48,650 nucleotides of DNA from Clostridiales bacterium. Lineage in GTDB: Bacteria; Bacillota; Peptococcia; DRI-13; UBA5745. The notes beneath the pieces are model-generated. The model was not told the DNA's origin and searched no databases. It worked only from the letters and a program-made list of their open reading frames with translations. The stretch is from NCBI GenBank assembly GCA_009782505.1, contig WRIW01000010.1, forward strand, positions 1-48,650, in the 5' to 3' direction. The position numbers and the translations under genes are program-made. This document shows positions 1-48,650 of this stretch, piece after piece. Positions within the stretch are counted from its first letter, which is position 1. Each line of letters begins with the position of its first letter.

Positions 1-71
1 TTTCCCACGATACTGCGTTACTCCTCGGTCAAATACCACAGCGGGTATTATCCCTCATCGTGCCTTGTCTC

Positions 72-88
72 GCGAGAAAAACTCTCGC
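72..88 (-). terminator. Short dyad downstream of the sortase gene
   Basis: GCGAGA (72-77) and TCTCGC (83-88) form a 6-bp stem with a 5-nt A-rich loop about 25 nt beyond the sortase stop codon. In the minus direction there is no clear U-run after the stem, so this is only a weak terminator candidate for the tig-clpP-clpX-sortase transcript. I see nothing coding in positions 1-108. Confidence 0.3.
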
Positions 89-108
89 AAATAATAGACA
101 ACTTTTAG

Positions 109-125
109 GTGTTACGAAGTACTAG
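109..125. repeat. 17-nt repeat at the sortase 3' end (copy 1)
   Basis: The 17-mer GTGTTACGAAGTACTAG occurs here and again, identically, at 2415-2431. Both copies contain the stop codon of a minus-strand gene (sortase at 112-114, clpP at 2418-2420), so both proteins end in the same residues, Ser-Thr-Ser. At the clpP copy the 17-mer is half of a long palindrome; here the partner half is absent. Confidence 0.7.
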
Positions 126-978
126 CCTCCGCCATGGCTTCGCCCTCCCGCCGCCAATCGATATCGTATCCGACCTCGATCAGCCTGGCCACCACCAGGG
201 TATGGGCCCCGTTGAACTCATACGAGCAGGTATTCAGCGTCATCAGGCGGTCCTCGGCGGTAAAGGGCGGCGTTTCCACCGGATACATGGACCGGGCCGC
301 AGCCTTCTCCGCGTACTCGATGAAAGTTTCGTCATCCTTAAAGGACATGGGCACATACTCATTGGAGTCGCAGACATATACGGAAAACACCTGCCACTTC
401 GTTTCCAGATACAGAGTCTCATAATGGATGAGCGGATGGGCTTCAAAGAATGACTTTGTCTTATAGTTCGCTACATCTTTAAACATACTGCCGTCCCTCA
501 TATGATGGCCGTGCATCAGCAGGTGGTACGGAAGGGCGTCAGGCTCCAAGGGCACGTTGCAGTCCACAAATATCGAGCCCCTGGTGGCGTATATATAGTC
601 GAATGTATGGTGGAGGTAGTACTCGTTGTCCGTCCCCTGGACCACAGGATAGTCGATCCTGCTGTCTTCGATTCTCAGGTAGCCCACCGTATCCGGGTTC
701 AGCTCCAGCAGCTCCAGGATGCCAGCCCTGGGCACTAGGGGCGGCGGCGCCGGGCGGGTGAACTCATGCATGGGCTGCCTGGCTTTGACGGTGACTTCTC
801 TCAGGCGCGCGGCGGCAAGGGCAGCCGCGGCCTCTCTAGCCGCTTTTTCGGCTTCCCTCGCTTTAGCTTCCTCAGCCGCCCTTATGCTTTGCTGCCTCTG
901 CATATATACAACAGTTCCCGAGGCTGCAACCAGGACGACGCACAGGCTTATGATGATGATTATCCATTTCTTGCTCAT
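112..978 (-). CDS. Class B sortase
   Basis: This is a membrane-anchored cysteine transpeptidase that should attach LPXTG-type proteins to the cell wall. An N-terminal membrane segment (about residues 5-25) is followed by an Ala/Glu-rich, probably helical stalk (30-66) and the sortase barrel. The catalytic histidine lies in the GHHM motif (His158), the cysteine in TLNTCSYEF (Cys251) and the arginine in VVARL (Arg265). The TLxTC-Y-E/D pattern and the region DGSMF are class B features. The gene begins 14 nt after the clpX stop with only a weak ribosome site, so it is probably translated from the tig-clpP-clpX transcript. Likely substrates in the window are the proteins ending in NLPQTG, QLPRTG and NLPKTG. 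Class B enzymes of clostridia are often the housekeeping sortase; that role here is inference. Its last residues come from a repeat shared with clpP. Confidence 0.93.
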   Translation of the reverse strand: MSKKWIIIIISLCVVLVAASGTVVYMQRQQSIRAAEEAKAREAEKAAREAAAALAAARLREVTVKARQPMHEFTRPAPPPLVPRAGILELLELNPDTVGYLRIEDSRIDYPVVQGTDNEYYLHHTFDYIYATRGSIFVDCNVPLEPDALPYHLLMHGHHMRDGSMFKDVANYKTKSFFEAHPLIHYETLYLETKWQVFSVYVCDSNEYVPMSFKDDETFIEYAEKAAARSMYPVETPPFTAEDRLMTLNTCSYEFNGAHTLVVARLIEVGYDIDWRREGEAMAEASTS

Positions 979-992
979 CGTCGTTCCGAATC

Positions 993-2360
993 CTAGGCGC
1001 TGGCTTCTTCGCCCTGCTCCTTGACCTTCTTGCCCGTTTCCTTCTCAGCCGTGCCCTGGGTGGCGGCGCCGCTTCCCGGCAGTTCGGTGAGCAGGGTCAG
1101 CTCCGCTTCCCCCAGTACCGCTTCCTTCGTCACCAGGCACTTATGCACATCCTTACGGGAGGGCAGCTCAAACATAGTGCCCCGCATAAGGTCTTCCAGG
1201 ATGGCCCTGAGCCCCCGGGCGCCTGTGTTGCGCTTGATGGCCTCGTCGGCGATGGCTTCCAGCGCCCCTTCCGAGAACTCAAGGGCGCAACCGTCCATCT
1301 CGATCAAAGCCTGATACTGGCGAACCAGGGCATTCTTCGGCTCGGTGAGTATCCGTATCAGGGCGCCCCTATCCAGCGGCGCCAGGGAGACGGTGACGGG
1401 CATCCTGCCTACGAACTCGGGGATCATGCCGTACTTGATCAGGTCCTGAGGCATCAGATGCTTCAGATCCTCCGCCCGGGCCCTGTCCGCTGTGTTCTGC
1501 ACGCTTGCGCCAAAGCCCATGGCTTTCTTACCCACACGGTTTCCGATAATCTTGTCTATTCCCTCAAAGGCGCCCCCGCATATAAACAGCACATTGGATG
1601 TGTCAAGCTGCAGTAACTCCTGGTGGGGGTGCTTCCTGCCCCCCTGGGGCGGTATACTCGCCACAGTTCCTTCCAATATCTTTAGTAACGCCTGCTGCAC
1701 TCCTTCGCCGGACACGTCCCTTGTGATCGAAGGGTTTTCCGACTTCCGGGTGATTTTGTCGATCTCATCGATATAGACGATGCCCCGCTCGGCTTTCTCG
1801 ATGTCGTAATCCGCCGCCTGTATCAGCTTCAGCAGTATATTTTCCACATCCTCGCCTACATAACCGGCTTCCGTAAGTGATGTGGCGTCGGCTATGGCGA
1901 AGGGTACCTTGAGTATCTTCGCCAGGGTCTGGGCCAGGAGGGTCTTGCCGCTGCCCGTGGGCCCGATGAGCAGGATATTGCTTTTCTGCAGCTCCACCTG
2001 ATCCGACTTGTCGCCCCTGCCCGAGCGGCTCCTGGCGCGGCTCCTTTTCCCCTTGGACGTGGAGCTCGCCAAGCGCTTGTAATGGTTGTAGACCGCCACG
2101 GATAGGGCGATCTTCGCGTCGTCCTGCTCGACTACGTATTGATCCAGTATAGCCTTGATTTCCTTGGGGGGCAGCGCTTTGCCGAAGGACTGATCCTCCA
2201 CGGGGTTGTCGGCGAAGGTCCCGATGATCTCGTTGCACAGCTCTATGCACTCGACGCAGATATATACGTCCGGCCCCGCCACCAGCTTGGACACCATGTC
2301 CTGGCTTTTGCCGCAGAAGGAGCACTTTACGTCATAGTCGCTGTCATTATATTTCGCCAT
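993..2360 (-). CDS. clpX: ATP-dependent protease ATPase subunit ClpX
   Basis: This AAA+ unfoldase recognises substrates and feeds them to ClpP in the cytoplasm. The N-terminal zinc domain has Cys13, Cys16, Cys35 and Cys38. Walker A is GPTGSGKT (133-140), followed by the pore loop GYVGED and Walker B (IVYIDEID); the C-terminal ClpB-D2-like domain is intact. The ClpP-contact loop reads MGF where IGF is usual, a conservative change. A basic Ser/Arg insert (about 100-118) precedes the Walker region and an acidic/Lys tail ends the protein, making it 455 aa against about 420 for typical homologues. A good ribosome site (GAGG) precedes the ATG. It lies 57 nt downstream of clpP with a long palindrome between them, in the standard tig-clpP-clpX order. 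Confidence 0.98.
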
Positions 2361-2392
2361 ATCGTACCTCTATTTTTTCTCTCCGGCGTCTC

Positions 2393-2430
2393 TAGTACTC
2401 CGTAACACTTCAAAGTGTTACGAAGTACTA
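2393..2430. repeat. 38-bp near-perfect palindrome at the clpP 3' end
   Basis: TAGTACTCCGTAACACTT (2393-2410) pairs with AAGTGTTACGAAGTACTA (2413-2430), 17 of 18 positions matching around a 2-nt centre. It overlaps the clpP stop (2418-2420) and lies inside the clpP-clpX junction. As RNA it would form a strong hairpin that could stabilise the 3' end of clpP or attenuate clpX; no U-run follows. One arm recurs at 109-125, so this may be a small repeated extragenic palindrome. Confidence 0.85.
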
Positions 2431-3041
2431 GGAATCTGTACGAGGATATCGTCGATGATGCCGTAGCTTTTCGCGTCTTCCGGGTCGAAGAAGAAATCCC
2501 TCTCCACATCCTGCTTGATCTTCTCCAGGGGCTGGCCGGTCTTCTCAGCCAGTATCTGATTGAGCCTTTCCTTGACCTGAAGCAGCCTCTTGGCATGGAT
2601 CTCGATGTCCGTGACCTGCCCCCTGGCGCCCGCGCTGGGCTGATGGATCATGATCTCCGCGTTTGGCAGGGCGAAGCGCTTACCCTTTGCCCCGGCGGCC
2701 AGCAGAAAGGCTCCCATGGAGGCTGCCAGGCCGATGCAGATGGTGGATACGTCCGCCCGGATGTACTGCATGGTATCATAGATGGCCATGCCCGCGGTGA
2801 CCGAACCACCCGGGCTGTTGATGTAAAGGGAAATATCCTTATCCGGGTCCTCCGCGTACAGAAAAAGCAGCTGAGCGACTACCAGATTGGCTACGGTGTC
2901 GTCCACCTCTGTCCCGAGAAATACGATACGGTCTTTGAGCAGGCGCGAGTAAATATCGTAGGACCGCTCGCCCCGGCTGGACTGCTCCACCACCACAGGC
3001 ACGTAGTACATAGAGGGCTTCAATATCTCTGTCATAATCAA
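2418..3041 (-). CDS. clpP: ATP-dependent Clp protease proteolytic subunit ClpP
   Basis: This serine protease forms the tetradecameric barrel that degrades substrates delivered by ClpX or other Clp ATPases. The catalytic triad is visible: Ser108 in GLAASMGAF, His133 in MIHQPSAG and Asp182 in DVERDFFF. Its length of 207 aa is normal. The initiator ATG has a GGAG ribosome site 8-9 nt upstream. The C-terminus (IPSTS) is encoded inside a palindromic repeat whose arm also encodes the end of the sortase. It lies between tig and clpX, as expected for an operon. No CtsR-type operator is evident upstream. Confidence 0.98.
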
Positions 3042-3145
3042 TCACTCCAATTCCTGGTTTTGGTACGCTTCGCGTGAGTGTCCGTTTTGCCATTGGCGGC
3101 GTAACCTTGGCGAGATGCTACTCTTAGCGGCGAAGCTCCGGCCGG

Positions 3146-4468
3146 TCAAGGCAGCAGTATGCCCCCCGCCGTCTTTGAAACTTTCGCGTTATCCGTCAGA
3201 TACTTGACGGTTTTGTTCATCGTCAGGCTGAACTTCAGGGATTCCGCCATGGTTTTGCTGCTCTCGTAGAGCTCCTTGATTTCCTCCGCCGTCTTGCCGG
3301 TCTGCTCCGCCAGCTTGCTGTACTCCTCTTCCATATCCTCGTCCCCGGCGGATATATCTTCGGCGGCGGCGATGGCTTCCAGTACCAGCTCCGTCTCCAG
3401 CTCCTTGACCGCCCTTTCCTTCAGCGTTTCCCGGAATTCTTCCACCGTGGTGCCCGCGAACTGCATGTACTGATCCAGCTCCAGGCCCGAACGGCGCACT
3501 TGCATGGCAAAGTTTTCCAACAACTGATCCTGCCGGAACGAGATCATGCTGTCCGCCAACTCTATGCTAGCCCCCTCGATGGCTTTCTCCACTGCCTTGG
3601 TGGCAAAATCGGACTGGGCGGCGTCCTTCGCCTGAGTGCCCAATTTGTCCTCGATATCTTTCCTAAGCTCGCCGATGGTGTCGAACTCGGAGACGTCCTT
3701 GGCGAATTCGTCGTCCATGTCGGACAATATCCTCTTCTGGACCCCTTTCACCGCGACCTCAAACACGGCGTCTTTCCCCGCCAGCTCCTCGGCGCGGTAG
3801 TCCCCGGGGAAGGCGACCTTCACCTCCAGCTCGTCTCCGGCTTTCACCCCCACAAGCTGCTCTTCAAATCCGGGGATAAATGTATTGCTGCCCAGTTCCA
3901 GGGGATGATCCTTGCCCGCTCCCCCCTCGAAAGGCACGTCGTCTATCTTCCCCAGAAAGTCGATGGTGCACAGATCCCCCATGACCGCCGGCTCCTCCGT
4001 CTGCTCCAGCCGGGCAAACCTTTCCTGCATTTCCTTAAGCTGCTTCTCCACGGCGCCGGCGTCCACGTCTTCCGATATCCGCTCAAGCTTCATCCCTTTG
4101 TAAGCGCCCAGCTTCACCTCGGGTTTCATATCGTAGGTGGCGGTAAACACCAGCCCCTGGCCTTTGTCGGAGGATACTACGTCGTACTCGGGATAGCCGA
4201 TGCATTCATACTGGCGGTCCAGCTCGCTTAAAGCCTGTGTAAAGGCTTCGGGTACGGCGTCGCTGATGGCGTCCTCAAGGAGTATCTCCCTGCCGTACAT
4301 CCGCTCGACTACGTGGCGGGGCGCCTTGCCCTTGCGGAAGCCATGGATATTCACCTGCTTCACCACCTGGCGGAAAGCCTTCTCCATGGATTGGTCAAAT
4401 ACTTCCTCGGGCACTTCGATGGTGATTTTTGCCTTGTTGCCTTCCAGTTTCTCTGCATTGACTTTCAT
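3146..4468 (-). CDS. tig: Trigger factor
   Basis: This ribosome-bound chaperone has peptidyl-prolyl isomerase activity and meets nascent chains at the exit tunnel. The N-terminal domain carries the ribosome-docking signature GFRKGKAPR (about residues 44-52), then an FKBP-type domain (GDLCTIDFLGK..PGFEEQL, about 160-245) and a long helical C-terminal domain. Its length of 440 aa is typical. The annotated ATG at 4468 has only a poor ribosome site. A perfect AGGAGG lies near 4521-4526, with an in-frame ATT codon 9 nt beyond it and no stop between ATT and ATG, so a non-canonical start adding 15 residues is possible. A sigma-A-like promoter lies at 4553-4581. It is the first gene of the tig-clpP-clpX-sortase run. 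Confidence 0.97.
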   Translation of the reverse strand: MKVNAEKLEGNKAKITIEVPEEVFDQSMEKAFRQVVKQVNIHGFRKGKAPRHVVERMYGREILLEDAISDAVPEAFTQALSELDRQYECIGYPEYDVVSSDKGQGLVFTATYDMKPEVKLGAYKGMKLERISEDVDAGAVEKQLKEMQERFARLEQTEEPAVMGDLCTIDFLGKIDDVPFEGGAGKDHPLELGSNTFIPGFEEQLVGVKAGDELEVKVAFPGDYRAEELAGKDAVFEVAVKGVQKRILSDMDDEFAKDVSEFDTIGELRKDIEDKLGTQAKDAAQSDFATKAVEKAIEGASIELADSMISFRQDQLLENFAMQVRRSGLELDQYMQFAGTTVEEFRETLKERAVKELETELVLEAIAAAEDISAGDEDMEEEYSKLAEQTGKTAEEIKELYESSKTMAESLKFSLTMNKTVKYLTDNAKVSKTAGGILLP

Positions 4469-4552
4469 GAAATACGCGCCTGTCGCCCCCGCCTTACTGC
4501 CGGCGGCGGGAATGGGCGCTCACCTCCTAAAACAAATTGTCTGAACCTAACA

Positions 4553-4585
4553 ATTTTATCACAAATACCCTATTGATACAATAGG
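4553..4585 (-). promoter_or_regulatory. Promoter and overlapping dyad upstream of tig
   Basis: On the minus strand a -35 box TTGTAT (4576-4581) and a -10 box TAAAAT (4553-4558) are 17 nt apart. A 7-bp dyad, CCTATTG (4569-4575) with CAATAGG (4579-4585), overlaps the -35 box. It could be an operator, or the end of the mutY transcript whose stop codon is at 4591. Confidence 0.55.
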
Positions 4586-4590
4586 TTTAT

Positions 4591-5850
4591 TCAGGTTAAA
4601 AACAGGCTGAACGCCGTCGGTAAAGGGTAAGCCTTCAGGCGTTCCTCCGCGGTAGCCCAGGTGATATCGCCGCCGCCCATGCCCCCCTGCCCGGGGCTGC
4701 CGCTCCCCACCCGGATCACATAACCCCGCATCCGCCACTCCACATGGGAAAATACATGGACGCGATCCAACGACCTCTCCAGCGACGCGGGCCCGACGCC
4801 CCAGGCGGATACTTGCGCCATCGCTTCACCGGGGTCGAGAAGGCCCGGGGCGTTGGGCAGCTCCCACATGCCCGCCAAGAGGCCTTTGCCCCCCCGGCGG
4901 CGGAGGGCCAGGCTTTCTTCCCGGCTCCCGCCACTCTCGTTGCTCCCGCCTCCATCGCCGCTTTCCCCGTTTACGCCTTCTATCGGCTTTGCCGCCTTCC
5001 ATAAGACGAATACGGTCAGCTCCTCTACCCGCCTGGCTTTCTTCAAGTCCCGCACCGGCAGAAGCTCCGCCCTTCCCGACCGGCAGCTCCGGCAGAAGCC
5101 CGACGCGGGGCACGCGCCGCACTTTGGCACGCCCCTGGGCAGGCATAGGACGGCGCCGATCTCCATCAGGCTCTGGCTAAAGTCCCCGGCCAGATCCCCA
5201 GCCAGGCCAGCCGCGCCGGGTTTCGCAGCAGCAGCAGCAGCAGCCGCCGCCGCGCCCGGCTTCATCGCGCTTGGCTTCATCGCGCCCGTCATCACCGCTT
5301 CCAGGCCCGCTTCGACTTGCCGTTTAAATACCGCGCTGCTTTGGGATGCATCGCTATCCAGTATCCTCGCCAGCACCCGTATGACATTGCCGTCCACCGC
5401 CGGCTTGGGCAAGCCGAAGCAAATCGAAGCCACCGCCCCCGCCGTATAAGCGCCGACCCCCGGCAAAGCCAGTATTCCCTCATATGTGGAAGGGAAGACT
5501 CCCCCCATATCCCGGACGACCATACGCGCCGCTTTGTGGAGATTCGCCGCCCTGCGGTAGTACCCCAGCCCTTCCCATAACTTGTATACCATCTCTTCCG
5601 GGGCGTCCGCCAGGGAGCTTATGTCCGGCAGGGCGTCTATAAAGCGGCTATAGTATCCCCTGACCGCCTCTACCCTCGTCTGCTGCAACATGATTTCCGA
5701 CAGCCAGACATGGTACGGCTCCTTATCCCGGCGCCAGGGCAGGTCTCTGGCAAAAGCCCGGAACCAATCCAGGAAAGGGCCGGGCAGCATGGTGAGAAGC
5801 GCCGCGTCGGCAGGGTTCAGCGTTTCCACTCCCTTCGCCCTGCCGCTCAT
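4591..5850 (-). CDS. mutY: A/G-specific adenine DNA glycosylase MutY
   Basis: MutY removes adenine mispaired with 8-oxoguanine. The helix-hairpin-helix reads LPGVGAYTAGAV, the catalytic aspartate is in VDGNVIRV, the glutamate is in EIMLQQTRVE, and the iron-sulfur cysteines are in CLPRGVPKCGACPASGFC. The first cysteine spacing is 7 residues where 6 is usual. The ATG at 5850 was chosen because it gives an ATGA overlap with azlD; the frame is open for 15 more codons upstream. Two low-complexity insertions are odd: a block with ten consecutive alanines and repeated MKPG units just before the cluster (DNA about 5195-5300, a GCN-type microsatellite), and a Gly/Ser/Glu stretch near the start of the C-terminal NUDIX-like domain. 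It is the last gene of the mecA-nth-pfk-alr-azlCD-mutY run. Confidence 0.95.
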   Translation of the reverse strand: MSGRAKGVETLNPADAALLTMLPGPFLDWFRAFARDLPWRRDKEPYHVWLSEIMLQQTRVEAVRGYYSRFIDALPDISSLADAPEEMVYKLWEGLGYYRRAANLHKAARMVVRDMGGVFPSTYEGILALPGVGAYTAGAVASICFGLPKPAVDGNVIRVLARILDSDASQSSAVFKRQVEAGLEAVMTGAMKPSAMKPGAAAAAAAAAAKPGAAGLAGDLAGDFSQSLMEIGAVLCLPRGVPKCGACPASGFCRSCRSGRAELLPVRDLKKARRVEELTVFVLWKAAKPIEGVNGESGDGGGSNESGGSREESLALRRRGGKGLLAGMWELPNAPGLLDPGEAMAQVSAWGVGPASLERSLDRVHVFSHVEWRMRGYVIRVGSGSPGQGGMGGGDITWATAEERLKAYPLPTAFSLFLT

Positions 5851-6167
5851 GAGCCGATCCCCAGAAGCAGCTCCGCGGCAAATACCGCGGCGCACGCGGC
5901 TGCCGCCACAGCCGGCAGCTTATGCCCCCGCAGCGCCATGAGCAGGCCCGCGGCCAGGGCAGCCCCTCCGGACCAGATGGAGCGCGTGGCAAAAAGCATA
6001 TCCGGCACGATCATGGCGGCGAGCACCGCATATGGTATGTAGTATAAGAATGACCGAAACAAGGGGTTTTCTATCCGCCCCCGGATCAGGGTGATGGGTA
6101 GCATACGGATGAGGTAGGTGACCAGGGCCATCACGCTTATGTAGGAAAGGAGCCTAGACGCCGCCAT
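5847..6167 (-). CDS. azlD: AzlD-family branched-chain amino acid export subunit
   Basis: This is a small membrane protein of 106 aa with about four hydrophobic segments and the family pattern TYLIRMLPITLI near the N-terminus. With AzlC it forms a two-component exporter of branched-chain amino acids; substrate specificity cannot be read here. Its start overlaps the end of azlC by 14 nt and its stop overlaps the mutY start, so the three are translationally coupled. Confidence 0.9.
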   Translation of the reverse strand: MAASRLLSYISVMALVTYLIRMLPITLIRGRIENPLFRSFLYYIPYAVLAAMIVPDMLFATRSIWSGGAALAAGLLMALRGHKLPAVAAAACAAVFAAELLLGIGS

Positions 6168-6876
6168 CAGCCGCCTCCTTCACCGGGAACAACACCGCCG
6201 CCGCCAGCGCCGCCAGTACCGCGCATAAAATCATGGCAAAGCCCGCGGATAGCCGCGACAGGATCGGCGCATAGCGCGTGAGCAGGCTCCCCGCCGCGGC
6301 GGCAGCCACAGCGAAGAGCACAGCCCGGTCCGACCTGGCAGGGGGGATGATGATGGCGATGAACATGGCGTAGAGAGCCACATTTAAGCTCGCCCGCAGC
6401 GCCGCCGGCATCAGGCCCCCCGCCACGGCGCCCAGCAGGCTGCCCAGGTTCCACGAGATCAGCGGGATCAAGCCCACGCCGTACATATAGTGACGGCTGA
6501 CCATCCCCGGCCTTTGGCTTGCCAGGGCAAATATCTCGTCCGTGATCACGAATGAGGTCGTAAGCCTGTGCGGCGCGGTCATCGTCCCGTCGGCTTTCTG
6601 GGATAAGGACATGGACATCAGGGAATATCGGATATTGATCACCAGCTGCGCGAGCGCGATCTCGACTATAGGCGCCCCGGCGGAGATCAGGCTGACCCCT
6701 GCGTACTGCCCGGCTGAAGTCAGGTTGCTCAGTGAAATCAGGATAGCCGCCCAGGCGGGCAGGCCCAGATTCACCGCCATGACCCCATAGGAGAAGGACA
6801 CGGACAGATAACCCACCCCTACGGGTACGCCGTCCCGGAGCCCCTGCGTAAAATCTGTTTTGCTTTGCGTATTCAT
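6154..6876 (-). CDS. azlC: AzlC-family branched-chain amino acid exporter
   Basis: This is the larger membrane subunit of the AzlCD (YgaZH-type) exporter, about 240 aa, with the family opening GLRDGVPVGVGYLSVSFSYG and several hydrophobic helices. The start at 6876 (MNTQSKTDF) was chosen over an upstream in-frame codon at 6912 because it makes an ATGA overlap with the alr stop. Its placement after alanine racemase suggests a link to amino acid pools, but that is inference. Confidence 0.92.
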   Translation of the reverse strand: MNTQSKTDFTQGLRDGVPVGVGYLSVSFSYGVMAVNLGLPAWAAILISLSNLTSAGQYAGVSLISAGAPIVEIALAQLVINIRYSLMSMSLSQKADGTMTAPHRLTTSFVITDEIFALASQRPGMVSRHYMYGVGLIPLISWNLGSLLGAVAGGLMPAALRASLNVALYAMFIAIIIPPARSDRAVLFAVAAAAAGSLLTRYAPILSRLSAGFAMILCAVLAALAAAVLFPVKEAADGGV

Positions 6877-8006
6877 ATATATTTCTTCGGCAGCCTGTTT
6901 CCCGTCAAACACGCTATCTCGTAGCAGCTCGTGCCCAGCAGGTCAGCCAGCTCGTCGGCGCTCACCTCGGCGCTTCCCTGCCTGCCCAGAAGCACCACTT
7001 CGTCCCCCGGCTTCGCCTCCGGCGCGCCCGTCAGGTCCAGCATGATCTGATCCATGCAAACGCTGCCGATGACCGGGATCCTCTTCCCGCCTACCAGGGC
7101 GTGGGCTTTGTTTCTCAATGACCGGGAGTATCCGTCCGCGTAGCCAAGGGGCACGGTGCCGATGAGGGTCTCCTTCTCCGCCACCCACGTATGGCCGTAG
7201 CCGACGCCCCATCCCGCCGGTAACCGCTTTACATGGCTGAGTACGCTCTTCCAGGATAAAGCCGGCTTTAAGCCGACGTCGCCCCAGGCCCTCGCCTGCG
7301 CCGATGGATACAAGCCGTATACGCCGATACCCACCCGCCACATATCCATCATGGCTTCCCCGCTCCTCATCCCCGCCGCGGTATTGGCGCAGTGGGCGAT
7401 GGGAAGGGGGAGGCCCCTGCCGCGCAACCGCGCCAGAAGCCCCTTGAACATGTCGAGCTGGCCCCGCCAGCTGTCTTCCCCGTCCTCGTCGGCGCGGGCA
7501 AAATGCGTAAAGCAGCCCTCAAGCTCCAAGCCATCCAAATCCGCCATGGCCATGATCTCCGCCTCGGCCCGCTCCCCCGGCAAAAAGCCGATACGGCCCA
7601 TGCCCGTATCGACTTTCAGATGAACTTTCGCTTGCGCTCCGGCGGCCCGCGCAGCCGCGGCTATCGCTTCCCCCTGGCTGAGGCTGAAAACCGTCATCCT
7701 GACCCCGGCTTCGATGAGCCGCCTATAGGATTCCGGTTCCGCGTAGCCCAGAATCATGATGGGCGCGGTGACGCCGGCGTCCCGGAGCTCCATCGCCTCT
7801 TGAGGCAAGGCGACCCCAAGCCAGTCCGCTCCCGCCTCAAGCGCCCGCGCCGCCACGGGCAAGGCGCCATGGCCGTATGCGTTTGCCTTCACCACAGCCA
7901 TAAGCCGGCCCCCGCCTGTTTTGCCGAGCATTTCCTTCCATATATGTATATTACCGCCAATCGCGCCTAAATCGATTTCCGCGTAAGATGGGCGGCTGTC
8001 AATCAT
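6873..8006 (-). CDS. alr: Alanine racemase
   Basis: This PLP-dependent enzyme interconverts L- and D-alanine for peptidoglycan synthesis. The PLP lysine is in VKANAYGHG near the N-terminus; the second-base tyrosine region is PLGYADGYSRSL, and CMDQIMLDLT follows. Its length of 377 aa is normal. The ATG at 8006 is preferred, with GGAG 9 nt upstream; the frame extends to a TTG at 8021. It overlaps the end of pfk by 8 nt and the start of azlC by 4 nt, indicating an operon. Confidence 0.97.
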   Translation of the reverse strand: MIDSRPSYAEIDLGAIGGNIHIWKEMLGKTGGGRLMAVVKANAYGHGALPVAARALEAGADWLGVALPQEAMELRDAGVTAPIMILGYAEPESYRRLIEAGVRMTVFSLSQGEAIAAAARAAGAQAKVHLKVDTGMGRIGFLPGERAEAEIMAMADLDGLELEGCFTHFARADEDGEDSWRGQLDMFKGLLARLRGRGLPLPIAHCANTAAGMRSGEAMMDMWRVGIGVYGLYPSAQARAWGDVGLKPALSWKSVLSHVKRLPAGWGVGYGHTWVAEKETLIGTVPLGYADGYSRSLRNKAHALVGGKRIPVIGSVCMDQIMLDLTGAPEAKPGDEVVLLGRQGSAEVSADELADLLGTSCYEIACLTGNRLPKKYI

Positions 8007-9102
8007 CAAAAGTATCTCCAAAGCTAATGCCTACCGCTTTGGCTGCCTTGACGATCTCGCTGTCGGACTTGACGTTCTTCAAGCTTCCGATGGCGGCTTC
8101 GATGGGCACGGCCACGATCTCCGTCCCCTGGAGGGACACCATATGGTCATAGGGCCCGTTCACCGCCAGCTCCATAGCCTTGACGCCCAGCCTCGTGGTG
8201 AGTATCCTGTCCATGGCCGTGGGGCTGCCGCCCCGCTGCAGATGCCCCAGTATCGTCGCGCGGCTCTCCAGCCCCGTCGCCTGGGCGAGCTTATTTGCCA
8301 CCACCTGGCCTATGCCTCCCAGGCGTATGGGGTCAAAGCTGTCCGCCACCACGCTGGACACCACCATCTCCCCTTCCTTCTCCGTGGCGCCCTCGGCGAC
8401 GCACACCAGGCTGAAGCCCTTACCCGCCGCGGAACGCTGCTTGATCTTCTTCGCGACGATATCCACGTCGTAAGGGATCTCCGGGAGAAGGATGACATCC
8501 GCGCCGCCGGCGATGCCGCTGTGCAAAGCTATCCAGCCCGCGTATCTGCCCATGACCTCCACCACCATGATCCGATGATGGGCTTCCGCCGTGGTATGGA
8601 GCCGGTCAAGGGCGTCCATGACTGTATTGATCGCCGTATCGAAGCCAAATGTCTGATCCGTGGCGTCCAGGTCGTTGTCTATCGTCTTAGGCACGCCTAC
8701 TACTTTGACGCCCTTCTCCGAAAACTGCTTGGCCATATGGAGGCTGCCGTCGCCGCCGATGATGATGAGCGCCTGGATGCCCAGGCGGGTAAGGTTGGTC
8801 ACGGCCTGATCGGAGACGTCGCCCCAGATGATATTCCCTTCCTCATCCTTCCCCATGGGGTAGCGGAAGGGGTTATCCCGGTTGCTGGCGCCGAGTATAG
8901 TCCCGCCCCGGTGCAGTATCCCTGAAGTATTGACCTGGTCGAGGACTGTGTACTTGTTTTCAACCAATCCGTGGAAGCCGTCCATGAAACCGAACACCTG
9001 GGCGTGGTAAATGTTTTCCGCCGCTTTGGCTACGCCTCTGATGACGCCGTTTAACCCCGGCGCGTCGCCGCCGCCTGTAAGTACTCCTACGCGATTAACC
9101 AT
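7999..9102 (-). CDS. pfk: 6-phosphofructokinase, mixed-substrate type
   Basis: This glycolytic enzyme phosphorylates fructose 6-phosphate to the 1,6-bisphosphate. Visible motifs are the N-terminal GVLTGGGDAPGLN, GGDGS, PKTIDNDLDATD, MGRYAGWIAL and GHLQRGGSPT. At the two positions that separate phosphoryl donors, it has Gly (GGDGS, ATP-like; PPi enzymes usually have GGDD) and Lys (PKTIDND, common in PPi enzymes; E. coli PfkA has Gly). The donor is therefore not decided by sequence. At 367 aa it is longer than the about 320 aa of classical bacterial ATP enzymes. It begins 22 nt after nth and overlaps alr. Confidence 0.95.
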   Translation of the reverse strand: MVNRVGVLTGGGDAPGLNGVIRGVAKAAENIYHAQVFGFMDGFHGLVENKYTVLDQVNTSGILHRGGTILGASNRDNPFRYPMGKDEEGNIIWGDVSDQAVTNLTRLGIQALIIIGGDGSLHMAKQFSEKGVKVVGVPKTIDNDLDATDQTFGFDTAINTVMDALDRLHTTAEAHHRIMVVEVMGRYAGWIALHSGIAGGADVILLPEIPYDVDIVAKKIKQRSAAGKGFSLVCVAEGATEKEGEMVVSSVVADSFDPIRLGGIGQVVANKLAQATGLESRATILGHLQRGGSPTAMDRILTTRLGVKAMELAVNGPYDHMVSLQGTEIVAVPIEAAIGSLKNVKSDSEIVKAAKAVGISFGDTFDD

Positions 9103-9124
9103 TCCTGCACACTCTCCTTTATTA

Positions 9125-9856
9125 TTATACTTCTTCCTTCGTCTCCGCTATCGTCTCTTCTATCGTCTCCCCGATCGCTTCTGTAGCCGCCTCCGGCTCC
9201 GTCATCGCTTTGGTTTTAGCCGGCGCTACGCCCACCCGGGGGCATATCCCCTTGACCGGGCATATCACGCAATCCGGGCGCTGGGCTTTGCAGCAGCGCC
9301 GCCCGTGCCAGATGAGCCAGTGGTGGGCGGCTATCCAGTTTTCCTCTGGTATCAGCAGGCAGAGCTGCTTCTCCACATTGCCCGGCGTAGCGGCGTTTGC
9401 CAGGCCCATCCGGCGGGATACGCGGAAAACATGGGTATCCACAGCCAGGGCCGGTATGCCAAAGGCGAAAGCCAGCACGACATTTGCCGTCTTGCGCCCT
9501 ATGCCAGGCAGCCCCATCAACTCTTCCCGGGTCCGGGGCACCTCCCCTCCGAAATCCGCCACGAGCATCTGTGCCAGAGCAGCTATATTCCCCGCCTTCG
9601 TCCGATACAGCCCCAGGCTACGGATGTAGGGGATAAGGGCCTCCGGCGTGGCGCCGGCCATGCTTTGGGGGTCGGGATAGTCCCGAAAGAGCCCTGCCGT
9701 GGCTTTATTTACCTGGACGTCCGTGGTCTGGGCGGCCAGGGCGGTGGCTACCAGCAGCTGAAACGGGCTCCCATACTCCAGGGCCGGGCCTATGTCCCGG
9801 TATACTTCCGCCAGTATAGCCAGTATCTCCCGTTTTATCTTCTTCTCGATAGCCAT
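9125..9856 (-). CDS. nth: Endonuclease III (DNA glycosylase/AP lyase)
   Basis: This base-excision enzyme acts on oxidised pyrimidines. The helix-hairpin-helix LPGIGRKTANVV carries the catalytic lysine, VDTHVFRV the aspartate, and four cysteines with canonical C-x6-C-x2-C-x5-C spacing bind the iron-sulfur cluster (CKAQRPDCVICPVKGIC). The start at 9856 (MAIEKKIKREI) has GAGG 6 nt upstream; the frame is open 17 codons further. A Glu/Thr/Ala-rich tail of about 30 residues follows the cluster and is not usual for the family. It is probably cotranscribed with mutY, giving two oxidative-damage glycosylases in one run. Confidence 0.96.
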   Translation of the reverse strand: MAIEKKIKREILAILAEVYRDIGPALEYGSPFQLLVATALAAQTTDVQVNKATAGLFRDYPDPQSMAGATPEALIPYIRSLGLYRTKAGNIAALAQMLVADFGGEVPRTREELMGLPGIGRKTANVVLAFAFGIPALAVDTHVFRVSRRMGLANAATPGNVEKQLCLLIPEENWIAAHHWLIWHGRRCCKAQRPDCVICPVKGICPRVGVAPAKTKAMTEPEAATEAIGETIEETIAETKEEV

Positions 9857-9951
9857 CGCGTACCTCGTGCCTCGTATCAGCGAAAATTTGATAGAAATAA
9901 GGCGCACTCATCATGCGCCCGGCATACCCGTCCAAACGTCCCTTGTCATCC

Positions 9952-10566
9952 TCAACCGGGCTTGATCAGCGACGCCAGGTTGATCACCGCGTGATCCTCT
10001 ATCATCGTTTGCCCGTGCTCGATGTAAAACGGCTTCGGCACAAAGCTCCATTCGCCGTACTCGCCAAGTATGGCCGCCGCGTCCAGCTGCCCCTCCTTGG
10101 TCGTATAGATAGCCAGGAAATACTGGCCGTCGTATTTAAACAACGCGCTTTCCTCGATCTGCGCGGGCTCAAGCCGGTTGCACGCCCGTATGCAGTCTTC
10201 CAGCTCGTCAAAGCACCACACCTGGTGGCAGTCCCTTTCCATCTCTTCCTGGTCGTCTTCCATATCCCGGTCAAAGTGCCCCATATGGATGGAGCCGTGG
10301 GGCTCGCCCTGAGCGCCGGCGGGGATCCTTGTGAGTATGATCGCGAAAGCTTCCGCGTTGAGAGGATAGGCCTCCACCACCAACTGGGAGTCGTCGCTGA
10401 TCTCAAAGCCGCATTCTTTATAAGCCCTCTCCAGCAGATCGTGGAAGAACTCCTGGAGCTTCGGGCTCATGGGCATCATCTCCCAGCGCCTGAAATCCCT
10501 TTCCTCCAGATCCTGGGCAGTCAAAATGATTTGAATTTTATCTTCATTTATCTTCCGAAATTTCAT
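9952..10566 (-). CDS. mecA: MecA-like adaptor protein
   Basis: The N-terminus (MKFRKINEDKIQIILTAQDL, then WEMMP and FFHDLLERAYKECGF) and the C-terminal half (LFKYDGQYFLAIYT, AILGEYGEW, YIEHGQTMIEDHAV) follow the MecA/YpbH pattern. In Bacillus MecA is an adaptor that brings substrates such as ComK to ClpC. The centre is acidic (DRDMEDDQEEMERD). No clpC or comK lies in this window, so the partner is unknown. It appears to head the operon that continues with nth, 95 nt downstream. Its promoter (TATAAT at 10612-10617) overlaps the divergent YigZ promoter. Confidence 0.85.
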   Translation of the reverse strand: MKFRKINEDKIQIILTAQDLEERDFRRWEMMPMSPKLQEFFHDLLERAYKECGFEISDDSQLVVEAYPLNAEAFAIILTRIPAGAQGEPHGSIHMGHFDRDMEDDQEEMERDCHQVWCFDELEDCIRACNRLEPAQIEESALFKYDGQYFLAIYTTKEGQLDAAAILGEYGEWSFVPKPFYIEHGQTMIEDHAVINLASLIKPG

Positions 10567-10591
10567 ATGACCTCACCTGCACTTATCCGGG

Positions 10592-10641
10592 TTGACACAA
10601 TACCACATCTCATTATACTCTCAAATAGATGGTTTCCGCAA
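10592..10641. promoter_or_regulatory. Overlapping divergent promoters for mecA and the YigZ gene
   Basis: On the plus strand TTGACA (10592-10597) and TATACT (10614-10619) are 16 nt apart and would start YigZ mRNA near 10626, giving a leader of about 120 nt. On the minus strand TATAAT (10612-10617) has TTGCGG 18 nt upstream (10636-10641) and would start mecA mRNA near 10605. The two -10 boxes overlap, so polymerase binding should be mutually exclusive. Confidence 0.6.
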
Positions 10642-10747
10642 GCGTGAATCGTCAAAGACACGGTAAAAACACAATTATTTTGTAAATATCCGGCTAATGC
10701 CACGCCGCCTTCGGGCAGCGGGCGTAGCTCAACTTTAAGGAGGCGCC

Positions 10748-11374
10748 ATGGCGGAGGTTTATCGGACACTACGCGGGGAGGGCAGGGACGAGTTCGTCGT
10801 ATCCCGCTCCCGTTTCATCGGCTGGTCGGCGCCGGCGCCCGAGGAAGAGACCGCCCTGGCCTTTATCGAGAAGGTTCGCAAAGATAATTGGGACGCGTCG
10901 CACAATGTCTGGGCTTATGTGGTCGGCGCCTCCCGGGAGCGCTACAGCGACGACGGCGAACCCCAGGGCACAGCCGGGCTGCCGGTACTGGACGTCATAC
11001 GCAAAGAAGGCTTGCGGGACGCGGTGGTAGTGGTCACCCGCTACTTCGGCGGCGTCAAGCTGGGCGCCGGCGGCCTGGTGCGCGCCTATACCCAGGGCGC
11101 GAGAATCGCCCTTGCCGCGGGGCGGCCCGTCCGGCGGCTGCCTTACCTTTCCTTCAGCCTGGATACGGACTACGCCCTGGCGGGGAGATATCAGCGGGAG
11201 TTCGGTAAGCGGGGTTATGTCGTCAAACACATCCGATGGCTGGACAAAGCTTCCATCGCTGTCCTTGTGCCGCCGGAAGAAAAAGCCGCCTTGCGTGAGC
11301 TTGCGGCGGCTTTATCCGGGGGGAGGGACGTCCCCCTCCCCGGCCCGGAAGAGTATATAGATGAAGAAGAGTAG
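10748..11374 (+). CDS. YigZ/IMPACT family protein
   Basis: The N-terminal IMPACT-type domain shows the family motifs SRFIGW, WDASHNVWAYV, YSDDGEPQGTAGLPVLDV and VTRYFGGVKLGAGGLVRAY, followed by a C-terminal domain. At 208 aa it has the usual length. The eukaryotic relative regulates the eIF2 kinase activator GCN1; the bacterial function is not settled. AAGGAGG precedes the ATG by about 4 nt. It is a single gene on the plus strand, convergent with the DUF4342 gene 14 nt away. Confidence 0.92.
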   Translation: MAEVYRTLRGEGRDEFVVSRSRFIGWSAPAPEEETALAFIEKVRKDNWDASHNVWAYVVGASRERYSDDGEPQGTAGLPVLDVIRKEGLRDAVVVVTRYFGGVKLGAGGLVRAYTQGARIALAAGRPVRRLPYLSFSLDTDYALAGRYQREFGKRGYVVKHIRWLDKASIAVLVPPEEKAALRELAAALSGGRDVPLPGPEEYIDEEE

Positions 11375-11387
11375 TATACGTATCCGT

Positions 11388-11948
11388 TTACTCGTCTTTG
11401 TCGTCCCAGATTCCGGCGTTCCCGCTTTCGCTCTCTTCATCGCCGTCAAATCCGGCTTCATCTTTTTTGCTCCCGAATGCCGGGAACTTCAGGTTGCGCC
11501 GCTCTATGGTCCCGTCGGATTTCTCCACCTCAAATACCATCTCCTTAGCCACGGCGGCGGCGGCGCCGACGGCGGTGACGGCGACCAGCAGGGGGCTAAA
11601 TAAGATGACGCCCAGACCTACTACGCCTATGGTAGCCGGGATATTGATCAGTACCTTGTCCCCGCTCACCAGCCGGACTTTGGTCACATTGCCTTCCTGG
11701 ACAAGGCTCTTGGCTTGCTCGATGATCCCCCGGACGAAGCTTTCCGCCTTGCCCTTATCCCATTTCCCTTCCTTTTCATCCTCGCCGAAATAGTCTTCCT
11801 GCCCCTCGGCTTGGGTGTATCCCCTTCTCTCCAGATAGACCAGGGCTTCCACCAGGTCCCCACCGCATTGCTCCAGGGCTTCCTTCGCTTCACCGTACGT
11901 GACGTTCAGTCGTTTCCTCAGTACATCGATTTTTTCCAATTCTTTCAT
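11388..11948 (-). CDS. DUF4342 protein with N-terminal UBA-like domain
   Basis: Residues 1-45 (MKELEKIDVLRKRLNVTYGEAKEALEQCGGDLVEALVYLE) look like a UBA/TS-N three-helix domain. The middle (SFVRGIIEQAKSLVQEGNVTKVRLVSG..VLINIPATIGVVG) matches the DUF4342 pattern with a hydrophobic stretch (VGVVGLGVILFSPLLVAVTA) that may cross or touch the membrane. The tail is acidic. The function is unknown. The start at 11948 makes an ATGA overlap with the recO stop and has GGAGGG just upstream; the frame is open 23 codons further. It ends the nfeD-floT-phoH-...-recO gene run. Confidence 0.85.
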   Translation of the reverse strand: MKELEKIDVLRKRLNVTYGEAKEALEQCGGDLVEALVYLERRGYTQAEGQEDYFGEDEKEGKWDKGKAESFVRGIIEQAKSLVQEGNVTKVRLVSGDKVLINIPATIGVVGLGVILFSPLLVAVTAVGAAAAVAKEMVFEVEKSDGTIERRNLKFPAFGSKKDEAGFDGDEESESGNAGIWDDKDE

Positions 11949-12700
11949 TTCATTCCCTCCAATCTGTTGATCATGGGCCAGGTCTTCATCGGCCTGCCCG
12001 TTTGTCCGGCGATCCATTTCCTTAGTATGCTTCCTAATTCTTCCATTTGCTGTCCGGTGACGCTCAGTCTGCCCAGCTTATCCAACGCCATGTTTTCCAG
12101 CCCCCGCCATATGCCCGGCGCCGCCGGGCTTACCCGGGTATGCCCCGGCGTGGCTTTCGCGCAGGAGCCGCACAGGAAGCCTCCCGCGCCCTCGGAGAAG
12201 TAGCTGGCCTTTTCTTTCCCCAGGGGCCCCCCGCACCGGCAACAGGTCTCGAAATCCGGCCTCAGCCCCTGCTGCCCGATGAGCCGTACCTCCAGCACCC
12301 TGCACATGAGGGCGCCGGCGTTGACCGCCAGGCCCAGGAAGCCGGCTTTCGCCAGCTGGTACAGCTCCTCGTCCGCAAGCTCCTCCTGGCTGAAGTTTTC
12401 CAGGAGCTCCGCCCAGTAGGCGCCGAAGGCCAAGGCGTCGTAATCCCGCCTTAAAGGGAGCAGCATCTCCATACACTCGCTCTGGATCAAAGTATGGAGC
12501 TGCGAACGCCCCGCGTCAAGCATCATATCATTTATGCTGTAAGGCTGCACCCCGCCCCTGAGCTTGCTGGAAGGCTTGTATATCCCTTTGGCGACGACGG
12601 TGACTTTTCCTCTTTCCCTGGTCAGGAGCGTCGCCAGGGCGTCCGCTTCCCGGTACTTACGGAGCCGGAGGACTATGGCTTCTGTTTTGTATTGTACCAT
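11945..12700 (-). CDS. recO: DNA repair protein RecO
   Basis: RecO works with RecF and RecR in RecA loading at gaps. The N-terminal OB-fold (VQYKTEAIVLRLRKYREADALATLLTRERGKVTVVAKG) and a C-terminal zinc site (CCRCGGPLG...GGFLCGSC) are visible. The start at 12700 has GAGG 6 nt upstream; an alternative ATG 12 nt earlier lacks proper spacing. It lies 40 nt after era, a common order in Firmicutes. Confidence 0.96.
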   Translation of the reverse strand: MVQYKTEAIVLRLRKYREADALATLLTRERGKVTVVAKGIYKPSSKLRGGVQPYSINDMMLDAGRSQLHTLIQSECMEMLLPLRRDYDALAFGAYWAELLENFSQEELADEELYQLAKAGFLGLAVNAGALMCRVLEVRLIGQQGLRPDFETCCRCGGPLGKEKASYFSEGAGGFLCGSCAKATPGHTRVSPAAPGIWRGLENMALDKLGRLSVTGQQMEELGSILRKWIAGQTGRPMKTWPMINRLEGMK

Positions 12701-12740
12701 AAGTTGCCTCATCTCCCATGAACGAAGGGTTAAATCAAGA

Positions 12741-13640
12741 TTAAAATTCGATGAAGCGTTTCAACTGTTGTTCATTGTTTCGCCAGTTTGCCCTGGCTTG
12801 TACCCGGAGCTGGAGGTTCACATGTATCCCCAGTAGCTCCTCGATATCCTTGCGGGCTTCCGTACCTATCCATTTCAGTACGGCGCCTTTTTTGCCAATA
12901 AGTATCCCTTTTTGGCTGTCGTGCTCCACCACGATGACCCCATGGATATCCATGAGGTCATCGCGCCGCTCCTCCATGGATTCGATGAAAACAGCCACCG
13001 CGTAAGGCACTTCCTGCCTGGTCGACAGTATCGCCTTTTCCCGTATCATCTCCGCCGCCATCACCCTCAGAGGCTGGTCGGTCATCTCGTCTTCGTCGTA
13101 GACGGCGGGCCCCTCCGGGAAGCACATTGCCGTGGCCTCCAGGAGTTCCCGCACATTATCCCCTTTCAGCGCGGACAAAGGAAAGATGTGGGTAAAGTCC
13201 CTTCTCCCCGTCCATGAAGCGATGAGGGGCAGTAGGGCTTCCTTCGCCAGGAGATCGACCTTGTTGAGGAGCAAAAACACCGGCGTCTTGATTTTTTCTA
13301 ATACTTGAAGGATAAACGCCTCGCCGGCGCCGTACTCCCCCGTGGCGTCGGTGATGTAGTAAATGACGTCCGCGGCCGGCAGCCCGCCCAGGGCCGCGTT
13401 TACCATATTTCTACCCAAACGGTCCTTAGGCTTATGTATGCCGGGAGCGTCATAGATGACCATCTGTAAGCCGGGGGCGGTGACGACGCCCATGATCCTG
13501 GTTCTGGTGGTCTGGGGCTTGTCGGTGACGATGGCTATCTTTTCCCCTACCAGCCGGTTGACCAGGGTGGATTTGCCGGCGTTCGGCCTGCCGATAAGGG
13601 CCACAGAGCCGAAGCGGTGCTTGCCGCCGGTATCCGTCAT
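12741..13640 (-). CDS. era: GTPase Era
   Basis: This essential GTPase assists 30S ribosome assembly by binding 16S rRNA. The G1 loop is GRPNAGKS, G3 DAPG and G4 NKVD; a KH RNA-binding domain with the GILIGKKGAVLK loop closes the protein. The start at 13640 gives an ATGA overlap with ybeY; the frame extends 7 codons further upstream. Cytidine deaminase and diacylglycerol kinase genes, which sit between ybeY and era in Bacillus, are absent here. Confidence 0.98.
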   Translation of the reverse strand: MTDTGGKHRFGSVALIGRPNAGKSTLVNRLVGEKIAIVTDKPQTTRTRIMGVVTAPGLQMVIYDAPGIHKPKDRLGRNMVNAALGGLPAADVIYYITDATGEYGAGEAFILQVLEKIKTPVFLLLNKVDLLAKEALLPLIASWTGRRDFTHIFPLSALKGDNVRELLEATAMCFPEGPAVYDEDEMTDQPLRVMAAEMIREKAILSTRQEVPYAVAVFIESMEERRDDLMDIHGVIVVEHDSQKGILIGKKGAVLKWIGTEARKDIEELLGIHVNLQLRVQARANWRNNEQQLKRFIEF

Positions 13641-14146
13641 CGCCCTACCCCCAAGGCCCAAAGTATCTGCCGCTGCAGTTTTTCCATGTGGAGCCTTTCC
13701 CCCTCTATCTCGTGATCCAGCCCCAGCAGATGCAGCGCGCCGTGGACGGTGAGAAACGCCATCTCCCGGGTGAAGCTGTGCCCGTAAGCCCCGGCCTGCT
13801 CCGCCGCCCGCTCCGTGGATACCACCACATCGCCCAGATACGGATGCCGCATCCCCTGCCGCCCTGCCTGCCGCTCCTGCCGCCCTGGCTGCCCCATCTG
13901 CTCTGGCTGCCGCCCCGGCTGCCCTTCACCCGAAGGGAATGACAGCACGTCCGTGGGCTGGTCCAGCCCCCGGTAGGCGCGGTTAAGCTCCCGTATGCCC
14001 CGGTCGTCCGTCAGGGTAAGCCCGACGGCCCAAGCGTCCCCCGCTTTCATCCGCATCAGGCAAAGCTTCACCGCCCTGCGGAGCAATATCTCCGTCTCCC
14101 GGTCGGGAAGGGTGCCGCCACCCAGCCGGCTGATCAGCAGCTTCAT
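13637..14146 (-). CDS. ybeY: Endoribonuclease YbeY
   Basis: YbeY is a zinc-dependent RNase for rRNA maturation and ribosome quality control. The metal motif HGALHLLGLDH is intact, and QPTDVLSFP and YLGDVVVS flank the active site. Between those two motifs is a Gly/Gln/Arg-rich low-complexity insert of about 28 residues (GQPGRQ and RQ repeats, DNA about 13845-13930), where homologues have a short loop. Its start overlaps the stop of the upstream HD-hydrolase gene by one base (TGATG). Confidence 0.95.
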   Translation of the reverse strand: MKLLISRLGGGTLPDRETEILLRRAVKLCLMRMKAGDAWAVGLTLTDDRGIRELNRAYRGLDQPTDVLSFPSGEGQPGRQPEQMGQPGRQERQAGRQGMRHPYLGDVVVSTERAAEQAGAYGHSFTREMAFLTVHGALHLLGLDHEIEGERLHMEKLQRQILWALGVGR

Positions 14147-16707
14147 CAGCCGTCCGCCCCGGCTTGTTCCGGCGCGGCAACCGGGCCGCCTGGCGGCGTA
14201 TCATCCGCTGCCAAGCCAGCCTGGGGCGTCTCCCCCGGCGCCCCTTCCGGCACTGCTGCTGCTGTGCCCTGGGGCATTTCTGGCGCGGTAGCCGCCGCGA
14301 GACCCTGGGGCATTTCCGGCGTAGTGGCTGTTGCTGTGCCCTGGGGCGTCTCCGCCACGGTAGCCACTGCGACGGCCTGGGGTATCTCCTCCGCCGCCCC
14401 CGCCCCAGCCTGCGTATCCTCGTCCCTCTTCATCAGGGCTTGTACATTGTCCGGATACTCGATGCGGTTATGGTAGATGCCGTTAAGCACCTTGGTAAAT
14501 ACCTGGGCTACGGTCTTCAAGTCGCTGAGGGACAGGTCGGAATCCTCCAGCTGCCCGTCGGCGACCTTATTGTTGATGATGCGCTTCACGGCAGCCTCCA
14601 GGGCGTCGCCGCTCACATGCATGGAGCGTATGGCCGCTTCCACGGAGTCCGCTATGGATACCAGGGCGGTCTCCTTGGACTGGGGCCTCGGGCCCGGATA
14701 GCGGAAATCGCTCTCCTTCACGCTCTCGCTGTCCCCCGCTTCCTCGATGGCCTTATGATAAAAGTACGCCATGATACCGTCCCCGTGATGCTGGGGTATG
14801 AAGTCCAGTATCATCTCCGGAAGCTTGTATTTCCTGCCGATTTCCATGCCGTCCTTCACATGGGAGCTGAGGATGAGGGCGCTCAGGGCCGGGGTAAGCT
14901 TCTCGTGGGGGTTCGCGTCGGACAACTGGTTTTCCACGAAGAAGTAAGGGCGTTTCGACTTCCCTATATCATGATAATACGCCCCCACGCGCACAAGCAC
15001 AGGGTCGGCGCCGATCTCGTCGGCGGCGGCTTCCGCCAGATTCCCCACCAGTATGCTGTGATGATAGGTCCCCGGCGCCTTGAGCAGCAGCTCTTTCAGC
15101 AGGGGCTGGCGCGGATCGGACAGCTCCATCAGGCTGACATTGGTGGTGATGTGGAAGGCCGACTCCAGGAAGGGCAGGCTGCCGTATGCCAGTATAGGCG
15201 AGAGGAAGCCGTTGACCGCCCCCATTACCATCCCGTATAGGAGCACCATCCTGTCCAGGTTATTGATCGTCCCCAGCCCCGCGATGACCCAGGCGTTCAC
15301 CAGGGCGATCATGAAGCCGGCTTTGGCCCATTCCGAGCGCTTCGTATACCGGCTTATCCCGTAGACCCCCATCAGGCTGCCGGCAAAAGCCACCACGGCG
15401 TATGACAGGCCCCCGCCGGACAGCAGGCCCACGTAGATGCTGACGATGGCGCCGAAAAACACCCCGAGCCAGTTGTCCAACAGGATGGCGACCAGTATGG
15501 CCCCGGTGGAAGCCGGTATCAGGTAGGCTATCTGCTCCGCCACCACTTGCTCCGGGCTGATATTGATGGCCGCGATCAGCCTGGCTATGCCCAGGATCAA
15601 TAGAAACATCAGGGCCAGCAAGGCGTTGTGCTTGCCCTCTGACATATTCTTGGGGGGGAACTGCTTCATATACCTCGACAGCAGGAAAAAGATGCATCCG
15701 GTGAATAGCGCCACCCCGATCAGGAGCACATATGGCGCTTCGCTCCTCTGGTAGCCCAGGGCTTTCAGGGCTTCGATATGATTTGCCGTCACGACCTCGC
15801 CCTTGCCGATGACCCTTTGGTTGCGAAATACCGAGTTCAGCACCGGCGGCTCTTTGCTCACCGCCTCCGCTTTCGCCCGGGCTGTCAGCTCCTCGTCAAA
15901 TATATGGTTCGCGTTCAGGCTGATGAAGAGAAACGCCGATTCGAGAAAAGCGGCCTGGTCCGCGTTGTTGATTCGGAGATGCACCTCGTCGAGTATCTTC
16001 CTCCTGGATTCTTCGATCTCATCCTTGCGGACGCCCTTCGACCATTGCGAGATCATCATATTGACCCCTTCGCTGCGCAGCGCCTGCAGCGAGTAGGAGT
16101 CCAGGGCCAGTATCGCCTCCGCCGTGCCTTCATGGATATGGAGCTGGGCTATGTACGGCGCTGCTTTCTCCAATCTGGTCTCCGTATCCGCCGGCTCCAC
16201 CGGCTGCCCTGCGCCCGCTTCCGCGCCAGCCCCCTCTCCTATGCCGCCGCCCCCGGGCGTGCCTTCGCCATAAGGCAAAGCGCCGCTTTGCGCGCCGGGG
16301 CCTTCTTCGCCGTCTTCTTCATACGCGGGCCTCTCCGGCTGCGGGGGCGGCTCGGGGTACTCGGGAAGCAGGGACAATTCCTCCCAGGCTTTGAAGAGCT
16401 GGTCAAGCTGGCCGATCTGCTCCGGCAGCACCGAATGGTCGATGACATAGATGTCGATGACCCGGTCGGCGGCGGCCTGCCGGTTCGCTTCGGTCTTGGC
16501 TGTGTCTTCGTATGTGACGCTCTTGTCCGCCTCGATGGTGACGTCGGATACTTCGCCTTCCACGACGAAAAAATTTCGCGGCAGATAGTACGAGGTAAAT
16601 ATCGCCAGAGCGCCCGCCATGGCGATAATGCCCCACAGCACCGCGTTGACCACCGGGTTTACCGGAAGAAATATATTCTTCAGCCTTTCCCCGAATGTTT
16701 TTTTCAT
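14146..16707 (-). CDS. 7TM-HD phosphohydrolase, PgpH-like
   Basis: An N-terminal membrane helix (about 17-40) is followed by a large extracellular 7TMR-HDED domain, seven hydrophobic helices and a cytoplasmic HD domain (HHSILVGNLAEAAA, YYHDIGK, HVKDGMEIG, QHHGDG). In Listeria, PgpH of this architecture hydrolyses c-di-AMP, so that activity is inferred. At 853 aa it is longer than the about 700-720 of homologues because of a Pro/Glu/Gly-rich insert in the extracellular domain (DNA about 16195-16370) and a C-terminal tail of about 90 residues built from 12-residue repeats of the PQG type. The start at 16707 (MKKTFGERLKN) was chosen over a GTG at 16746. It is coupled to ybeY downstream and follows phoH. 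Confidence 0.93.
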   Translation of the reverse strand: MKKTFGERLKNIFLPVNPVVNAVLWGIIAMAGALAIFTSYYLPRNFFVVEGEVSDVTIEADKSVTYEDTAKTEANRQAAADRVIDIYVIDHSVLPEQIGQLDQLFKAWEELSLLPEYPEPPPQPERPAYEEDGEEGPGAQSGALPYGEGTPGGGGIGEGAGAEAGAGQPVEPADTETRLEKAAPYIAQLHIHEGTAEAILALDSYSLQALRSEGVNMMISQWSKGVRKDEIEESRRKILDEVHLRINNADQAAFLESAFLFISLNANHIFDEELTARAKAEAVSKEPPVLNSVFRNQRVIGKGEVVTANHIEALKALGYQRSEAPYVLLIGVALFTGCIFFLLSRYMKQFPPKNMSEGKHNALLALMFLLILGIARLIAAINISPEQVVAEQIAYLIPASTGAILVAILLDNWLGVFFGAIVSIYVGLLSGGGLSYAVVAFAGSLMGVYGISRYTKRSEWAKAGFMIALVNAWVIAGLGTINNLDRMVLLYGMVMGAVNGFLSPILAYGSLPFLESAFHITTNVSLMELSDPRQPLLKELLLKAPGTYHHSILVGNLAEAAADEIGADPVLVRVGAYYHDIGKSKRPYFFVENQLSDANPHEKLTPALSALILSSHVKDGMEIGRKYKLPEMILDFIPQHHGDGIMAYFYHKAIEEAGDSESVKESDFRYPGPRPQSKETALVSIADSVEAAIRSMHVSGDALEAAVKRIINNKVADGQLEDSDLSLSDLKTVAQVFTKVLNGIYHNRIEYPDNVQALMKRDEDTQAGAGAAEEIPQAVAVATVAETPQGTATATTPEMPQGLAAATAPEMPQGTAAAVPEGAPGETPQAGLAADDTPPGGPVAAPEQAGADG
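14262..14410 (-). repeat. 36-nt tandem repeats in the PgpH-like C-terminal tail
   Basis: About four units of 36 nt, each centred on CCTGGGGC on the plus strand, encode 12-residue units rich in Pro-Gln-Gly, Ala and Thr in the cytoplasmic tail beyond the HD domain. The units are similar but not identical. Confidence 0.75.
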
Positions 16708-16745
16708 AACCTGGCGCCTCGCTTCCGCTCGTACTCTGTGAAGCA

Positions 16746-17744
16746 CTAATAACTCCTACCCGTCGCGCTTCTCTGCTCCCGGGCCCTGCGTTCATCGTCT
16801 TCTTCGTAGGCTTGTATGATCCGCTGCACCACCGGGTGCCGGACGATGTCCACCTTCGTCAGGTAGAGGAAGCTGATGCCCGCGGTCCCTTTCAGCACCC
16901 TCTGCACGGAGACCAACCCGGACTCCTGGGATTTCCCGATGTCGATCTGGGTCACATCCCCGGTGATCACCGCCCTGGAGTTGAAGCCTATCCTGGTCAG
17001 GAACATTTTCATCTGCTCCGGCGTGGTGTTTTGCGCTTCATCCAGGATGATGAAGGAATCGTCGAGGGTTCGCCCCCGCATGTATGCCAATGGAGCGATT
17101 TCGATGATGGATTTCTCGATATAGCGCTGTGCGGCTTCCATCCCCAATACATCATACAATCCGTCGTAGAGCGGCCGCAGGTACGGGTCCACCTTCTCCT
17201 GGAGATCGCCGGGCAGGAAGCCCAGCTTCTCGCCGGCTTCCACTGCCGGCCGGGTAAGGATGATGCGGTTGACCTCTTTATTCTTCAGGGCGGTCACCGC
17301 CATGACCACCGCCAGGTAAGTCTTGCCCGTACCGGCCGGGCCTATGCCAAACACCACGTCCTGCTTCCTGATGGCCTGCACATAACGGTACTGCCCTATG
17401 GTTTTCGCCTTGATAAGCCTGCCCCGTACCGTGGTTTGGAGCACTTCGTTTAATGCCTCGCCCAGATCCCTGGCCATCCCCTCCTGTAGCGCGCCGATGC
17501 AGTAAGTGATATCCGCGACGGTTATCTCCCGCCCCTTGTCCGCGATATCCCTCAGCTGGGACAGCAGCTCCAGGCCCAGGCGGACCTCGCTTTCCTCGCC
17601 GGTCAGCTTCAGCTCGCCCCCCCTGCCGGACAGGCGCAGGTTCAGCCGGCTTTCCAGGAAGCTGATGTTCTCATCGTTGGGCCCGTACATGCTGGCGGCC
17701 AAGCCGTTTTCCAGCAGGAAAGTCCCTTCTATGGTATGTGACAA
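16746..17744 (-). CDS. phoH: PhoH family ATPase
   Basis: This PhoH-like (YbeZ-type) cytoplasmic P-loop NTPase has Walker [12 protein letters not shown], Walker [10 protein letters not shown], and the family stretch [32 protein letters not shown]. The N-terminal part resembles a KH-like domain. In many bacteria it partners with YbeY in RNA metabolism, fitting its place in the phoH-HD-ybeY-era chain. The start codon is TTG at 17744 with GAGG 8 nt upstream. At 332 aa it has normal length. It begins about 31 nt after the flotillin gene, so it may be cotranscribed with it. Confidence 0.96.
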
Positions 17745-17775
17745 TTATCGTACCTCGCTTCAGTTCGCGTTATGC

Positions 17776-19500
17776 TTAGCCTTGCTCCTCCCGGCTGGCG
17801 GGATTCTTCCCTTCGAAAGCGCCTACCGCCTGGGTCAGCAGCTTAGTTGCGTCGATGCCGGTCAGGGATTTGATCACCGCCGGCAGCTTCGTCAGCGCTT
17901 CCGCCGTGATATCCGTGACCTTGCCTACGGCGCTCCCGCCGGATCCGCCGCCCGTATCCACGATGGTGATGTCGCCGATTTTGCCGATAGGCTCCGCCAA
18001 AGTGCTCGCCACAGAGCTTGTGATCTCCGGCAGCACCCTGAGGGCCATCTCCATGATCGCCGCTTCGCCATACTTGTTGTACGCTTCCGCCAGCTTCTCC
18101 TTCGCCTCCGCTTCCGCCATGGCCTTCTCCCGGATGACCTTGGCTTCGGCCAAGCCCTCGGCCTCCACGGCCTTCGCCTTGGCAGTCTGCGCCTCGGCTT
18201 CCGCCAGGCCCCGCTTGCGGATGGCTTCCGCCTCGGCTTCGGCGGCGAGCTTCCTCTCTTCGGCGGCGGCTTGGGCCCGCTCCCGCACCGCTTCGGCCTC
18301 CGCCTCCGCTTCCAGGCGCTTCTTCTGGGCTTCGGCTTCCGCCATGGCGATGTCTTCCTGCTTCTTCGCTTCGGCTTCTTTAATGCGTTTATACAGCTCC
18401 GCGTCGGCCAGTACGCGCGTCTTCTCCGCCTGGGCTTCCGCTTCTTTCTGCACCTCGGAGTTTAGCTCCTCCTGGCGGCGCTTGGCTTTTTGCGTAGCCA
18501 CGGTGGTCTCCTGCTGCTCCCGGGTAAGCTGGACTTGCATCTGCGCCGTGGTGAGCTCGACGTTTTTGTCTTCCTGCACCAACTGGGCGTCCATCTGGGT
18601 GGCGATGATATCTTTGCGGGCTTTGTTGGCTTCGATCTCGTAGGCGGCGTCCGCTAGGGCCTTCTTGCGCTGGGTTTCTTCCATGTTCGCCAGGACGATG
18701 AGCTCTTTATCCTTGTTGGCGTTGGCGATTTTTACGTCGGCCAGGGCCTGCGCTTCCTCCTCTTCCTGCTTAGCGATGGCGAGCTGTATCGTGGTCTGCT
18801 TGCGCATCTCGGCTGTCTTTGTGGCGGTTTCCTTCTCGTTGTTGGCGATGGTTATCTCCTGCTCCCTGCGGGCGTTAGACTCCGCGATGAGGGCGTTTTT
18901 CTTCACCTCCGCCACCTGCTTCTTGCCCAGGGACTCCAGGTAGCCCTGGTCGTCCCGTATCTCCTTGATGGTAAACGCCTTGATTTCCAGGCCCATATCT
19001 TCCAGTTCCTTCGCCGCCACGATTTGCACCGTATTGGCGAACTTTTCGCGGTCCTTGTAGATTTCCTCCACCGTCATCGTAGAAAGTATCTCGCGGAGCT
19101 TGCCTTCCAACACCTCTTCTGAAGTTTTCTTGATATTGAGTATAGTGCTGTCGGTGTTGCCGGTGTTAAACTGCTCCATCGCGGCCAGGATTTTTTCCTC
19201 CACGTTTTTGATTTTCAGTATGGTCAGCGCCCCCACGGTGATATCCACCCCCGCCGAGGTCATGCCCTTTACGTTGACAGTGATCTGCATGTTTTCCAGG
19301 CTGATCAGGTCGGTGCGCTCAAAAAGCGGGATGACCAGGCCGCCGCCGCCGGATATGACGCGCTTCCTCAGCCCGGTGATGACCATGGCTTTATCCTGGG
19401 GCACCTTGCGCCACATGCCTGTCACCGCCAGCATAATCAGGACAAGGATGACGACGATCAGTACGCCGATACCGATGGGACCTGTCAAGAAATCAAACAT
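17776..19500 (-). CDS. floT: Flotillin-like SPFH protein
   Basis: A single N-terminal membrane segment (about residues 10-30) is followed by the SPFH/band 7 domain (DKAMVITGLRKRVISGGGG...ITVNVKGMTSAGVDITVGA) and a long Ala/Glu/Lys-rich coiled coil (about 190-470), then a C-terminal region ending in a Gly/Ser linker and a last helical part. In Bacillus, flotillins scaffold membrane microdomains together with an NfeD protein. The ATG at 19500 has AAAGGAG about 10 nt upstream. An NfeD-like gene lies upstream on the same strand. The 256-nt gap between them holds a 14-bp palindrome (19571-19584, TGCTATATATAGCA) and a GC-rich hairpin near 19630-19650, but no coding sequence I can support. Confidence 0.95.
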   Translation of the reverse strand: MFDFLTGPIGIGVLIVVILVLIMLAVTGMWRKVPQDKAMVITGLRKRVISGGGGLVIPLFERTDLISLENMQITVNVKGMTSAGVDITVGALTILKIKNVEEKILAAMEQFNTGNTDSTILNIKKTSEEVLEGKLREILSTMTVEEIYKDREKFANTVQIVAAKELEDMGLEIKAFTIKEIRDDQGYLESLGKKQVAEVKKNALIAESNARREQEITIANNEKETATKTAEMRKQTTIQLAIAKQEEEEAQALADVKIANANKDKELIVLANMEETQRKKALADAAYEIEANKARKDIIATQMDAQLVQEDKNVELTTAQMQVQLTREQQETTVATQKAKRRQEELNSEVQKEAEAQAEKTRVLADAELYKRIKEAEAKKQEDIAMAEAEAQKKRLEAEAEAEAVRERAQAAAEERKLAAEAEAEAIRKRGLAEAEAQTAKAKAVEAEGLAEAKVIREKAMAEAEAKEKLAEAYNKYGEAAIMEMALRVLPEITSSVASTLAEPIGKIGDITIVDTGGGSGGSAVGKVTDITAEALTKLPAVIKSLTGIDATKLLTQAVGAFEGKNPASREEQG

Positions 19501-19756
19501 TGTATCCACTCTCCTTTATCTTATCGCATTCTTTGTAAATGTTGCCGGCAGCCTGTGGCTATCAAGCGACTGCTATATATAGCATAGAAACACCCGTGCG
19601 CCATGACTTACTCCGCCATACCGGCGTCGAGCCGCCGTCCGTGGCGGCCTCCGCCTATTCTATCCTCCTGATATAATTATGGCTACGCCTCTGCGCTCAT
19701 TTCGTGTCGTAGCATCTGCGCCGCAATGTCGCTTTGACAGACACAGGCTGCCTCCT

Positions 19757-20314
19757 TTACTTTGACGCGAAAAATTCCACGTCTTCGCTGACATAATATG
19801 TATTGTCCCTGACTTCCATGATGAAGACCTTCCGGCCCTTCTCTATGCCGCCGCCCGGCTTCTTCTCCATGGCCACACCGGACAATGTGTTGCCATTGAT
19901 GACGTAGGATATCCTGCCGTAACCGCCGGGCATGATGCGCTCCACTACCTCAGCCCGCTGCATCACCGCGTCTCCCTCGCTGGCGGTGCGGGTCTCGAAA
20001 CCCCGGAGCTTCACGTAGACCAGATAATACATCCCGCCTGCCGCGGCTATGCCGGCAGGTGTGGCGGGGATGAGCGCCATGGGCGGCGACATAAAGTGCG
20101 TGGATACCAGCCCGACGCCGCCAAATACTGCCACAAACACCATGATCGTAAAAGGTTTGAGGGGCATCAGGAAGCTGCCCAGGTCGAAATCGAAGTCGAA
20201 GTCGAAGTCAAAGTCGAAATCAAACTCCAGATTCAACAAATTGCCAAAGACGAAGGACAACGCGGAGTACAGCCCGCCTACCGTCAGACAGATGATAAAT
20301 ATAGCTTTCAGCAT
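19757..20314 (-). CDS. NfeD-like membrane protein
   Basis: Two N-terminal/central groups of hydrophobic helices (about 3-18 and 48-105) precede a small C-terminal beta domain (RAEVVERIMPGGYGRISYVINGN..RGRKVFIMEVRDNTYYVSEDVEF pattern) like the OB-fold of NfeD/YuaF proteins that accompany flotillins. Between the first helix and the next lies an unusual run of alternating Phe-Asp, seven Phe-Asp pairs, encoded by a hexanucleotide microsatellite. The start at 20314 follows a GGGAG-type site; the frame is open 28 codons further but without a better ribosome site. It is divergent from the sirtuin gene with overlapping promoters. Confidence 0.82.
   Translation of the reverse strand: MLKAIFIICLTVGGLYSALSFVFGNLLNLEFDFDFDFDFDFDFDLGSFLMPLKPFTIMVFVAVFGGVGLVSTHFMSPPMALIPATPAGIAAAGGMYYLVYVKLRGFETRTASEGDAVMQRAEVVERIMPGGYGRISYVINGNTLSGVAMEKKPGGGIEKGRKVFIMEVRDNTYYVSEDVEFFASK
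20183..20226 (-). repeat. Hexanucleotide repeat encoding (Phe-Asp)n
   Basis: On the plus strand the unit GTCGAA, with occasional ATCGAA or GTCAAA variants, repeats about seven times in frame within the nfeD-like gene. The repeat encodes alternating Phe and Asp next to the membrane. A tract of this kind can change length by replication slippage without breaking the frame. Confidence 0.85.
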
Positions 20315-20419
20315 CGCTCCCGCCCCCTCTCGTTTGCCTTGCCAGAACCGCGATATCCTACGCGACTGCTTGTCTCTCACGCCTCTGGCTGCGTCCACAT
20401 CCGTTTCGCACCCGATCCA

Positions 20420-20453
20420 TGACTATTTTATCAGGAAATATGGTATACTTCAA
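20420..20453. promoter_or_regulatory. Overlapping divergent promoters for the sirtuin and nfeD-like genes
   Basis: Plus strand: an extended -10 TGGTATACT (TATACT at 20444-20449), with TGACTA at 20420-20425, 18 nt upstream. The ATG of the sirtuin is only 7 nt beyond the -10 box, where transcription should start, and no ribosome site is present. Minus strand: TTGAAG (20448-20453) and TAAAAT (20425-20430), 17 nt apart, would start nfeD-floT mRNA near 20418. Confidence 0.6.
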
Positions 20454-20455
20454 AT

Positions 20456-21172
20456 ATGAATAAAATCCGGGAGCTGCAAGCTTACATTGACAAGAGCCGC
20501 CGAATCGTGTTTTTCGGCGGCGCGGGGGTGTCCACGGAAAGCGGCATCCCCGACTTCCGTAGCGTGGACGGCTTGTACAGCCAGAAATACAAATACCCGC
20601 CGGAGACGATCATCAGCCATAGCTTTTTCGCCGGCAGGCCCGGGGACTTCTATGATTTCTACCGGGACAGGGTCATCCGCCTGGACGCGAAACCAAACGC
20701 GGCCCACCTGAAGCTAGCCGAGCTTGAGAGCGCGGGAAAGCTTTCCGCCGTCATTACGCAAAACATCGACGGGCTCCATCAGGCGGCCGGCAGCCGGATC
20801 GTGCTGGAGCTCCACGGCTCCATATGGCGGAACTATTGCGTGAAGTGCGGTAAGCCCCATAAGATCGAAGCCATTACCGGCGTGTCCGGCGTACCGACAT
20901 GCGACTGTGGCGGAGTCGTCCGCCCCGACGTGGTGCTATATGAAGAATCCCTGGACCAGGGCGTACTGGGCCAGGCGGAGAAGTATCTCCGGGAAGCCGA
21001 CCTGCTCATCGTCGGCGGCACATCCCTCGTCGTATACCCCGCCGCCGGCCTCGTGTCTCTAAGCGGGGCGCCCCTGATCCTGATCAATAAAAGCGCCACC
21101 TCACAAGACCCCAGAGCATCCCTGCTGATTCAGGACAACATCGGCGACGTCCTGGGGCGCATCACGATATAG
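20456..21172 (+). CDS. cobB: NAD-dependent protein deacylase (sirtuin)
   Basis: This Sir2-family enzyme removes acyl groups from lysine using NAD. Motifs are GAGVSTESGIPDFR, QNIDGLH, ELHGS with the catalytic histidine, zinc cysteines CVKCG and CDCGG, and GTSLVVYPAAGL. At 238 aa it has the usual bacterial length. The ATG sits at the predicted transcription start with no Shine-Dalgarno sequence, so translation may be leaderless. It is a single gene on this strand. Confidence 0.97.
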   Translation: MNKIRELQAYIDKSRRIVFFGGAGVSTESGIPDFRSVDGLYSQKYKYPPETIISHSFFAGRPGDFYDFYRDRVIRLDAKPNAAHLKLAELESAGKLSAVITQNIDGLHQAAGSRIVLELHGSIWRNYCVKCGKPHKIEAITGVSGVPTCDCGGVVRPDVVLYEESLDQGVLGQAEKYLREADLLIVGGTSLVVYPAAGLVSLSGAPLILINKSATSQDPRASLLIQDNIGDVLGRITI

Positions 21173-21180
21173 TTTGCTTC

Positions 21181-21312
21181 TCACTTTGCCCTTTTCAACA
21201 TGAGTTCCGCATCCGGCGGCTTCTCCATCAAGGTGGAAATAAAACCGGCCGCAGCGATGAGAAACACGACGCAGCCGAATACAAACCAAAATGTGAATTG
21301 CCCAAAGCTCAT
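21181..21312 (-). CDS. Small single-pass membrane protein (43 aa)
   Basis: A short frame begins with MSFGQFTFWFVFGCVV and ends with KPPDAELMLKRAK. It has one strongly hydrophobic helix (about residues 7-25) and a charged C-terminal end. AAAGGGG lies about 8-10 nt before the ATG. It fills the space between the sirtuin and the WYL regulator, and the sequence upstream to 21437 holds no other gene. I recognise no family. The good ribosome site and clear topology favour a real gene, but no homologue has been checked. Confidence 0.6.
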   Translation of the reverse strand: MSFGQFTFWFVFGCVVFLIAAAGFISTLMEKPPDAELMLKRAK

Positions 21313-21437
21313 AAAAAACACCCCTTTCTGCGTCTATCCTACAAAAAGAGGTGTACGTAAAACCGCTCCGCAATATTGGTATTTTTTGCATTTTAGGCTG
21401 AATCTATAGTTCAGGCTGGGGCAGCGCTGCTTGGGCC

Positions 21438-22538
21438 TTACACGCCGTACTCTGAAGCCGTCTCGCGCAGATACGCGATCATCCGCTCCCTGACCGCGAC
21501 GGGCTCCACTATCTGCGCCCGGGGCCCGAACTGCAGCAGCCAGGAGAAAAATACCGGGCTCACCGCAACGTTCAGATACGCGGTGAAGCAGGCTCCGTCG
21601 GCTTCGCCGGCTTTGCTTTGCCCTTTTGGGCCGTCGTCGGCGCCACTTTCGCGCCCGTTTGCGCCGCCGTCCGCTTCGCTGCTTGCGGCCTCTTTCCCGC
21701 CCTGCCCGGCCCGGGCTTCCGCCGCCACCGAGACGTCTTTGCCGAAACGGTCGATGACCACGCCGATCAGCTCCGAAGCGAACCGGACTTTCACTCGGAT
21801 TTGCTCACCGGTAAACATGCCGAATACGCTCTTACAGTACGCTACCGGGTCTAAGTCTTCCGTCAACGGATGGCGCTTCTCCGCCTCTACCCATACGTCC
21901 GTCATCTTATCCACCCGGAAATGCGCCAGCCGCCCGTAGCGGCTGTGGAACGCTACCATATAGTAATTTTCGCTGTCCCAGGAGAGCAGATACGGGCTGA
22001 CCAGGTAGCGCTCCCCCTGGCGGCGCAGCACCTGGTTTTTCCCCAGGTCATAGTCATAGTACTTAAATGATATCCGCCGGTTTTCATTGATGCCCCGGTG
22101 GACGGCGTCCACATTGTAGTAAATGCTTTCATTAAAAGTCTTGACCCGCCCCGATACATATACCTGGCGCCTTAGCTGGCCGGCCAGATGCCTGCTGGTC
22201 AGTGAAGACAGCTTTCGGATAAGCTGCTGGGACTTCCTGCCCGTCACAAACCGGGCGGAGGAGACCGTATCTACCAGGAGCTTTAGCTCCGCGAGTTCAA
22301 ACTCTCTATTTGCCAAATAGTAAATATACCGCTTCCTCTTCTCGCCGATGATGTCCATGCCGAAATCCTGAAGCAGGCGGATGTCCTCGTAGACCGAGCG
22401 CCGCTCCGCCTCTACCCCCTGGGCGGCCAGCCGGCCGACGATCTCCTCCATGGTGAGGGGGTGGTCTTCGTCCGTTTCTTCTGTAAATAATCGCATCAGA
22501 TAGAGCAGCTTAAGCTTCTGGCTGTGCTTTGCCGGCAT
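21438..22538 (-). CDS. WYL-domain transcriptional regulator
   Basis: An N-terminal winged helix-turn-helix (about 1-65; RRSVYEDIRLLQDFGMDI) is followed by a WYL ligand-sensing domain (RRISFKYYDYD...YLVSPYLLSWDSENYYMVAFH) and a C-terminal WCX-type extension. Such proteins often respond to nucleic acids or nucleotides. The C-terminal part contains a low-complexity insert of about 45 residues (Gly/Glu/Ala/Ser, DNA about 21590-21725) that splits a region usually compact. It begins 11 nt after the htpG stop on the same strand and may be cotranscribed with it. Confidence 0.92.
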   Translation of the reverse strand: MPAKHSQKLKLLYLMRLFTEETDEDHPLTMEEIVGRLAAQGVEAERRSVYEDIRLLQDFGMDIIGEKRKRYIYYLANREFELAELKLLVDTVSSARFVTGRKSQQLIRKLSSLTSRHLAGQLRRQVYVSGRVKTFNESIYYNVDAVHRGINENRRISFKYYDYDLGKNQVLRRQGERYLVSPYLLSWDSENYYMVAFHSRYGRLAHFRVDKMTDVWVEAEKRHPLTEDLDPVAYCKSVFGMFTGEQIRVKVRFASELIGVVIDRFGKDVSVAAEARAGQGGKEAASSEADGGANGRESGADDGPKGQSKAGEADGACFTAYLNVAVSPVFFSWLLQFGPRAQIVEPVAVRERMIAYLRETASEYGV

Positions 22539-22549
22539 AATGACGCTCC

Positions 22550-24712
22550 TCAGTCCATCAGCTCGCAGATGGCGTTGGCGAAGGCGACGGGATCCTCGAT
22601 GGGCAGCCCCTCGATGAGCAATGCCTGATTATAGAGAAGCATCGTATAGCTGCTCAGTTTCTCGGTATCGCTGCCCGCGAGCCTGGATAGGGCTTCAAAC
22701 ACAGCGTGGCCGCTATTTATCTCAAGGACCCGTTCCGCTTTGACTTCCTGCTCCGTGGGCATAGAGTTGAGTACCTTCTCCATCTCCAGGGAGAGGGGCC
22801 CGTCGCTGGTCAGGCACACAGGATGGCTCTTAAGCCGCTTGGAAAGCCGTACCTCCTTTACTTTGTCGCCCAGGGCTTCCTTCATCGACGCGAACAAGTC
22901 TTTATGGGCTTCCGCCTGCTCCCTGGACGCTTCCTTCTCCTCGCTGCTTTCCAGGTCAAGGTCTTTATCGGAAGTGGACTTTATCGGCTTGCCGTCGTAC
23001 TCCGCGATTATTTTGATGGCGAACTCGTCCACGTCGTCGGTAAGGGCCAGGATGTCGAAGCCCTTATCCAGCACAAGCTCGGTCTGGGGCAGCTGCCGTA
23101 TCCGGCTCACGCTGCCGCCGCAGGCATAGTATATCGCTTCCTGCCCTTCCTGCATGTTTTCCTTATATTCCGCCAAGGTGACCATTTTATCTTCCTTTAG
23201 CGAATGGTAAAGCAGCAGGTCTTGAAGTTTCTCTTTATCCGCGCCGAAGCTATTGTAGATACCAAACTTTATCTGCATGCCGAAGTCCTTGAAGAAACTC
23301 TCGTATTTCTCCCTGTCGTCTTTCTGCAACTTCATCAGCTCGGACTTGACCCGCCTGTCCAGGCTCCTGGCGATGGCTTTCACCTGACGGTCCTGCTGGA
23401 GCATTTCCCTGGAGATATTCAACGAGAGGTCGGGGGAGTCCACCAGGCCCTTCACGAAGCTGAAGCAATCCGGGAGCAGGTCGGCGCATTTATCCATGAT
23501 CAACACGCCGTTGGCGTAGAGCTGCAAGCCTTTTTCGTACTCTTTGCTGTAATAGTTATAAGGCGCGTGGGAGGGGATATAGAGTATGCCGTTGTAGCTG
23601 ATGGTGCCTTCGGCGCTGATGTGCGTGTGGGCAAGCGGCTTCTCGTAATCGTAGAATTTCTCCATATAGAAGCGCTCATACTGCTCGTCGTCCACCTCGC
23701 TCTTGTTGCGCCGCCACAGGGGGACCATACTGTTTAACGTATCGATCTCCTGATAGCTCTCATACTCCGGCGTCTTACGCTCGTCGCCGTCGTCGCCCGC
23801 GTCTGCGGCTGCGGCCTTTGGGCGGCTCTTCGTCACTTCCATTTTGATGGGGTAGCGGATATAGTCGGAGTACTTCCTGACGATTTCCTGTATCTTATAC
23901 TGCTCCAGGTATTGGTCGTAGTCTTCCTCGCCCTGGTTTTCCTTGATCTCCAGGATGATCGTCGTCCCCATACCGTCCCATTCGAAAGCCTCGACGCCGT
24001 AGCCGTCGGCGCCCTCGGATTGCCAGCGCCAGGCTTCGTCGCTGCCGTAGGCTTTACTGATGACCGTGATCCGTTTGCTGACCATGAAAGCCGAGTAGAA
24101 GCCCACGCCAAACTGGCCGATGATGTCGATATCCAGGGGCTCGTCGGCGTCCGCGTCCGCATCGGCAGCGTCAGCAGTGGCGGCGTCCGCATCAGCGGCA
24201 GCGTCGGCACCGGCGGCAGCGTCGGCACCGGCGGCGCCGGCGTCAACCTCAGTGGCGGCGGCATCACCTGCGTCGGCAACGTCGTCGTCGTCGCCGCTTA
24301 AGACGAAATCAACCCCGGCGGAGGCGTCATCTTCCGCGCCGTCTTCTTCGTCCTCTTCCGCGCCGGCTGGCTTCTTCCTTTCCAGGCTGTCTTTATTCTC
24401 CTGGCGGAAATCCATGGTCCCGCTCTTGGCGATGGTGCCCAGGTTGTTTTCCAGCTCTTCCCGGGTCATGCCGATGCCGTTGTCCCTGATCGTCAGCGTC
24501 CTTGTATCCCTATTTGCCTCGATCAATATCTCGAAGTCGCCCCTGTTGACCTCTCCGCTTCCTTCCGTCAGCGCTTTGAAGTATAGCTTATCCATGGCGT
24601 CGCTGGCGTTGGATATCAGCTCCCGCAGGAATATCTCCTTATGGGTGTAGATGGAGTTGATCATCAGGTTCAATATCCGCTTAGATTCGGTTTTAAATGG
24701 TTTTTTCCTCAT
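22550..24712 (-). CDS. htpG: Chaperone HtpG (Hsp90) with ATP-lid insertion
   Basis: This cytoplasmic ATP-dependent chaperone shows the N-terminal GHKL fold: ELISNASDA, DNGIGM and IGQFGVGFYSAF. The middle and C-terminal domains are complete. At 720 aa it exceeds the usual 610-640. The extra length is an acidic Ala/Asp-rich insertion, about residues 105-192, between the lid start (GTIAKSGTMDF) and IGQFGVGF, so it sits in or beside the ATP lid. Its second half is built of Ala-Asp and Ala-Ala-Asp units. Upstream are a strong sigma-A promoter and a perfect CIRCE element, so HrcA should control it as a class I heat-shock gene. In B. subtilis, htpG is not CIRCE-controlled. Confidence 0.96.
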   Translation of the reverse strand: MRKKPFKTESKRILNLMINSIYTHKEIFLRELISNASDAMDKLYFKALTEGSGEVNRGDFEILIEANRDTRTLTIRDNGIGMTREELENNLGTIAKSGTMDFRQENKDSLERKKPAGAEEDEEDGAEDDASAGVDFVLSGDDDDVADAGDAAATEVDAGAAGADAAAGADAAADADAATADAADADADADEPLDIDIIGQFGVGFYSAFMVSKRITVISKAYGSDEAWRWQSEGADGYGVEAFEWDGMGTTIILEIKENQGEEDYDQYLEQYKIQEIVRKYSDYIRYPIKMEVTKSRPKAAAADAGDDGDERKTPEYESYQEIDTLNSMVPLWRRNKSEVDDEQYERFYMEKFYDYEKPLAHTHISAEGTISYNGILYIPSHAPYNYYSKEYEKGLQLYANGVLIMDKCADLLPDCFSFVKGLVDSPDLSLNISREMLQQDRQVKAIARSLDRRVKSELMKLQKDDREKYESFFKDFGMQIKFGIYNSFGADKEKLQDLLLYHSLKEDKMVTLAEYKENMQEGQEAIYYACGGSVSRIRQLPQTELVLDKGFDILALTDDVDEFAIKIIAEYDGKPIKSTSDKDLDLESSEEKEASREQAEAHKDLFASMKEALGDKVKEVRLSKRLKSHPVCLTSDGPLSLEMEKVLNSMPTEQEVKAERVLEINSGHAVFEALSRLAGSDTEKLSSYTMLLYNQALLIEGLPIEDPVAFANAICELMD
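24137..24400 (-). repeat. In-frame low-complexity insert in htpG
   Basis: This stretch encodes about 88 residues rich in Asp, Ala and Glu, first an acidic segment and then (Ala/Asp)n repeats made of GCN-GAY codon pairs. It lies in the ATP-lid segment, where most HtpG proteins have about 15-25 residues. Confidence 0.8.
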
Positions 24713-24737
24713 CGCCTTACCCTCCGAAACAGAATGA

Positions 24738-24764
24738 TTAGCACTCTCGCTTGTCGAGTGCTAA
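24738..24764. promoter_or_regulatory. CIRCE element (HrcA operator) of htpG
   Basis: TTAGCACTC (24738-24746), a 9-nt spacer and GAGTGCTAA (24756-24764) match the CIRCE consensus exactly. It lies just downstream of the htpG -10 box, over the expected start site, so HrcA binding would block initiation. hrcA itself is not in the window. Confidence 0.96.
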
Positions 24765-24768
24765 TCTA

Positions 24769-24797
24769 TTTATATACCAAAGGCTAATTTTTGTCAA
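24769..24797 (-). promoter_or_regulatory. Sigma-A promoter of htpG
   Basis: TTGACA (24792-24797) and TATAAA (24769-24774) on the minus strand are 17 nt apart. Transcription should begin near 24762, inside CIRCE. Confidence 0.88.
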
Positions 24798-24813
24798 GAA
24801 GCCGAATTTCCTA

Positions 24814-24842
24814 TTGACAGCGAAAATCCGCCGCTATATAAT
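24814..24842 (+). promoter_or_regulatory. Consensus sigma-A promoter of the ABC exporter operon
   Basis: TTGACA (24814-24819) and TATAAT (24837-24842) are both perfect consensus with a 17-nt spacer. Such a strong promoter normally needs tight repression, and the adjoining palindrome is the obvious operator. Confidence 0.92.
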
Positions 24843-24876
24843 GACCTTAAAGTCATATGACTTTAAGGTCATTATA
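24837..24876. promoter_or_regulatory. Perfect 40-bp palindrome overlapping the -10 box (candidate operator)
   Basis: Every base from 24837 to 24876 pairs with its mirror base around the centre at 24856/24857. The arms include ATGACCTTAAAGTCAT and its reverse complement. It begins at the first base of the -10 box and spans the start site, typical of a repressor site. It could also form a hairpin in the 5' leader. No regulator gene is adjacent. Confidence 0.85.
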
Positions 24877-24917
24877 CTCGGAGGACGGCGGCGGTACGCA
24901 TAAGGAGGGCGAAAGCG

Positions 24918-25811
24918 ATGGGCGACATGATCAGGGTAGAGGGCCTCTACCACTCCTACTCCCACAATGAAGACTATTCCGTAAGGGATGTGAGTTTCTC
25001 GGTGGCGGAAGGCGAGATATTTGGCTTTCTCGGGCCATCGGGCGCGGGCAAGTCTACGACGCAAAATATCATCACCGGGCTGCTTCCCATGCAGAAGGGC
25101 AAGGTAGAGGTAGCCGGCCACGACATGAGGAAGCCAAGCCTGAAGCTGTACAACGAGATCGGCGTCTCCTTCGAGCAACCCAACTTATACGCGAAGATGA
25201 CCGCGGTGGAGAATCTGGCGTTCTTCGCAAGCTTATTCGACGTGCCCTGCCGGGGGCCGATGGAGCTTATCCGCATGGTCGGGCTGGAATCCTCGGCGAA
25301 GAAGAAGTGCGGCGAGTTTTCCAAAGGGATGCGGCAGCGTATCAATTTCGCGAGAAGCATGATCAACGACCCGAAGCTCTGGTTCCTGGATGAACCTACC
25401 AGCGGCCTGGATCCCGCCATCGCGGCGGATATCAAAGATATCATCAAGAAGCGGAACCAGGAAGGCGTCACTGTGTTTCTCACCACCCATAGTATGTCTA
25501 TCGCCGACGACCTATGCGACCGGGTAGCCTTCATCGTGGATGGCGAAATCAAGCTCATCGATTCCCCTAAGGAACTAAAGCTTCGTTTTGGCAAAAGCTT
25601 TGTGGACGTGGAGTATGTCTTGGACGGCCAGATTCGGCGGCAATCCCTGTCCACGGAAGACGAGGAGGATAAGCGCGCCCTCAAAGACATCATCGACCAC
25701 TGCCAAATCCGGCGTATGCATACCGAAGAGGCGACCCTGGAGCAAATCTTCATCAAAGTTACGGGAAAGGAGCTGATCGGCGATGAAACTGCTGCCGAGC
25801 ATACGGCGTGA
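24918..25811 (+). CDS. ABC transporter ATP-binding protein (exporter type)
   Basis: This is the nucleotide-binding subunit. Walker A is GPSGAGKST, the signature is EFSKGMRQR (a degenerate LSGGQ), Walker B is LWFLDEPTSGLDP and the switch is TTHSM. The C-terminal extension is typical of DrrA/CcmA-like exporters of drugs, antibiotics or lipids. At 297 aa it has normal length. TAAGGAGG lies about 9 nt before the ATG. Its end overlaps the first permease gene by 29 nt. The substrate cannot be inferred. Confidence 0.95.
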   Translation: MGDMIRVEGLYHSYSHNEDYSVRDVSFSVAEGEIFGFLGPSGAGKSTTQNIITGLLPMQKGKVEVAGHDMRKPSLKLYNEIGVSFEQPNLYAKMTAVENLAFFASLFDVPCRGPMELIRMVGLESSAKKKCGEFSKGMRQRINFARSMINDPKLWFLDEPTSGLDPAIAADIKDIIKKRNQEGVTVFLTTHSMSIADDLCDRVAFIVDGEIKLIDSPKELKLRFGKSFVDVEYVLDGQIRRQSLSTEDEEDKRALKDIIDHCQIRRMHTEEATLEQIFIKVTGKELIGDETAAEHTA

Positions 25812-26889
25812 GCTTACCCTGCTTTCCCGGAGCATCTACTTCTACTCGGAGATCGCCGTGGCGGTCATATGCCTGGTCGTATTGCTTTTCGTCATGCCCG
25901 AGCATTTCGACGCCCGCGCCACGGAGTACGCCTTCATCGACCTGCCCCGGGAGCAGGCCGAAGCCATGGAGGAGGCGCTATTTGCCGATGCCGGGCCCGC
26001 CGAGGGCGTGACGCTGAAGAATCGCGGGCATGAGATACCGGCGAGGCTCTATACGACGGACATGAAGTATGTTTATGTAGTGGATAATCGGGCCAGCCTG
26101 TCCGCCTTATGCGAAGACACCGGCCATATCGGTACCCTGCTCCACGAGCCGGGGGCCGATCCCGCGTACGAGTATTTCCTGCAAGGCAATGAGACCGCGC
26201 GGTACAAAGAGTATGTCACGCTTTTATTGTCGTCGGATTTCAACGAGTTGCTCGACGCGGCGGATAAGCAGGAGGTCAGGGCCCTGGAGGAAAACCCCCG
26301 CAAGCTTGCCGACCGCCAAAGCGTGCTGCCTTTGATGCTCTCGGTCAACTGCGTACTGATGGGCATCCTTGTCACAGCCGGCTATATCGTGGAGGATAAG
26401 AAGACAAAGGTCATCAAAGCCCTGCGCGTGACGCCTTCCCGCATGGGCGTATATCTCACGGCGAAAATGTCAGCGGTGACGCTCACCTCCCTGGCTGTGG
26501 GCCTCATCATCACGGCGCCTGTCATGGGCGGCGGCGCGAATTATTTCCTCCTGTGCCTCATCATCGTCTGCGGCAGCTTCTTCACCGTATCCATCGGCGC
26601 TCTGCTGGCAAGCTTTTTCGAGGACATCGGCAAGGCGTTTACCGCTGTGTTTGCCATACTGGTCGTCCTGATGATACCGGGCATACTCAGCATGATAGCC
26701 GGGCTGAACGCGCCGTGGGTCAAGGTCATCCCAAGCTACTATATCGTAGAGAGCGTGAAAGAGTCCCTGCTTGACAGGGACGCGGGTTATGTGCTCCTGT
26801 GCTGCGCGGGCCTGGCTGCCGGGGGCCTCATACTGATGCCCCTGTCGGCGAGGCGCTATAAAGCCGCCGGTATCGGGGTTGGGGGGTAA
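25783..26889 (+). CDS. ABC-2 type exporter permease 1
   Basis: One N-terminal membrane helix (about 19-38), a large extracytoplasmic domain (about 40-180), then five or six hydrophobic helices (from about 185) with the cytoplasmic stretch KTKVIKALRVTPSRMGVYLTAK give the ABC-2 architecture. AAAGGAG lies 10 nt before the ATG within the ATPase gene. It probably forms a heteromeric channel with the next gene. Confidence 0.9.
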   Translation: MKLLPSIRRELTLLSRSIYFYSEIAVAVICLVVLLFVMPEHFDARATEYAFIDLPREQAEAMEEALFADAGPAEGVTLKNRGHEIPARLYTTDMKYVYVVDNRASLSALCEDTGHIGTLLHEPGADPAYEYFLQGNETARYKEYVTLLLSSDFNELLDAADKQEVRALEENPRKLADRQSVLPLMLSVNCVLMGILVTAGYIVEDKKTKVIKALRVTPSRMGVYLTAKMSAVTLTSLAVGLIITAPVMGGGANYFLLCLIIVCGSFFTVSIGALLASFFEDIGKAFTAVFAILVVLMIPGILSMIAGLNAPWVKVIPSYYIVESVKESLLDRDAGYVLLCCAGLAAGGLILMPLSARRYKAAGIGVGG

Positions 26890-26894
26890 GCGAT

Positions 26895-27893
26895 ATGAAA
26901 ACGATACGGATATTCCTTCGCGATCTAAAAGGTACGTTCCGCCAGTTCATCGCCGTCTGGATCATCGTTGTTCCCGTCGTGCTGGCGTTCATCATCGGCC
27001 TCGCCACGCCGGGGGCTTCCGATACGCCCATACGAATTGCCCTGCTGCGGGGCGAGAACCCCGCGCAAGCCTCGTATATGGAAATATACGCCGGCGTAGA
27101 ATTGTTCAATGATATGGCCGCGCTGGAAAAACGCGTCCTTGAGCGGGACGATATCGCCGCCATCGTCCCCGACGGCGCGGGAGGATACGTCATCCTGACC
27201 CAGGGGAACGAGCCCGACTATATCATAAGCGCGGTAAAGGCATTGAAGACGTATTGGGAGCAGGGCGTGTTGGCTGACCCCTCGAAAGTCTTGTTCCATG
27301 ATTTTGGCAGGACCGACCCTCCCCTGAAAATAACGCTGGTCACCGCCCTCGTCCTGATCGTGACTGTCATGTCGGGCATGCTCATCTCCATCAATATCGT
27401 GGACGAAAAGGTAGACCGTACCATCCGGGCCATTCGCGTCTCGCCGGTGCCGCTGACAAGCTTTGTGGTGGGGAAGAGCCTCACCGGAGTGGTCAACAGC
27501 CTTGTGTGCGGCGCGTTATGCGTCCTGGCGGCGGGATTCTTCGGCGTGGATTTCCCCCAAGTGCTGCTCATCCTCCTCAGCGCGTCTTTCATCAGCTTTG
27601 TCGTGGGCTTCATGGCTGGCTTGAGCAGCAATGATTTCATATCCGCCATGGCGAGCCTGAAGCTGCTGCTGGTGCCTTTTGTAGCGTCGATTTTAGCCGC
27701 GGAGCTGATCAGCGCGGGCTGGCAGTGGCTTTTCTACTGGAGCCCGTTCTACTGGGCGTATGACGGCGTGAAGGGCGTACTGACGCAGACGGCGCGGTGG
27801 AGCACCGTCCTTCGTGACACAGGGCTGACTATGGCGCTGTCCTTCGTCGCGTATCTCTTGTTCTATCCCGGGATAAAAAGGAAATTAGTATAA
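26895..27893 (+). CDS. ABC-2 type exporter permease 2
   Basis: It has the same layout as the preceding permease: a first helix (about 18-38), an extracytoplasmic domain, then helices after KVDRTIRAIRVSPVPLTSFVVGK, a motif matching the ALRVTPSRM segment of permease 1. The two are probably diverged duplicates. It begins 5 nt after permease 1. Confidence 0.9.
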   Translation: MKTIRIFLRDLKGTFRQFIAVWIIVVPVVLAFIIGLATPGASDTPIRIALLRGENPAQASYMEIYAGVELFNDMAALEKRVLERDDIAAIVPDGAGGYVILTQGNEPDYIISAVKALKTYWEQGVLADPSKVLFHDFGRTDPPLKITLVTALVLIVTVMSGMLISINIVDEKVDRTIRAIRVSPVPLTSFVVGKSLTGVVNSLVCGALCVLAAGFFGVDFPQVLLILLSASFISFVVGFMAGLSSNDFISAMASLKLLLVPFVASILAAELISAGWQWLFYWSPFYWAYDGVKGVLTQTARWSTVLRDTGLTMALSFVAYLLFYPGIKRKLV

Positions 27894-27913
27894 AACATGA
27901 AGGAGGCTATATC

Positions 27914-28120
27914 ATGAATTGGTGGGCATTACTGGGCGTCCTCGCGGCGGCGTACGGGGTATTTGCGATCTACGTCGCGCTGAAGAAGCCGGAAAAGATC
28001 TGGGGCATGGCTAAGGTGCAGGGTTTCGTCAAAAAGCTCGGGGACAAGGGCACAGCGCTTTGGTTCAGCGTATTTGGCCTTATCCTGATCGCCCTCGGCG
28101 TCTGGCTGATCGTCAAGTAG
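27914..28120 (+). CDS. Small two-helix membrane protein of the ABC exporter operon
   Basis: This is a 68-aa protein with hydrophobic helices at about 3-23 and 48-67 and a short Lys-rich loop between them. AAGGAGG lies about 8 nt before the ATG, and it begins 20 nt after permease 2. I recognise no family. Its place suggests an accessory subunit of the transporter, which is inference. Confidence 0.8.
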   Translation: MNWWALLGVLAAAYGVFAIYVALKKPEKIWGMAKVQGFVKKLGDKGTALWFSVFGLILIALGVWLIVK

Positions 28121-28140
28121 GCGATAAAGGCCGACATGCG

Positions 28141-28176
28141 CGAAACGCCCCCGCCAGGCTTGACGGGGGCGTTTCG
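28141..28176. terminator. Hairpin terminator after the ABC exporter operon
   Basis: CGAAACGCCCCCG (28141-28153) pairs perfectly with CGGGGGCGTTTCG (28164-28176) around a 10-nt loop. The U-run is short. The convergent LPXTG gene ends 39 nt away, so it may serve both directions. Confidence 0.75.
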
Positions 28177-28214
28177 TGAAAGGAGGTGTAAGGGTTTGTC
28201 GCTTTATGTAAGGG

Positions 28215-30164
28215 TCAATCTTCTTCTTTCTTAGCGAGGGTGGCGCCCGCGCCGGCCAGGGAGAAGAGGGCTGCCATCAGGCCTGCCGCGCCCATCGCCG
28301 CGTTGGCGGTAGAGCCGGTCTGGGGCAGGTTCCCCAGGGGGATATCCTCGTCCATGATCACGAACTCTTCTTCCTCAGGCAGGGTGACTTCCATCAGGCC
28401 GGCCAGGGGAGGGGTCGCGTCGGGGATCTCGGCGGTGACTGGTGTGAAAGGCACGATGGGCTGGGTGTCGCGTTGCGGGGTGTCTCCATCGCCATCCGCG
28501 TCGCCATCCGCGTCAGCGTCGGCGTCGCCTTCGATGACCGTCGTGGTCGTCTTGATTTTCACTCTCGCTTCAGCCTGAAGCTCCATGCCGGCGATCTCCG
28601 CGATGTTGGCGACTATGCCGTCTTCATCAGCTTCATCCACGTCCACGGTCCACTCGTAGGTAGCTTCGCCGCTGTAGAGCCCGTCCGCCAGCGTCAGGGT
28701 CATCTCCCCGCCGCCCTGGGGGGCGTAGACGTCGTTCCATACCACTACGGTCTCGTCGCCGTCTTCCATTTCGCAGCCTTCTACGGTGCATACCGCGGTG
28801 ATGGTTACTTTGAAGTATACTTTCGCGCCGTCCGCGGCTTCTACCATTTCGCTGTACTCTTCGCCGTCAAGGCTCACGAGCTTCACGATCCTGTAGCTCA
28901 GGTCGCATTCATGCTCGGTGTCGGGATCCGGGTCAGGGTCTACTTCTTTGATCGCGATGATTTGTCCAATCTCATTGAGGGTAACCCATACTTCCGTCCC
29001 ATTGGGGAGTTTGGTCTTCTGGGGCTTGTTAGGCCGGTCAGGGCGCAGCCCGTCGAAATCGCCGGGTGTGTAATCCTCAGGCTTGATGGGCTCCTCGCCT
29101 GGATCTGACGCTGCCGGGGTGAATTCGCCGAGGGCTACCCTATGTATCCCGCCCTGGCTGTATGGGAAAGGCTGTACGACAGACACGGTCTTGCCTTTAG
29201 TGATGAATACGCGGACAACGATTTTTGTGTTGTTGTTGTTTTGATCTTCAATGATCACGTCCAAGTATCCGTCCTGCGCGTCCTTGTCCGCGACGAAATT
29301 GATGTGGTGTGCGGTGTAGTCGCTGTTCTTCGGGATCGACACGCCGATTTCCTTCAGCAAAGCATTGGTACGTATATCAATGTTTCCACCATCGCCGTCT
29401 TGGTTCGAAGGGCCGTACCAAGTGAGCTTGCTGCTTCCGGTGTACGGTCCGACTACATACCAGCCCTCGCCGGTCATGTTAGCCAGTTCTTTTTGATACT
29501 CCTCATAGGCTTCTTTGTCCGCCTGCCACTTCAGCAATTCCTCTTCATAATCCTGGACGGCTTTCTCATGGGCGGCCAGCTTTTTCGCTTCCGCCTGCAG
29601 GAACGCTTCATAGTCGCTGCGGAATTCCTTCATCTCGTTTTTGAACTGCGTTATTAATTCATGGTACTCACCGACTGCGTCGCCGAAGGCTGCTTTGATT
29701 TCCGTCGCCAGGACTTCGAGCAGGCCGACGAGGGCGTTGATCTCATCCTGTAAAGCTTCGAGGTCGTTATCCATATAGAAGGATTCCAGAGTATCATAGG
29801 CGGTTGCTGCTGCGTCAAAAGCTGTCTTCACTTCGTCATAAGAGACGTCCGAATCCTCAAGCTCGTAAGCGTCGGCTAAGGTTTGATACGCTTCCCAGGC
29901 GTCTTCGTATGCTTTCTCCAGGCCTTCGAAGGTATCCATCAATCCGTTGAATTTGGCTGCTTCGTCTTTGTATTTCCCGAACAGGTCGTTGTATTCGTCC
30001 AAGAGGGCGTAGTACTCGCTGTAGTTGATCTCAGCGGCTGGGATGATTCCGTCGTCGTCGTCTTCGATCACGTCGTTGGCAAATACCGCGATGGGGCACA
30101 GGGCAAAAATCATCAGGGCGGTGAGGATGATGGCCAGGGACTTTTTCAATGAATTCTTTTCCAT
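28215..30164 (-). CDS. LPXTG-anchored coiled-coil surface protein 1
   Basis: A signal peptide (MEKNSLKKSLAIILTALMIF..., about 1-30) precedes a long charged helical region rich in Tyr, Glu and Ala (about 40-240, probable coiled coil), then a beta-rich centre, the segment YTPGDFDGLRPDRPNK, a strand pattern LPNGTEVWVTLNEIGQIIAI, an Asp-Pro repeat, another domain, an acidic (Asp-Ala/Asp-Gly)n spacer and a sorting signal NLPQTG with a hydrophobic helix and charged tail. It should be wall-anchored by sortase. The start at 30164 has AGGAGA 6 nt upstream; the frame extends 29 codons further. The gene at 43043-44653 is a clear paralogue in order and motifs. I recognise no named family; function is unknown, possibly adhesion or spacing at the surface. 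Confidence 0.88.
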   Translation of the reverse strand: MEKNSLKKSLAIILTALMIFALCPIAVFANDVIEDDDDGIIPAAEINYSEYYALLDEYNDLFGKYKDEAAKFNGLMDTFEGLEKAYEDAWEAYQTLADAYELEDSDVSYDEVKTAFDAAATAYDTLESFYMDNDLEALQDEINALVGLLEVLATEIKAAFGDAVGEYHELITQFKNEMKEFRSDYEAFLQAEAKKLAAHEKAVQDYEEELLKWQADKEAYEEYQKELANMTGEGWYVVGPYTGSSKLTWYGPSNQDGDGGNIDIRTNALLKEIGVSIPKNSDYTAHHINFVADKDAQDGYLDVIIEDQNNNNTKIVVRVFITKGKTVSVVQPFPYSQGGIHRVALGEFTPAASDPGEEPIKPEDYTPGDFDGLRPDRPNKPQKTKLPNGTEVWVTLNEIGQIIAIKEVDPDPDPDTEHECDLSYRIVKLVSLDGEEYSEMVEAADGAKVYFKVTITAVCTVEGCEMEDGDETVVVWNDVYAPQGGGEMTLTLADGLYSGEATYEWTVDVDEADEDGIVANIAEIAGMELQAEARVKIKTTTTVIEGDADADADGDADGDGDTPQRDTQPIVPFTPVTAEIPDATPPLAGLMEVTLPEEEEFVIMDEDIPLGNLPQTGSTANAAMGAAGLMAALFSLAGAGATLAKKEED

Positions 30165-30509
30165 GGGGATTCTCCTTTCAATTTTGGGGCTTTTCGTTTT
30201 TTCTTTATACTTCGTGGCTTTTCTTGCTTGGTCAGTTGCCTTTTGATTCATCTTACAGTCCCATTATATCGGCCTGCAGTCACACTTCGGTCACACTTGA
30301 TAAGATTCATCGAATTGTTATTTTCATTTTCTAACTGGATATTATCTATCAAGTATGATAAGTGTGACCATCCATGTGAATCATCTCCGTTCGCGGGAGC
30401 GGGGACCCGCTCCATTGCGCGCCCGCGCCATTCCTGCTATAATCCTGATGATAACGCCTGCCAAAGCTGCGCCGCTATGGTGTAGCTCTTTAAAGGAGAA
30501 AAGCTCGTC
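30165..30509. promoter_or_regulatory. Regulatory region between LPXTG protein 1 and the EamA transporter
   Basis: This 345-nt gap holds a minus-strand -10 box TATAAT (30263-30268) for the LPXTG gene with no good -35 box. In its place are two direct repeats of GTCACACTT on the plus strand (30279-30287 and 30290-30298), 11 nt apart. A third, inverted copy, AAGTGTGAC, is at 30360-30368. Repeats spaced by one helical turn next to a weak -35 box suit activation by an OmpR-type regulator. No coding sequence is supported here. Confidence 0.55.
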
Positions 30510-31340
30510 ATGCCGCTACCCGACCGCAAAGGTTCTCTTTACCTGGCTGCCGCCGCCGTCTGCTGGAGCTTCGGCGGGCTGTGCCTCAAGTTCATCCCCT
30601 GGAGCGCCATGTGCATCATCGGCCTGCGGGCGATATTTGCCGCAGCCGTATTCGCCGTCTATCGGAAAAGCATCAAGGTCAGCTTCACCCCCGGTAATGC
30701 GGTCGCCGCCATATGCCTTTCCGCCACCACCGTCTTCTTTGTATTCGCAAATAAGCTGACCACCGCTGTCGCCGCTATCCTGCTGCAGTTCACCGCGCCT
30801 GTCTTCATCATCCTCATCGAGCTTGTCCTGTACCGGAAGAAGCCCCGGCTCAGCGCGGCGCTCGCCGTATCGGCGACGCTGCTGGGCATGACGATCCTGT
30901 TTGCCGACCACCTGGAAGCGGGGGGTTTGCTGGGCAACATCTTCGGCGCGTGCTCGGGGCTCAGCTTCGCAGGCGTCTTCATTTGCAATAAGCGCCCCGA
31001 CGTGGATACGGAGCAGTCTATATTTCTCGGTTTCCTCATCAACGCCGCCATTGGCTTGCCCTTTGTGCTCACTTCTGTCACCGCCGACCCCGTCGGCTGG
31101 GGTATGTCCGCCTTCCTGGGGATCGTGCAGGTGGGGTTCGCTTACGTGTTCTTTTCCATCGGCATAAAAAAAACGCCCGCCTTGCTGGCGTGCCTCATCA
31201 CCGCGTTGGAACCCATGCTCAACCCCGTCTGGGTAGCCTTATTTGCCGGCGAGATACCAGGCCCCTACTCCATCGCCGGGGGCGTCGTCATCATCTCCGC
31301 CGTTGTGGTGTACAACATCTGGGTGGAGAAACATCCCTAA
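30510..31340 (+). CDS. EamA/DMT-family transporter
   Basis: This 276-aa membrane protein has about ten hydrophobic helices in two EamA repeats (AAAVCWSFGGLCLKFI... and FGACSGLSFAGVFI...), ending ITALEPMLNPVWVALFAGEIPG, a DMT signature. Members export or import metabolites; the substrate is not readable. AAAGGAG lies about 11 nt before the ATG. It is convergent with the sensor kinase, separated by a 60-bp palindrome. Confidence 0.92.
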   Translation: MPLPDRKGSLYLAAAAVCWSFGGLCLKFIPWSAMCIIGLRAIFAAAVFAVYRKSIKVSFTPGNAVAAICLSATTVFFVFANKLTTAVAAILLQFTAPVFIILIELVLYRKKPRLSAALAVSATLLGMTILFADHLEAGGLLGNIFGACSGLSFAGVFICNKRPDVDTEQSIFLGFLINAAIGLPFVLTSVTADPVGWGMSAFLGIVQVGFAYVFFSIGIKKTPALLACLITALEPMLNPVWVALFAGEIPGPYSIAGGVVIISAVVVYNIWVEKHP

Positions 31341-31341
31341 G

Positions 31342-31401
31342 CACAGTGGGGACGGTTCTTTTGTGTTTTGCGCAAAACACAAAAGAACCGTCCCCACTGT
31401 G
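31342..31401. repeat. Perfect 60-bp REP-like palindrome
   Basis: All 30 base pairs match between 31342-31371 and 31372-31401. The arm contains GTGGGGACGGTTCTTTTGTG. It fills the space between two convergent stop codons (31338-31340 and 31404-31406). I recall the GGGGACGGTTC motif as a common dispersed repeat in Clostridia, possibly linked to REP-associated (IS200-like) transposases; this is from memory. It can act as a two-way terminator hairpin. Confidence 0.85.
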
Positions 31402-31403
31402 TT

Positions 31404-32873
31404 CTACTCAGAGGCGGCGGGCAGCTCGAACCAGAAGCTGACGCCGTCCTCTATGTTCTCCACCCCATACGCGCACTTATGGCGCTCCATAGCCGCCCTC
31501 ACCACGCTGAGGCCGAGCCCGCTCCCGCCGTACTCCCTGCTGCGGGATTTGTCCGCTTTATAGAAGCTCTCCCAGACCCGCTCCCGCTCCTCGTCATTTA
31601 GGTAACTCCCGCTATTGAAGACCTCCACGCGGACGGGTTTCCCCGGCGTTTCCTGCATTTGCCGCACGGTGATTCGCACAAACTTCCGCCCGGCGGCGTA
31701 GTGTATGGCGTTGGTGATATAGTTGAACACCACTTCTTCAATGAGGAAATCATCCGCGGTGACCCAAGCCTCTTCCGGGCACTTCAGGAGGAAGTCCAGC
31801 TCCTCCGCCCCGGGCAGCGACCTGCCCCGCTGTGCCGCGGAACGCACCAGGGCGACGACGTCGAAGTCTTCCAGATACAGCTCGTCATGGCCGGCTTCGA
31901 GATTATTCAGGCTCACCAGCTTTTTGACCAGGGCGTTCATCTTGTCCGCCTCGTCGGAGATCACATGGAAGTAGTAGTCCCGGTTCTCCTCGCTGGTGAC
32001 CACCTTCTCTTCTAAAGCTTCCGCGTAGCCCTGGATGAGCGCGATGGGCGTCTTGAGCTCGTGGGATACGCTGGCGAGGAACTCTTTGCGCCTTTCGTCC
32101 ATCTTCGAGATATAGTCGATGTCTTCCTCCAGTTGGGCATTCTTCTCCTGCAGCTCTTCGATGGTCTCCTGCAAATGGTCGGAGAGGGCGTTGATGCTGG
32201 ACGCCAGGGAGCCGATCTCGTCCCGGGACCCTACCGCTATCCTCCGGGAGAAATCCATGGAGGACATGGATTTCGCGATGTCTTCCACCGCCCGGATGGG
32301 CCTGGCTATCTGGGTGGACAGGCGCCAGCTGATGAGCATAGAGACAAGTATGCTGAACACTGCTGTGATGAGCAGGAAGCGGTTGGCTATCCCGGCGCTG
32401 TCGGTGATGGTCTGTATCGGTATGCGCAGCAAGGCATAGTATCCGTTGTCCAGCGCCCCCACCAAATCCAGGTACTCCATCCCCAGCCGCTCGTCATAGT
32501 TCCGGCTTATCTCGTAGTTGTTGTTGGTTTGCCGGTTGACAAATCCGAGCAGGTCGGGCTCGCCCATGATCCTCATCCGGCCGAAACCCAGATTCATGAC
32601 GTTTTGCCAGGTATAGTACCTGACCTCCAGCCTCTGGGTAAAGATGATGACCTGCACGCCTTGATTGACCTGCATCTTGTCCATCTCCAGCTCCACGTCT
32701 TCACCGGAATTGTACATTTGATTGATGGAAGCCATGGAGCGGAGAAGGGTGTTGCCTTTGCTGTAGAGATAGAAACGCTCAAGAAAAAGGCTGTTGACCA
32801 GCCAGCCGAAGATCAGCACAAAGGCCGTCAGGCAGCACATGAAGGTCAGCAGCTTGCTCCGAATGCTTTTCAC
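31404..32873 (-). CDS. Sensor histidine kinase
   Basis: Two membrane helices (about 8-28 and 166-184) enclose an extracytoplasmic sensor domain (about 30-165), then HAMP (186-240), a coiled segment and HisKA with the phospho-acceptor His271 in SVSHELKTPIA. The ATPase domain has the N box NYITNAI and GGSGLGLSVV. The overall plan is PhoR/ResE-like; the signal is unknown. Its ATG overlaps the response regulator stop by 4 nt. Confidence 0.96.
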   Translation of the reverse strand: MKSIRSKLLTFMCCLTAFVLIFGWLVNSLFLERFYLYSKGNTLLRSMASINQMYNSGEDVELEMDKMQVNQGVQVIIFTQRLEVRYYTWQNVMNLGFGRMRIMGEPDLLGFVNRQTNNNYEISRNYDERLGMEYLDLVGALDNGYYALLRIPIQTITDSAGIANRFLLITAVFSILVSMLISWRLSTQIARPIRAVEDIAKSMSSMDFSRRIAVGSRDEIGSLASSINALSDHLQETIEELQEKNAQLEEDIDYISKMDERRKEFLASVSHELKTPIALIQGYAEALEEKVVTSEENRDYYFHVISDEADKMNALVKKLVSLNNLEAGHDELYLEDFDVVALVRSAAQRGRSLPGAEELDFLLKCPEEAWVTADDFLIEEVVFNYITNAIHYAAGRKFVRITVRQMQETPGKPVRVEVFNSGSYLNDEERERVWESFYKADKSRSREYGGSGLGLSVVRAAMERHKCAYGVENIEDGVSFWFELPAASE

Positions 32874-33550
32874 GCGGGGACCTCGAATTTATACCCGATA
32901 TTCCGCACGGTCTCGATGTAGGCGCCGCACACCCCTATCTTCTGGCGGAGCTTCTTGATATGGGTGTCTATGGTGCGCGTGTCGCCGTAGTAGTCGTAGT
33001 CCCAGACCTGGTTGAGTATCTTCTCCCGGGAAAGGGCGACGCCCCGGTTGTCGATGAGGAAGTTGAGTAGCTCGTACTCCTTGAAGCTCAGCTCCACCGG
33101 GACCCCGGCGGCTGTGACCTTCCTGCCTTCCCGATCCACGGACAAATCCCCCAGAAGCATGGCTTGGGTATTTTTCTGCCCCTTGCTGCGGCGGATCAGG
33201 GCCTCGATACGGGCGGCAAGTATTCTGGGGCTAAACGGCTTGGATATATACTCGTCCACGCCCAGGTCAAAGCCCTTCAGCTCGTCCCGCTCCTCTCCCC
33301 TGGCGGTAAGCATGATCACCGGCACGTTGGATACCTTGCGTATCTCCCGGCACACCTGCCAGCCGTCCATCTTCGGCATCATCACATCCAGGATGACCAG
33401 GTCTATCCCTTTCACGCCAAGGAATATATCCAGCCCTGCCTGGCCGTCGGCGGCTTCCAGTATCTGGACGCCGGACGCCTCAAGGTAGTCATGGAGCAGC
33501 TTCCTCATTCTGCTTTCGTCGTCTACGATCAATATTTTCATGCCGTTCAT
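32870..33550 (-). CDS. OmpR-family response regulator
   Basis: The receiver domain has the acidic pair Asp10-Asp11, phospho-acceptor Asp55 (VILDVMMP) and the conserved lysine in ISKPF. The C-terminal winged helix ends in the usual TIDTHIKKLRQKIG...NIGYKFE. The first ATG downstream of the -10 box, at 33550, coincides with the expected transcription start, and neither it nor the ATG at 33541 has a ribosome site, so the mRNA may be leaderless. The upstream region has CACAC/CACAA repeats 11 nt apart that may be its own binding site. Confidence 0.95.
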   Translation of the reverse strand: MNGMKILIVDDESRMRKLLHDYLEASGVQILEAADGQAGLDIFLGVKGIDLVILDVMMPKMDGWQVCREIRKVSNVPVIMLTARGEERDELKGFDLGVDEYISKPFSPRILAARIEALIRRSKGQKNTQAMLLGDLSVDREGRKVTAAGVPVELSFKEYELLNFLIDNRGVALSREKILNQVWDYDYYGDTRTIDTHIKKLRQKIGVCGAYIETVRNIGYKFEVPA

Positions 33551-33556
33551 AAGCCC

Positions 33557-33587
33557 ATTATACAAGGGGATTGTGTCTCCTGTGTGA
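33557..33587 (-). promoter_or_regulatory. Promoter of the two-component system
   Basis: A perfect -10 TATAAT (33557-33562) has no recognisable -35 box. In its place are TCACAC (33582-33587) and ACACAA (33571-33576), 11 nt apart, similar to the TCACAC repeats near the LPXTG protein 1 promoter but in the opposite orientation relative to transcription. Autoregulation is a reasonable guess. Confidence 0.5.
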
Positions 33588-33627
33588 AAAAGGGCGCAAA
33601 GTATGTCGACTTTGCGCCCGCTTCGTA

Positions 33628-34974
33628 TCAGCCATCGCCTTCCGCGTCTTTTCCGTCCTCGGGCTTCTCCTCCTCCAGCTTGACGACCAGGGCTTTCTCC
33701 ACCCGGTGGTCCAGTATTTCCTCCACCTGCACCCGCAGGCCGTAGGCTTCGATCACCGGCTTGGTCCCGTCCTCGGGTATCGCCCTGAGTTGGCTAAATA
33801 CAAGCCCGCCCAAGGTATCAAACTCGTCCTGGGGCAGCCTGACGTCAAAGATTTCCTCCAGCTGCTCAAGCTCCGCCGACCCCGGCACGCGCCAGGTCGT
33901 ATCGTCTATCTTCTGGATGACCTCGGGGGCCTCGTCGTACTCGTCGTAGATGTTGCCTACGATCTCCTCTACCAGGTCTTCCATGGTCACGACGCCCCTG
34001 GTGCCGCCGTACTCGTCCACCACCACCGCCAGATGTATCTTCTCCCGCTGCATGTCCCGGAAGAGCATGTCCGCGGGGACATTGTCCGGGATGAAGTATG
34101 CCGGCCGCAGGAGGTCTTTCAGCGGCGCGGGTTCCGGGGACAGCATATTCGCCAGATAATCCCGCAGATGGAGTATGCCTAATATATCGTCGTCATCCTC
34201 GTCATACACGGGAAACCGTGTGAAGCCATTTTCCAGTATCACCTTGCGGATCTCATCCGGCTCCTCGTCGATCCACAGCATGCACAGGTCGGTGCGGTGG
34301 GTCATCACGTCCTCGGCTTTCTTGTTGTTGAACTCAAAGACATTGGTGATGAGTTCCTTTTCATCCGCCGCGATGGAGCCTTTCTCTTCGCCGATATCCA
34401 CCATCATCCGTATCTCTTCTTCCGTCACATTGCTCGGCTCCCCTGCCGGGTCTATGCCCAGGAGGCGCAACACGGCATTGGCAGATGCGGTGAGCAGCAG
34501 TACGAAAGGCTTCAGGGCCTTGCCGATGAGCAGCAGCAAGCCGGCGAACACAAACGCCACAGGCTCCGCTTTCTGCATACCCACCTGCTTTGGCACGAGC
34601 TCGCCGAATATCAGCGTGAAATAGGACAGCAGCACAGTGATCAGCACCAGGCATACGTTACCCACCAAGGCTACATTTCCGGCGCCGGTCTGCCGTACGA
34701 ACCATCCGGCCAGGGGGCCGGAGAAGCTGTCCGCCGCCAGGGCGCTTGCCAGAAAGCCCGCCAGGGTGACGATGATCTGCGTTGTGGAGAAGAACTGGCT
34801 CGGCTTCTCCAGGAGCACGACGATACGCTTCGCTTTCTCGTCGCCATCGTCGGCCATCCGCCTGATTTTATTGTCGTTGACGGAAATCACCGCGATTTCC
34901 CCCATGGTAAAAACGGCGTTGATCAGGATCAGTACCGCCAAAGTCAAAAGCCGCCATATTAACGGGTCTTCCAA
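33628..34974 (-). CDS. CNNM/HlyC-type membrane protein (DUF21-CBS-CorC)
   Basis: An N-terminal DUF21 domain with about four helices (NAVFTMGEIAVIS..., QIIVTLAGFLASALA) is followed by a CBS pair (MTHRTDLCML...ILHLRDYLAN; YFIPDNVPADMLFRDM...VVDEYGGTRGVVTMEDLVEEIVG) and a C-terminal CorC_HlyC domain. Members are linked to magnesium or other cation efflux; the old name is hemolysin-related. The start is TTG at 34974, with GGGGGG 7 nt upstream. An extended -10 TGCTATACT lies at 35014-35022. At 448 aa it has typical length. Confidence 0.95.
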   Translation of the reverse strand: MEDPLIWRLLTLAVLILINAVFTMGEIAVISVNDNKIRRMADDGDEKAKRIVVLLEKPSQFFSTTQIIVTLAGFLASALAADSFSGPLAGWFVRQTGAGNVALVGNVCLVLITVLLSYFTLIFGELVPKQVGMQKAEPVAFVFAGLLLLIGKALKPFVLLLTASANAVLRLLGIDPAGEPSNVTEEEIRMMVDIGEEKGSIAADEKELITNVFEFNNKKAEDVMTHRTDLCMLWIDEEPDEIRKVILENGFTRFPVYDEDDDDILGILHLRDYLANMLSPEPAPLKDLLRPAYFIPDNVPADMLFRDMQREKIHLAVVVDEYGGTRGVVTMEDLVEEIVGNIYDEYDEAPEVIQKIDDTTWRVPGSAELEQLEEIFDVRLPQDEFDTLGGLVFSQLRAIPEDGTKPVIEAYGLRVQVEEILDHRVEKALVVKLEEEKPEDGKDAEGDG

Positions 34975-35013
34975 AGGATATCCCCCCAGCTTCAGAAATG
35001 ATTTACACGAACA

Positions 35014-35110
35014 AGTATAGCATAGATTAAGGGCACTGGATAGAGACCAGTGCAGCGTCCACGAAATGCAAAATTTAGGCGTTACAGTCTACCCGCTTTT
35101 CTGGTATACT
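35014..35110. promoter_or_regulatory. Divergent promoters and dyad between CNNM and aminotransferase genes
   Basis: Minus: extended -10 TGCTATACT (35014-35022). Plus: extended -10 TGGTATACT (TATACT at 35105-35110) for the aminotransferase. Between them is a perfect dyad GCACTGG (35033-35039) with CCAGTGC (35047-35053), a possible operator. Confidence 0.5.
35049..35064. repeat. 16-nt direct repeat flanking the aminotransferase gene
   Basis: AGTGCAGCGTCCACGA here and AGTGTAGCGTCCACGA at 36448-36463 differ at one position and lie on either side of the aminotransferase gene. They could be a trace of insertion or a repeated regulatory word. Confidence 0.6.
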
Positions 35111-35148
35111 TGAGGGGAAATCAGACCATCGATAAAGGAGGGTTTCCC

Positions 35149-36420
35149 ATGGCGATGATTCCCCGGGGCCGCACTATACGGATGACCGGCGAAGTCCGGC
35201 AGCCACAGCCTCAGGAGCAGCAGCCCCAGGCCTTGTCACAGCAGCAGGCTGACGCCGACTTTGACGCCGTGCCAGACCGCCGCCACACGGGCAGCTTGAA
35301 ATACGACTCCGCCAAGCGGCACGGTTATCCTGAGGATGTACTGCCCCTCTGGGTAGCCGACATGGACTTCCCGGCTGCCCCCCCCATCCTGGACGCGCTC
35401 CGCCAAAGGGTGAACCATGGCGTCTTCGGTTATGCCGAGCCCTGGGACAGCTACTATCAGTCCATCATCGACTGGTGGGGCGCCTGGCACGGCTATCCCG
35501 TGCAGAGAGAATGGATACTGGAGTCGCCCGGCGTGGTATTCTCCATCAATACCGCCATCAAAGCCTTTACCAGGCCCGGCGACGGCATCATCATCCAGAC
35601 CCCGGTCTATAGCCCGTTCTACAGCTCCATCCGCCTCAACGGGCGTAAGCTTGTGTTAAACCCCCTCACGTATTCCTCCCGGGAGTACACGGTCAACTTT
35701 GAGGATTTCCAGCAAAAAGTCCAGCAGGAAAACGTCAAGCTTTTCATCCTGTGCAACCCCCACAACCCCACGGGCCGCGTCTGGAGCCAGATGGAGCTCC
35801 AACGCCTGGGCAACATCTGCAAGCGCAACGGCGTCATCGTCGTCTCCGACGAGATCCATTGCGACATCACCGCCCAGGGTTTTACTCATAGGGTATTTGC
35901 CGGACTGGCGCCGGAGCTGGAGCAGATCGCCGTCACCCTCACCTCCCCCAGTAAAACCTTCAACTTATCGGGCCTTCAGATCTCCCACGCGTTCATCGCC
36001 AATGAGGAGCTGCGCCAGGCGTGGCGGAGCGCCAGGATGGCCACCGGGTATGAGGAGCCCAACGTGATGGGGCTCGCCGCCTGCCAGGCCGCATACGAGA
36101 AGGGCCGGCCCTGGCTGGAGCAGCTATTGAAGTACATCGACGATAATGAAGCCTATGTCAAGGAATTTCTCCGCCAGTACATACACGGCGTCTTCCCGGT
36201 ACAGAGGGAGGGCACTTATCTGCTCTGGCTGGACTGCTGGGCTTGCGGGTTCAGCAGCAAGGAGCTCAATCAGCGGCTGGCTGAGAAGGGGAAGCTATGG
36301 GTATACGACGGCGCCGCCTTTGGGGAAGACGGCGAAGGCTTTCAGCGGATGAATCTCGCCTGCTCCAGGGAGACCTTATCGGACGCCCTCATGCGCATGT
36401 CCGCCTTGTTTACCCATTAG
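35149..36420 (+). CDS. MalY/PatB-type PLP aminotransferase (probable cystathionine beta-lyase)
   Basis: This fold-type I PLP enzyme has the PLP lysine in SPSKTFNLSGLQ, the motif CNPHNPTGRVW, VSDEIHCDI, and the MalY/PatB-style N-terminal LKYDSAKRHGYPEDVLPLWVADMDF. MalY/PatB proteins cleave C-S bonds of cystathionine or cysteine conjugates. The N-terminus carries about 40 extra residues rich in Gln and Pro (QPQPQEQQPQ) before the conserved part, unusual for the family. AAAGGAGGG lies 7 nt before the ATG at 35149. A hairpin follows directly at the stop codon. Confidence 0.93.
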   Translation: MAMIPRGRTIRMTGEVRQPQPQEQQPQALSQQQADADFDAVPDRRHTGSLKYDSAKRHGYPEDVLPLWVADMDFPAAPPILDALRQRVNHGVFGYAEPWDSYYQSIIDWWGAWHGYPVQREWILESPGVVFSINTAIKAFTRPGDGIIIQTPVYSPFYSSIRLNGRKLVLNPLTYSSREYTVNFEDFQQKVQQENVKLFILCNPHNPTGRVWSQMELQRLGNICKRNGVIVVSDEIHCDITAQGFTHRVFAGLAPELEQIAVTLTSPSKTFNLSGLQISHAFIANEELRQAWRSARMATGYEEPNVMGLAACQAAYEKGRPWLEQLLKYIDDNEAYVKEFLRQYIHGVFPVQREGTYLLWLDCWACGFSSKELNQRLAEKGKLWVYDGAAFGEDGEGFQRMNLACSRETLSDALMRMSALFTH

Positions 36421-36448
36421 GATCAGGGGAGCCGAACCCCTAATCCTA
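36418..36448 (+). terminator. Hairpin at the aminotransferase stop codon
   Basis: TAGGATCAGGGG (36418-36429) pairs with CCCCTAATCCTA (36437-36448) with one mismatch and a 7-nt loop; the stem starts with the stop codon itself. There is no U-run. A second hairpin follows at 36470. Confidence 0.55.
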
Positions 36449-36469
36449 GTGTAGCGTCCACGACTGAGA

Positions 36470-36505
36470 AAAGCTACGCCAAAGCCCGGGGGGCGGCGTA
36501 GCTTT
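36470..36505. terminator. Bidirectional terminator hairpin
   Basis: AAAGCTACGCC (36470-36480) pairs with GGCGTAGCTTT (36495-36505), with A-rich and T-rich sequence on the outer sides, so it can end transcription of the aminotransferase gene and, from the other strand, of comFB. Confidence 0.75.
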
Positions 36506-36537
36506 CGTTTGATGTTTAAAAAAAGAATCAGCCTGAC

Positions 36538-36834
36538 TTAATGCATGGGTTTCTCCTGCACCATCTTCGCGCATTGGGTGATCAGGATCGTGAGATCGGC
36601 GTCCTTCTTATGGGACATGGACGGCAGCTTCGCCATCAGCTTGCCTTTGGTTGAAGTCACATACTTCGGCGGCAGTTGGTTGAGCACCAGGGAACACACG
36701 TCCCAAAAGCATTTTTCGCACTGGCACATGTTCATCTTGGAGATGATGGATTTCGTCTTCTCAAAGACGATCTCTTCCATACTGTTGTGCAGCGACATTT
36801 TTCCCGTTTCTTCGGCTAATACGTTTTGCTCCAT
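36538..36834 (-). CDS. ComFB-family protein
   Basis: This is a 98-aa protein with the family pattern NSMEEIVFEKTKSII, the cysteine cluster CQCEKCFWDVCSLVLNQLPPKYV and TKGKL. In Bacillus, comFB lies in the late competence operon comF; the cysteine motif may bind metal. Newer work on cyanobacterial homologues links ComFB to cyclic nucleotide binding, from memory. The ATG at 36834 has GAGGTG 6 nt upstream. It is a single gene with its own strong promoter. Confidence 0.88.
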   Translation of the reverse strand: MEQNVLAEETGKMSLHNSMEEIVFEKTKSIISKMNMCQCEKCFWDVCSLVLNQLPPKYVTSTKGKLMAKLPSMSHKKDADLTILITQCAKMVQEKPMH

Positions 36835-36893
36835 GTCTAACACCTCGTTAGTCTTCAGGCTCTGGGGCGCCAGCCTCAGCCGGCGTCACTGCT

Positions 36894-36922
36894 ATAATAT
36901 CCTTTATTAACCAATCTGTCAA
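36894..36922 (-). promoter_or_regulatory. Sigma-A promoter of comFB
   Basis: TTGACA (36917-36922) and TATTAT (36894-36899) on the minus strand are 17 nt apart. Two copies of CGGCGTCAC on the plus strand (36881-36889 and 36934-36942) flank the promoter. Confidence 0.8.
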
Positions 36923-36939
36923 ATTTTTTGATTCGGCGT

Positions 36940-37208
36940 CACCGTTTTTACTATTCAGAGGGATGGGCGTCTAAGGCGCGTCCATTTGCCGCGATGGTTC
37001 ACAGCTTCGGCCAGATATAGCAATCGTTCGATGCTAATCCTGACGACTACAACGCGACGTCGTGTCGCGTTCCGTCTGGTGCGACGTCCATGTCGCACCC
37101 ACGGATTTGCTCAATTTGCGATTGCTTATCTGTTAAACGAAGCCGTTCAATCCATCGCTTACAAATCGCCACGCTTTAGGCGCCCATCCCCCTGAACAGT
37201 AACGGGTG
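36940..37208. mobile_element. MITE-like or structured inverted-repeat element
   Basis: The outer arms, about 36940-37030 and 37110-37208, are imperfect inverted repeats along most of their length; the first 22 bases (TTACTATTCAGAGGGATGGG on the left) match the right end with two changes. Inside are two perfect 8-bp hairpins: AACGCGAC/GTCGCGTT (37051-37071) and GGTGCGAC/GTCGCACC (37078-37099), sharing the GCGAC word. The element carries no credible gene. Its right end supplies the last about 15 codons and the stop of the ABC ATPase gene. A non-autonomous transposon or a structured RNA would both fit; no target-site duplication is clear. Confidence 0.75.
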
Positions 37209-38022
37209 AGGGCTCGGCGCTGACCGGCAGGCAAATCGTTCTCTTCGCGCCGTATCTGTCCTCCGCTGTGACCACGTCGATCTCTATCCCATAGACCTCT
37301 TGCAGTATCTCCGGCGTGATCACCTCCGTCGGCCTTCCGAAAGCCACCGCCTCCCCGCCCCGCATCAGCAGCGCCTTGTGGCCTATGGCCAGTGGATGCT
37401 CCGGGCTATGGGTGGACATCACTACGCAGTACCCTTGTTCCGCGAGGCTGGCAGTCACATTCATCAGAAGCTGCTGATTCGCGTAGTCCAGGCTGGCCCC
37501 CGGCTCGTCCATCATGAATATGCTTGCCGATTGGCATATCGCCCTGGCTATCAATACCATTTGCCGCTGCCCGCCGCTAAGGGAAGTATACTTCGCGTTT
37601 GCCAAACGGCTGATCTTCAACTTGTCCAGAGCCGCGAAAGCCGCGTCCCGGTCTTCCCTCTTCGGCGCGCCGAAGGGGGATATCCGTCCCGCCCTGCCCA
37701 TGATGACGACGTCCAGCGCGGTATAAGCGAAGGCCGGCGTGTGGTACTGGGGGATATAAGCGATATGCCTCGCAAGCTCCGCGGGCGGGAGGGTAAGCGA
37801 CGGCTTGCCCCCCAGGCGTATCTCCCCGCCTGAAGCGGGGATCATGCCCAGGATCAGCCGGAACAAAGTCGTCTTACCGCAGCCGTTTGGGCCGATGAGG
37901 CAAAGTATCTCCCCGGCTTGCGCCGCGCAATGGATATGCTTTACCACGTCCGCCCCGCCGTACCCGCCGGACAGGTCGTCGATCTCCAGCGCCATATCTC
38001 GCGATACCATGCCGTCAGGCAT
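37159..38022 (-). CDS. FecE/BtuD-type ABC transporter ATPase
   Basis: This is the ATP-binding subunit of a type II importer. Walker A is GPNGCGKTT, the signature is LSGGQRQMV, Walker B is SIFMMDEPGASLD and the switch is MSTHSPEH. At 287 aa it is slightly long; the last residues (VTVQGDGRLKRGDL) are encoded by the inverted-repeat element, so the natural C-terminus was probably replaced. It starts 3 nt after the permease gene with GAGGGGGG upstream. Confidence 0.95.
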   Translation of the reverse strand: MPDGMVSRDMALEIDDLSGGYGGADVVKHIHCAAQAGEILCLIGPNGCGKTTLFRLILGMIPASGGEIRLGGKPSLTLPPAELARHIAYIPQYHTPAFAYTALDVVIMGRAGRISPFGAPKREDRDAAFAALDKLKISRLANAKYTSLSGGQRQMVLIARAICQSASIFMMDEPGASLDYANQQLLMNVTASLAEQGYCVVMSTHSPEHPLAIGHKALLMRGGEAVAFGRPTEVITPEILQEVYGIEIDVVTAEDRYGAKRTICLPVSAEPSPVTVQGDGRLKRGDL

Positions 38023-38025
38023 AAC

Positions 38026-39069
38026 CTATTCCCCCCTCCGCTTGATCATCAGATAGATGAAGAACGGAGCCCCCATCACGCTGACCACTACCCCCAGGGG
38101 GAGCTCCATGGACAGCACCGAGCGGGCGACGTCGTCCATGAGCACTAAGTAGGCAGCCCCAAGCATAGCCGAAGCCGGGATCAGCCGCCGGTAGTCCGGC
38201 CCCACCAGGGCGCGGCACATGTGGGGCGCCATAAGCCCTACCCAGCCGATAAGGCCGCCGAGGCAGACCGCTCCGGCGCTCATCATGGTTGAAGCGGCGA
38301 TGAGGATCACCCGGTACCGTCTGATATTGACGCCCAGGCTTTTCGCCTCCTCGTCGTCAAGGGTAAGCAGGTTGACGCGCCACCGCAGAAGATAGATGAG
38401 GATGAGCCCCGCCGCCATGGGCCCCGCGCTCCAGCCCAATGACTCCAGGTTTGCCTTAGCCAGGCTGCCCATGAGCCAGAAGACGAGCTGCTGCAGTACA
38501 TTACCAGGGTCGGCGATATACTTGATCATCGTGACGCCGGCGTTGCATAGGGCCATGACCATGGAGCCGGTCAGAACCAGGCTCAGGGCTTGGGAGTGGA
38601 CGGACCTCCGGCTGATCAGGTAGGAAAACACCACGGCGGACGCCCCTCCGGCGAAGGCCGAAAGCTGGATAAGCAAGCCGGGCAAGCCGTACAGGATGGC
38701 GAGAGCTGCACCTAAGCCCGCGCCGGAAGACACGCCAAGTATGTCCGGCGATACCAGGGGGTTGCGAAACATGCCCTGATATACGGAGCCCGCTACGGAC
38801 AGGGAAGCCCCGATCAGCGCGGCGGAAAGTATCCGCGGCAGCCGGATATGCCAAAATATCGTTACCGCCTGGGGCAGTATATCGCCCTTGTACCCGAAGC
38901 CCGCCGCGAAGCCTTTGACCACCTGCGCCGGCGTCAGGGGGTAGTAGCCGACCCCGAAGGACAGAAACACCACACAAGCCAAAGCGGCAAATAAAAGCGG
39001 CATAAGGAAACGGCTGTGGTTACGGTGGTTACGGGCCTTCTCCGGGCCCTTGACTTTCTTGCTGAACAA
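38026..39069 (-). CDS. FecCD-type importer permease
   Basis: This 347-aa permease has about ten hydrophobic helices and the family motifs RLPRILSAALIGASLSVAGS, QGMFRNPLVSPDILGVSSGA and GWVGLMAPHMCRALVGPDYRRLIP. The family imports siderophores, heme, cobalamin and, in Haemophilus MolBC, molybdate/tungstate. It is divergent from its binding-protein gene. Confidence 0.95.
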   Translation of the reverse strand: MFSKKVKGPEKARNHRNHSRFLMPLLFAALACVVFLSFGVGYYPLTPAQVVKGFAAGFGYKGDILPQAVTIFWHIRLPRILSAALIGASLSVAGSVYQGMFRNPLVSPDILGVSSGAGLGAALAILYGLPGLLIQLSAFAGGASAVVFSYLISRRSVHSQALSLVLTGSMVMALCNAGVTMIKYIADPGNVLQQLVFWLMGSLAKANLESLGWSAGPMAAGLILIYLLRWRVNLLTLDDEEAKSLGVNIRRYRVILIAASTMMSAGAVCLGGLIGWVGLMAPHMCRALVGPDYRRLIPASAMLGAAYLVLMDDVARSVLSMELPLGVVVSVMGAPFFIYLMIKRRGE

Positions 39070-39109
39070 TGTTACTCTCTTCTCAATCGAATGTTTTTTG
39101 AAAGCGATT

Positions 39110-39142
39110 CGTTTATCATAATACCTTGGTACACGTTATCAT
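39110..39142. promoter_or_regulatory. Candidate operator between divergent importer genes
   Basis: CGTTTATCAT (39110-39119) and CGTTATCAT (39134-39142) are near-identical direct repeats 24 nt apart in the 142-nt gap between permease and binding-protein genes. They loosely recall half of the ModE consensus, but the match is weak. Confidence 0.3.
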
Positions 39143-39211
39143 TTTTCACTACCCCCGTCAACAGAAAAATGAGGCGCTTGATCCTGAGAAAACGAGAGAA
39201 CGAGGTGCGAT

Positions 39212-40435
39212 ATGAAAAGCCATCCTTTGAATCCCTTCTTCACTGCCCTGCTGGCCGCCGCTCTGCTGGCTCTGCTGACTCTGCTGCTGCTAGCCGGCTG
39301 CGGCTCTCCCCCGGCTGGGGAGCCTCAAGGAGAGGGGCTCGCGTCCAGCCCGCAAGCCGGGGCGCCTGCCGCCGCGGGGCAAGCGCCGGGCGCGGCGCAA
39401 GAGGCGCCTGCCGGGATGCAAGGGACGCAACCCCCGGCGCCCCCGGGTAGCCCTCAGCCCCCCGCGCGGGAGATCACCGACATGGCGGGCAGGGTCATGA
39501 CGGTCCCGGGGGAGATAACTTCGATATTCCCTACTTTACCCGTAGCGGCTATCTATATCTACACTCTGGCGCCGGACTTGCTCCTGGGGTGGAACGTGGA
39601 TCTCAACGAAACCGAGCGCAGCGTCATACTTCCCCAATACCACTCCCTGCCTAACTTCGGCATGGGGGACGCGGTGAACTATGAAGCCGTCATCGCGGCG
39701 GCTCCCTCCCTCGTGTTAAATGTCGTCGCGATCAACGAAGGCACGATCGACCAGTCGGACAAGATGGCGGCAAGCCTGGGGGCGCCGGTAGCCATGGTGA
39801 GCACCAGGCTTGAGGACGCGCCGGAAGCCTATCGCTTCCTGGGCGAGCTGCTGGGCTTGGAGGGGCGGGCGGAAGCCCTTGCCTCCTACGCCGAGGCGAC
39901 CTTCCGGGATATCGACCGCATGGCGGTTCCCGAGGGGGACAAAGCCCGTATCTATTATGGAAACGGGGAGGATTCCCTGGAGACGGCGCCCCCCGGCTCC
40001 TCCAGCGGCCAGATCATCGAGATGGTCAAAGGCGTAAACGCAGCCGACCTTGAAGCCGGGGACGGCTCGCGCATCCGTATATCCCCGGAGCAGCTCCTGG
40101 CTTGGGATCCCGACGTCATCATCGTCAATGGCGAGCCCAGGGCCAGCCTTTCCGGAGGGACGGCGGCGCAAGCCATATTGGCAAATAAGGATTATGCCTC
40201 CCTCAAGGCGGTGCAAAACGGAAAGGTATTCGGCGCGCCCAACGCGCCTTTCAGCTGGATAGACAGGCCCGTGGGGCCAAACCGCCTGGTGGGGATACGC
40301 TGGCTGGCGAAGAAAATCTACCCGGCATACTTCGATTATGACGCGGACGACGAGGTTCGGGAATTCTATCGGTTATTCTACCATGTAGAGCTCAGCGATG
40401 AGAAGCTGGCGGAGATCTACCATGGAAGCCGCTGA
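39212..40435 (+). CDS. Lipoprotein substrate-binding protein of the FecCD-type importer
   Basis: A lipoprotein signal (about 1-31, lipobox LLAGC) precedes a Pro/Ala/Gly-rich linker (about 32-88) and a two-lobed COG0614-type binding domain beginning EITDMAGRVMTVPGEI. The ending FSWIDRPVGPNRLVGIRWLAKKIYP is typical of this group. GAGGTG lies just upstream of the ATG. Its gene overlaps a ModE-type regulator, which hints at molybdate or tungstate, not iron, as substrate. Confidence 0.93.
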   Translation: MKSHPLNPFFTALLAAALLALLTLLLLAGCGSPPAGEPQGEGLASSPQAGAPAAAGQAPGAAQEAPAGMQGTQPPAPPGSPQPPAREITDMAGRVMTVPGEITSIFPTLPVAAIYIYTLAPDLLLGWNVDLNETERSVILPQYHSLPNFGMGDAVNYEAVIAAAPSLVLNVVAINEGTIDQSDKMAASLGAPVAMVSTRLEDAPEAYRFLGELLGLEGRAEALASYAEATFRDIDRMAVPEGDKARIYYGNGEDSLETAPPGSSSGQIIEMVKGVNAADLEAGDGSRIRISPEQLLAWDPDVIIVNGEPRASLSGGTAAQAILANKDYASLKAVQNGKVFGAPNAPFSWIDRPVGPNRLVGIRWLAKKIYPAYFDYDADDEVREFYRLFYHVELSDEKLAEIYHGSR

Positions 40436-40787
40436 TCAAGCCGGCTCCGGGAGCCGGCCCATGAGAGCCGCGGTGAAGATACGCATCGTCGGCGATAAGC
40501 CCTTCTACGGGCCCGGCGCCCACCAGCTTCTGGTCCTGACGTCGGAGACCGGCTCCCTGCGGGAAGCCTGCCGCCGGATGGGGATGTCTTACAGCAAGGG
40601 GCGGGGCATCATACATCTGATGGAGCAGCAGTTGGGCTGCCCGGTCATCCTGAGCCGGCAAGGCGGCAAAGGCGGCGGGTATTCCACGGTGACGGAAGAA
40701 GGCGCCGATATCGGCCGCAGGTATGTGGCGTATTGCGCGGAAGCGAAGCAGGCGTTGGACGAATTGTTCGCCAAGCATTTCCGCTGA
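40422..40787 (+). CDS. ModE-type winged-helix regulator (DNA-binding domain only)
   Basis: The protein has the ModE N-terminal pattern: SETGSLREACRRMGMSYSKGRGIIHLMEQQLG, then RQGGKGGGYSTVTEEGADIGRRY. In E. coli ModE this part binds DNA and MOP domains bind molybdate; those are missing, as in many short homologues. The ATG at 40422 has GGAG 7 nt upstream and overlaps the binding-protein gene by 14 nt, so the two are coupled. Confidence 0.88.
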   Translation: MEAADQAGSGSRPMRAAVKIRIVGDKPFYGPGAHQLLVLTSETGSLREACRRMGMSYSKGRGIIHLMEQQLGCPVILSRQGGKGGGYSTVTEEGADIGRRYVAYCAEAKQALDELFAKHFR

Positions 40788-40792
40788 GATAC

Positions 40793-40841
40793 AACGCGCC
40801 GCGCTTGTCGCCACTGAATGAACGCGACAGCAAAGCGCGTT
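40793..40841. terminator. Hairpin between convergent regulator and P-type ATPase genes
   Basis: AACGCGC (40793-40799) pairs with GCGCGTT (40835-40841), and inside GCTTGTCGC (40803-40811) pairs with GCGACAGC (40824-40831) with one bulge. It overlaps the ATPase stop codon and probably ends both transcripts. Confidence 0.6.
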
Positions 40842-42717
40842 AGCGCAGCGCCCGCATAGCGTTGGCCACCGCGAGCACCGCGACGCCTACGTCCGCAAAC
40901 ACCGCCGCCCACATGCCGGCGAAGCCCAAAGCCCCAAGGAGCAGGATCAAGCCTTTCACGCCCAAAGCAAAGGCTGTGTTCTGCCTGGCTATCGCCACGG
41001 TCCCGGCAGCGCCTTTGACCGCCGCCACCAGCCGGAGCGGGTCGTCGTCCATGATGACCACGTCGGCGGCTTCTACGGCGGCTTCGCTCCCCAGGGCGCC
41101 CATGGCTACGCCCACGTCGGAGCGGGCCAGGGCGGGGGCGTCGTTTACGCCGTCGCCTACGAAGACTAGCTTCCCCTTCGCGGACTTCTCCTTCATCAGC
41201 CCTTCGACTTTGTCCACCTTATCCGCCGGTAGGAGGCCCGCGTATACCTCATCGACGCCCAACCGGGCAGCCACGCGCCCGCCGGCTTCCCCGCTATCGC
41301 CCGTGAGCATCACCGTTTTTTTGATCCCCAGCGCTTTCAGCCCGGCGATAGCCGCCCCGGCGCTTTCTTTGATTTGGTCGGCGACGACGATGTATCCCAG
41401 ATAACGATTTCCCCTCGCGAGGTGGACCGCCGCGTCCGGCATATCCGCCCCCGGCGCCACGCCAGACTTCTCTTCGATGAAAGCCTTGCTCCCCACATAG
41501 ACGGCTTCGCCGTCGATAGCCGCTTCCACGCCAAAGCCCGCCCTCTCCCGAACTTCGCCTACCCTGGCCGTGTCCGGCGCCTTGCCGTGGGCTTCCCGCA
41601 GGGAGCGGGCGATGGGATGGGCGGAGTAGCACTCCGCCAGCGCTGCCAGCTCCAGGAGCTCAGGCTCCGATAAGCCTATGGGCGCGATTTCGCTCACGTC
41701 GAAGCTGCCTTTCGTCAGCGTGCCTGTTTTGTCAAATACCACGATCTCCGCCCGTGCCAGGGCTTCGAGATAGTTGCCCCCTTTCACCAGGACGCCCCGC
41801 CCGGACGCCCCGCCCAGGCCGCCAAAGAAGCTCAGGGGTATGGAGATGACCAGGGCGCAGGGGCAGGAGATGACCAGGAAGGTCAGCGCCCTGTACACCC
41901 AGTCGCCAAACACGGCGCCGGGCAGCAGCAAAGGCGGCAGGACTGCCAGGCAAGCCGCGCAGGCGACTACCGCCGGCGTGTAGTACCGGGCGAAGCGGGT
42001 GATGAAGCTCTCCATGGAAGCCTTCTTGGCGCCGGCGTTCTCCACCAGGTCAAGTATCCTGGCGGCGGTGGATTGGCCGTAGGCTTTGTCCACGCGTACG
42101 GTGATAGCGCCGTCCAGATTGACGCAACCGCTGTAGACAAGCGAGCCTGCGGATACCGCCCGGGGTTTGGGTTCCCCCGTCAGGGACGAGACGTCCAGGG
42201 ACGATTGCCCCCCGCTCACCGTACCGTCCAGGGGCACGCGCTCGCCCGGCTTGACTAATATCTCCGCCCCTACGGGGACTTCTTCCGGGTCCGCTTCGAT
42301 CCACAAGCCGTCAACCATGATATTCGCGTGGTCGGGTCTTATGTCCATGAGGTCCGCGATGGATCTCCGGGATCTGCCCACGGCTACGGACTCAAATAAC
42401 GCGCCTACCTGATAAAACAACATGACAGCCACGCCCTCCCTGTACTCGCCCAGGCAAATGGCGCCGGCAGTGGCAATGGCCATCAGGAAGTTTTCATCAA
42501 AAATATGACCGCGTCTGATATTTGACGCGGCCTTGAGCAGGACGCTACCGCCGACGGCTATATACGCCGCCAGATATAGGGCTGTGGAAGCCGCCCAGCG
42601 CCAGGAAGCAGCCGTCCGGCTGCTTGCCGGGAGCCCCATGCCGATAAGTAAACCCGCCGCCAGGAGCGCCGCCGCGGCGATGATCCTGTAAAGCTGCTTT
42701 TTTTGCTTTTTCGTCAT
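40840..42717 (-). CDS. Heavy-metal P1B-type ATPase (Zn/Cd/Co group)
   Basis: This is a metal-exporting ATPase with the metal site VISCPCALVISIPLSFFGG, phosphorylation motif DKTGTLTKG, HP motif YSAHPIARS and hinge GDGVNDAPALARSDVGVAMG. The sequence after CPC and the conserved tail resemble ZntA/CadA rather than copper pumps. At 625 aa it lacks the usual N-terminal HMA domain, which is encoded by the separate small gene just upstream. Confidence 0.95.
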   Translation of the reverse strand: MTKKQKKQLYRIIAAAALLAAGLLIGMGLPASSRTAASWRWAASTALYLAAYIAVGGSVLLKAASNIRRGHIFDENFLMAIATAGAICLGEYREGVAVMLFYQVGALFESVAVGRSRRSIADLMDIRPDHANIMVDGLWIEADPEEVPVGAEILVKPGERVPLDGTVSGGQSSLDVSSLTGEPKPRAVSAGSLVYSGCVNLDGAITVRVDKAYGQSTAARILDLVENAGAKKASMESFITRFARYYTPAVVACAACLAVLPPLLLPGAVFGDWVYRALTFLVISCPCALVISIPLSFFGGLGGASGRGVLVKGGNYLEALARAEIVVFDKTGTLTKGSFDVSEIAPIGLSEPELLELAALAECYSAHPIARSLREAHGKAPDTARVGEVRERAGFGVEAAIDGEAVYVGSKAFIEEKSGVAPGADMPDAAVHLARGNRYLGYIVVADQIKESAGAAIAGLKALGIKKTVMLTGDSGEAGGRVAARLGVDEVYAGLLPADKVDKVEGLMKEKSAKGKLVFVGDGVNDAPALARSDVGVAMGALGSEAAVEAADVVIMDDDPLRLVAAVKGAAGTVAIARQNTAFALGVKGLILLLGALGFAGMWAAVFADVGVAVLAVANAMRALR

Positions 42718-42721
42718 GGCT

Positions 42722-42940
42722 CTACGTGAGTATCGCGCAGTCCGGCTCGATTTTCTTCACGATTCTCTTCGCTTGCTCAAGTATGGAGTCGAAAAGGTCG
42801 TCGGAAGCGACCAGGGTGAGCTTTTGGGTCATGAAGTTCACGTTGGCGCTCTCCACGCCTTCCAGCTTGCCGATGGCGGCTTCTATCTTCGCGGCGCAGT
42901 TGGCGCAATCCAGCTCTTCCATGGGAAATACTTTCTTCAT
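42722..42940 (-). CDS. HMA-domain metal-binding protein
   Basis: This 72-aa heavy-metal-associated domain binds metal through DCANC and has the fold pattern MKKVFPMEELDCANCAAKIE...VNFMTQKLTL. Met-Glu-Glu-Leu-Asp-Cys resembles the N-terminal domain of cadmium/zinc ATPases. The start at 42940 has GGAGGG upstream. It ends 4 nt before the ATPase gene, so it acts as a detached N-terminal domain or chaperone. Confidence 0.92.
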   Translation of the reverse strand: MKKVFPMEELDCANCAAKIEAAIGKLEGVESANVNFMTQKLTLVASDDLFDSILEQAKRIVKKIEPDCAILT

Positions 42941-42975
42941 CGCCTCATCCCTCCATATCATTCAACATATCTTTA

Positions 42976-42993
42976 ATTAAACAATCGTTTAAT
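42976..42993. promoter_or_regulatory. Candidate ArsR/SmtB-type operator
   Basis: ATTAAAC (42976-42982) and GTTTAAT (42987-42993) form a perfect dyad with a 4-nt centre, 36 nt before the HMA gene. AT-rich dyads of this form are typical of metal-sensing ArsR-family repressors. No such gene is in the window. Confidence 0.6.
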
Positions 42994-43042
42994 CTAACTC
43001 CATTCTATAACGCGCCCCGGCGCCTGTCAAGGGGGAAAAATC

Positions 43043-44653
43043 TCAGTGTTTGACCTTTTCCCGCTTCATAGGATCATGTCTGCCATACTTCCGCCTTACC
43101 GTGTATGCCACAGCCGCGCCGGGCAGACCCAAGCCCAGCATAAAAGCCGCGCCTGTCCCGGTATGGCCCGTCCTGGGCAGCTGCCCCAGGGGCACGTCGT
43201 CGTCTTCGATGGTCAAGTCCTCATCCGGCTCGTCCGGCGTCCGCGCCAGCGGGGCGGGGGTATCCGGGATCGTCACCGTGACAGGCGGGGCAGCGGGAAC
43301 CGTGCTTTCGTATACCGGCCCCGGCGGATATGCAGGCGTATAATCATCATAAGGATCGGGGTCGTATACCGGGCGGGAACCTGTGCCTGTGCCCGGCCCT
43401 GGGCCGTCACTGTCTCCGTCATCGTCGCCATCCCCATCGCCATCGCCTTCGTCGGGCTCGGGGTCAGGGTCAGGGTCGGGATCGGGGTCCGGAACGATTT
43501 TAACGATCTTGCCATCCAGCCCAAGGGTCACCAGTACGGGATCGCCCGTTGGCAGCACTACCTTCTGGAGCTTACCAGGCACGTCCAGATTCAAGCCGGG
43601 GAAATCCCCCGGGGCATAGCAGCCCGGGTCGTATATCCTGTCCCCGGGGTGTACCGGTCCGTCCCCGGGCACGCCCGCCGAATCCACAAGGCGCACATGG
43701 TTCATCCCCCGGTTGTTGCCGATGGGGTAGGCTCCCGCCGCCGGGAAGATGACCTTGATATACTCCCCGTCCGTATTGCCATGAGCCCAAAAGATGTATT
43801 CGATGCCCACCGCTTCCTCAGTTACGATGAAATCCCATAGATCCGAGCCTCTCTCCGCTACCAGTGTCAGCCCCGGCGCTAAAGCCACGGGCCCGTCGTT
43901 TGGGTTGACCTTCTTGCCTCCATTAGCGCTGTTGTTTCCGGGCAGGTAAGCGGGAACGCCTTTTCCGCCGATATACAGCAAGGACGACTCCGCGCCGAAG
44001 TCGAATTTGTTCTGCAAAGCTTCATAGTCGGCTTTATCCGCCTCCCACTGCTCGTATGCTCTGTGGTATTCGTCCATCTCTCCGTCGTAATCCGGGTGCA
44101 TCATCAGCCATTGACGGTATTCCCGCACCTTAGCTAGATGCCCGGCAAGGAGCCCGGCTTCCGCCTTTAGGTAGGAAGCCACATCCTGGGCGTAGGCCTT
44201 CAGCTCCGCTTTATACCCGGCTATAGCATCGCCATAGTCTTCCATCATCCCGGCGAAGAGGGCTTCCGCTTGCGTTGCCTTGCTCTCCAGCTCCTCTATC
44301 ATGCCGTCGATCTCCAGCTTAAGCGCCTCCAGGGCTTCAAGCAGCGCCTTTGCCAGGTCGTAAGCTTCTTCCACATCTTCATAATGGACGCTTTCCGGGT
44401 CGTCCAGATAAGCTCCGGCTAAGGCTTCATAAGCTGCCTTTGCGGCTATGAAATCGGCTTCAAGGGTCTCAAATTCTTCGAGTGCCGCTTCATACCCCGC
44501 AAACAGGAGCCCGTATTCCTCTACGATCCCCTCATAGTCCAGGATCGCGCCCGCGCTGTCATCAGCGGCCGCTGCCGCCAGAGGCACAGACAGCAGTAGT
44601 GCGGCTGCCACTACCGATATCAAGCGGATTCCAAATTTATTTGAGAAACACAT
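43043..44653 (-). CDS. LPXTG-anchored coiled-coil surface protein 2 (paralogue of protein 1)
   Basis: A signal peptide (about 1-30, ending AAAAA) leads to a helical region rich in Glu, Ala and Tyr (about 35-210), a central domain, the segment YAPGDFPGLNLDVPGK, LPTGDPVLVTLGLDGKIVKI, a long Asp-Pro and Asp-Gly spacer, a Pro/Tyr-rich stretch, TIPDTPAPLA and sorting signal QLPRTG with a helix and Lys/Arg-rich tail. The same order occurs in the gene at 28215-30164, for example the shared Ser-Val-x-Tyr-x-x-Val in the helical part, PGDFxGL, and PLGxLPxTG. GGGAG lies about 8 nt before the ATG at 44653; the frame is open 22 codons further. The function is unknown. Confidence 0.88.
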   Translation of the reverse strand: MCFSNKFGIRLISVVAAALLLSVPLAAAAADDSAGAILDYEGIVEEYGLLFAGYEAALEEFETLEADFIAAKAAYEALAGAYLDDPESVHYEDVEEAYDLAKALLEALEALKLEIDGMIEELESKATQAEALFAGMMEDYGDAIAGYKAELKAYAQDVASYLKAEAGLLAGHLAKVREYRQWLMMHPDYDGEMDEYHRAYEQWEADKADYEALQNKFDFGAESSLLYIGGKGVPAYLPGNNSANGGKKVNPNDGPVALAPGLTLVAERGSDLWDFIVTEEAVGIEYIFWAHGNTDGEYIKVIFPAAGAYPIGNNRGMNHVRLVDSAGVPGDGPVHPGDRIYDPGCYAPGDFPGLNLDVPGKLQKVVLPTGDPVLVTLGLDGKIVKIVPDPDPDPDPDPEPDEGDGDGDGDDDGDSDGPGPGTGTGSRPVYDPDPYDDYTPAYPPGPVYESTVPAAPPVTVTIPDTPAPLARTPDEPDEDLTIEDDDVPLGQLPRTGHTGTGAAFMLGLGLPGAAVAYTVRRKYGRHDPMKREKVKH

Positions 44654-44730
44654 CTTGCTCACTCCCGCTAAGTATTGCCGTTGACAACGATGCTTCGAAC
44701 CGTTCAATTCGCAAACCATCTGGTATGTCC

Positions 44731-44760
44731 ATTATAATGAAGGAAGCGGCTGTTTGTAAA
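44731..44760 (-). promoter_or_regulatory. Promoter of LPXTG protein 2
   Basis: TTTACA (44755-44760) and TATAAT (44731-44736) on the minus strand are 18 nt apart, giving a leader of about 70 nt. Confidence 0.7.
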
Positions 44761-44774
44761 GCAAAATCTATGAT

Positions 44775-44808
44775 GCAGCCCCCGGCAAATCGCTCTGCCG
44801 GGGGCTGC
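44775..44808. terminator. Strong hairpin terminator
   Basis: GCAGCCCCCGGCA (44775-44787) pairs perfectly with TGCCGGGGGCTGC (44796-44808). It lies 52 nt after the stop codon of the large LPXTG protein and just before the promoter of LPXTG protein 2. The T-run is on the plus-strand side; in the minus direction a looser T-rich stretch follows. Confidence 0.8.
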
Positions 44809-44860
44809 CTTTTCGTTTACATTACTCTTGTCTGCTACGGTTAAGGTTCCGCGTTACTGC

Positions 44861-47800
44861 TTATTCGTCTTCGTGTTTGCCTTTCTTCCTTGTGCCCATC
44901 AGGCCGATCAGCCCGCTGAGGCCCATGCCCATCATGCCGATTCCGCTTACTCCGCTGGTGCCGGTCTTGGGTAGGTTGCCCAGAGGCGTTTCCTCATCTT
45001 CGATGGTGAATTCCTCTTCCGGTTCTACGGCCGGGGGAAGCTGCGCCAGGGCGGGGGGAGCGTCGGGGATATCCACGATGGGGGTCGGGTCGGGGTCATA
45101 GGTAGGAGTCGTGTCGCCGTCTCCGTCGCCTTCGATTACAACGTCGCCAGGCCTCATGGTGACTGTGGCGGTGGAGGAACTGACCTCGGGTACCCAGAAA
45201 TCGTCTCCCTCTTTGACCAGGGATCCCCTAACCAGGGAAGCCACGTTGTCGTGGGGGCCTCTGCCGCTGAGAGGCATGGAGTAGGATATGGTGTATGAAC
45301 TGTTTTCGTTGCTGATGCTGAAGTATCCGTTCTCGGGCAGCTCGACCTTGTCATCGTTGATGTTTCCGCTGATGGACCAGACGAGACCTTCCACGCTGGG
45401 CGTGCCGCTTACAATGATCCGGTAGTTGACCGTCCGGTTAAGGGATCCAACAAAGTTGGCGGTCGACGCCCAGGTACCGTTGGCAAGCTGCACCTGCTTA
45501 GTGATGGTGATCTCCACTGTGTCGGGGGCGAACCGGTTGAACACGATGACCACGTCGCCGGGCTGCGCGTTCAGGCCGTTGTTGTCCCGCTGCATTAACT
45601 CATCCGGAGTCTCGCTGAGCTTGATGCCGTAGAACCGGAAGTCTTCAGGCAGTATGGACTCGGTGACTGTGTACTCCGCCTCTGCAAGGCCTTCAAAGGA
45701 GTTGCCGCCGACCAGGTTCGCGGTGACCCAGATCCTGTCATTCTCGATGGCGATGGCTTCCGGCGCCTCGTACTCGTCTGAGTATGACCCGTTCCAGCCT
45801 TCGCTGAAGTAGCTGATGAGGGCTTCGAAGTCGAAGTACAGGTTGCTGAGGATTTCCCTGACGACCTTCATGGACAGTACTTCCGGTGCGGCCGGGCTTT
45901 CGTCCCCAGGCTCTTCCCCGGCGGGATCTTCCGCTGCAGGCTCTTCTGCGGTAGGTTCTTCATTGTTCTCATCCTCAGAGGGTTCTTCATCGCCAGGCTC
46001 TTCGTCCCCGGGCTCTTCGCCCTCTGGCTCGCCCGCCCCGGGCGTTCCGGCAGTAAGCCCTTCGCCGTCTACGAGTTCCTCTGAGAAGGTCTGCATAGAC
46101 CTAGGCTGGTAATCGAACTGGGGAGCTTCAAAGCTCAGGGTGTAGGTCAGGTACTCGTCAAATAGGATTTCTTCAATGAACTGGATCGATACGGGTTCAC
46201 CTTCGCCCACTGCCAGGAGGATATCCAGGCTGTAGATCGTATTCAGGGCTAGCCCCTCAAATCTGATTTCATCCTCATTCTCAATGACTGCGATGATTTC
46301 TTCGTCCAGCTCGTCGCTGTCCAGCACCGCGATGAGGTTCAGGGCTTCCCCTATGCCATCGTTGGTCTCTCCGTAGAACATCTCGAGTCCAAAGAAGATG
46401 GAAGCTACGTCTACGATGACCGTTCCGGCGGCGGCTTCTACTTCGTCTGTGGCGATCGTCATCTCGAAGTCTTTGTTGACCTCTTCGTTGCTGATGAGCC
46501 TGCCGCGATATACGATGTACTTGACGACTTTGATTGTTCCGTCTTCGATTTCCGGCGCCCCGGATACCCGGTTCACCACGGTGGTGACGCCTTCATCCTC
46601 TGTCCAGTAGACGTCCAGGATCTCTACCAGCTCAAATCCGCTTTCCTCGACAAGGATCTCTTCGATTTCTACGTCTTCCGCAGCCTTGTCCATGTTGCTG
46701 ATCTCGAACTTGACGGATTCGCCGTTACGGATAGGCTGAGTGCTAACTACTGTGTCTTCTCCGGTGTTGTCGGTGACCCGGATGATGAACTCGTTGCGAT
46801 ACTGTTCGTAGAGGTTGTGACTTTCGTCGATCAGGTCGCCTTCTTTATCCAGGAGGGCTTTGTGCACCGTCAGTGACCCCGAGCTGTCTTCGTACAGTAC
46901 CTTGATCACGTTGCCGCTGATGGTGATGGTCTGGTCGCCGTTGACTACCGACCCCGGCTTGAACCCGGAAGGCCTGTTGCCAATCAGGTCGAAGTCGCTG
47001 ATCAAATCGCTGAAGAAGGTACCGAATACCGCGATGCCGCCAGTGTTCGTCCCGGGCGCCGCCTCGATGCGGTTCGCTTCGACGTCGATCTCGTTCTTGT
47101 AGTACTCCACGGTGTAATCATAAGAGTTGATCGCCCAGAAGCCTGTGAATTCTACGTCATTGTCTGGCATATAGAACTCACCGTCCACAACATCCGCGTC
47201 TTCGGTTACCCAATCGCTGAATGTATATCCCATGAGTACCGGTGCGTCTGCGACTGTCTTCAGTGTATCAAATATGACCTCTGATTCGGTGGCAGGCAGC
47301 GCGGGCGCTCCAGGAGGAATCGTTCCGGTGTAAGCATAGGTGATGGCGTGGTCATTTTTCTCGAAGTTCGCGTAGTAAGTTGCCTCTACATTCAGCCCGC
47401 CGACTTTAGCCGGTACGAACATCTCGTTTTCGCTGACTTCTTCGCCTGCTTCGTTGGTCCAGTTCACGAAATGGTACCCTACCGCTACGGAGGCTTCCGA
47501 TCCTGCTGCTACGCCGGTAGCCGGAGGTAATGACTCGCTGTCGCGTGATACATAGCCGCCCTCGTTCGCGATGTAAGTAATGGTGATGTTGTCGTTCTCC
47601 GTGAAGATCGCGGTGTAGGTCACTGTCTCATATATCCCGCCGTTCTTCTCCGGCGCTACCGTCGCGTCGCTCAGGTCTGTCGCGTCTACCGTCAGCGTCG
47701 TCGTCCAGTGGGAGAAGGTGTATCCCGGGTTGGCGCTAGCTATCGAGCCAAGCGCTGTGCCCGTAGCCGGGGCTACGCTCTCGCTATCCAGCGATACTGT

Positions 47801-48650
47801 GCCGTTTCCGTCCGTTGTGTAAGTAATTGTGACGTTCGCGTTCTCTGTGAAGATCGCGGTGTAGGTCACTGCCTCATATATCCCGCCGTTCTTCTGCGGC
47901 GCTACATAAGCGGCGCCCAGGGTTGTGGCGTCTGCCGCCAGCGTGGTTGTCCAATGAGAGAAGGTATATCCAGGTTTAGCAACCGCCGTTGAGCCAAGCG
48001 CTGTGCCTGTAGCAGGAGCTACGCTCTCATTTGCCCGTGATACTGTTCCGTTTCCGTCTGTTGTATAAGTTATCACTACATTATTATTCTCGGTGAAGAT
48101 CGCGGTGTAGGTCACTGCCTGGTATATCCCGCCATTTTTCTGCGGCGTAATCGTTGCAGCTGTCCGGCCTGTCGCATCTACTGTCAGCGTCGTTGTCCAA
48201 TGGGAGAATGTATATCCCGCTTTGGCAGTCGCCATCGAACCTGCCGCTGTTCCCGTCGCCGGGGCTACGCTCTCGCTGTCAAGCGATACTGTGCCGTTGC
48301 CGTCCGTCGTGTAGTTGATGGTAACGTTTGCGTTCTCGGTGAAGATCGCGGTGTAGGTCACTGCCTGATAAAGCCCATCGTTTTTCTGCGGCGCTACATA
48401 CGCAGCTCCCAGGCTTGTGGCGTCTACTGCCAGCGATGTCGTCCAGTGGGAGAATGTGTATCCCGCTTTGGCAGTCGCCGTCGAACCTTGCGCTGTTCCC
48501 GTCGCCGGGGCTACGCTCTCGCTGTCAAGCGATACGGAACCGTTGCCGTCCGTCGTGTAAGTAATCGTGACGTTCGCGTTCTCTACGAAGATCGCGGTGT
48601 AGGTCACTGCCTGGTAGATCCCGCCGTTCTTCAACGGGTTCACTGTCGCA
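44861..48650 (-). CDS. Large LPXTG surface protein with InlB-type repeats (5' end outside window)
   Basis: At least 1,260 residues are visible; the reading frame is open to the right edge, so start and signal peptide are missing. From the edge inward come tandem InlB B/Flg_new-type repeats of 82 aa (YTTDGNG...GYTFSHWTT...YTAIF), a degenerate repeat, a domain with YDYTVEYYKNE, Cna-B-like segments (GSLTVHKALLDKEGDLI, GTIKVVKYIVYRGRLI), an acidic Glu/Pro/Gly spacer, further beta domains, then VDIPDAPPALA and the sorting signal NLPKTG with a Gly/Met-rich helix and KKGKHEDE tail. It is probably an adhesin or wall-surface protein and a sortase substrate. Its C-terminal signature is shared with LPXTG proteins 1 and 2. 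Confidence 0.9.
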   Translation of the reverse strand, partial: ATVNPLKNGGIYQAVTYTAIFVENANVTITYTTDGNGSVSLDSESVAPATGTAQGSTATAKAGYTFSHWTTSLAVDATSLGAAYVAPQKNDGLYQAVTYTAIFTENANVTINYTTDGNGTVSLDSESVAPATGTAAGSMATAKAGYTFSHWTTTLTVDATGRTAATITPQKNGGIYQAVTYTAIFTENNNVVITYTTDGNGTVSRANESVAPATGTALGSTAVAKPGYTFSHWTTTLAADATTLGAAYVAPQKNGGIYEAVTYTAIFTENANVTITYTTDGNGTVSLDSESVAPATGTALGSIASANPGYTFSHWTTTLTVDATDLSDATVAPEKNGGIYETVTYTAIFTENDNITITYIANEGGYVSRDSESLPPATGVAAGSEASVAVGYHFVNWTNEAGEEVSENEMFVPAKVGGLNVEATYYANFEKNDHAITYAYTGTIPPGAPALPATESEVIFDTLKTVADAPVLMGYTFSDWVTEDADVVDGEFYMPDNDVEFTGFWAINSYDYTVEYYKNEIDVEANRIEAAPGTNTGGIAVFGTFFSDLISDFDLIGNRPSGFKPGSVVNGDQTITISGNVIKVLYEDSSGSLTVHKALLDKEGDLIDESHNLYEQYRNEFIIRVTDNTGEDTVVSTQPIRNGESVKFEISNMDKAAEDVEIEEILVEESGFELVEILDVYWTEDEGVTTVVNRVSGAPEIEDGTIKVVKYIVYRGRLISNEEVNKDFEMTIATDEVEAAAGTVIVDVASIFFGLEMFYGETNDGIGEALNLIAVLDSDELDEEIIAVIENEDEIRFEGLALNTIYSLDILLAVGEGEPVSIQFIEEILFDEYLTYTLSFEAPQFDYQPRSMQTFSEELVDGEGLTAGTPGAGEPEGEEPGDEEPGDEEPSEDENNEEPTAEEPAAEDPAGEEPGDESPAAPEVLSMKVVREILSNLYFDFEALISYFSEGWNGSYSDEYEAPEAIAIENDRIWVTANLVGGNSFEGLAEAEYTVTESILPEDFRFYGIKLSETPDELMQRDNNGLNAQPGDVVIVFNRFAPDTVEITITKQVQLANGTWASTANFVGSLNRTVNYRIIVSGTPSVEGLVWSISGNINDDKVELPENGYFSISNENSSYTISYSMPLSGRGPHDNVASLVRGSLVKEGDDFWVPEVSSSTATVTMRPGDVVIEGDGDGDTTPTYDPDPTPIVDIPDAPPALAQLPPAVEPEEEFTIEDEETPLGNLPKTGTSGVSGIGMMGMGLSGLIGLMGTRKKGKHEDE
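47560..48650 (-). repeat. 246-bp tandem repeats encoding InlB-type modules
   Basis: Four and a part copies with a 246-nt period are recognised by the recurring GTGAAGATCGCGGTGTAGGTCA near 47601, 47847, 48093, 48339 and 48583. Neighbouring copies are very similar at DNA level, so recombination or assembly collapse could change copy number. The array continues beyond the window. Confidence 0.9.

Follow-up and report, generated by a model that had tools for sequence, protein, structure and literature searches.

The locus described here raises the question of which substrate is imported by a FecCD-type ABC transporter encoded beside a gene for a ModE-type DNA-binding protein. It lies in a stretch of 48,650 nucleotides (the window) of contig WRIW01000010.1 of a Clostridiales bacterium. 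A preliminary description of this DNA had proposed a FecCD-type importer with a ModE-type regulator, and a possible role in molybdate or tungstate uptake.

Locus organization and gene calls

The locus consists of four genes:
37159..38022, (-) strand: ATPase subunit of the ABC importer, 287 aa (open reading frame; Pfam ABC_tran, 7.2e-27)
38026..39069, (-) strand: FecCD permease, 347 aa, TTG start (open reading frame; Pfam FecCD, 1.1e-86, 291 bits, whole model)
39212..40435, (+) strand: substrate-binding lipoprotein, 407 aa, domain at about residues 82-407 (Peripla_BP_2, 4e-22)
40398..40787, (+) strand: regulator with a ModE N-domain only, 129 aa from the first ATG (HTH_1, 27.0 bits; cut-off 26.6)

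The presence of a FecCD-type importer together with a ModE-type regulator was confirmed by the open reading frames and by Pfam, NCBIfam and PDB sequence matches. The strands likewise bear out the divergent arrangement noted earlier, with the ATPase and permease genes (37159-39069, minus strand) facing away from the lipoprotein and HTH genes (39212-40787, plus strand). The overlap of the binding-protein and modE genes, also part of that description, holds for two of three possible starts, being 38 nt with the ATG at 40398 and 14 nt with the in-frame ATG at 40422, and is replaced by a gap with the ATG at 40461. Judged by eye, ATG 40422 has a better ribosome site than ATG 40398, and the HTH domain stays whole with any of the three.

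Binding protein and permease

The lipoprotein has a lipobox (LAGC, Cys30, by eye) and an AF2 model with a pLDDT of 94. Trp349 and Arg358, both conserved, are candidate pocket residues. A profile of the binding protein searched against PDB sequences matched MolA with 157 bits over the full length and YiuA with 121 bits; MolA ranked fourth, after 4pag, 4ovk and 4hn9 (184 bits for 4hn9, which its depositors named an iron-complex protein). The fold comparison gave Z scores of 25.9 for MolA and 25.3 for the iron-siderophore protein YiuA, both behind the same three structures, and on this modelled fold alone the binding protein cannot be separated from the iron-siderophore type, MolA and YiuA being tied. 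The permease had as its top solved relative MolB HI1471 (2nq2, 212.8 bits), followed by HmuU (177.6 bits) and BtuC (147.4 bits). A quick tree, in which the MolB branch is long, placed it in an 82-row clade that includes MolB (SH-aLRT 94) and, within that tree, in a 14-row subclade (SH-aLRT 100). Among the matches listed, all importer proteins scored under the cut-offs of the curated NCBIfam siderophore, haem and cobalamin models (for the ATPase, the listing covered 25 of 185 matches).

Gene neighbourhoods of related systems

A molybdenum or tungsten marker gene was counted within 6 kb of 38 of the 76 FecCD genes in the set derived from the binding protein, versus 5 of 64 FecCD genes of the window's order that lie outside the set, the latter taken from genomes different from those of the named loci (Fisher 3.7e-8, on rows that are not independent). 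The markers were ModE, MoeA, MoaA, MoaB, MoaC, MocA, MobB, XdhC, YqeC, MoHyd, AOR, TupA, ModA and ModB; NTPase_1, DUF364 and FmdE were not counted. Score floors for the markers were set after the neighbour gene lists had been inspected, and the neighbour families came from profiles started with single proteins, part of which have Pfam confirmation. Five of the 64 other genes (L088, L246, L261, L262 and L273) fall inside the permease clade, and moving them gives counts by clade of 38/81 inside versus 5/59 outside. The marker was present in 9 of 14 close systems, the window included, and in 29 of 62 wider ones.

Among the close relatives, L111 has an identical divergent four-gene layout, and L112 and three Blautia systems have XdhC and MocA-ModE genes plus MoeA or a Mo hydroxylase nearby. 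No counted marker was found within 6 kb of the remaining 5 of the 14 (L113, L118, L120, L121 and L122). Several alphaproteobacterial members adjoin MoeA and TupA-like genes. FmdE was rejected as a marker; it is commoner near the other FecCD genes (8/64) than in the set (2/76), and some of these other systems may serve molybdenum or tungsten too, because an FmdE gene follows the Moco riboswitch of L088.

Regulator and candidate operator

The NCBIfam model ModE_repress (TIGR00637) matched the regulator with an E value of 1.5e-13 and 50.7 bits, below the curated cut-off of 98.5; ModE-like matches occur in 13 of 25 genomes of the order, every one under that cut-off as well. Searched against PDB sequences at E values up to 0.01, the protein had three matches (2ijl, 1b9m and 1o7l), all of the ModE type. 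Neither Pfam nor NCBIfam models detected C-terminal Mop/TOBE molybdate-binding domains in its 129 residues, which hold the HTH only, and TOBE had zero matches in the whole genome, which is 83 % complete. The divergent genes are separated by the following candidate control elements:
39050..39078, (+) strand: candidate promoter of the binding protein-modE unit, TTGACT-17-TACTCT (4 mismatches; shuffle test)
39088..39111, no strand: candidate ModE-type operator, a 24-bp palindrome, CGAATGTTTTTTGAAAGCGATTCG (motif comparison)
39156..39161, (-) strand: TTGAC, -35-like element of the facing permease-ATPase promoter (by eye; relatives)

The operator arms are exact in the window, L114 (Blautia luti), L116 and L122, and no palindrome of this kind was detected in L113, L118, L120 and L121. 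It recurs exactly before the mocA-modE gene of a distant relative, L155, which was not used in deriving it. The window genome contained no further site with fewer than two mismatches; one three-mismatch match lies at C27, and a two-mismatch match at C12 was dismissed as chance, since it falls among ribosomal-protein genes, with an S5-like reading frame on one side and a SecY-like one on the other (by eye). A generic palindrome test was not significant in the window. The candidate plus-strand promoter starts inside the permease gene and stops 9 nt short of the operator; it is equalled by 15.6 % of shuffles in the window, by 0.2-3 % in six of seven relatives and by 39 % in L122. Neither window promoter was significant in the shuffle test (0.156 and 0.062), and the permease-ATPase promoter has no distinct -10 there. 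In the relatives the palindrome is flanked by the -10 boxes of two promoters that face each other, a sequence pattern that is weak in the window.

The palindrome could instead be the site of another regulator, with the ModE-like protein acting elsewhere, as its lack of a sensor domain and the derivation of the operator from sequence would allow. This seems unlikely, the protein being the only TIGR00637 match in its genome and the palindrome lying beside its gene, with no second genomic site at fewer than two mismatches and the exact copy in L155.

Riboswitches in related systems

An RNA-family scan took in 36 of the 80 named loci, and 9 of the 37 loci scanned have a Moco riboswitch (RF01055) upstream of the importer genes and in the same orientation. 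These include L088, the best binding-protein match outside the window's genome, and L123, whose riboswitch has a hairpin taken for P3, a feature of the Moco type (PMC2408646). The system resembles the Moco riboswitch-controlled operons described in that paper in that RF01055 precedes relatives' importers, and differs in that the window lacks such an RNA; the families matched there consist of TwoAYGGAY alone, with no Moco or cobalamin riboswitch. PMC2408646 also notes, under Moco riboswitches, an operon of Syntrophomonas wolfei for molybdate or tungstate transport, which possibly belongs to the same importer class.

Proposed cargo and mechanism

The MolB clade, the molybdenum and tungsten neighbours, the Moco riboswitches, the palindrome and a genome with molybdenum/tungsten enzymes but no match to ModA together support the molybdate/tungstate reading put forward earlier. 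Judged from sequence comparisons, the locus very probably encodes a type II importer of the MolBCA kind, which would bring in molybdate, perhaps also tungstate, for Mo hydroxylases (and AORs). The lipoprotein would bind the oxyanion and dock on the permease, and the ATPase would power import, the last two steps being established for the family. Once molybdenum suffices, the ModE N-domain protein may bind the palindrome between the divergent genes and shut both units; some relatives appear, from their sequence pattern, to use upstream Moco riboswitches in place of palindrome control.

The genome has moaA, moaC, moaB and moeA, with Tup-like genes, including a candidate Tup permease, adjoining moeA. 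A second of its two FecCD permeases adjoins XdhC and MobB, and the Tup-like and second FecCD systems could cover the need for molybdenum and tungsten. Molybdate appears to be a likelier cargo than tungstate because the genome matches comprise seven Mo-hydroxylase (PF02738) and eight AOR (PF01314) genes together with the Tup-like system, and no match to ModA (TIGR01256) was found in it. Tungstate as the main cargo, feeding AOR-family enzymes, would suit the eight PF01314 matches, the alphaproteobacterial members beside MoeA and TupA-like genes, and the binding of both anions by MolA (PMC4031551). It is nevertheless considered improbable, as the Tup-like system is already present, the close relatives adjoin XdhC, MocA and Mo hydroxylase genes with AOR within 6 kb in none of them, and the L123 riboswitch with its presumed P3 would be of the Moco type (PMC2408646).

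Molybdate could also enter through this importer as a molybdenum complex, or tungsten likewise, with an organic chelator rather than as the bare oxyanion. Chelates are the usual cargo of FecCD-type systems, and 11 of the 76 set genes, versus 1 of the 64 others, have a DUF364 gene ("putative heavy-metal chelation") at a distance of up to 6 kb. Such a cargo is distinctly improbable here, since the profile found no DUF364 near the window genes and MolA binds bare molybdate and tungstate (PMC4031551). A conventional importer of ferric siderophores, haem or cobalamin that has a ModE-like neighbour by chance would agree with the general naming of the FecCD family, the MolA-YiuA fold tie and the name given to 4hn9, and is most improbable in view of the recurrent molybdenum linkage, the Moco riboswitches, the MolB clade, the window without a cobalamin riboswitch and the one Fur consensus tried, whose sole match (946-964) is not near the importer genes.

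Comparison with known systems

Haemophilus influenzae MolBCA (HI1470-1472) shares with the window the permease clade, a related binding protein and the type II importer architecture, but the window binding protein is nearer to 4pag, 4ovk and 4hn9 than to MolA, and the window has a divergent layout and its own ModE-type gene. Molybdate repression of H. influenzae molB acts via a factor described as unknown (PMC4031551). The single-domain ModE proteins of Desulfovibrio and D. psychrophila (PMC545781) likewise consist of the ModE DNA-binding domain alone; for the Desulfovibrio protein a long palindrome was proposed as the site, and the route of molybdenum sensing was called unclear. Those proteins occur with mod operons and CGGTCACG-N14-CGTGACCG, whereas the window has a FecCD importer and CGAAT-N14-ATTCG. 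The E. coli ModE box (consensus in PMC545781) is similar in its CG-N20-CG frame, its A+T-rich palindrome and the related HTH of its regulator; unlike E. coli ModE, the window protein has no molybdate-binding domains and its operator no inner TATATA halves. The system also differs from ModABC in that its binding protein is of the Peripla_BP_2 and not the ModA type.

Wider occurrence

According to a 2018 survey, the ABC importers known to take up molybdenum and tungsten in prokaryotes are ModABC, WtpABC and TupABC; the survey reported 278 molybdenum-using bacteria without a known transporter and noted that there may be further uptake systems (PMC6147048). We lean slightly towards the view that a widespread class of FecCD-type molybdenum/tungsten importers, some controlled by Moco/Tuco riboswitches and others next to ModE domains, has been missed by surveys for those three systems, and that in it a sensorless ModE would need a new molybdenum-sensing route and one central operator would serve two facing promoters. 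Loci of the proposed class occur, among other groups, in Clostridia, Alphaproteobacteria, Hydrogenophaga and Chlorobiaceae. Annotation tends to present FecCD systems as iron-siderophore transporters, and if the clade imports molybdenum or tungsten many annotations would need correcting; the sensorless regulator also makes testable the sensing question left by PMC545781 in 2004. A literature search of titles and abstract beginnings, with most subscription journals outside its scope, showed nothing, among the papers listed, that joins FecCD importers to ModE or to Moco riboswitches; no claim to a first report is made, because of that scope and because the Syntrophomonas operon (PMC2408646) may be of the same class.

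Repeat element downstream of the ATPase gene

One further feature overlaps the locus:
36951..37203, (-) strand: dispersed inverted-repeat element carrying a TwoAYGGAY RNA at 36997-37150 (RNA-family match, repeat search)

The last 14 codons and the stop of the ATPase gene lie inside this mobile element, whose ends were set by eye. A role for TwoAYGGAY in controlling the importer was considered and rejected: its position is 3' of the ATPase gene, it is part of a dispersed repeat, and it has been rated probably not cis-regulatory (PMC2864571). The type assigned to TwoAYGGAY in Rfam is Cis-reg.

Organization of the importer locus

The importer lies on contig 10 of its genome assembly (1.98 Mb, 73 contigs, 83 % complete). 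The preliminary description had placed, at 37159-40787, permease and ATPase genes divergent from overlapping genes for the binding protein and a ModE-type protein, and this layout was confirmed: permease and ATPase lie at 37159-39069 (-), binding protein and ModE-type protein at 39212-40435 and 40398-40787 (both +), with the overlap depending on the first ATG of the ModE-type gene (40398).

Features of the importer locus (importer genes and ModE-type gene from ORF and domain searches)
36538-36843: ComFB-like gene, ATPase side, beyond the mobile element
36951-37203 (-): mobile element
37159-38022 (-): ABC ATPase of the importer
38026-39069 (-): FecCD permease
39212-40435 (+): Peripla_BP_2 lipoprotein
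40398-40787 (+): ModE-type HTH protein
40840-42717: heavy-metal P-type ATPase, convergent, next after the ModE-type gene

Permease and binding protein

Against solved structures, the permease matched HI1471/MolB of the Haemophilus influenzae molybdate importer best (212.8 bits), followed by HmuU (177.6), FhuB (166.8) and BtuC (147.4). A quick maximum-likelihood tree (144 permeases) placed it in an 82-row clade with MolB (SH-aLRT 94) and in a 14-row subclade (support 100); MolB itself was on a long branch and in no starred set, and the tool flagged long-branch joins elsewhere.

A profile of 50 binding proteins scored 4pag at 282 bits, 4ovk at 192 and 4hn9, named an iron-complex protein, at 184, above MolA (157), the iron-siderophore protein YiuA (121) and 4mo9 (117); siderophore, haem, Ni and B12 proteins scored lower (best 60 of 82 rows). 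A good AlphaFold2 model of the lipoprotein (pLDDT 94.2, pTM 0.91) was likewise closest to 4pag (Z 34.5), 4ovk (29.5) and 4hn9 (28.6), with MolA (25.9) and YiuA (25.3) tied, so that the predicted fold does not settle the cargo.

Gene neighborhoods of relatives

At least 539 relatives were confirmed (one genome per species, 84,980 species), and the best 80 were kept. The closest named binding proteins among the matches listed were from Oscillospiraceae and Lachnospiraceae-type Clostridia, and the 13 closest loci among these matches (L111-L123) had best segments 46-65 % identical. L111 shares the divergent layout of the four genes, L112 has XdhC, MocA-ModE, NTPase_1 and MoeA near the importer, and three Blautia loci have XdhC, MocA-ModE and a Mo hydroxylase.

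A counted Mo/W gene (ModE, MoeA, MoaA, MoaB, MoaC, MocA, MobB, XdhC, YqeC, MoHyd, AOR, TupA, ModA or ModB) lay within 6 kb of 9 of the 14 close FecCD genes, window included, and of 29/62 in the remainder of the set found with this binding protein. The resulting 38/76 compares with 5 among the 64 further FecCD genes taken from the window's order (Fisher p 3.7e-8, the rows being related and not independent). ModE alone gave 17 (of 76) versus 2 (of 64; p 0.0009), counting by tree clade gave 38/81 inside and 5/59 outside, and collapsing by genus or title left the marker in 31/56. Close systems without a counted marker within 6 kb were L113, L118, L120, L121 and L122. The five marker-bearing others include L079 in genome G012 (SBP-FecCD-ATPase-YqeC-MocA-ModE) and L095, the second FecCD system of the window's own genome, which adjoins XdhC and MobB.

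Several further features were noted at these loci. DUF364/DUF4213 ("putative heavy-metal chelation") occurred near FecCD in 11/76 of the set (clade loci include L132, L145, L148, L152, L153 and L154) versus 1/64 others, the latter being L088, itself inside the permease clade; this hints at a role of DUF364 in handling Mo/W. ModE domains lie inside larger ORFs in L069, L072, L076, L078, L082, L112, L114 and others, several behind a MocA-like domain, and the ModE-like protein at L111:11052-11756 has, by eye, a C-terminal extension (~100 residues) in which cysteines cluster and which may serve as a sensor. At L157, L164, L173, L174, L181, L184 and L189 the FecCD system adjoins MoeA, ModB/TupB-like and TupA-like genes, possibly as paired Mo/W importers. 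A precorrin-reductase-like ORF (by eye only) begins ~2.8 kb past the binding-protein gene in L118, and methyltransferase-like ORFs lie within or beside several importer operons.

Methyltransferase-like ORFs (by eye)
L112:5447-6451
L114:6446-7345
L117:6837-7781
L154:7170-8090
L155:8494-9246

Intergenic palindrome and candidate promoters

A 24-bp palindrome, CGAAT-N14-ATTCG, common to the divergent intergenic regions was found by eye. Its arms are exact in the window (39088-39111), L114, L116 and L122, with one mismatch in L111 and L115 and three in L112 and L117; it was not found in the intergenic regions of L113, L118, L120 and L121 (a 2-mismatch match at a different position in L121 was not counted). 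Scanning 1.71 Mb with CGAATNNTTTTNNAAANNNATTCG (≤3 mismatches) returned 11 sites, seven in divergent intergenic regions, the L111 site being missed by the pattern. L155, not used in deriving the palindrome, has an exact site 8 nt after TATAAT and directly before mocA-modE, and L154 has a 3-mismatch site directly before FecCD; the remaining two, with 3 mismatches each, lie elsewhere in L121 and L141. The window's own genome has two further sites, one with 2 mismatches (ribosomal-protein cluster) and one with 3. In the window, a generic test for palindromes did not reach significance.

The best sigma-70-like match ended 7-12 nt from the palindrome on 13 of 16 flanks (eight regions), facing inward from both sides. 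Combined p values over seven loci were ~1e-6 (left) and 3e-8 (right), with L115 left out and L114 and L116 still close kin; single matches were not significant in the window (0.156 and 0.062), L111 right (0.86) and L122 left (0.39).

The palindrome shares the CG-N20-CG frame of the E. coli ModE consensus as quoted in PMC545781. Gene content, tree position, linkage, riboswitches and the palindrome were read directly from sequence. The importer is inferred to bind and take up molybdate, and the ModE-like protein would bind 39088-39111 and repress both divergent units when Mo suffices. The ModE-like protein has no Mop domain; for Desulfovibrio, PMC545781 leaves it as a question how such a ModE senses Mo. 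PMC4031551 attributes the repression of H. influenzae molB by molybdate to an unknown factor.

Moco riboswitches

RNA families were scanned at 37 loci of the set (36 of 80 named, plus L088), and additionally at L079 and L095. A Moco riboswitch (RF01055) lay upstream on the same strand at 9/37. It precedes the permease in L129, L131, L132 and L158; the L158 match scores 38.1 bits (gathering score 36) and is separated from the permease by a small ORF. In L124 (FecCD not found at the locus), L150 and L165 the gene behind it encodes the binding protein, in L123 it is moeA, and in L088 FmdE. L088, whose genome belongs to the same order as the window's, gave the best binding-protein match outside the window's own genome (40 genomes). 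L175, with the RNA on the opposite strand, was excluded, and none was detected in L079, L095 or the window. In L123 a single strand carries, in order, moeA-moaC-moaA-moaB-FecCD-ATPase-binding protein; a stretch of 335 nt or more behind moaA lacks an assigned gene. A hairpin in the RNA of L123 was taken for P3; in PMC2408646, RNAs with P3 are assigned to Moco and those without to Tuco.

Molybdenum and tungsten genes of the genome

The genome has seven Mo hydroxylase (PF02738) matches, moaC and moaA, one ModE-like match, two FecCD permeases and four PF00994 matches (two in MoeA ORFs, one in a MOSC-MoaB ORF and one in an ORF that is CinA-like by eye). It also has eight AOR (PF01314) matches (L103-L110), a considerable complement of presumed tungsten enzymes for 2 Mb. 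PF00384, ModA and TOBE gave no match, provisionally at 83 % completeness. A PF12849 binding protein and ABC ATPase adjoining moeA appear Tup-like from that setting and a TTTS motif, which we take to mark such proteins; the permease is only putative. With this Tup-like system for tungstate and no match to ModA, the FecCD systems more likely carry molybdate. The moeA1-mobB-tupBCA tungsten cluster of Methylorubrum (PMC13197769) agrees with alphaproteobacterial loci where MoeA and a TupA-like protein lie beside the FecCD system.

Mobile element and flanking gene

The element beside the ATPase gene (~250 bp, ~30-bp inverted terminal repeats) carries TwoAYGGAY RNA (RF01731), folds as a single hairpin (-141.7 kcal/mol, z -12.9) and, by eye, supplies the last 14 codons and stop of the ATPase (37159-37203, -). 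Its own genome has 47 matching stretches, some partial and some of repeat arms; 2.8 Mb fetched from other genomes gave no match. Of 19 further copies that were scanned, 10 passed the Rfam score for TwoAYGGAY. At 44861-48643 (-) lies a big, repeat-rich surface-type protein, ending by eye in an LPKTG-like sorting signal.
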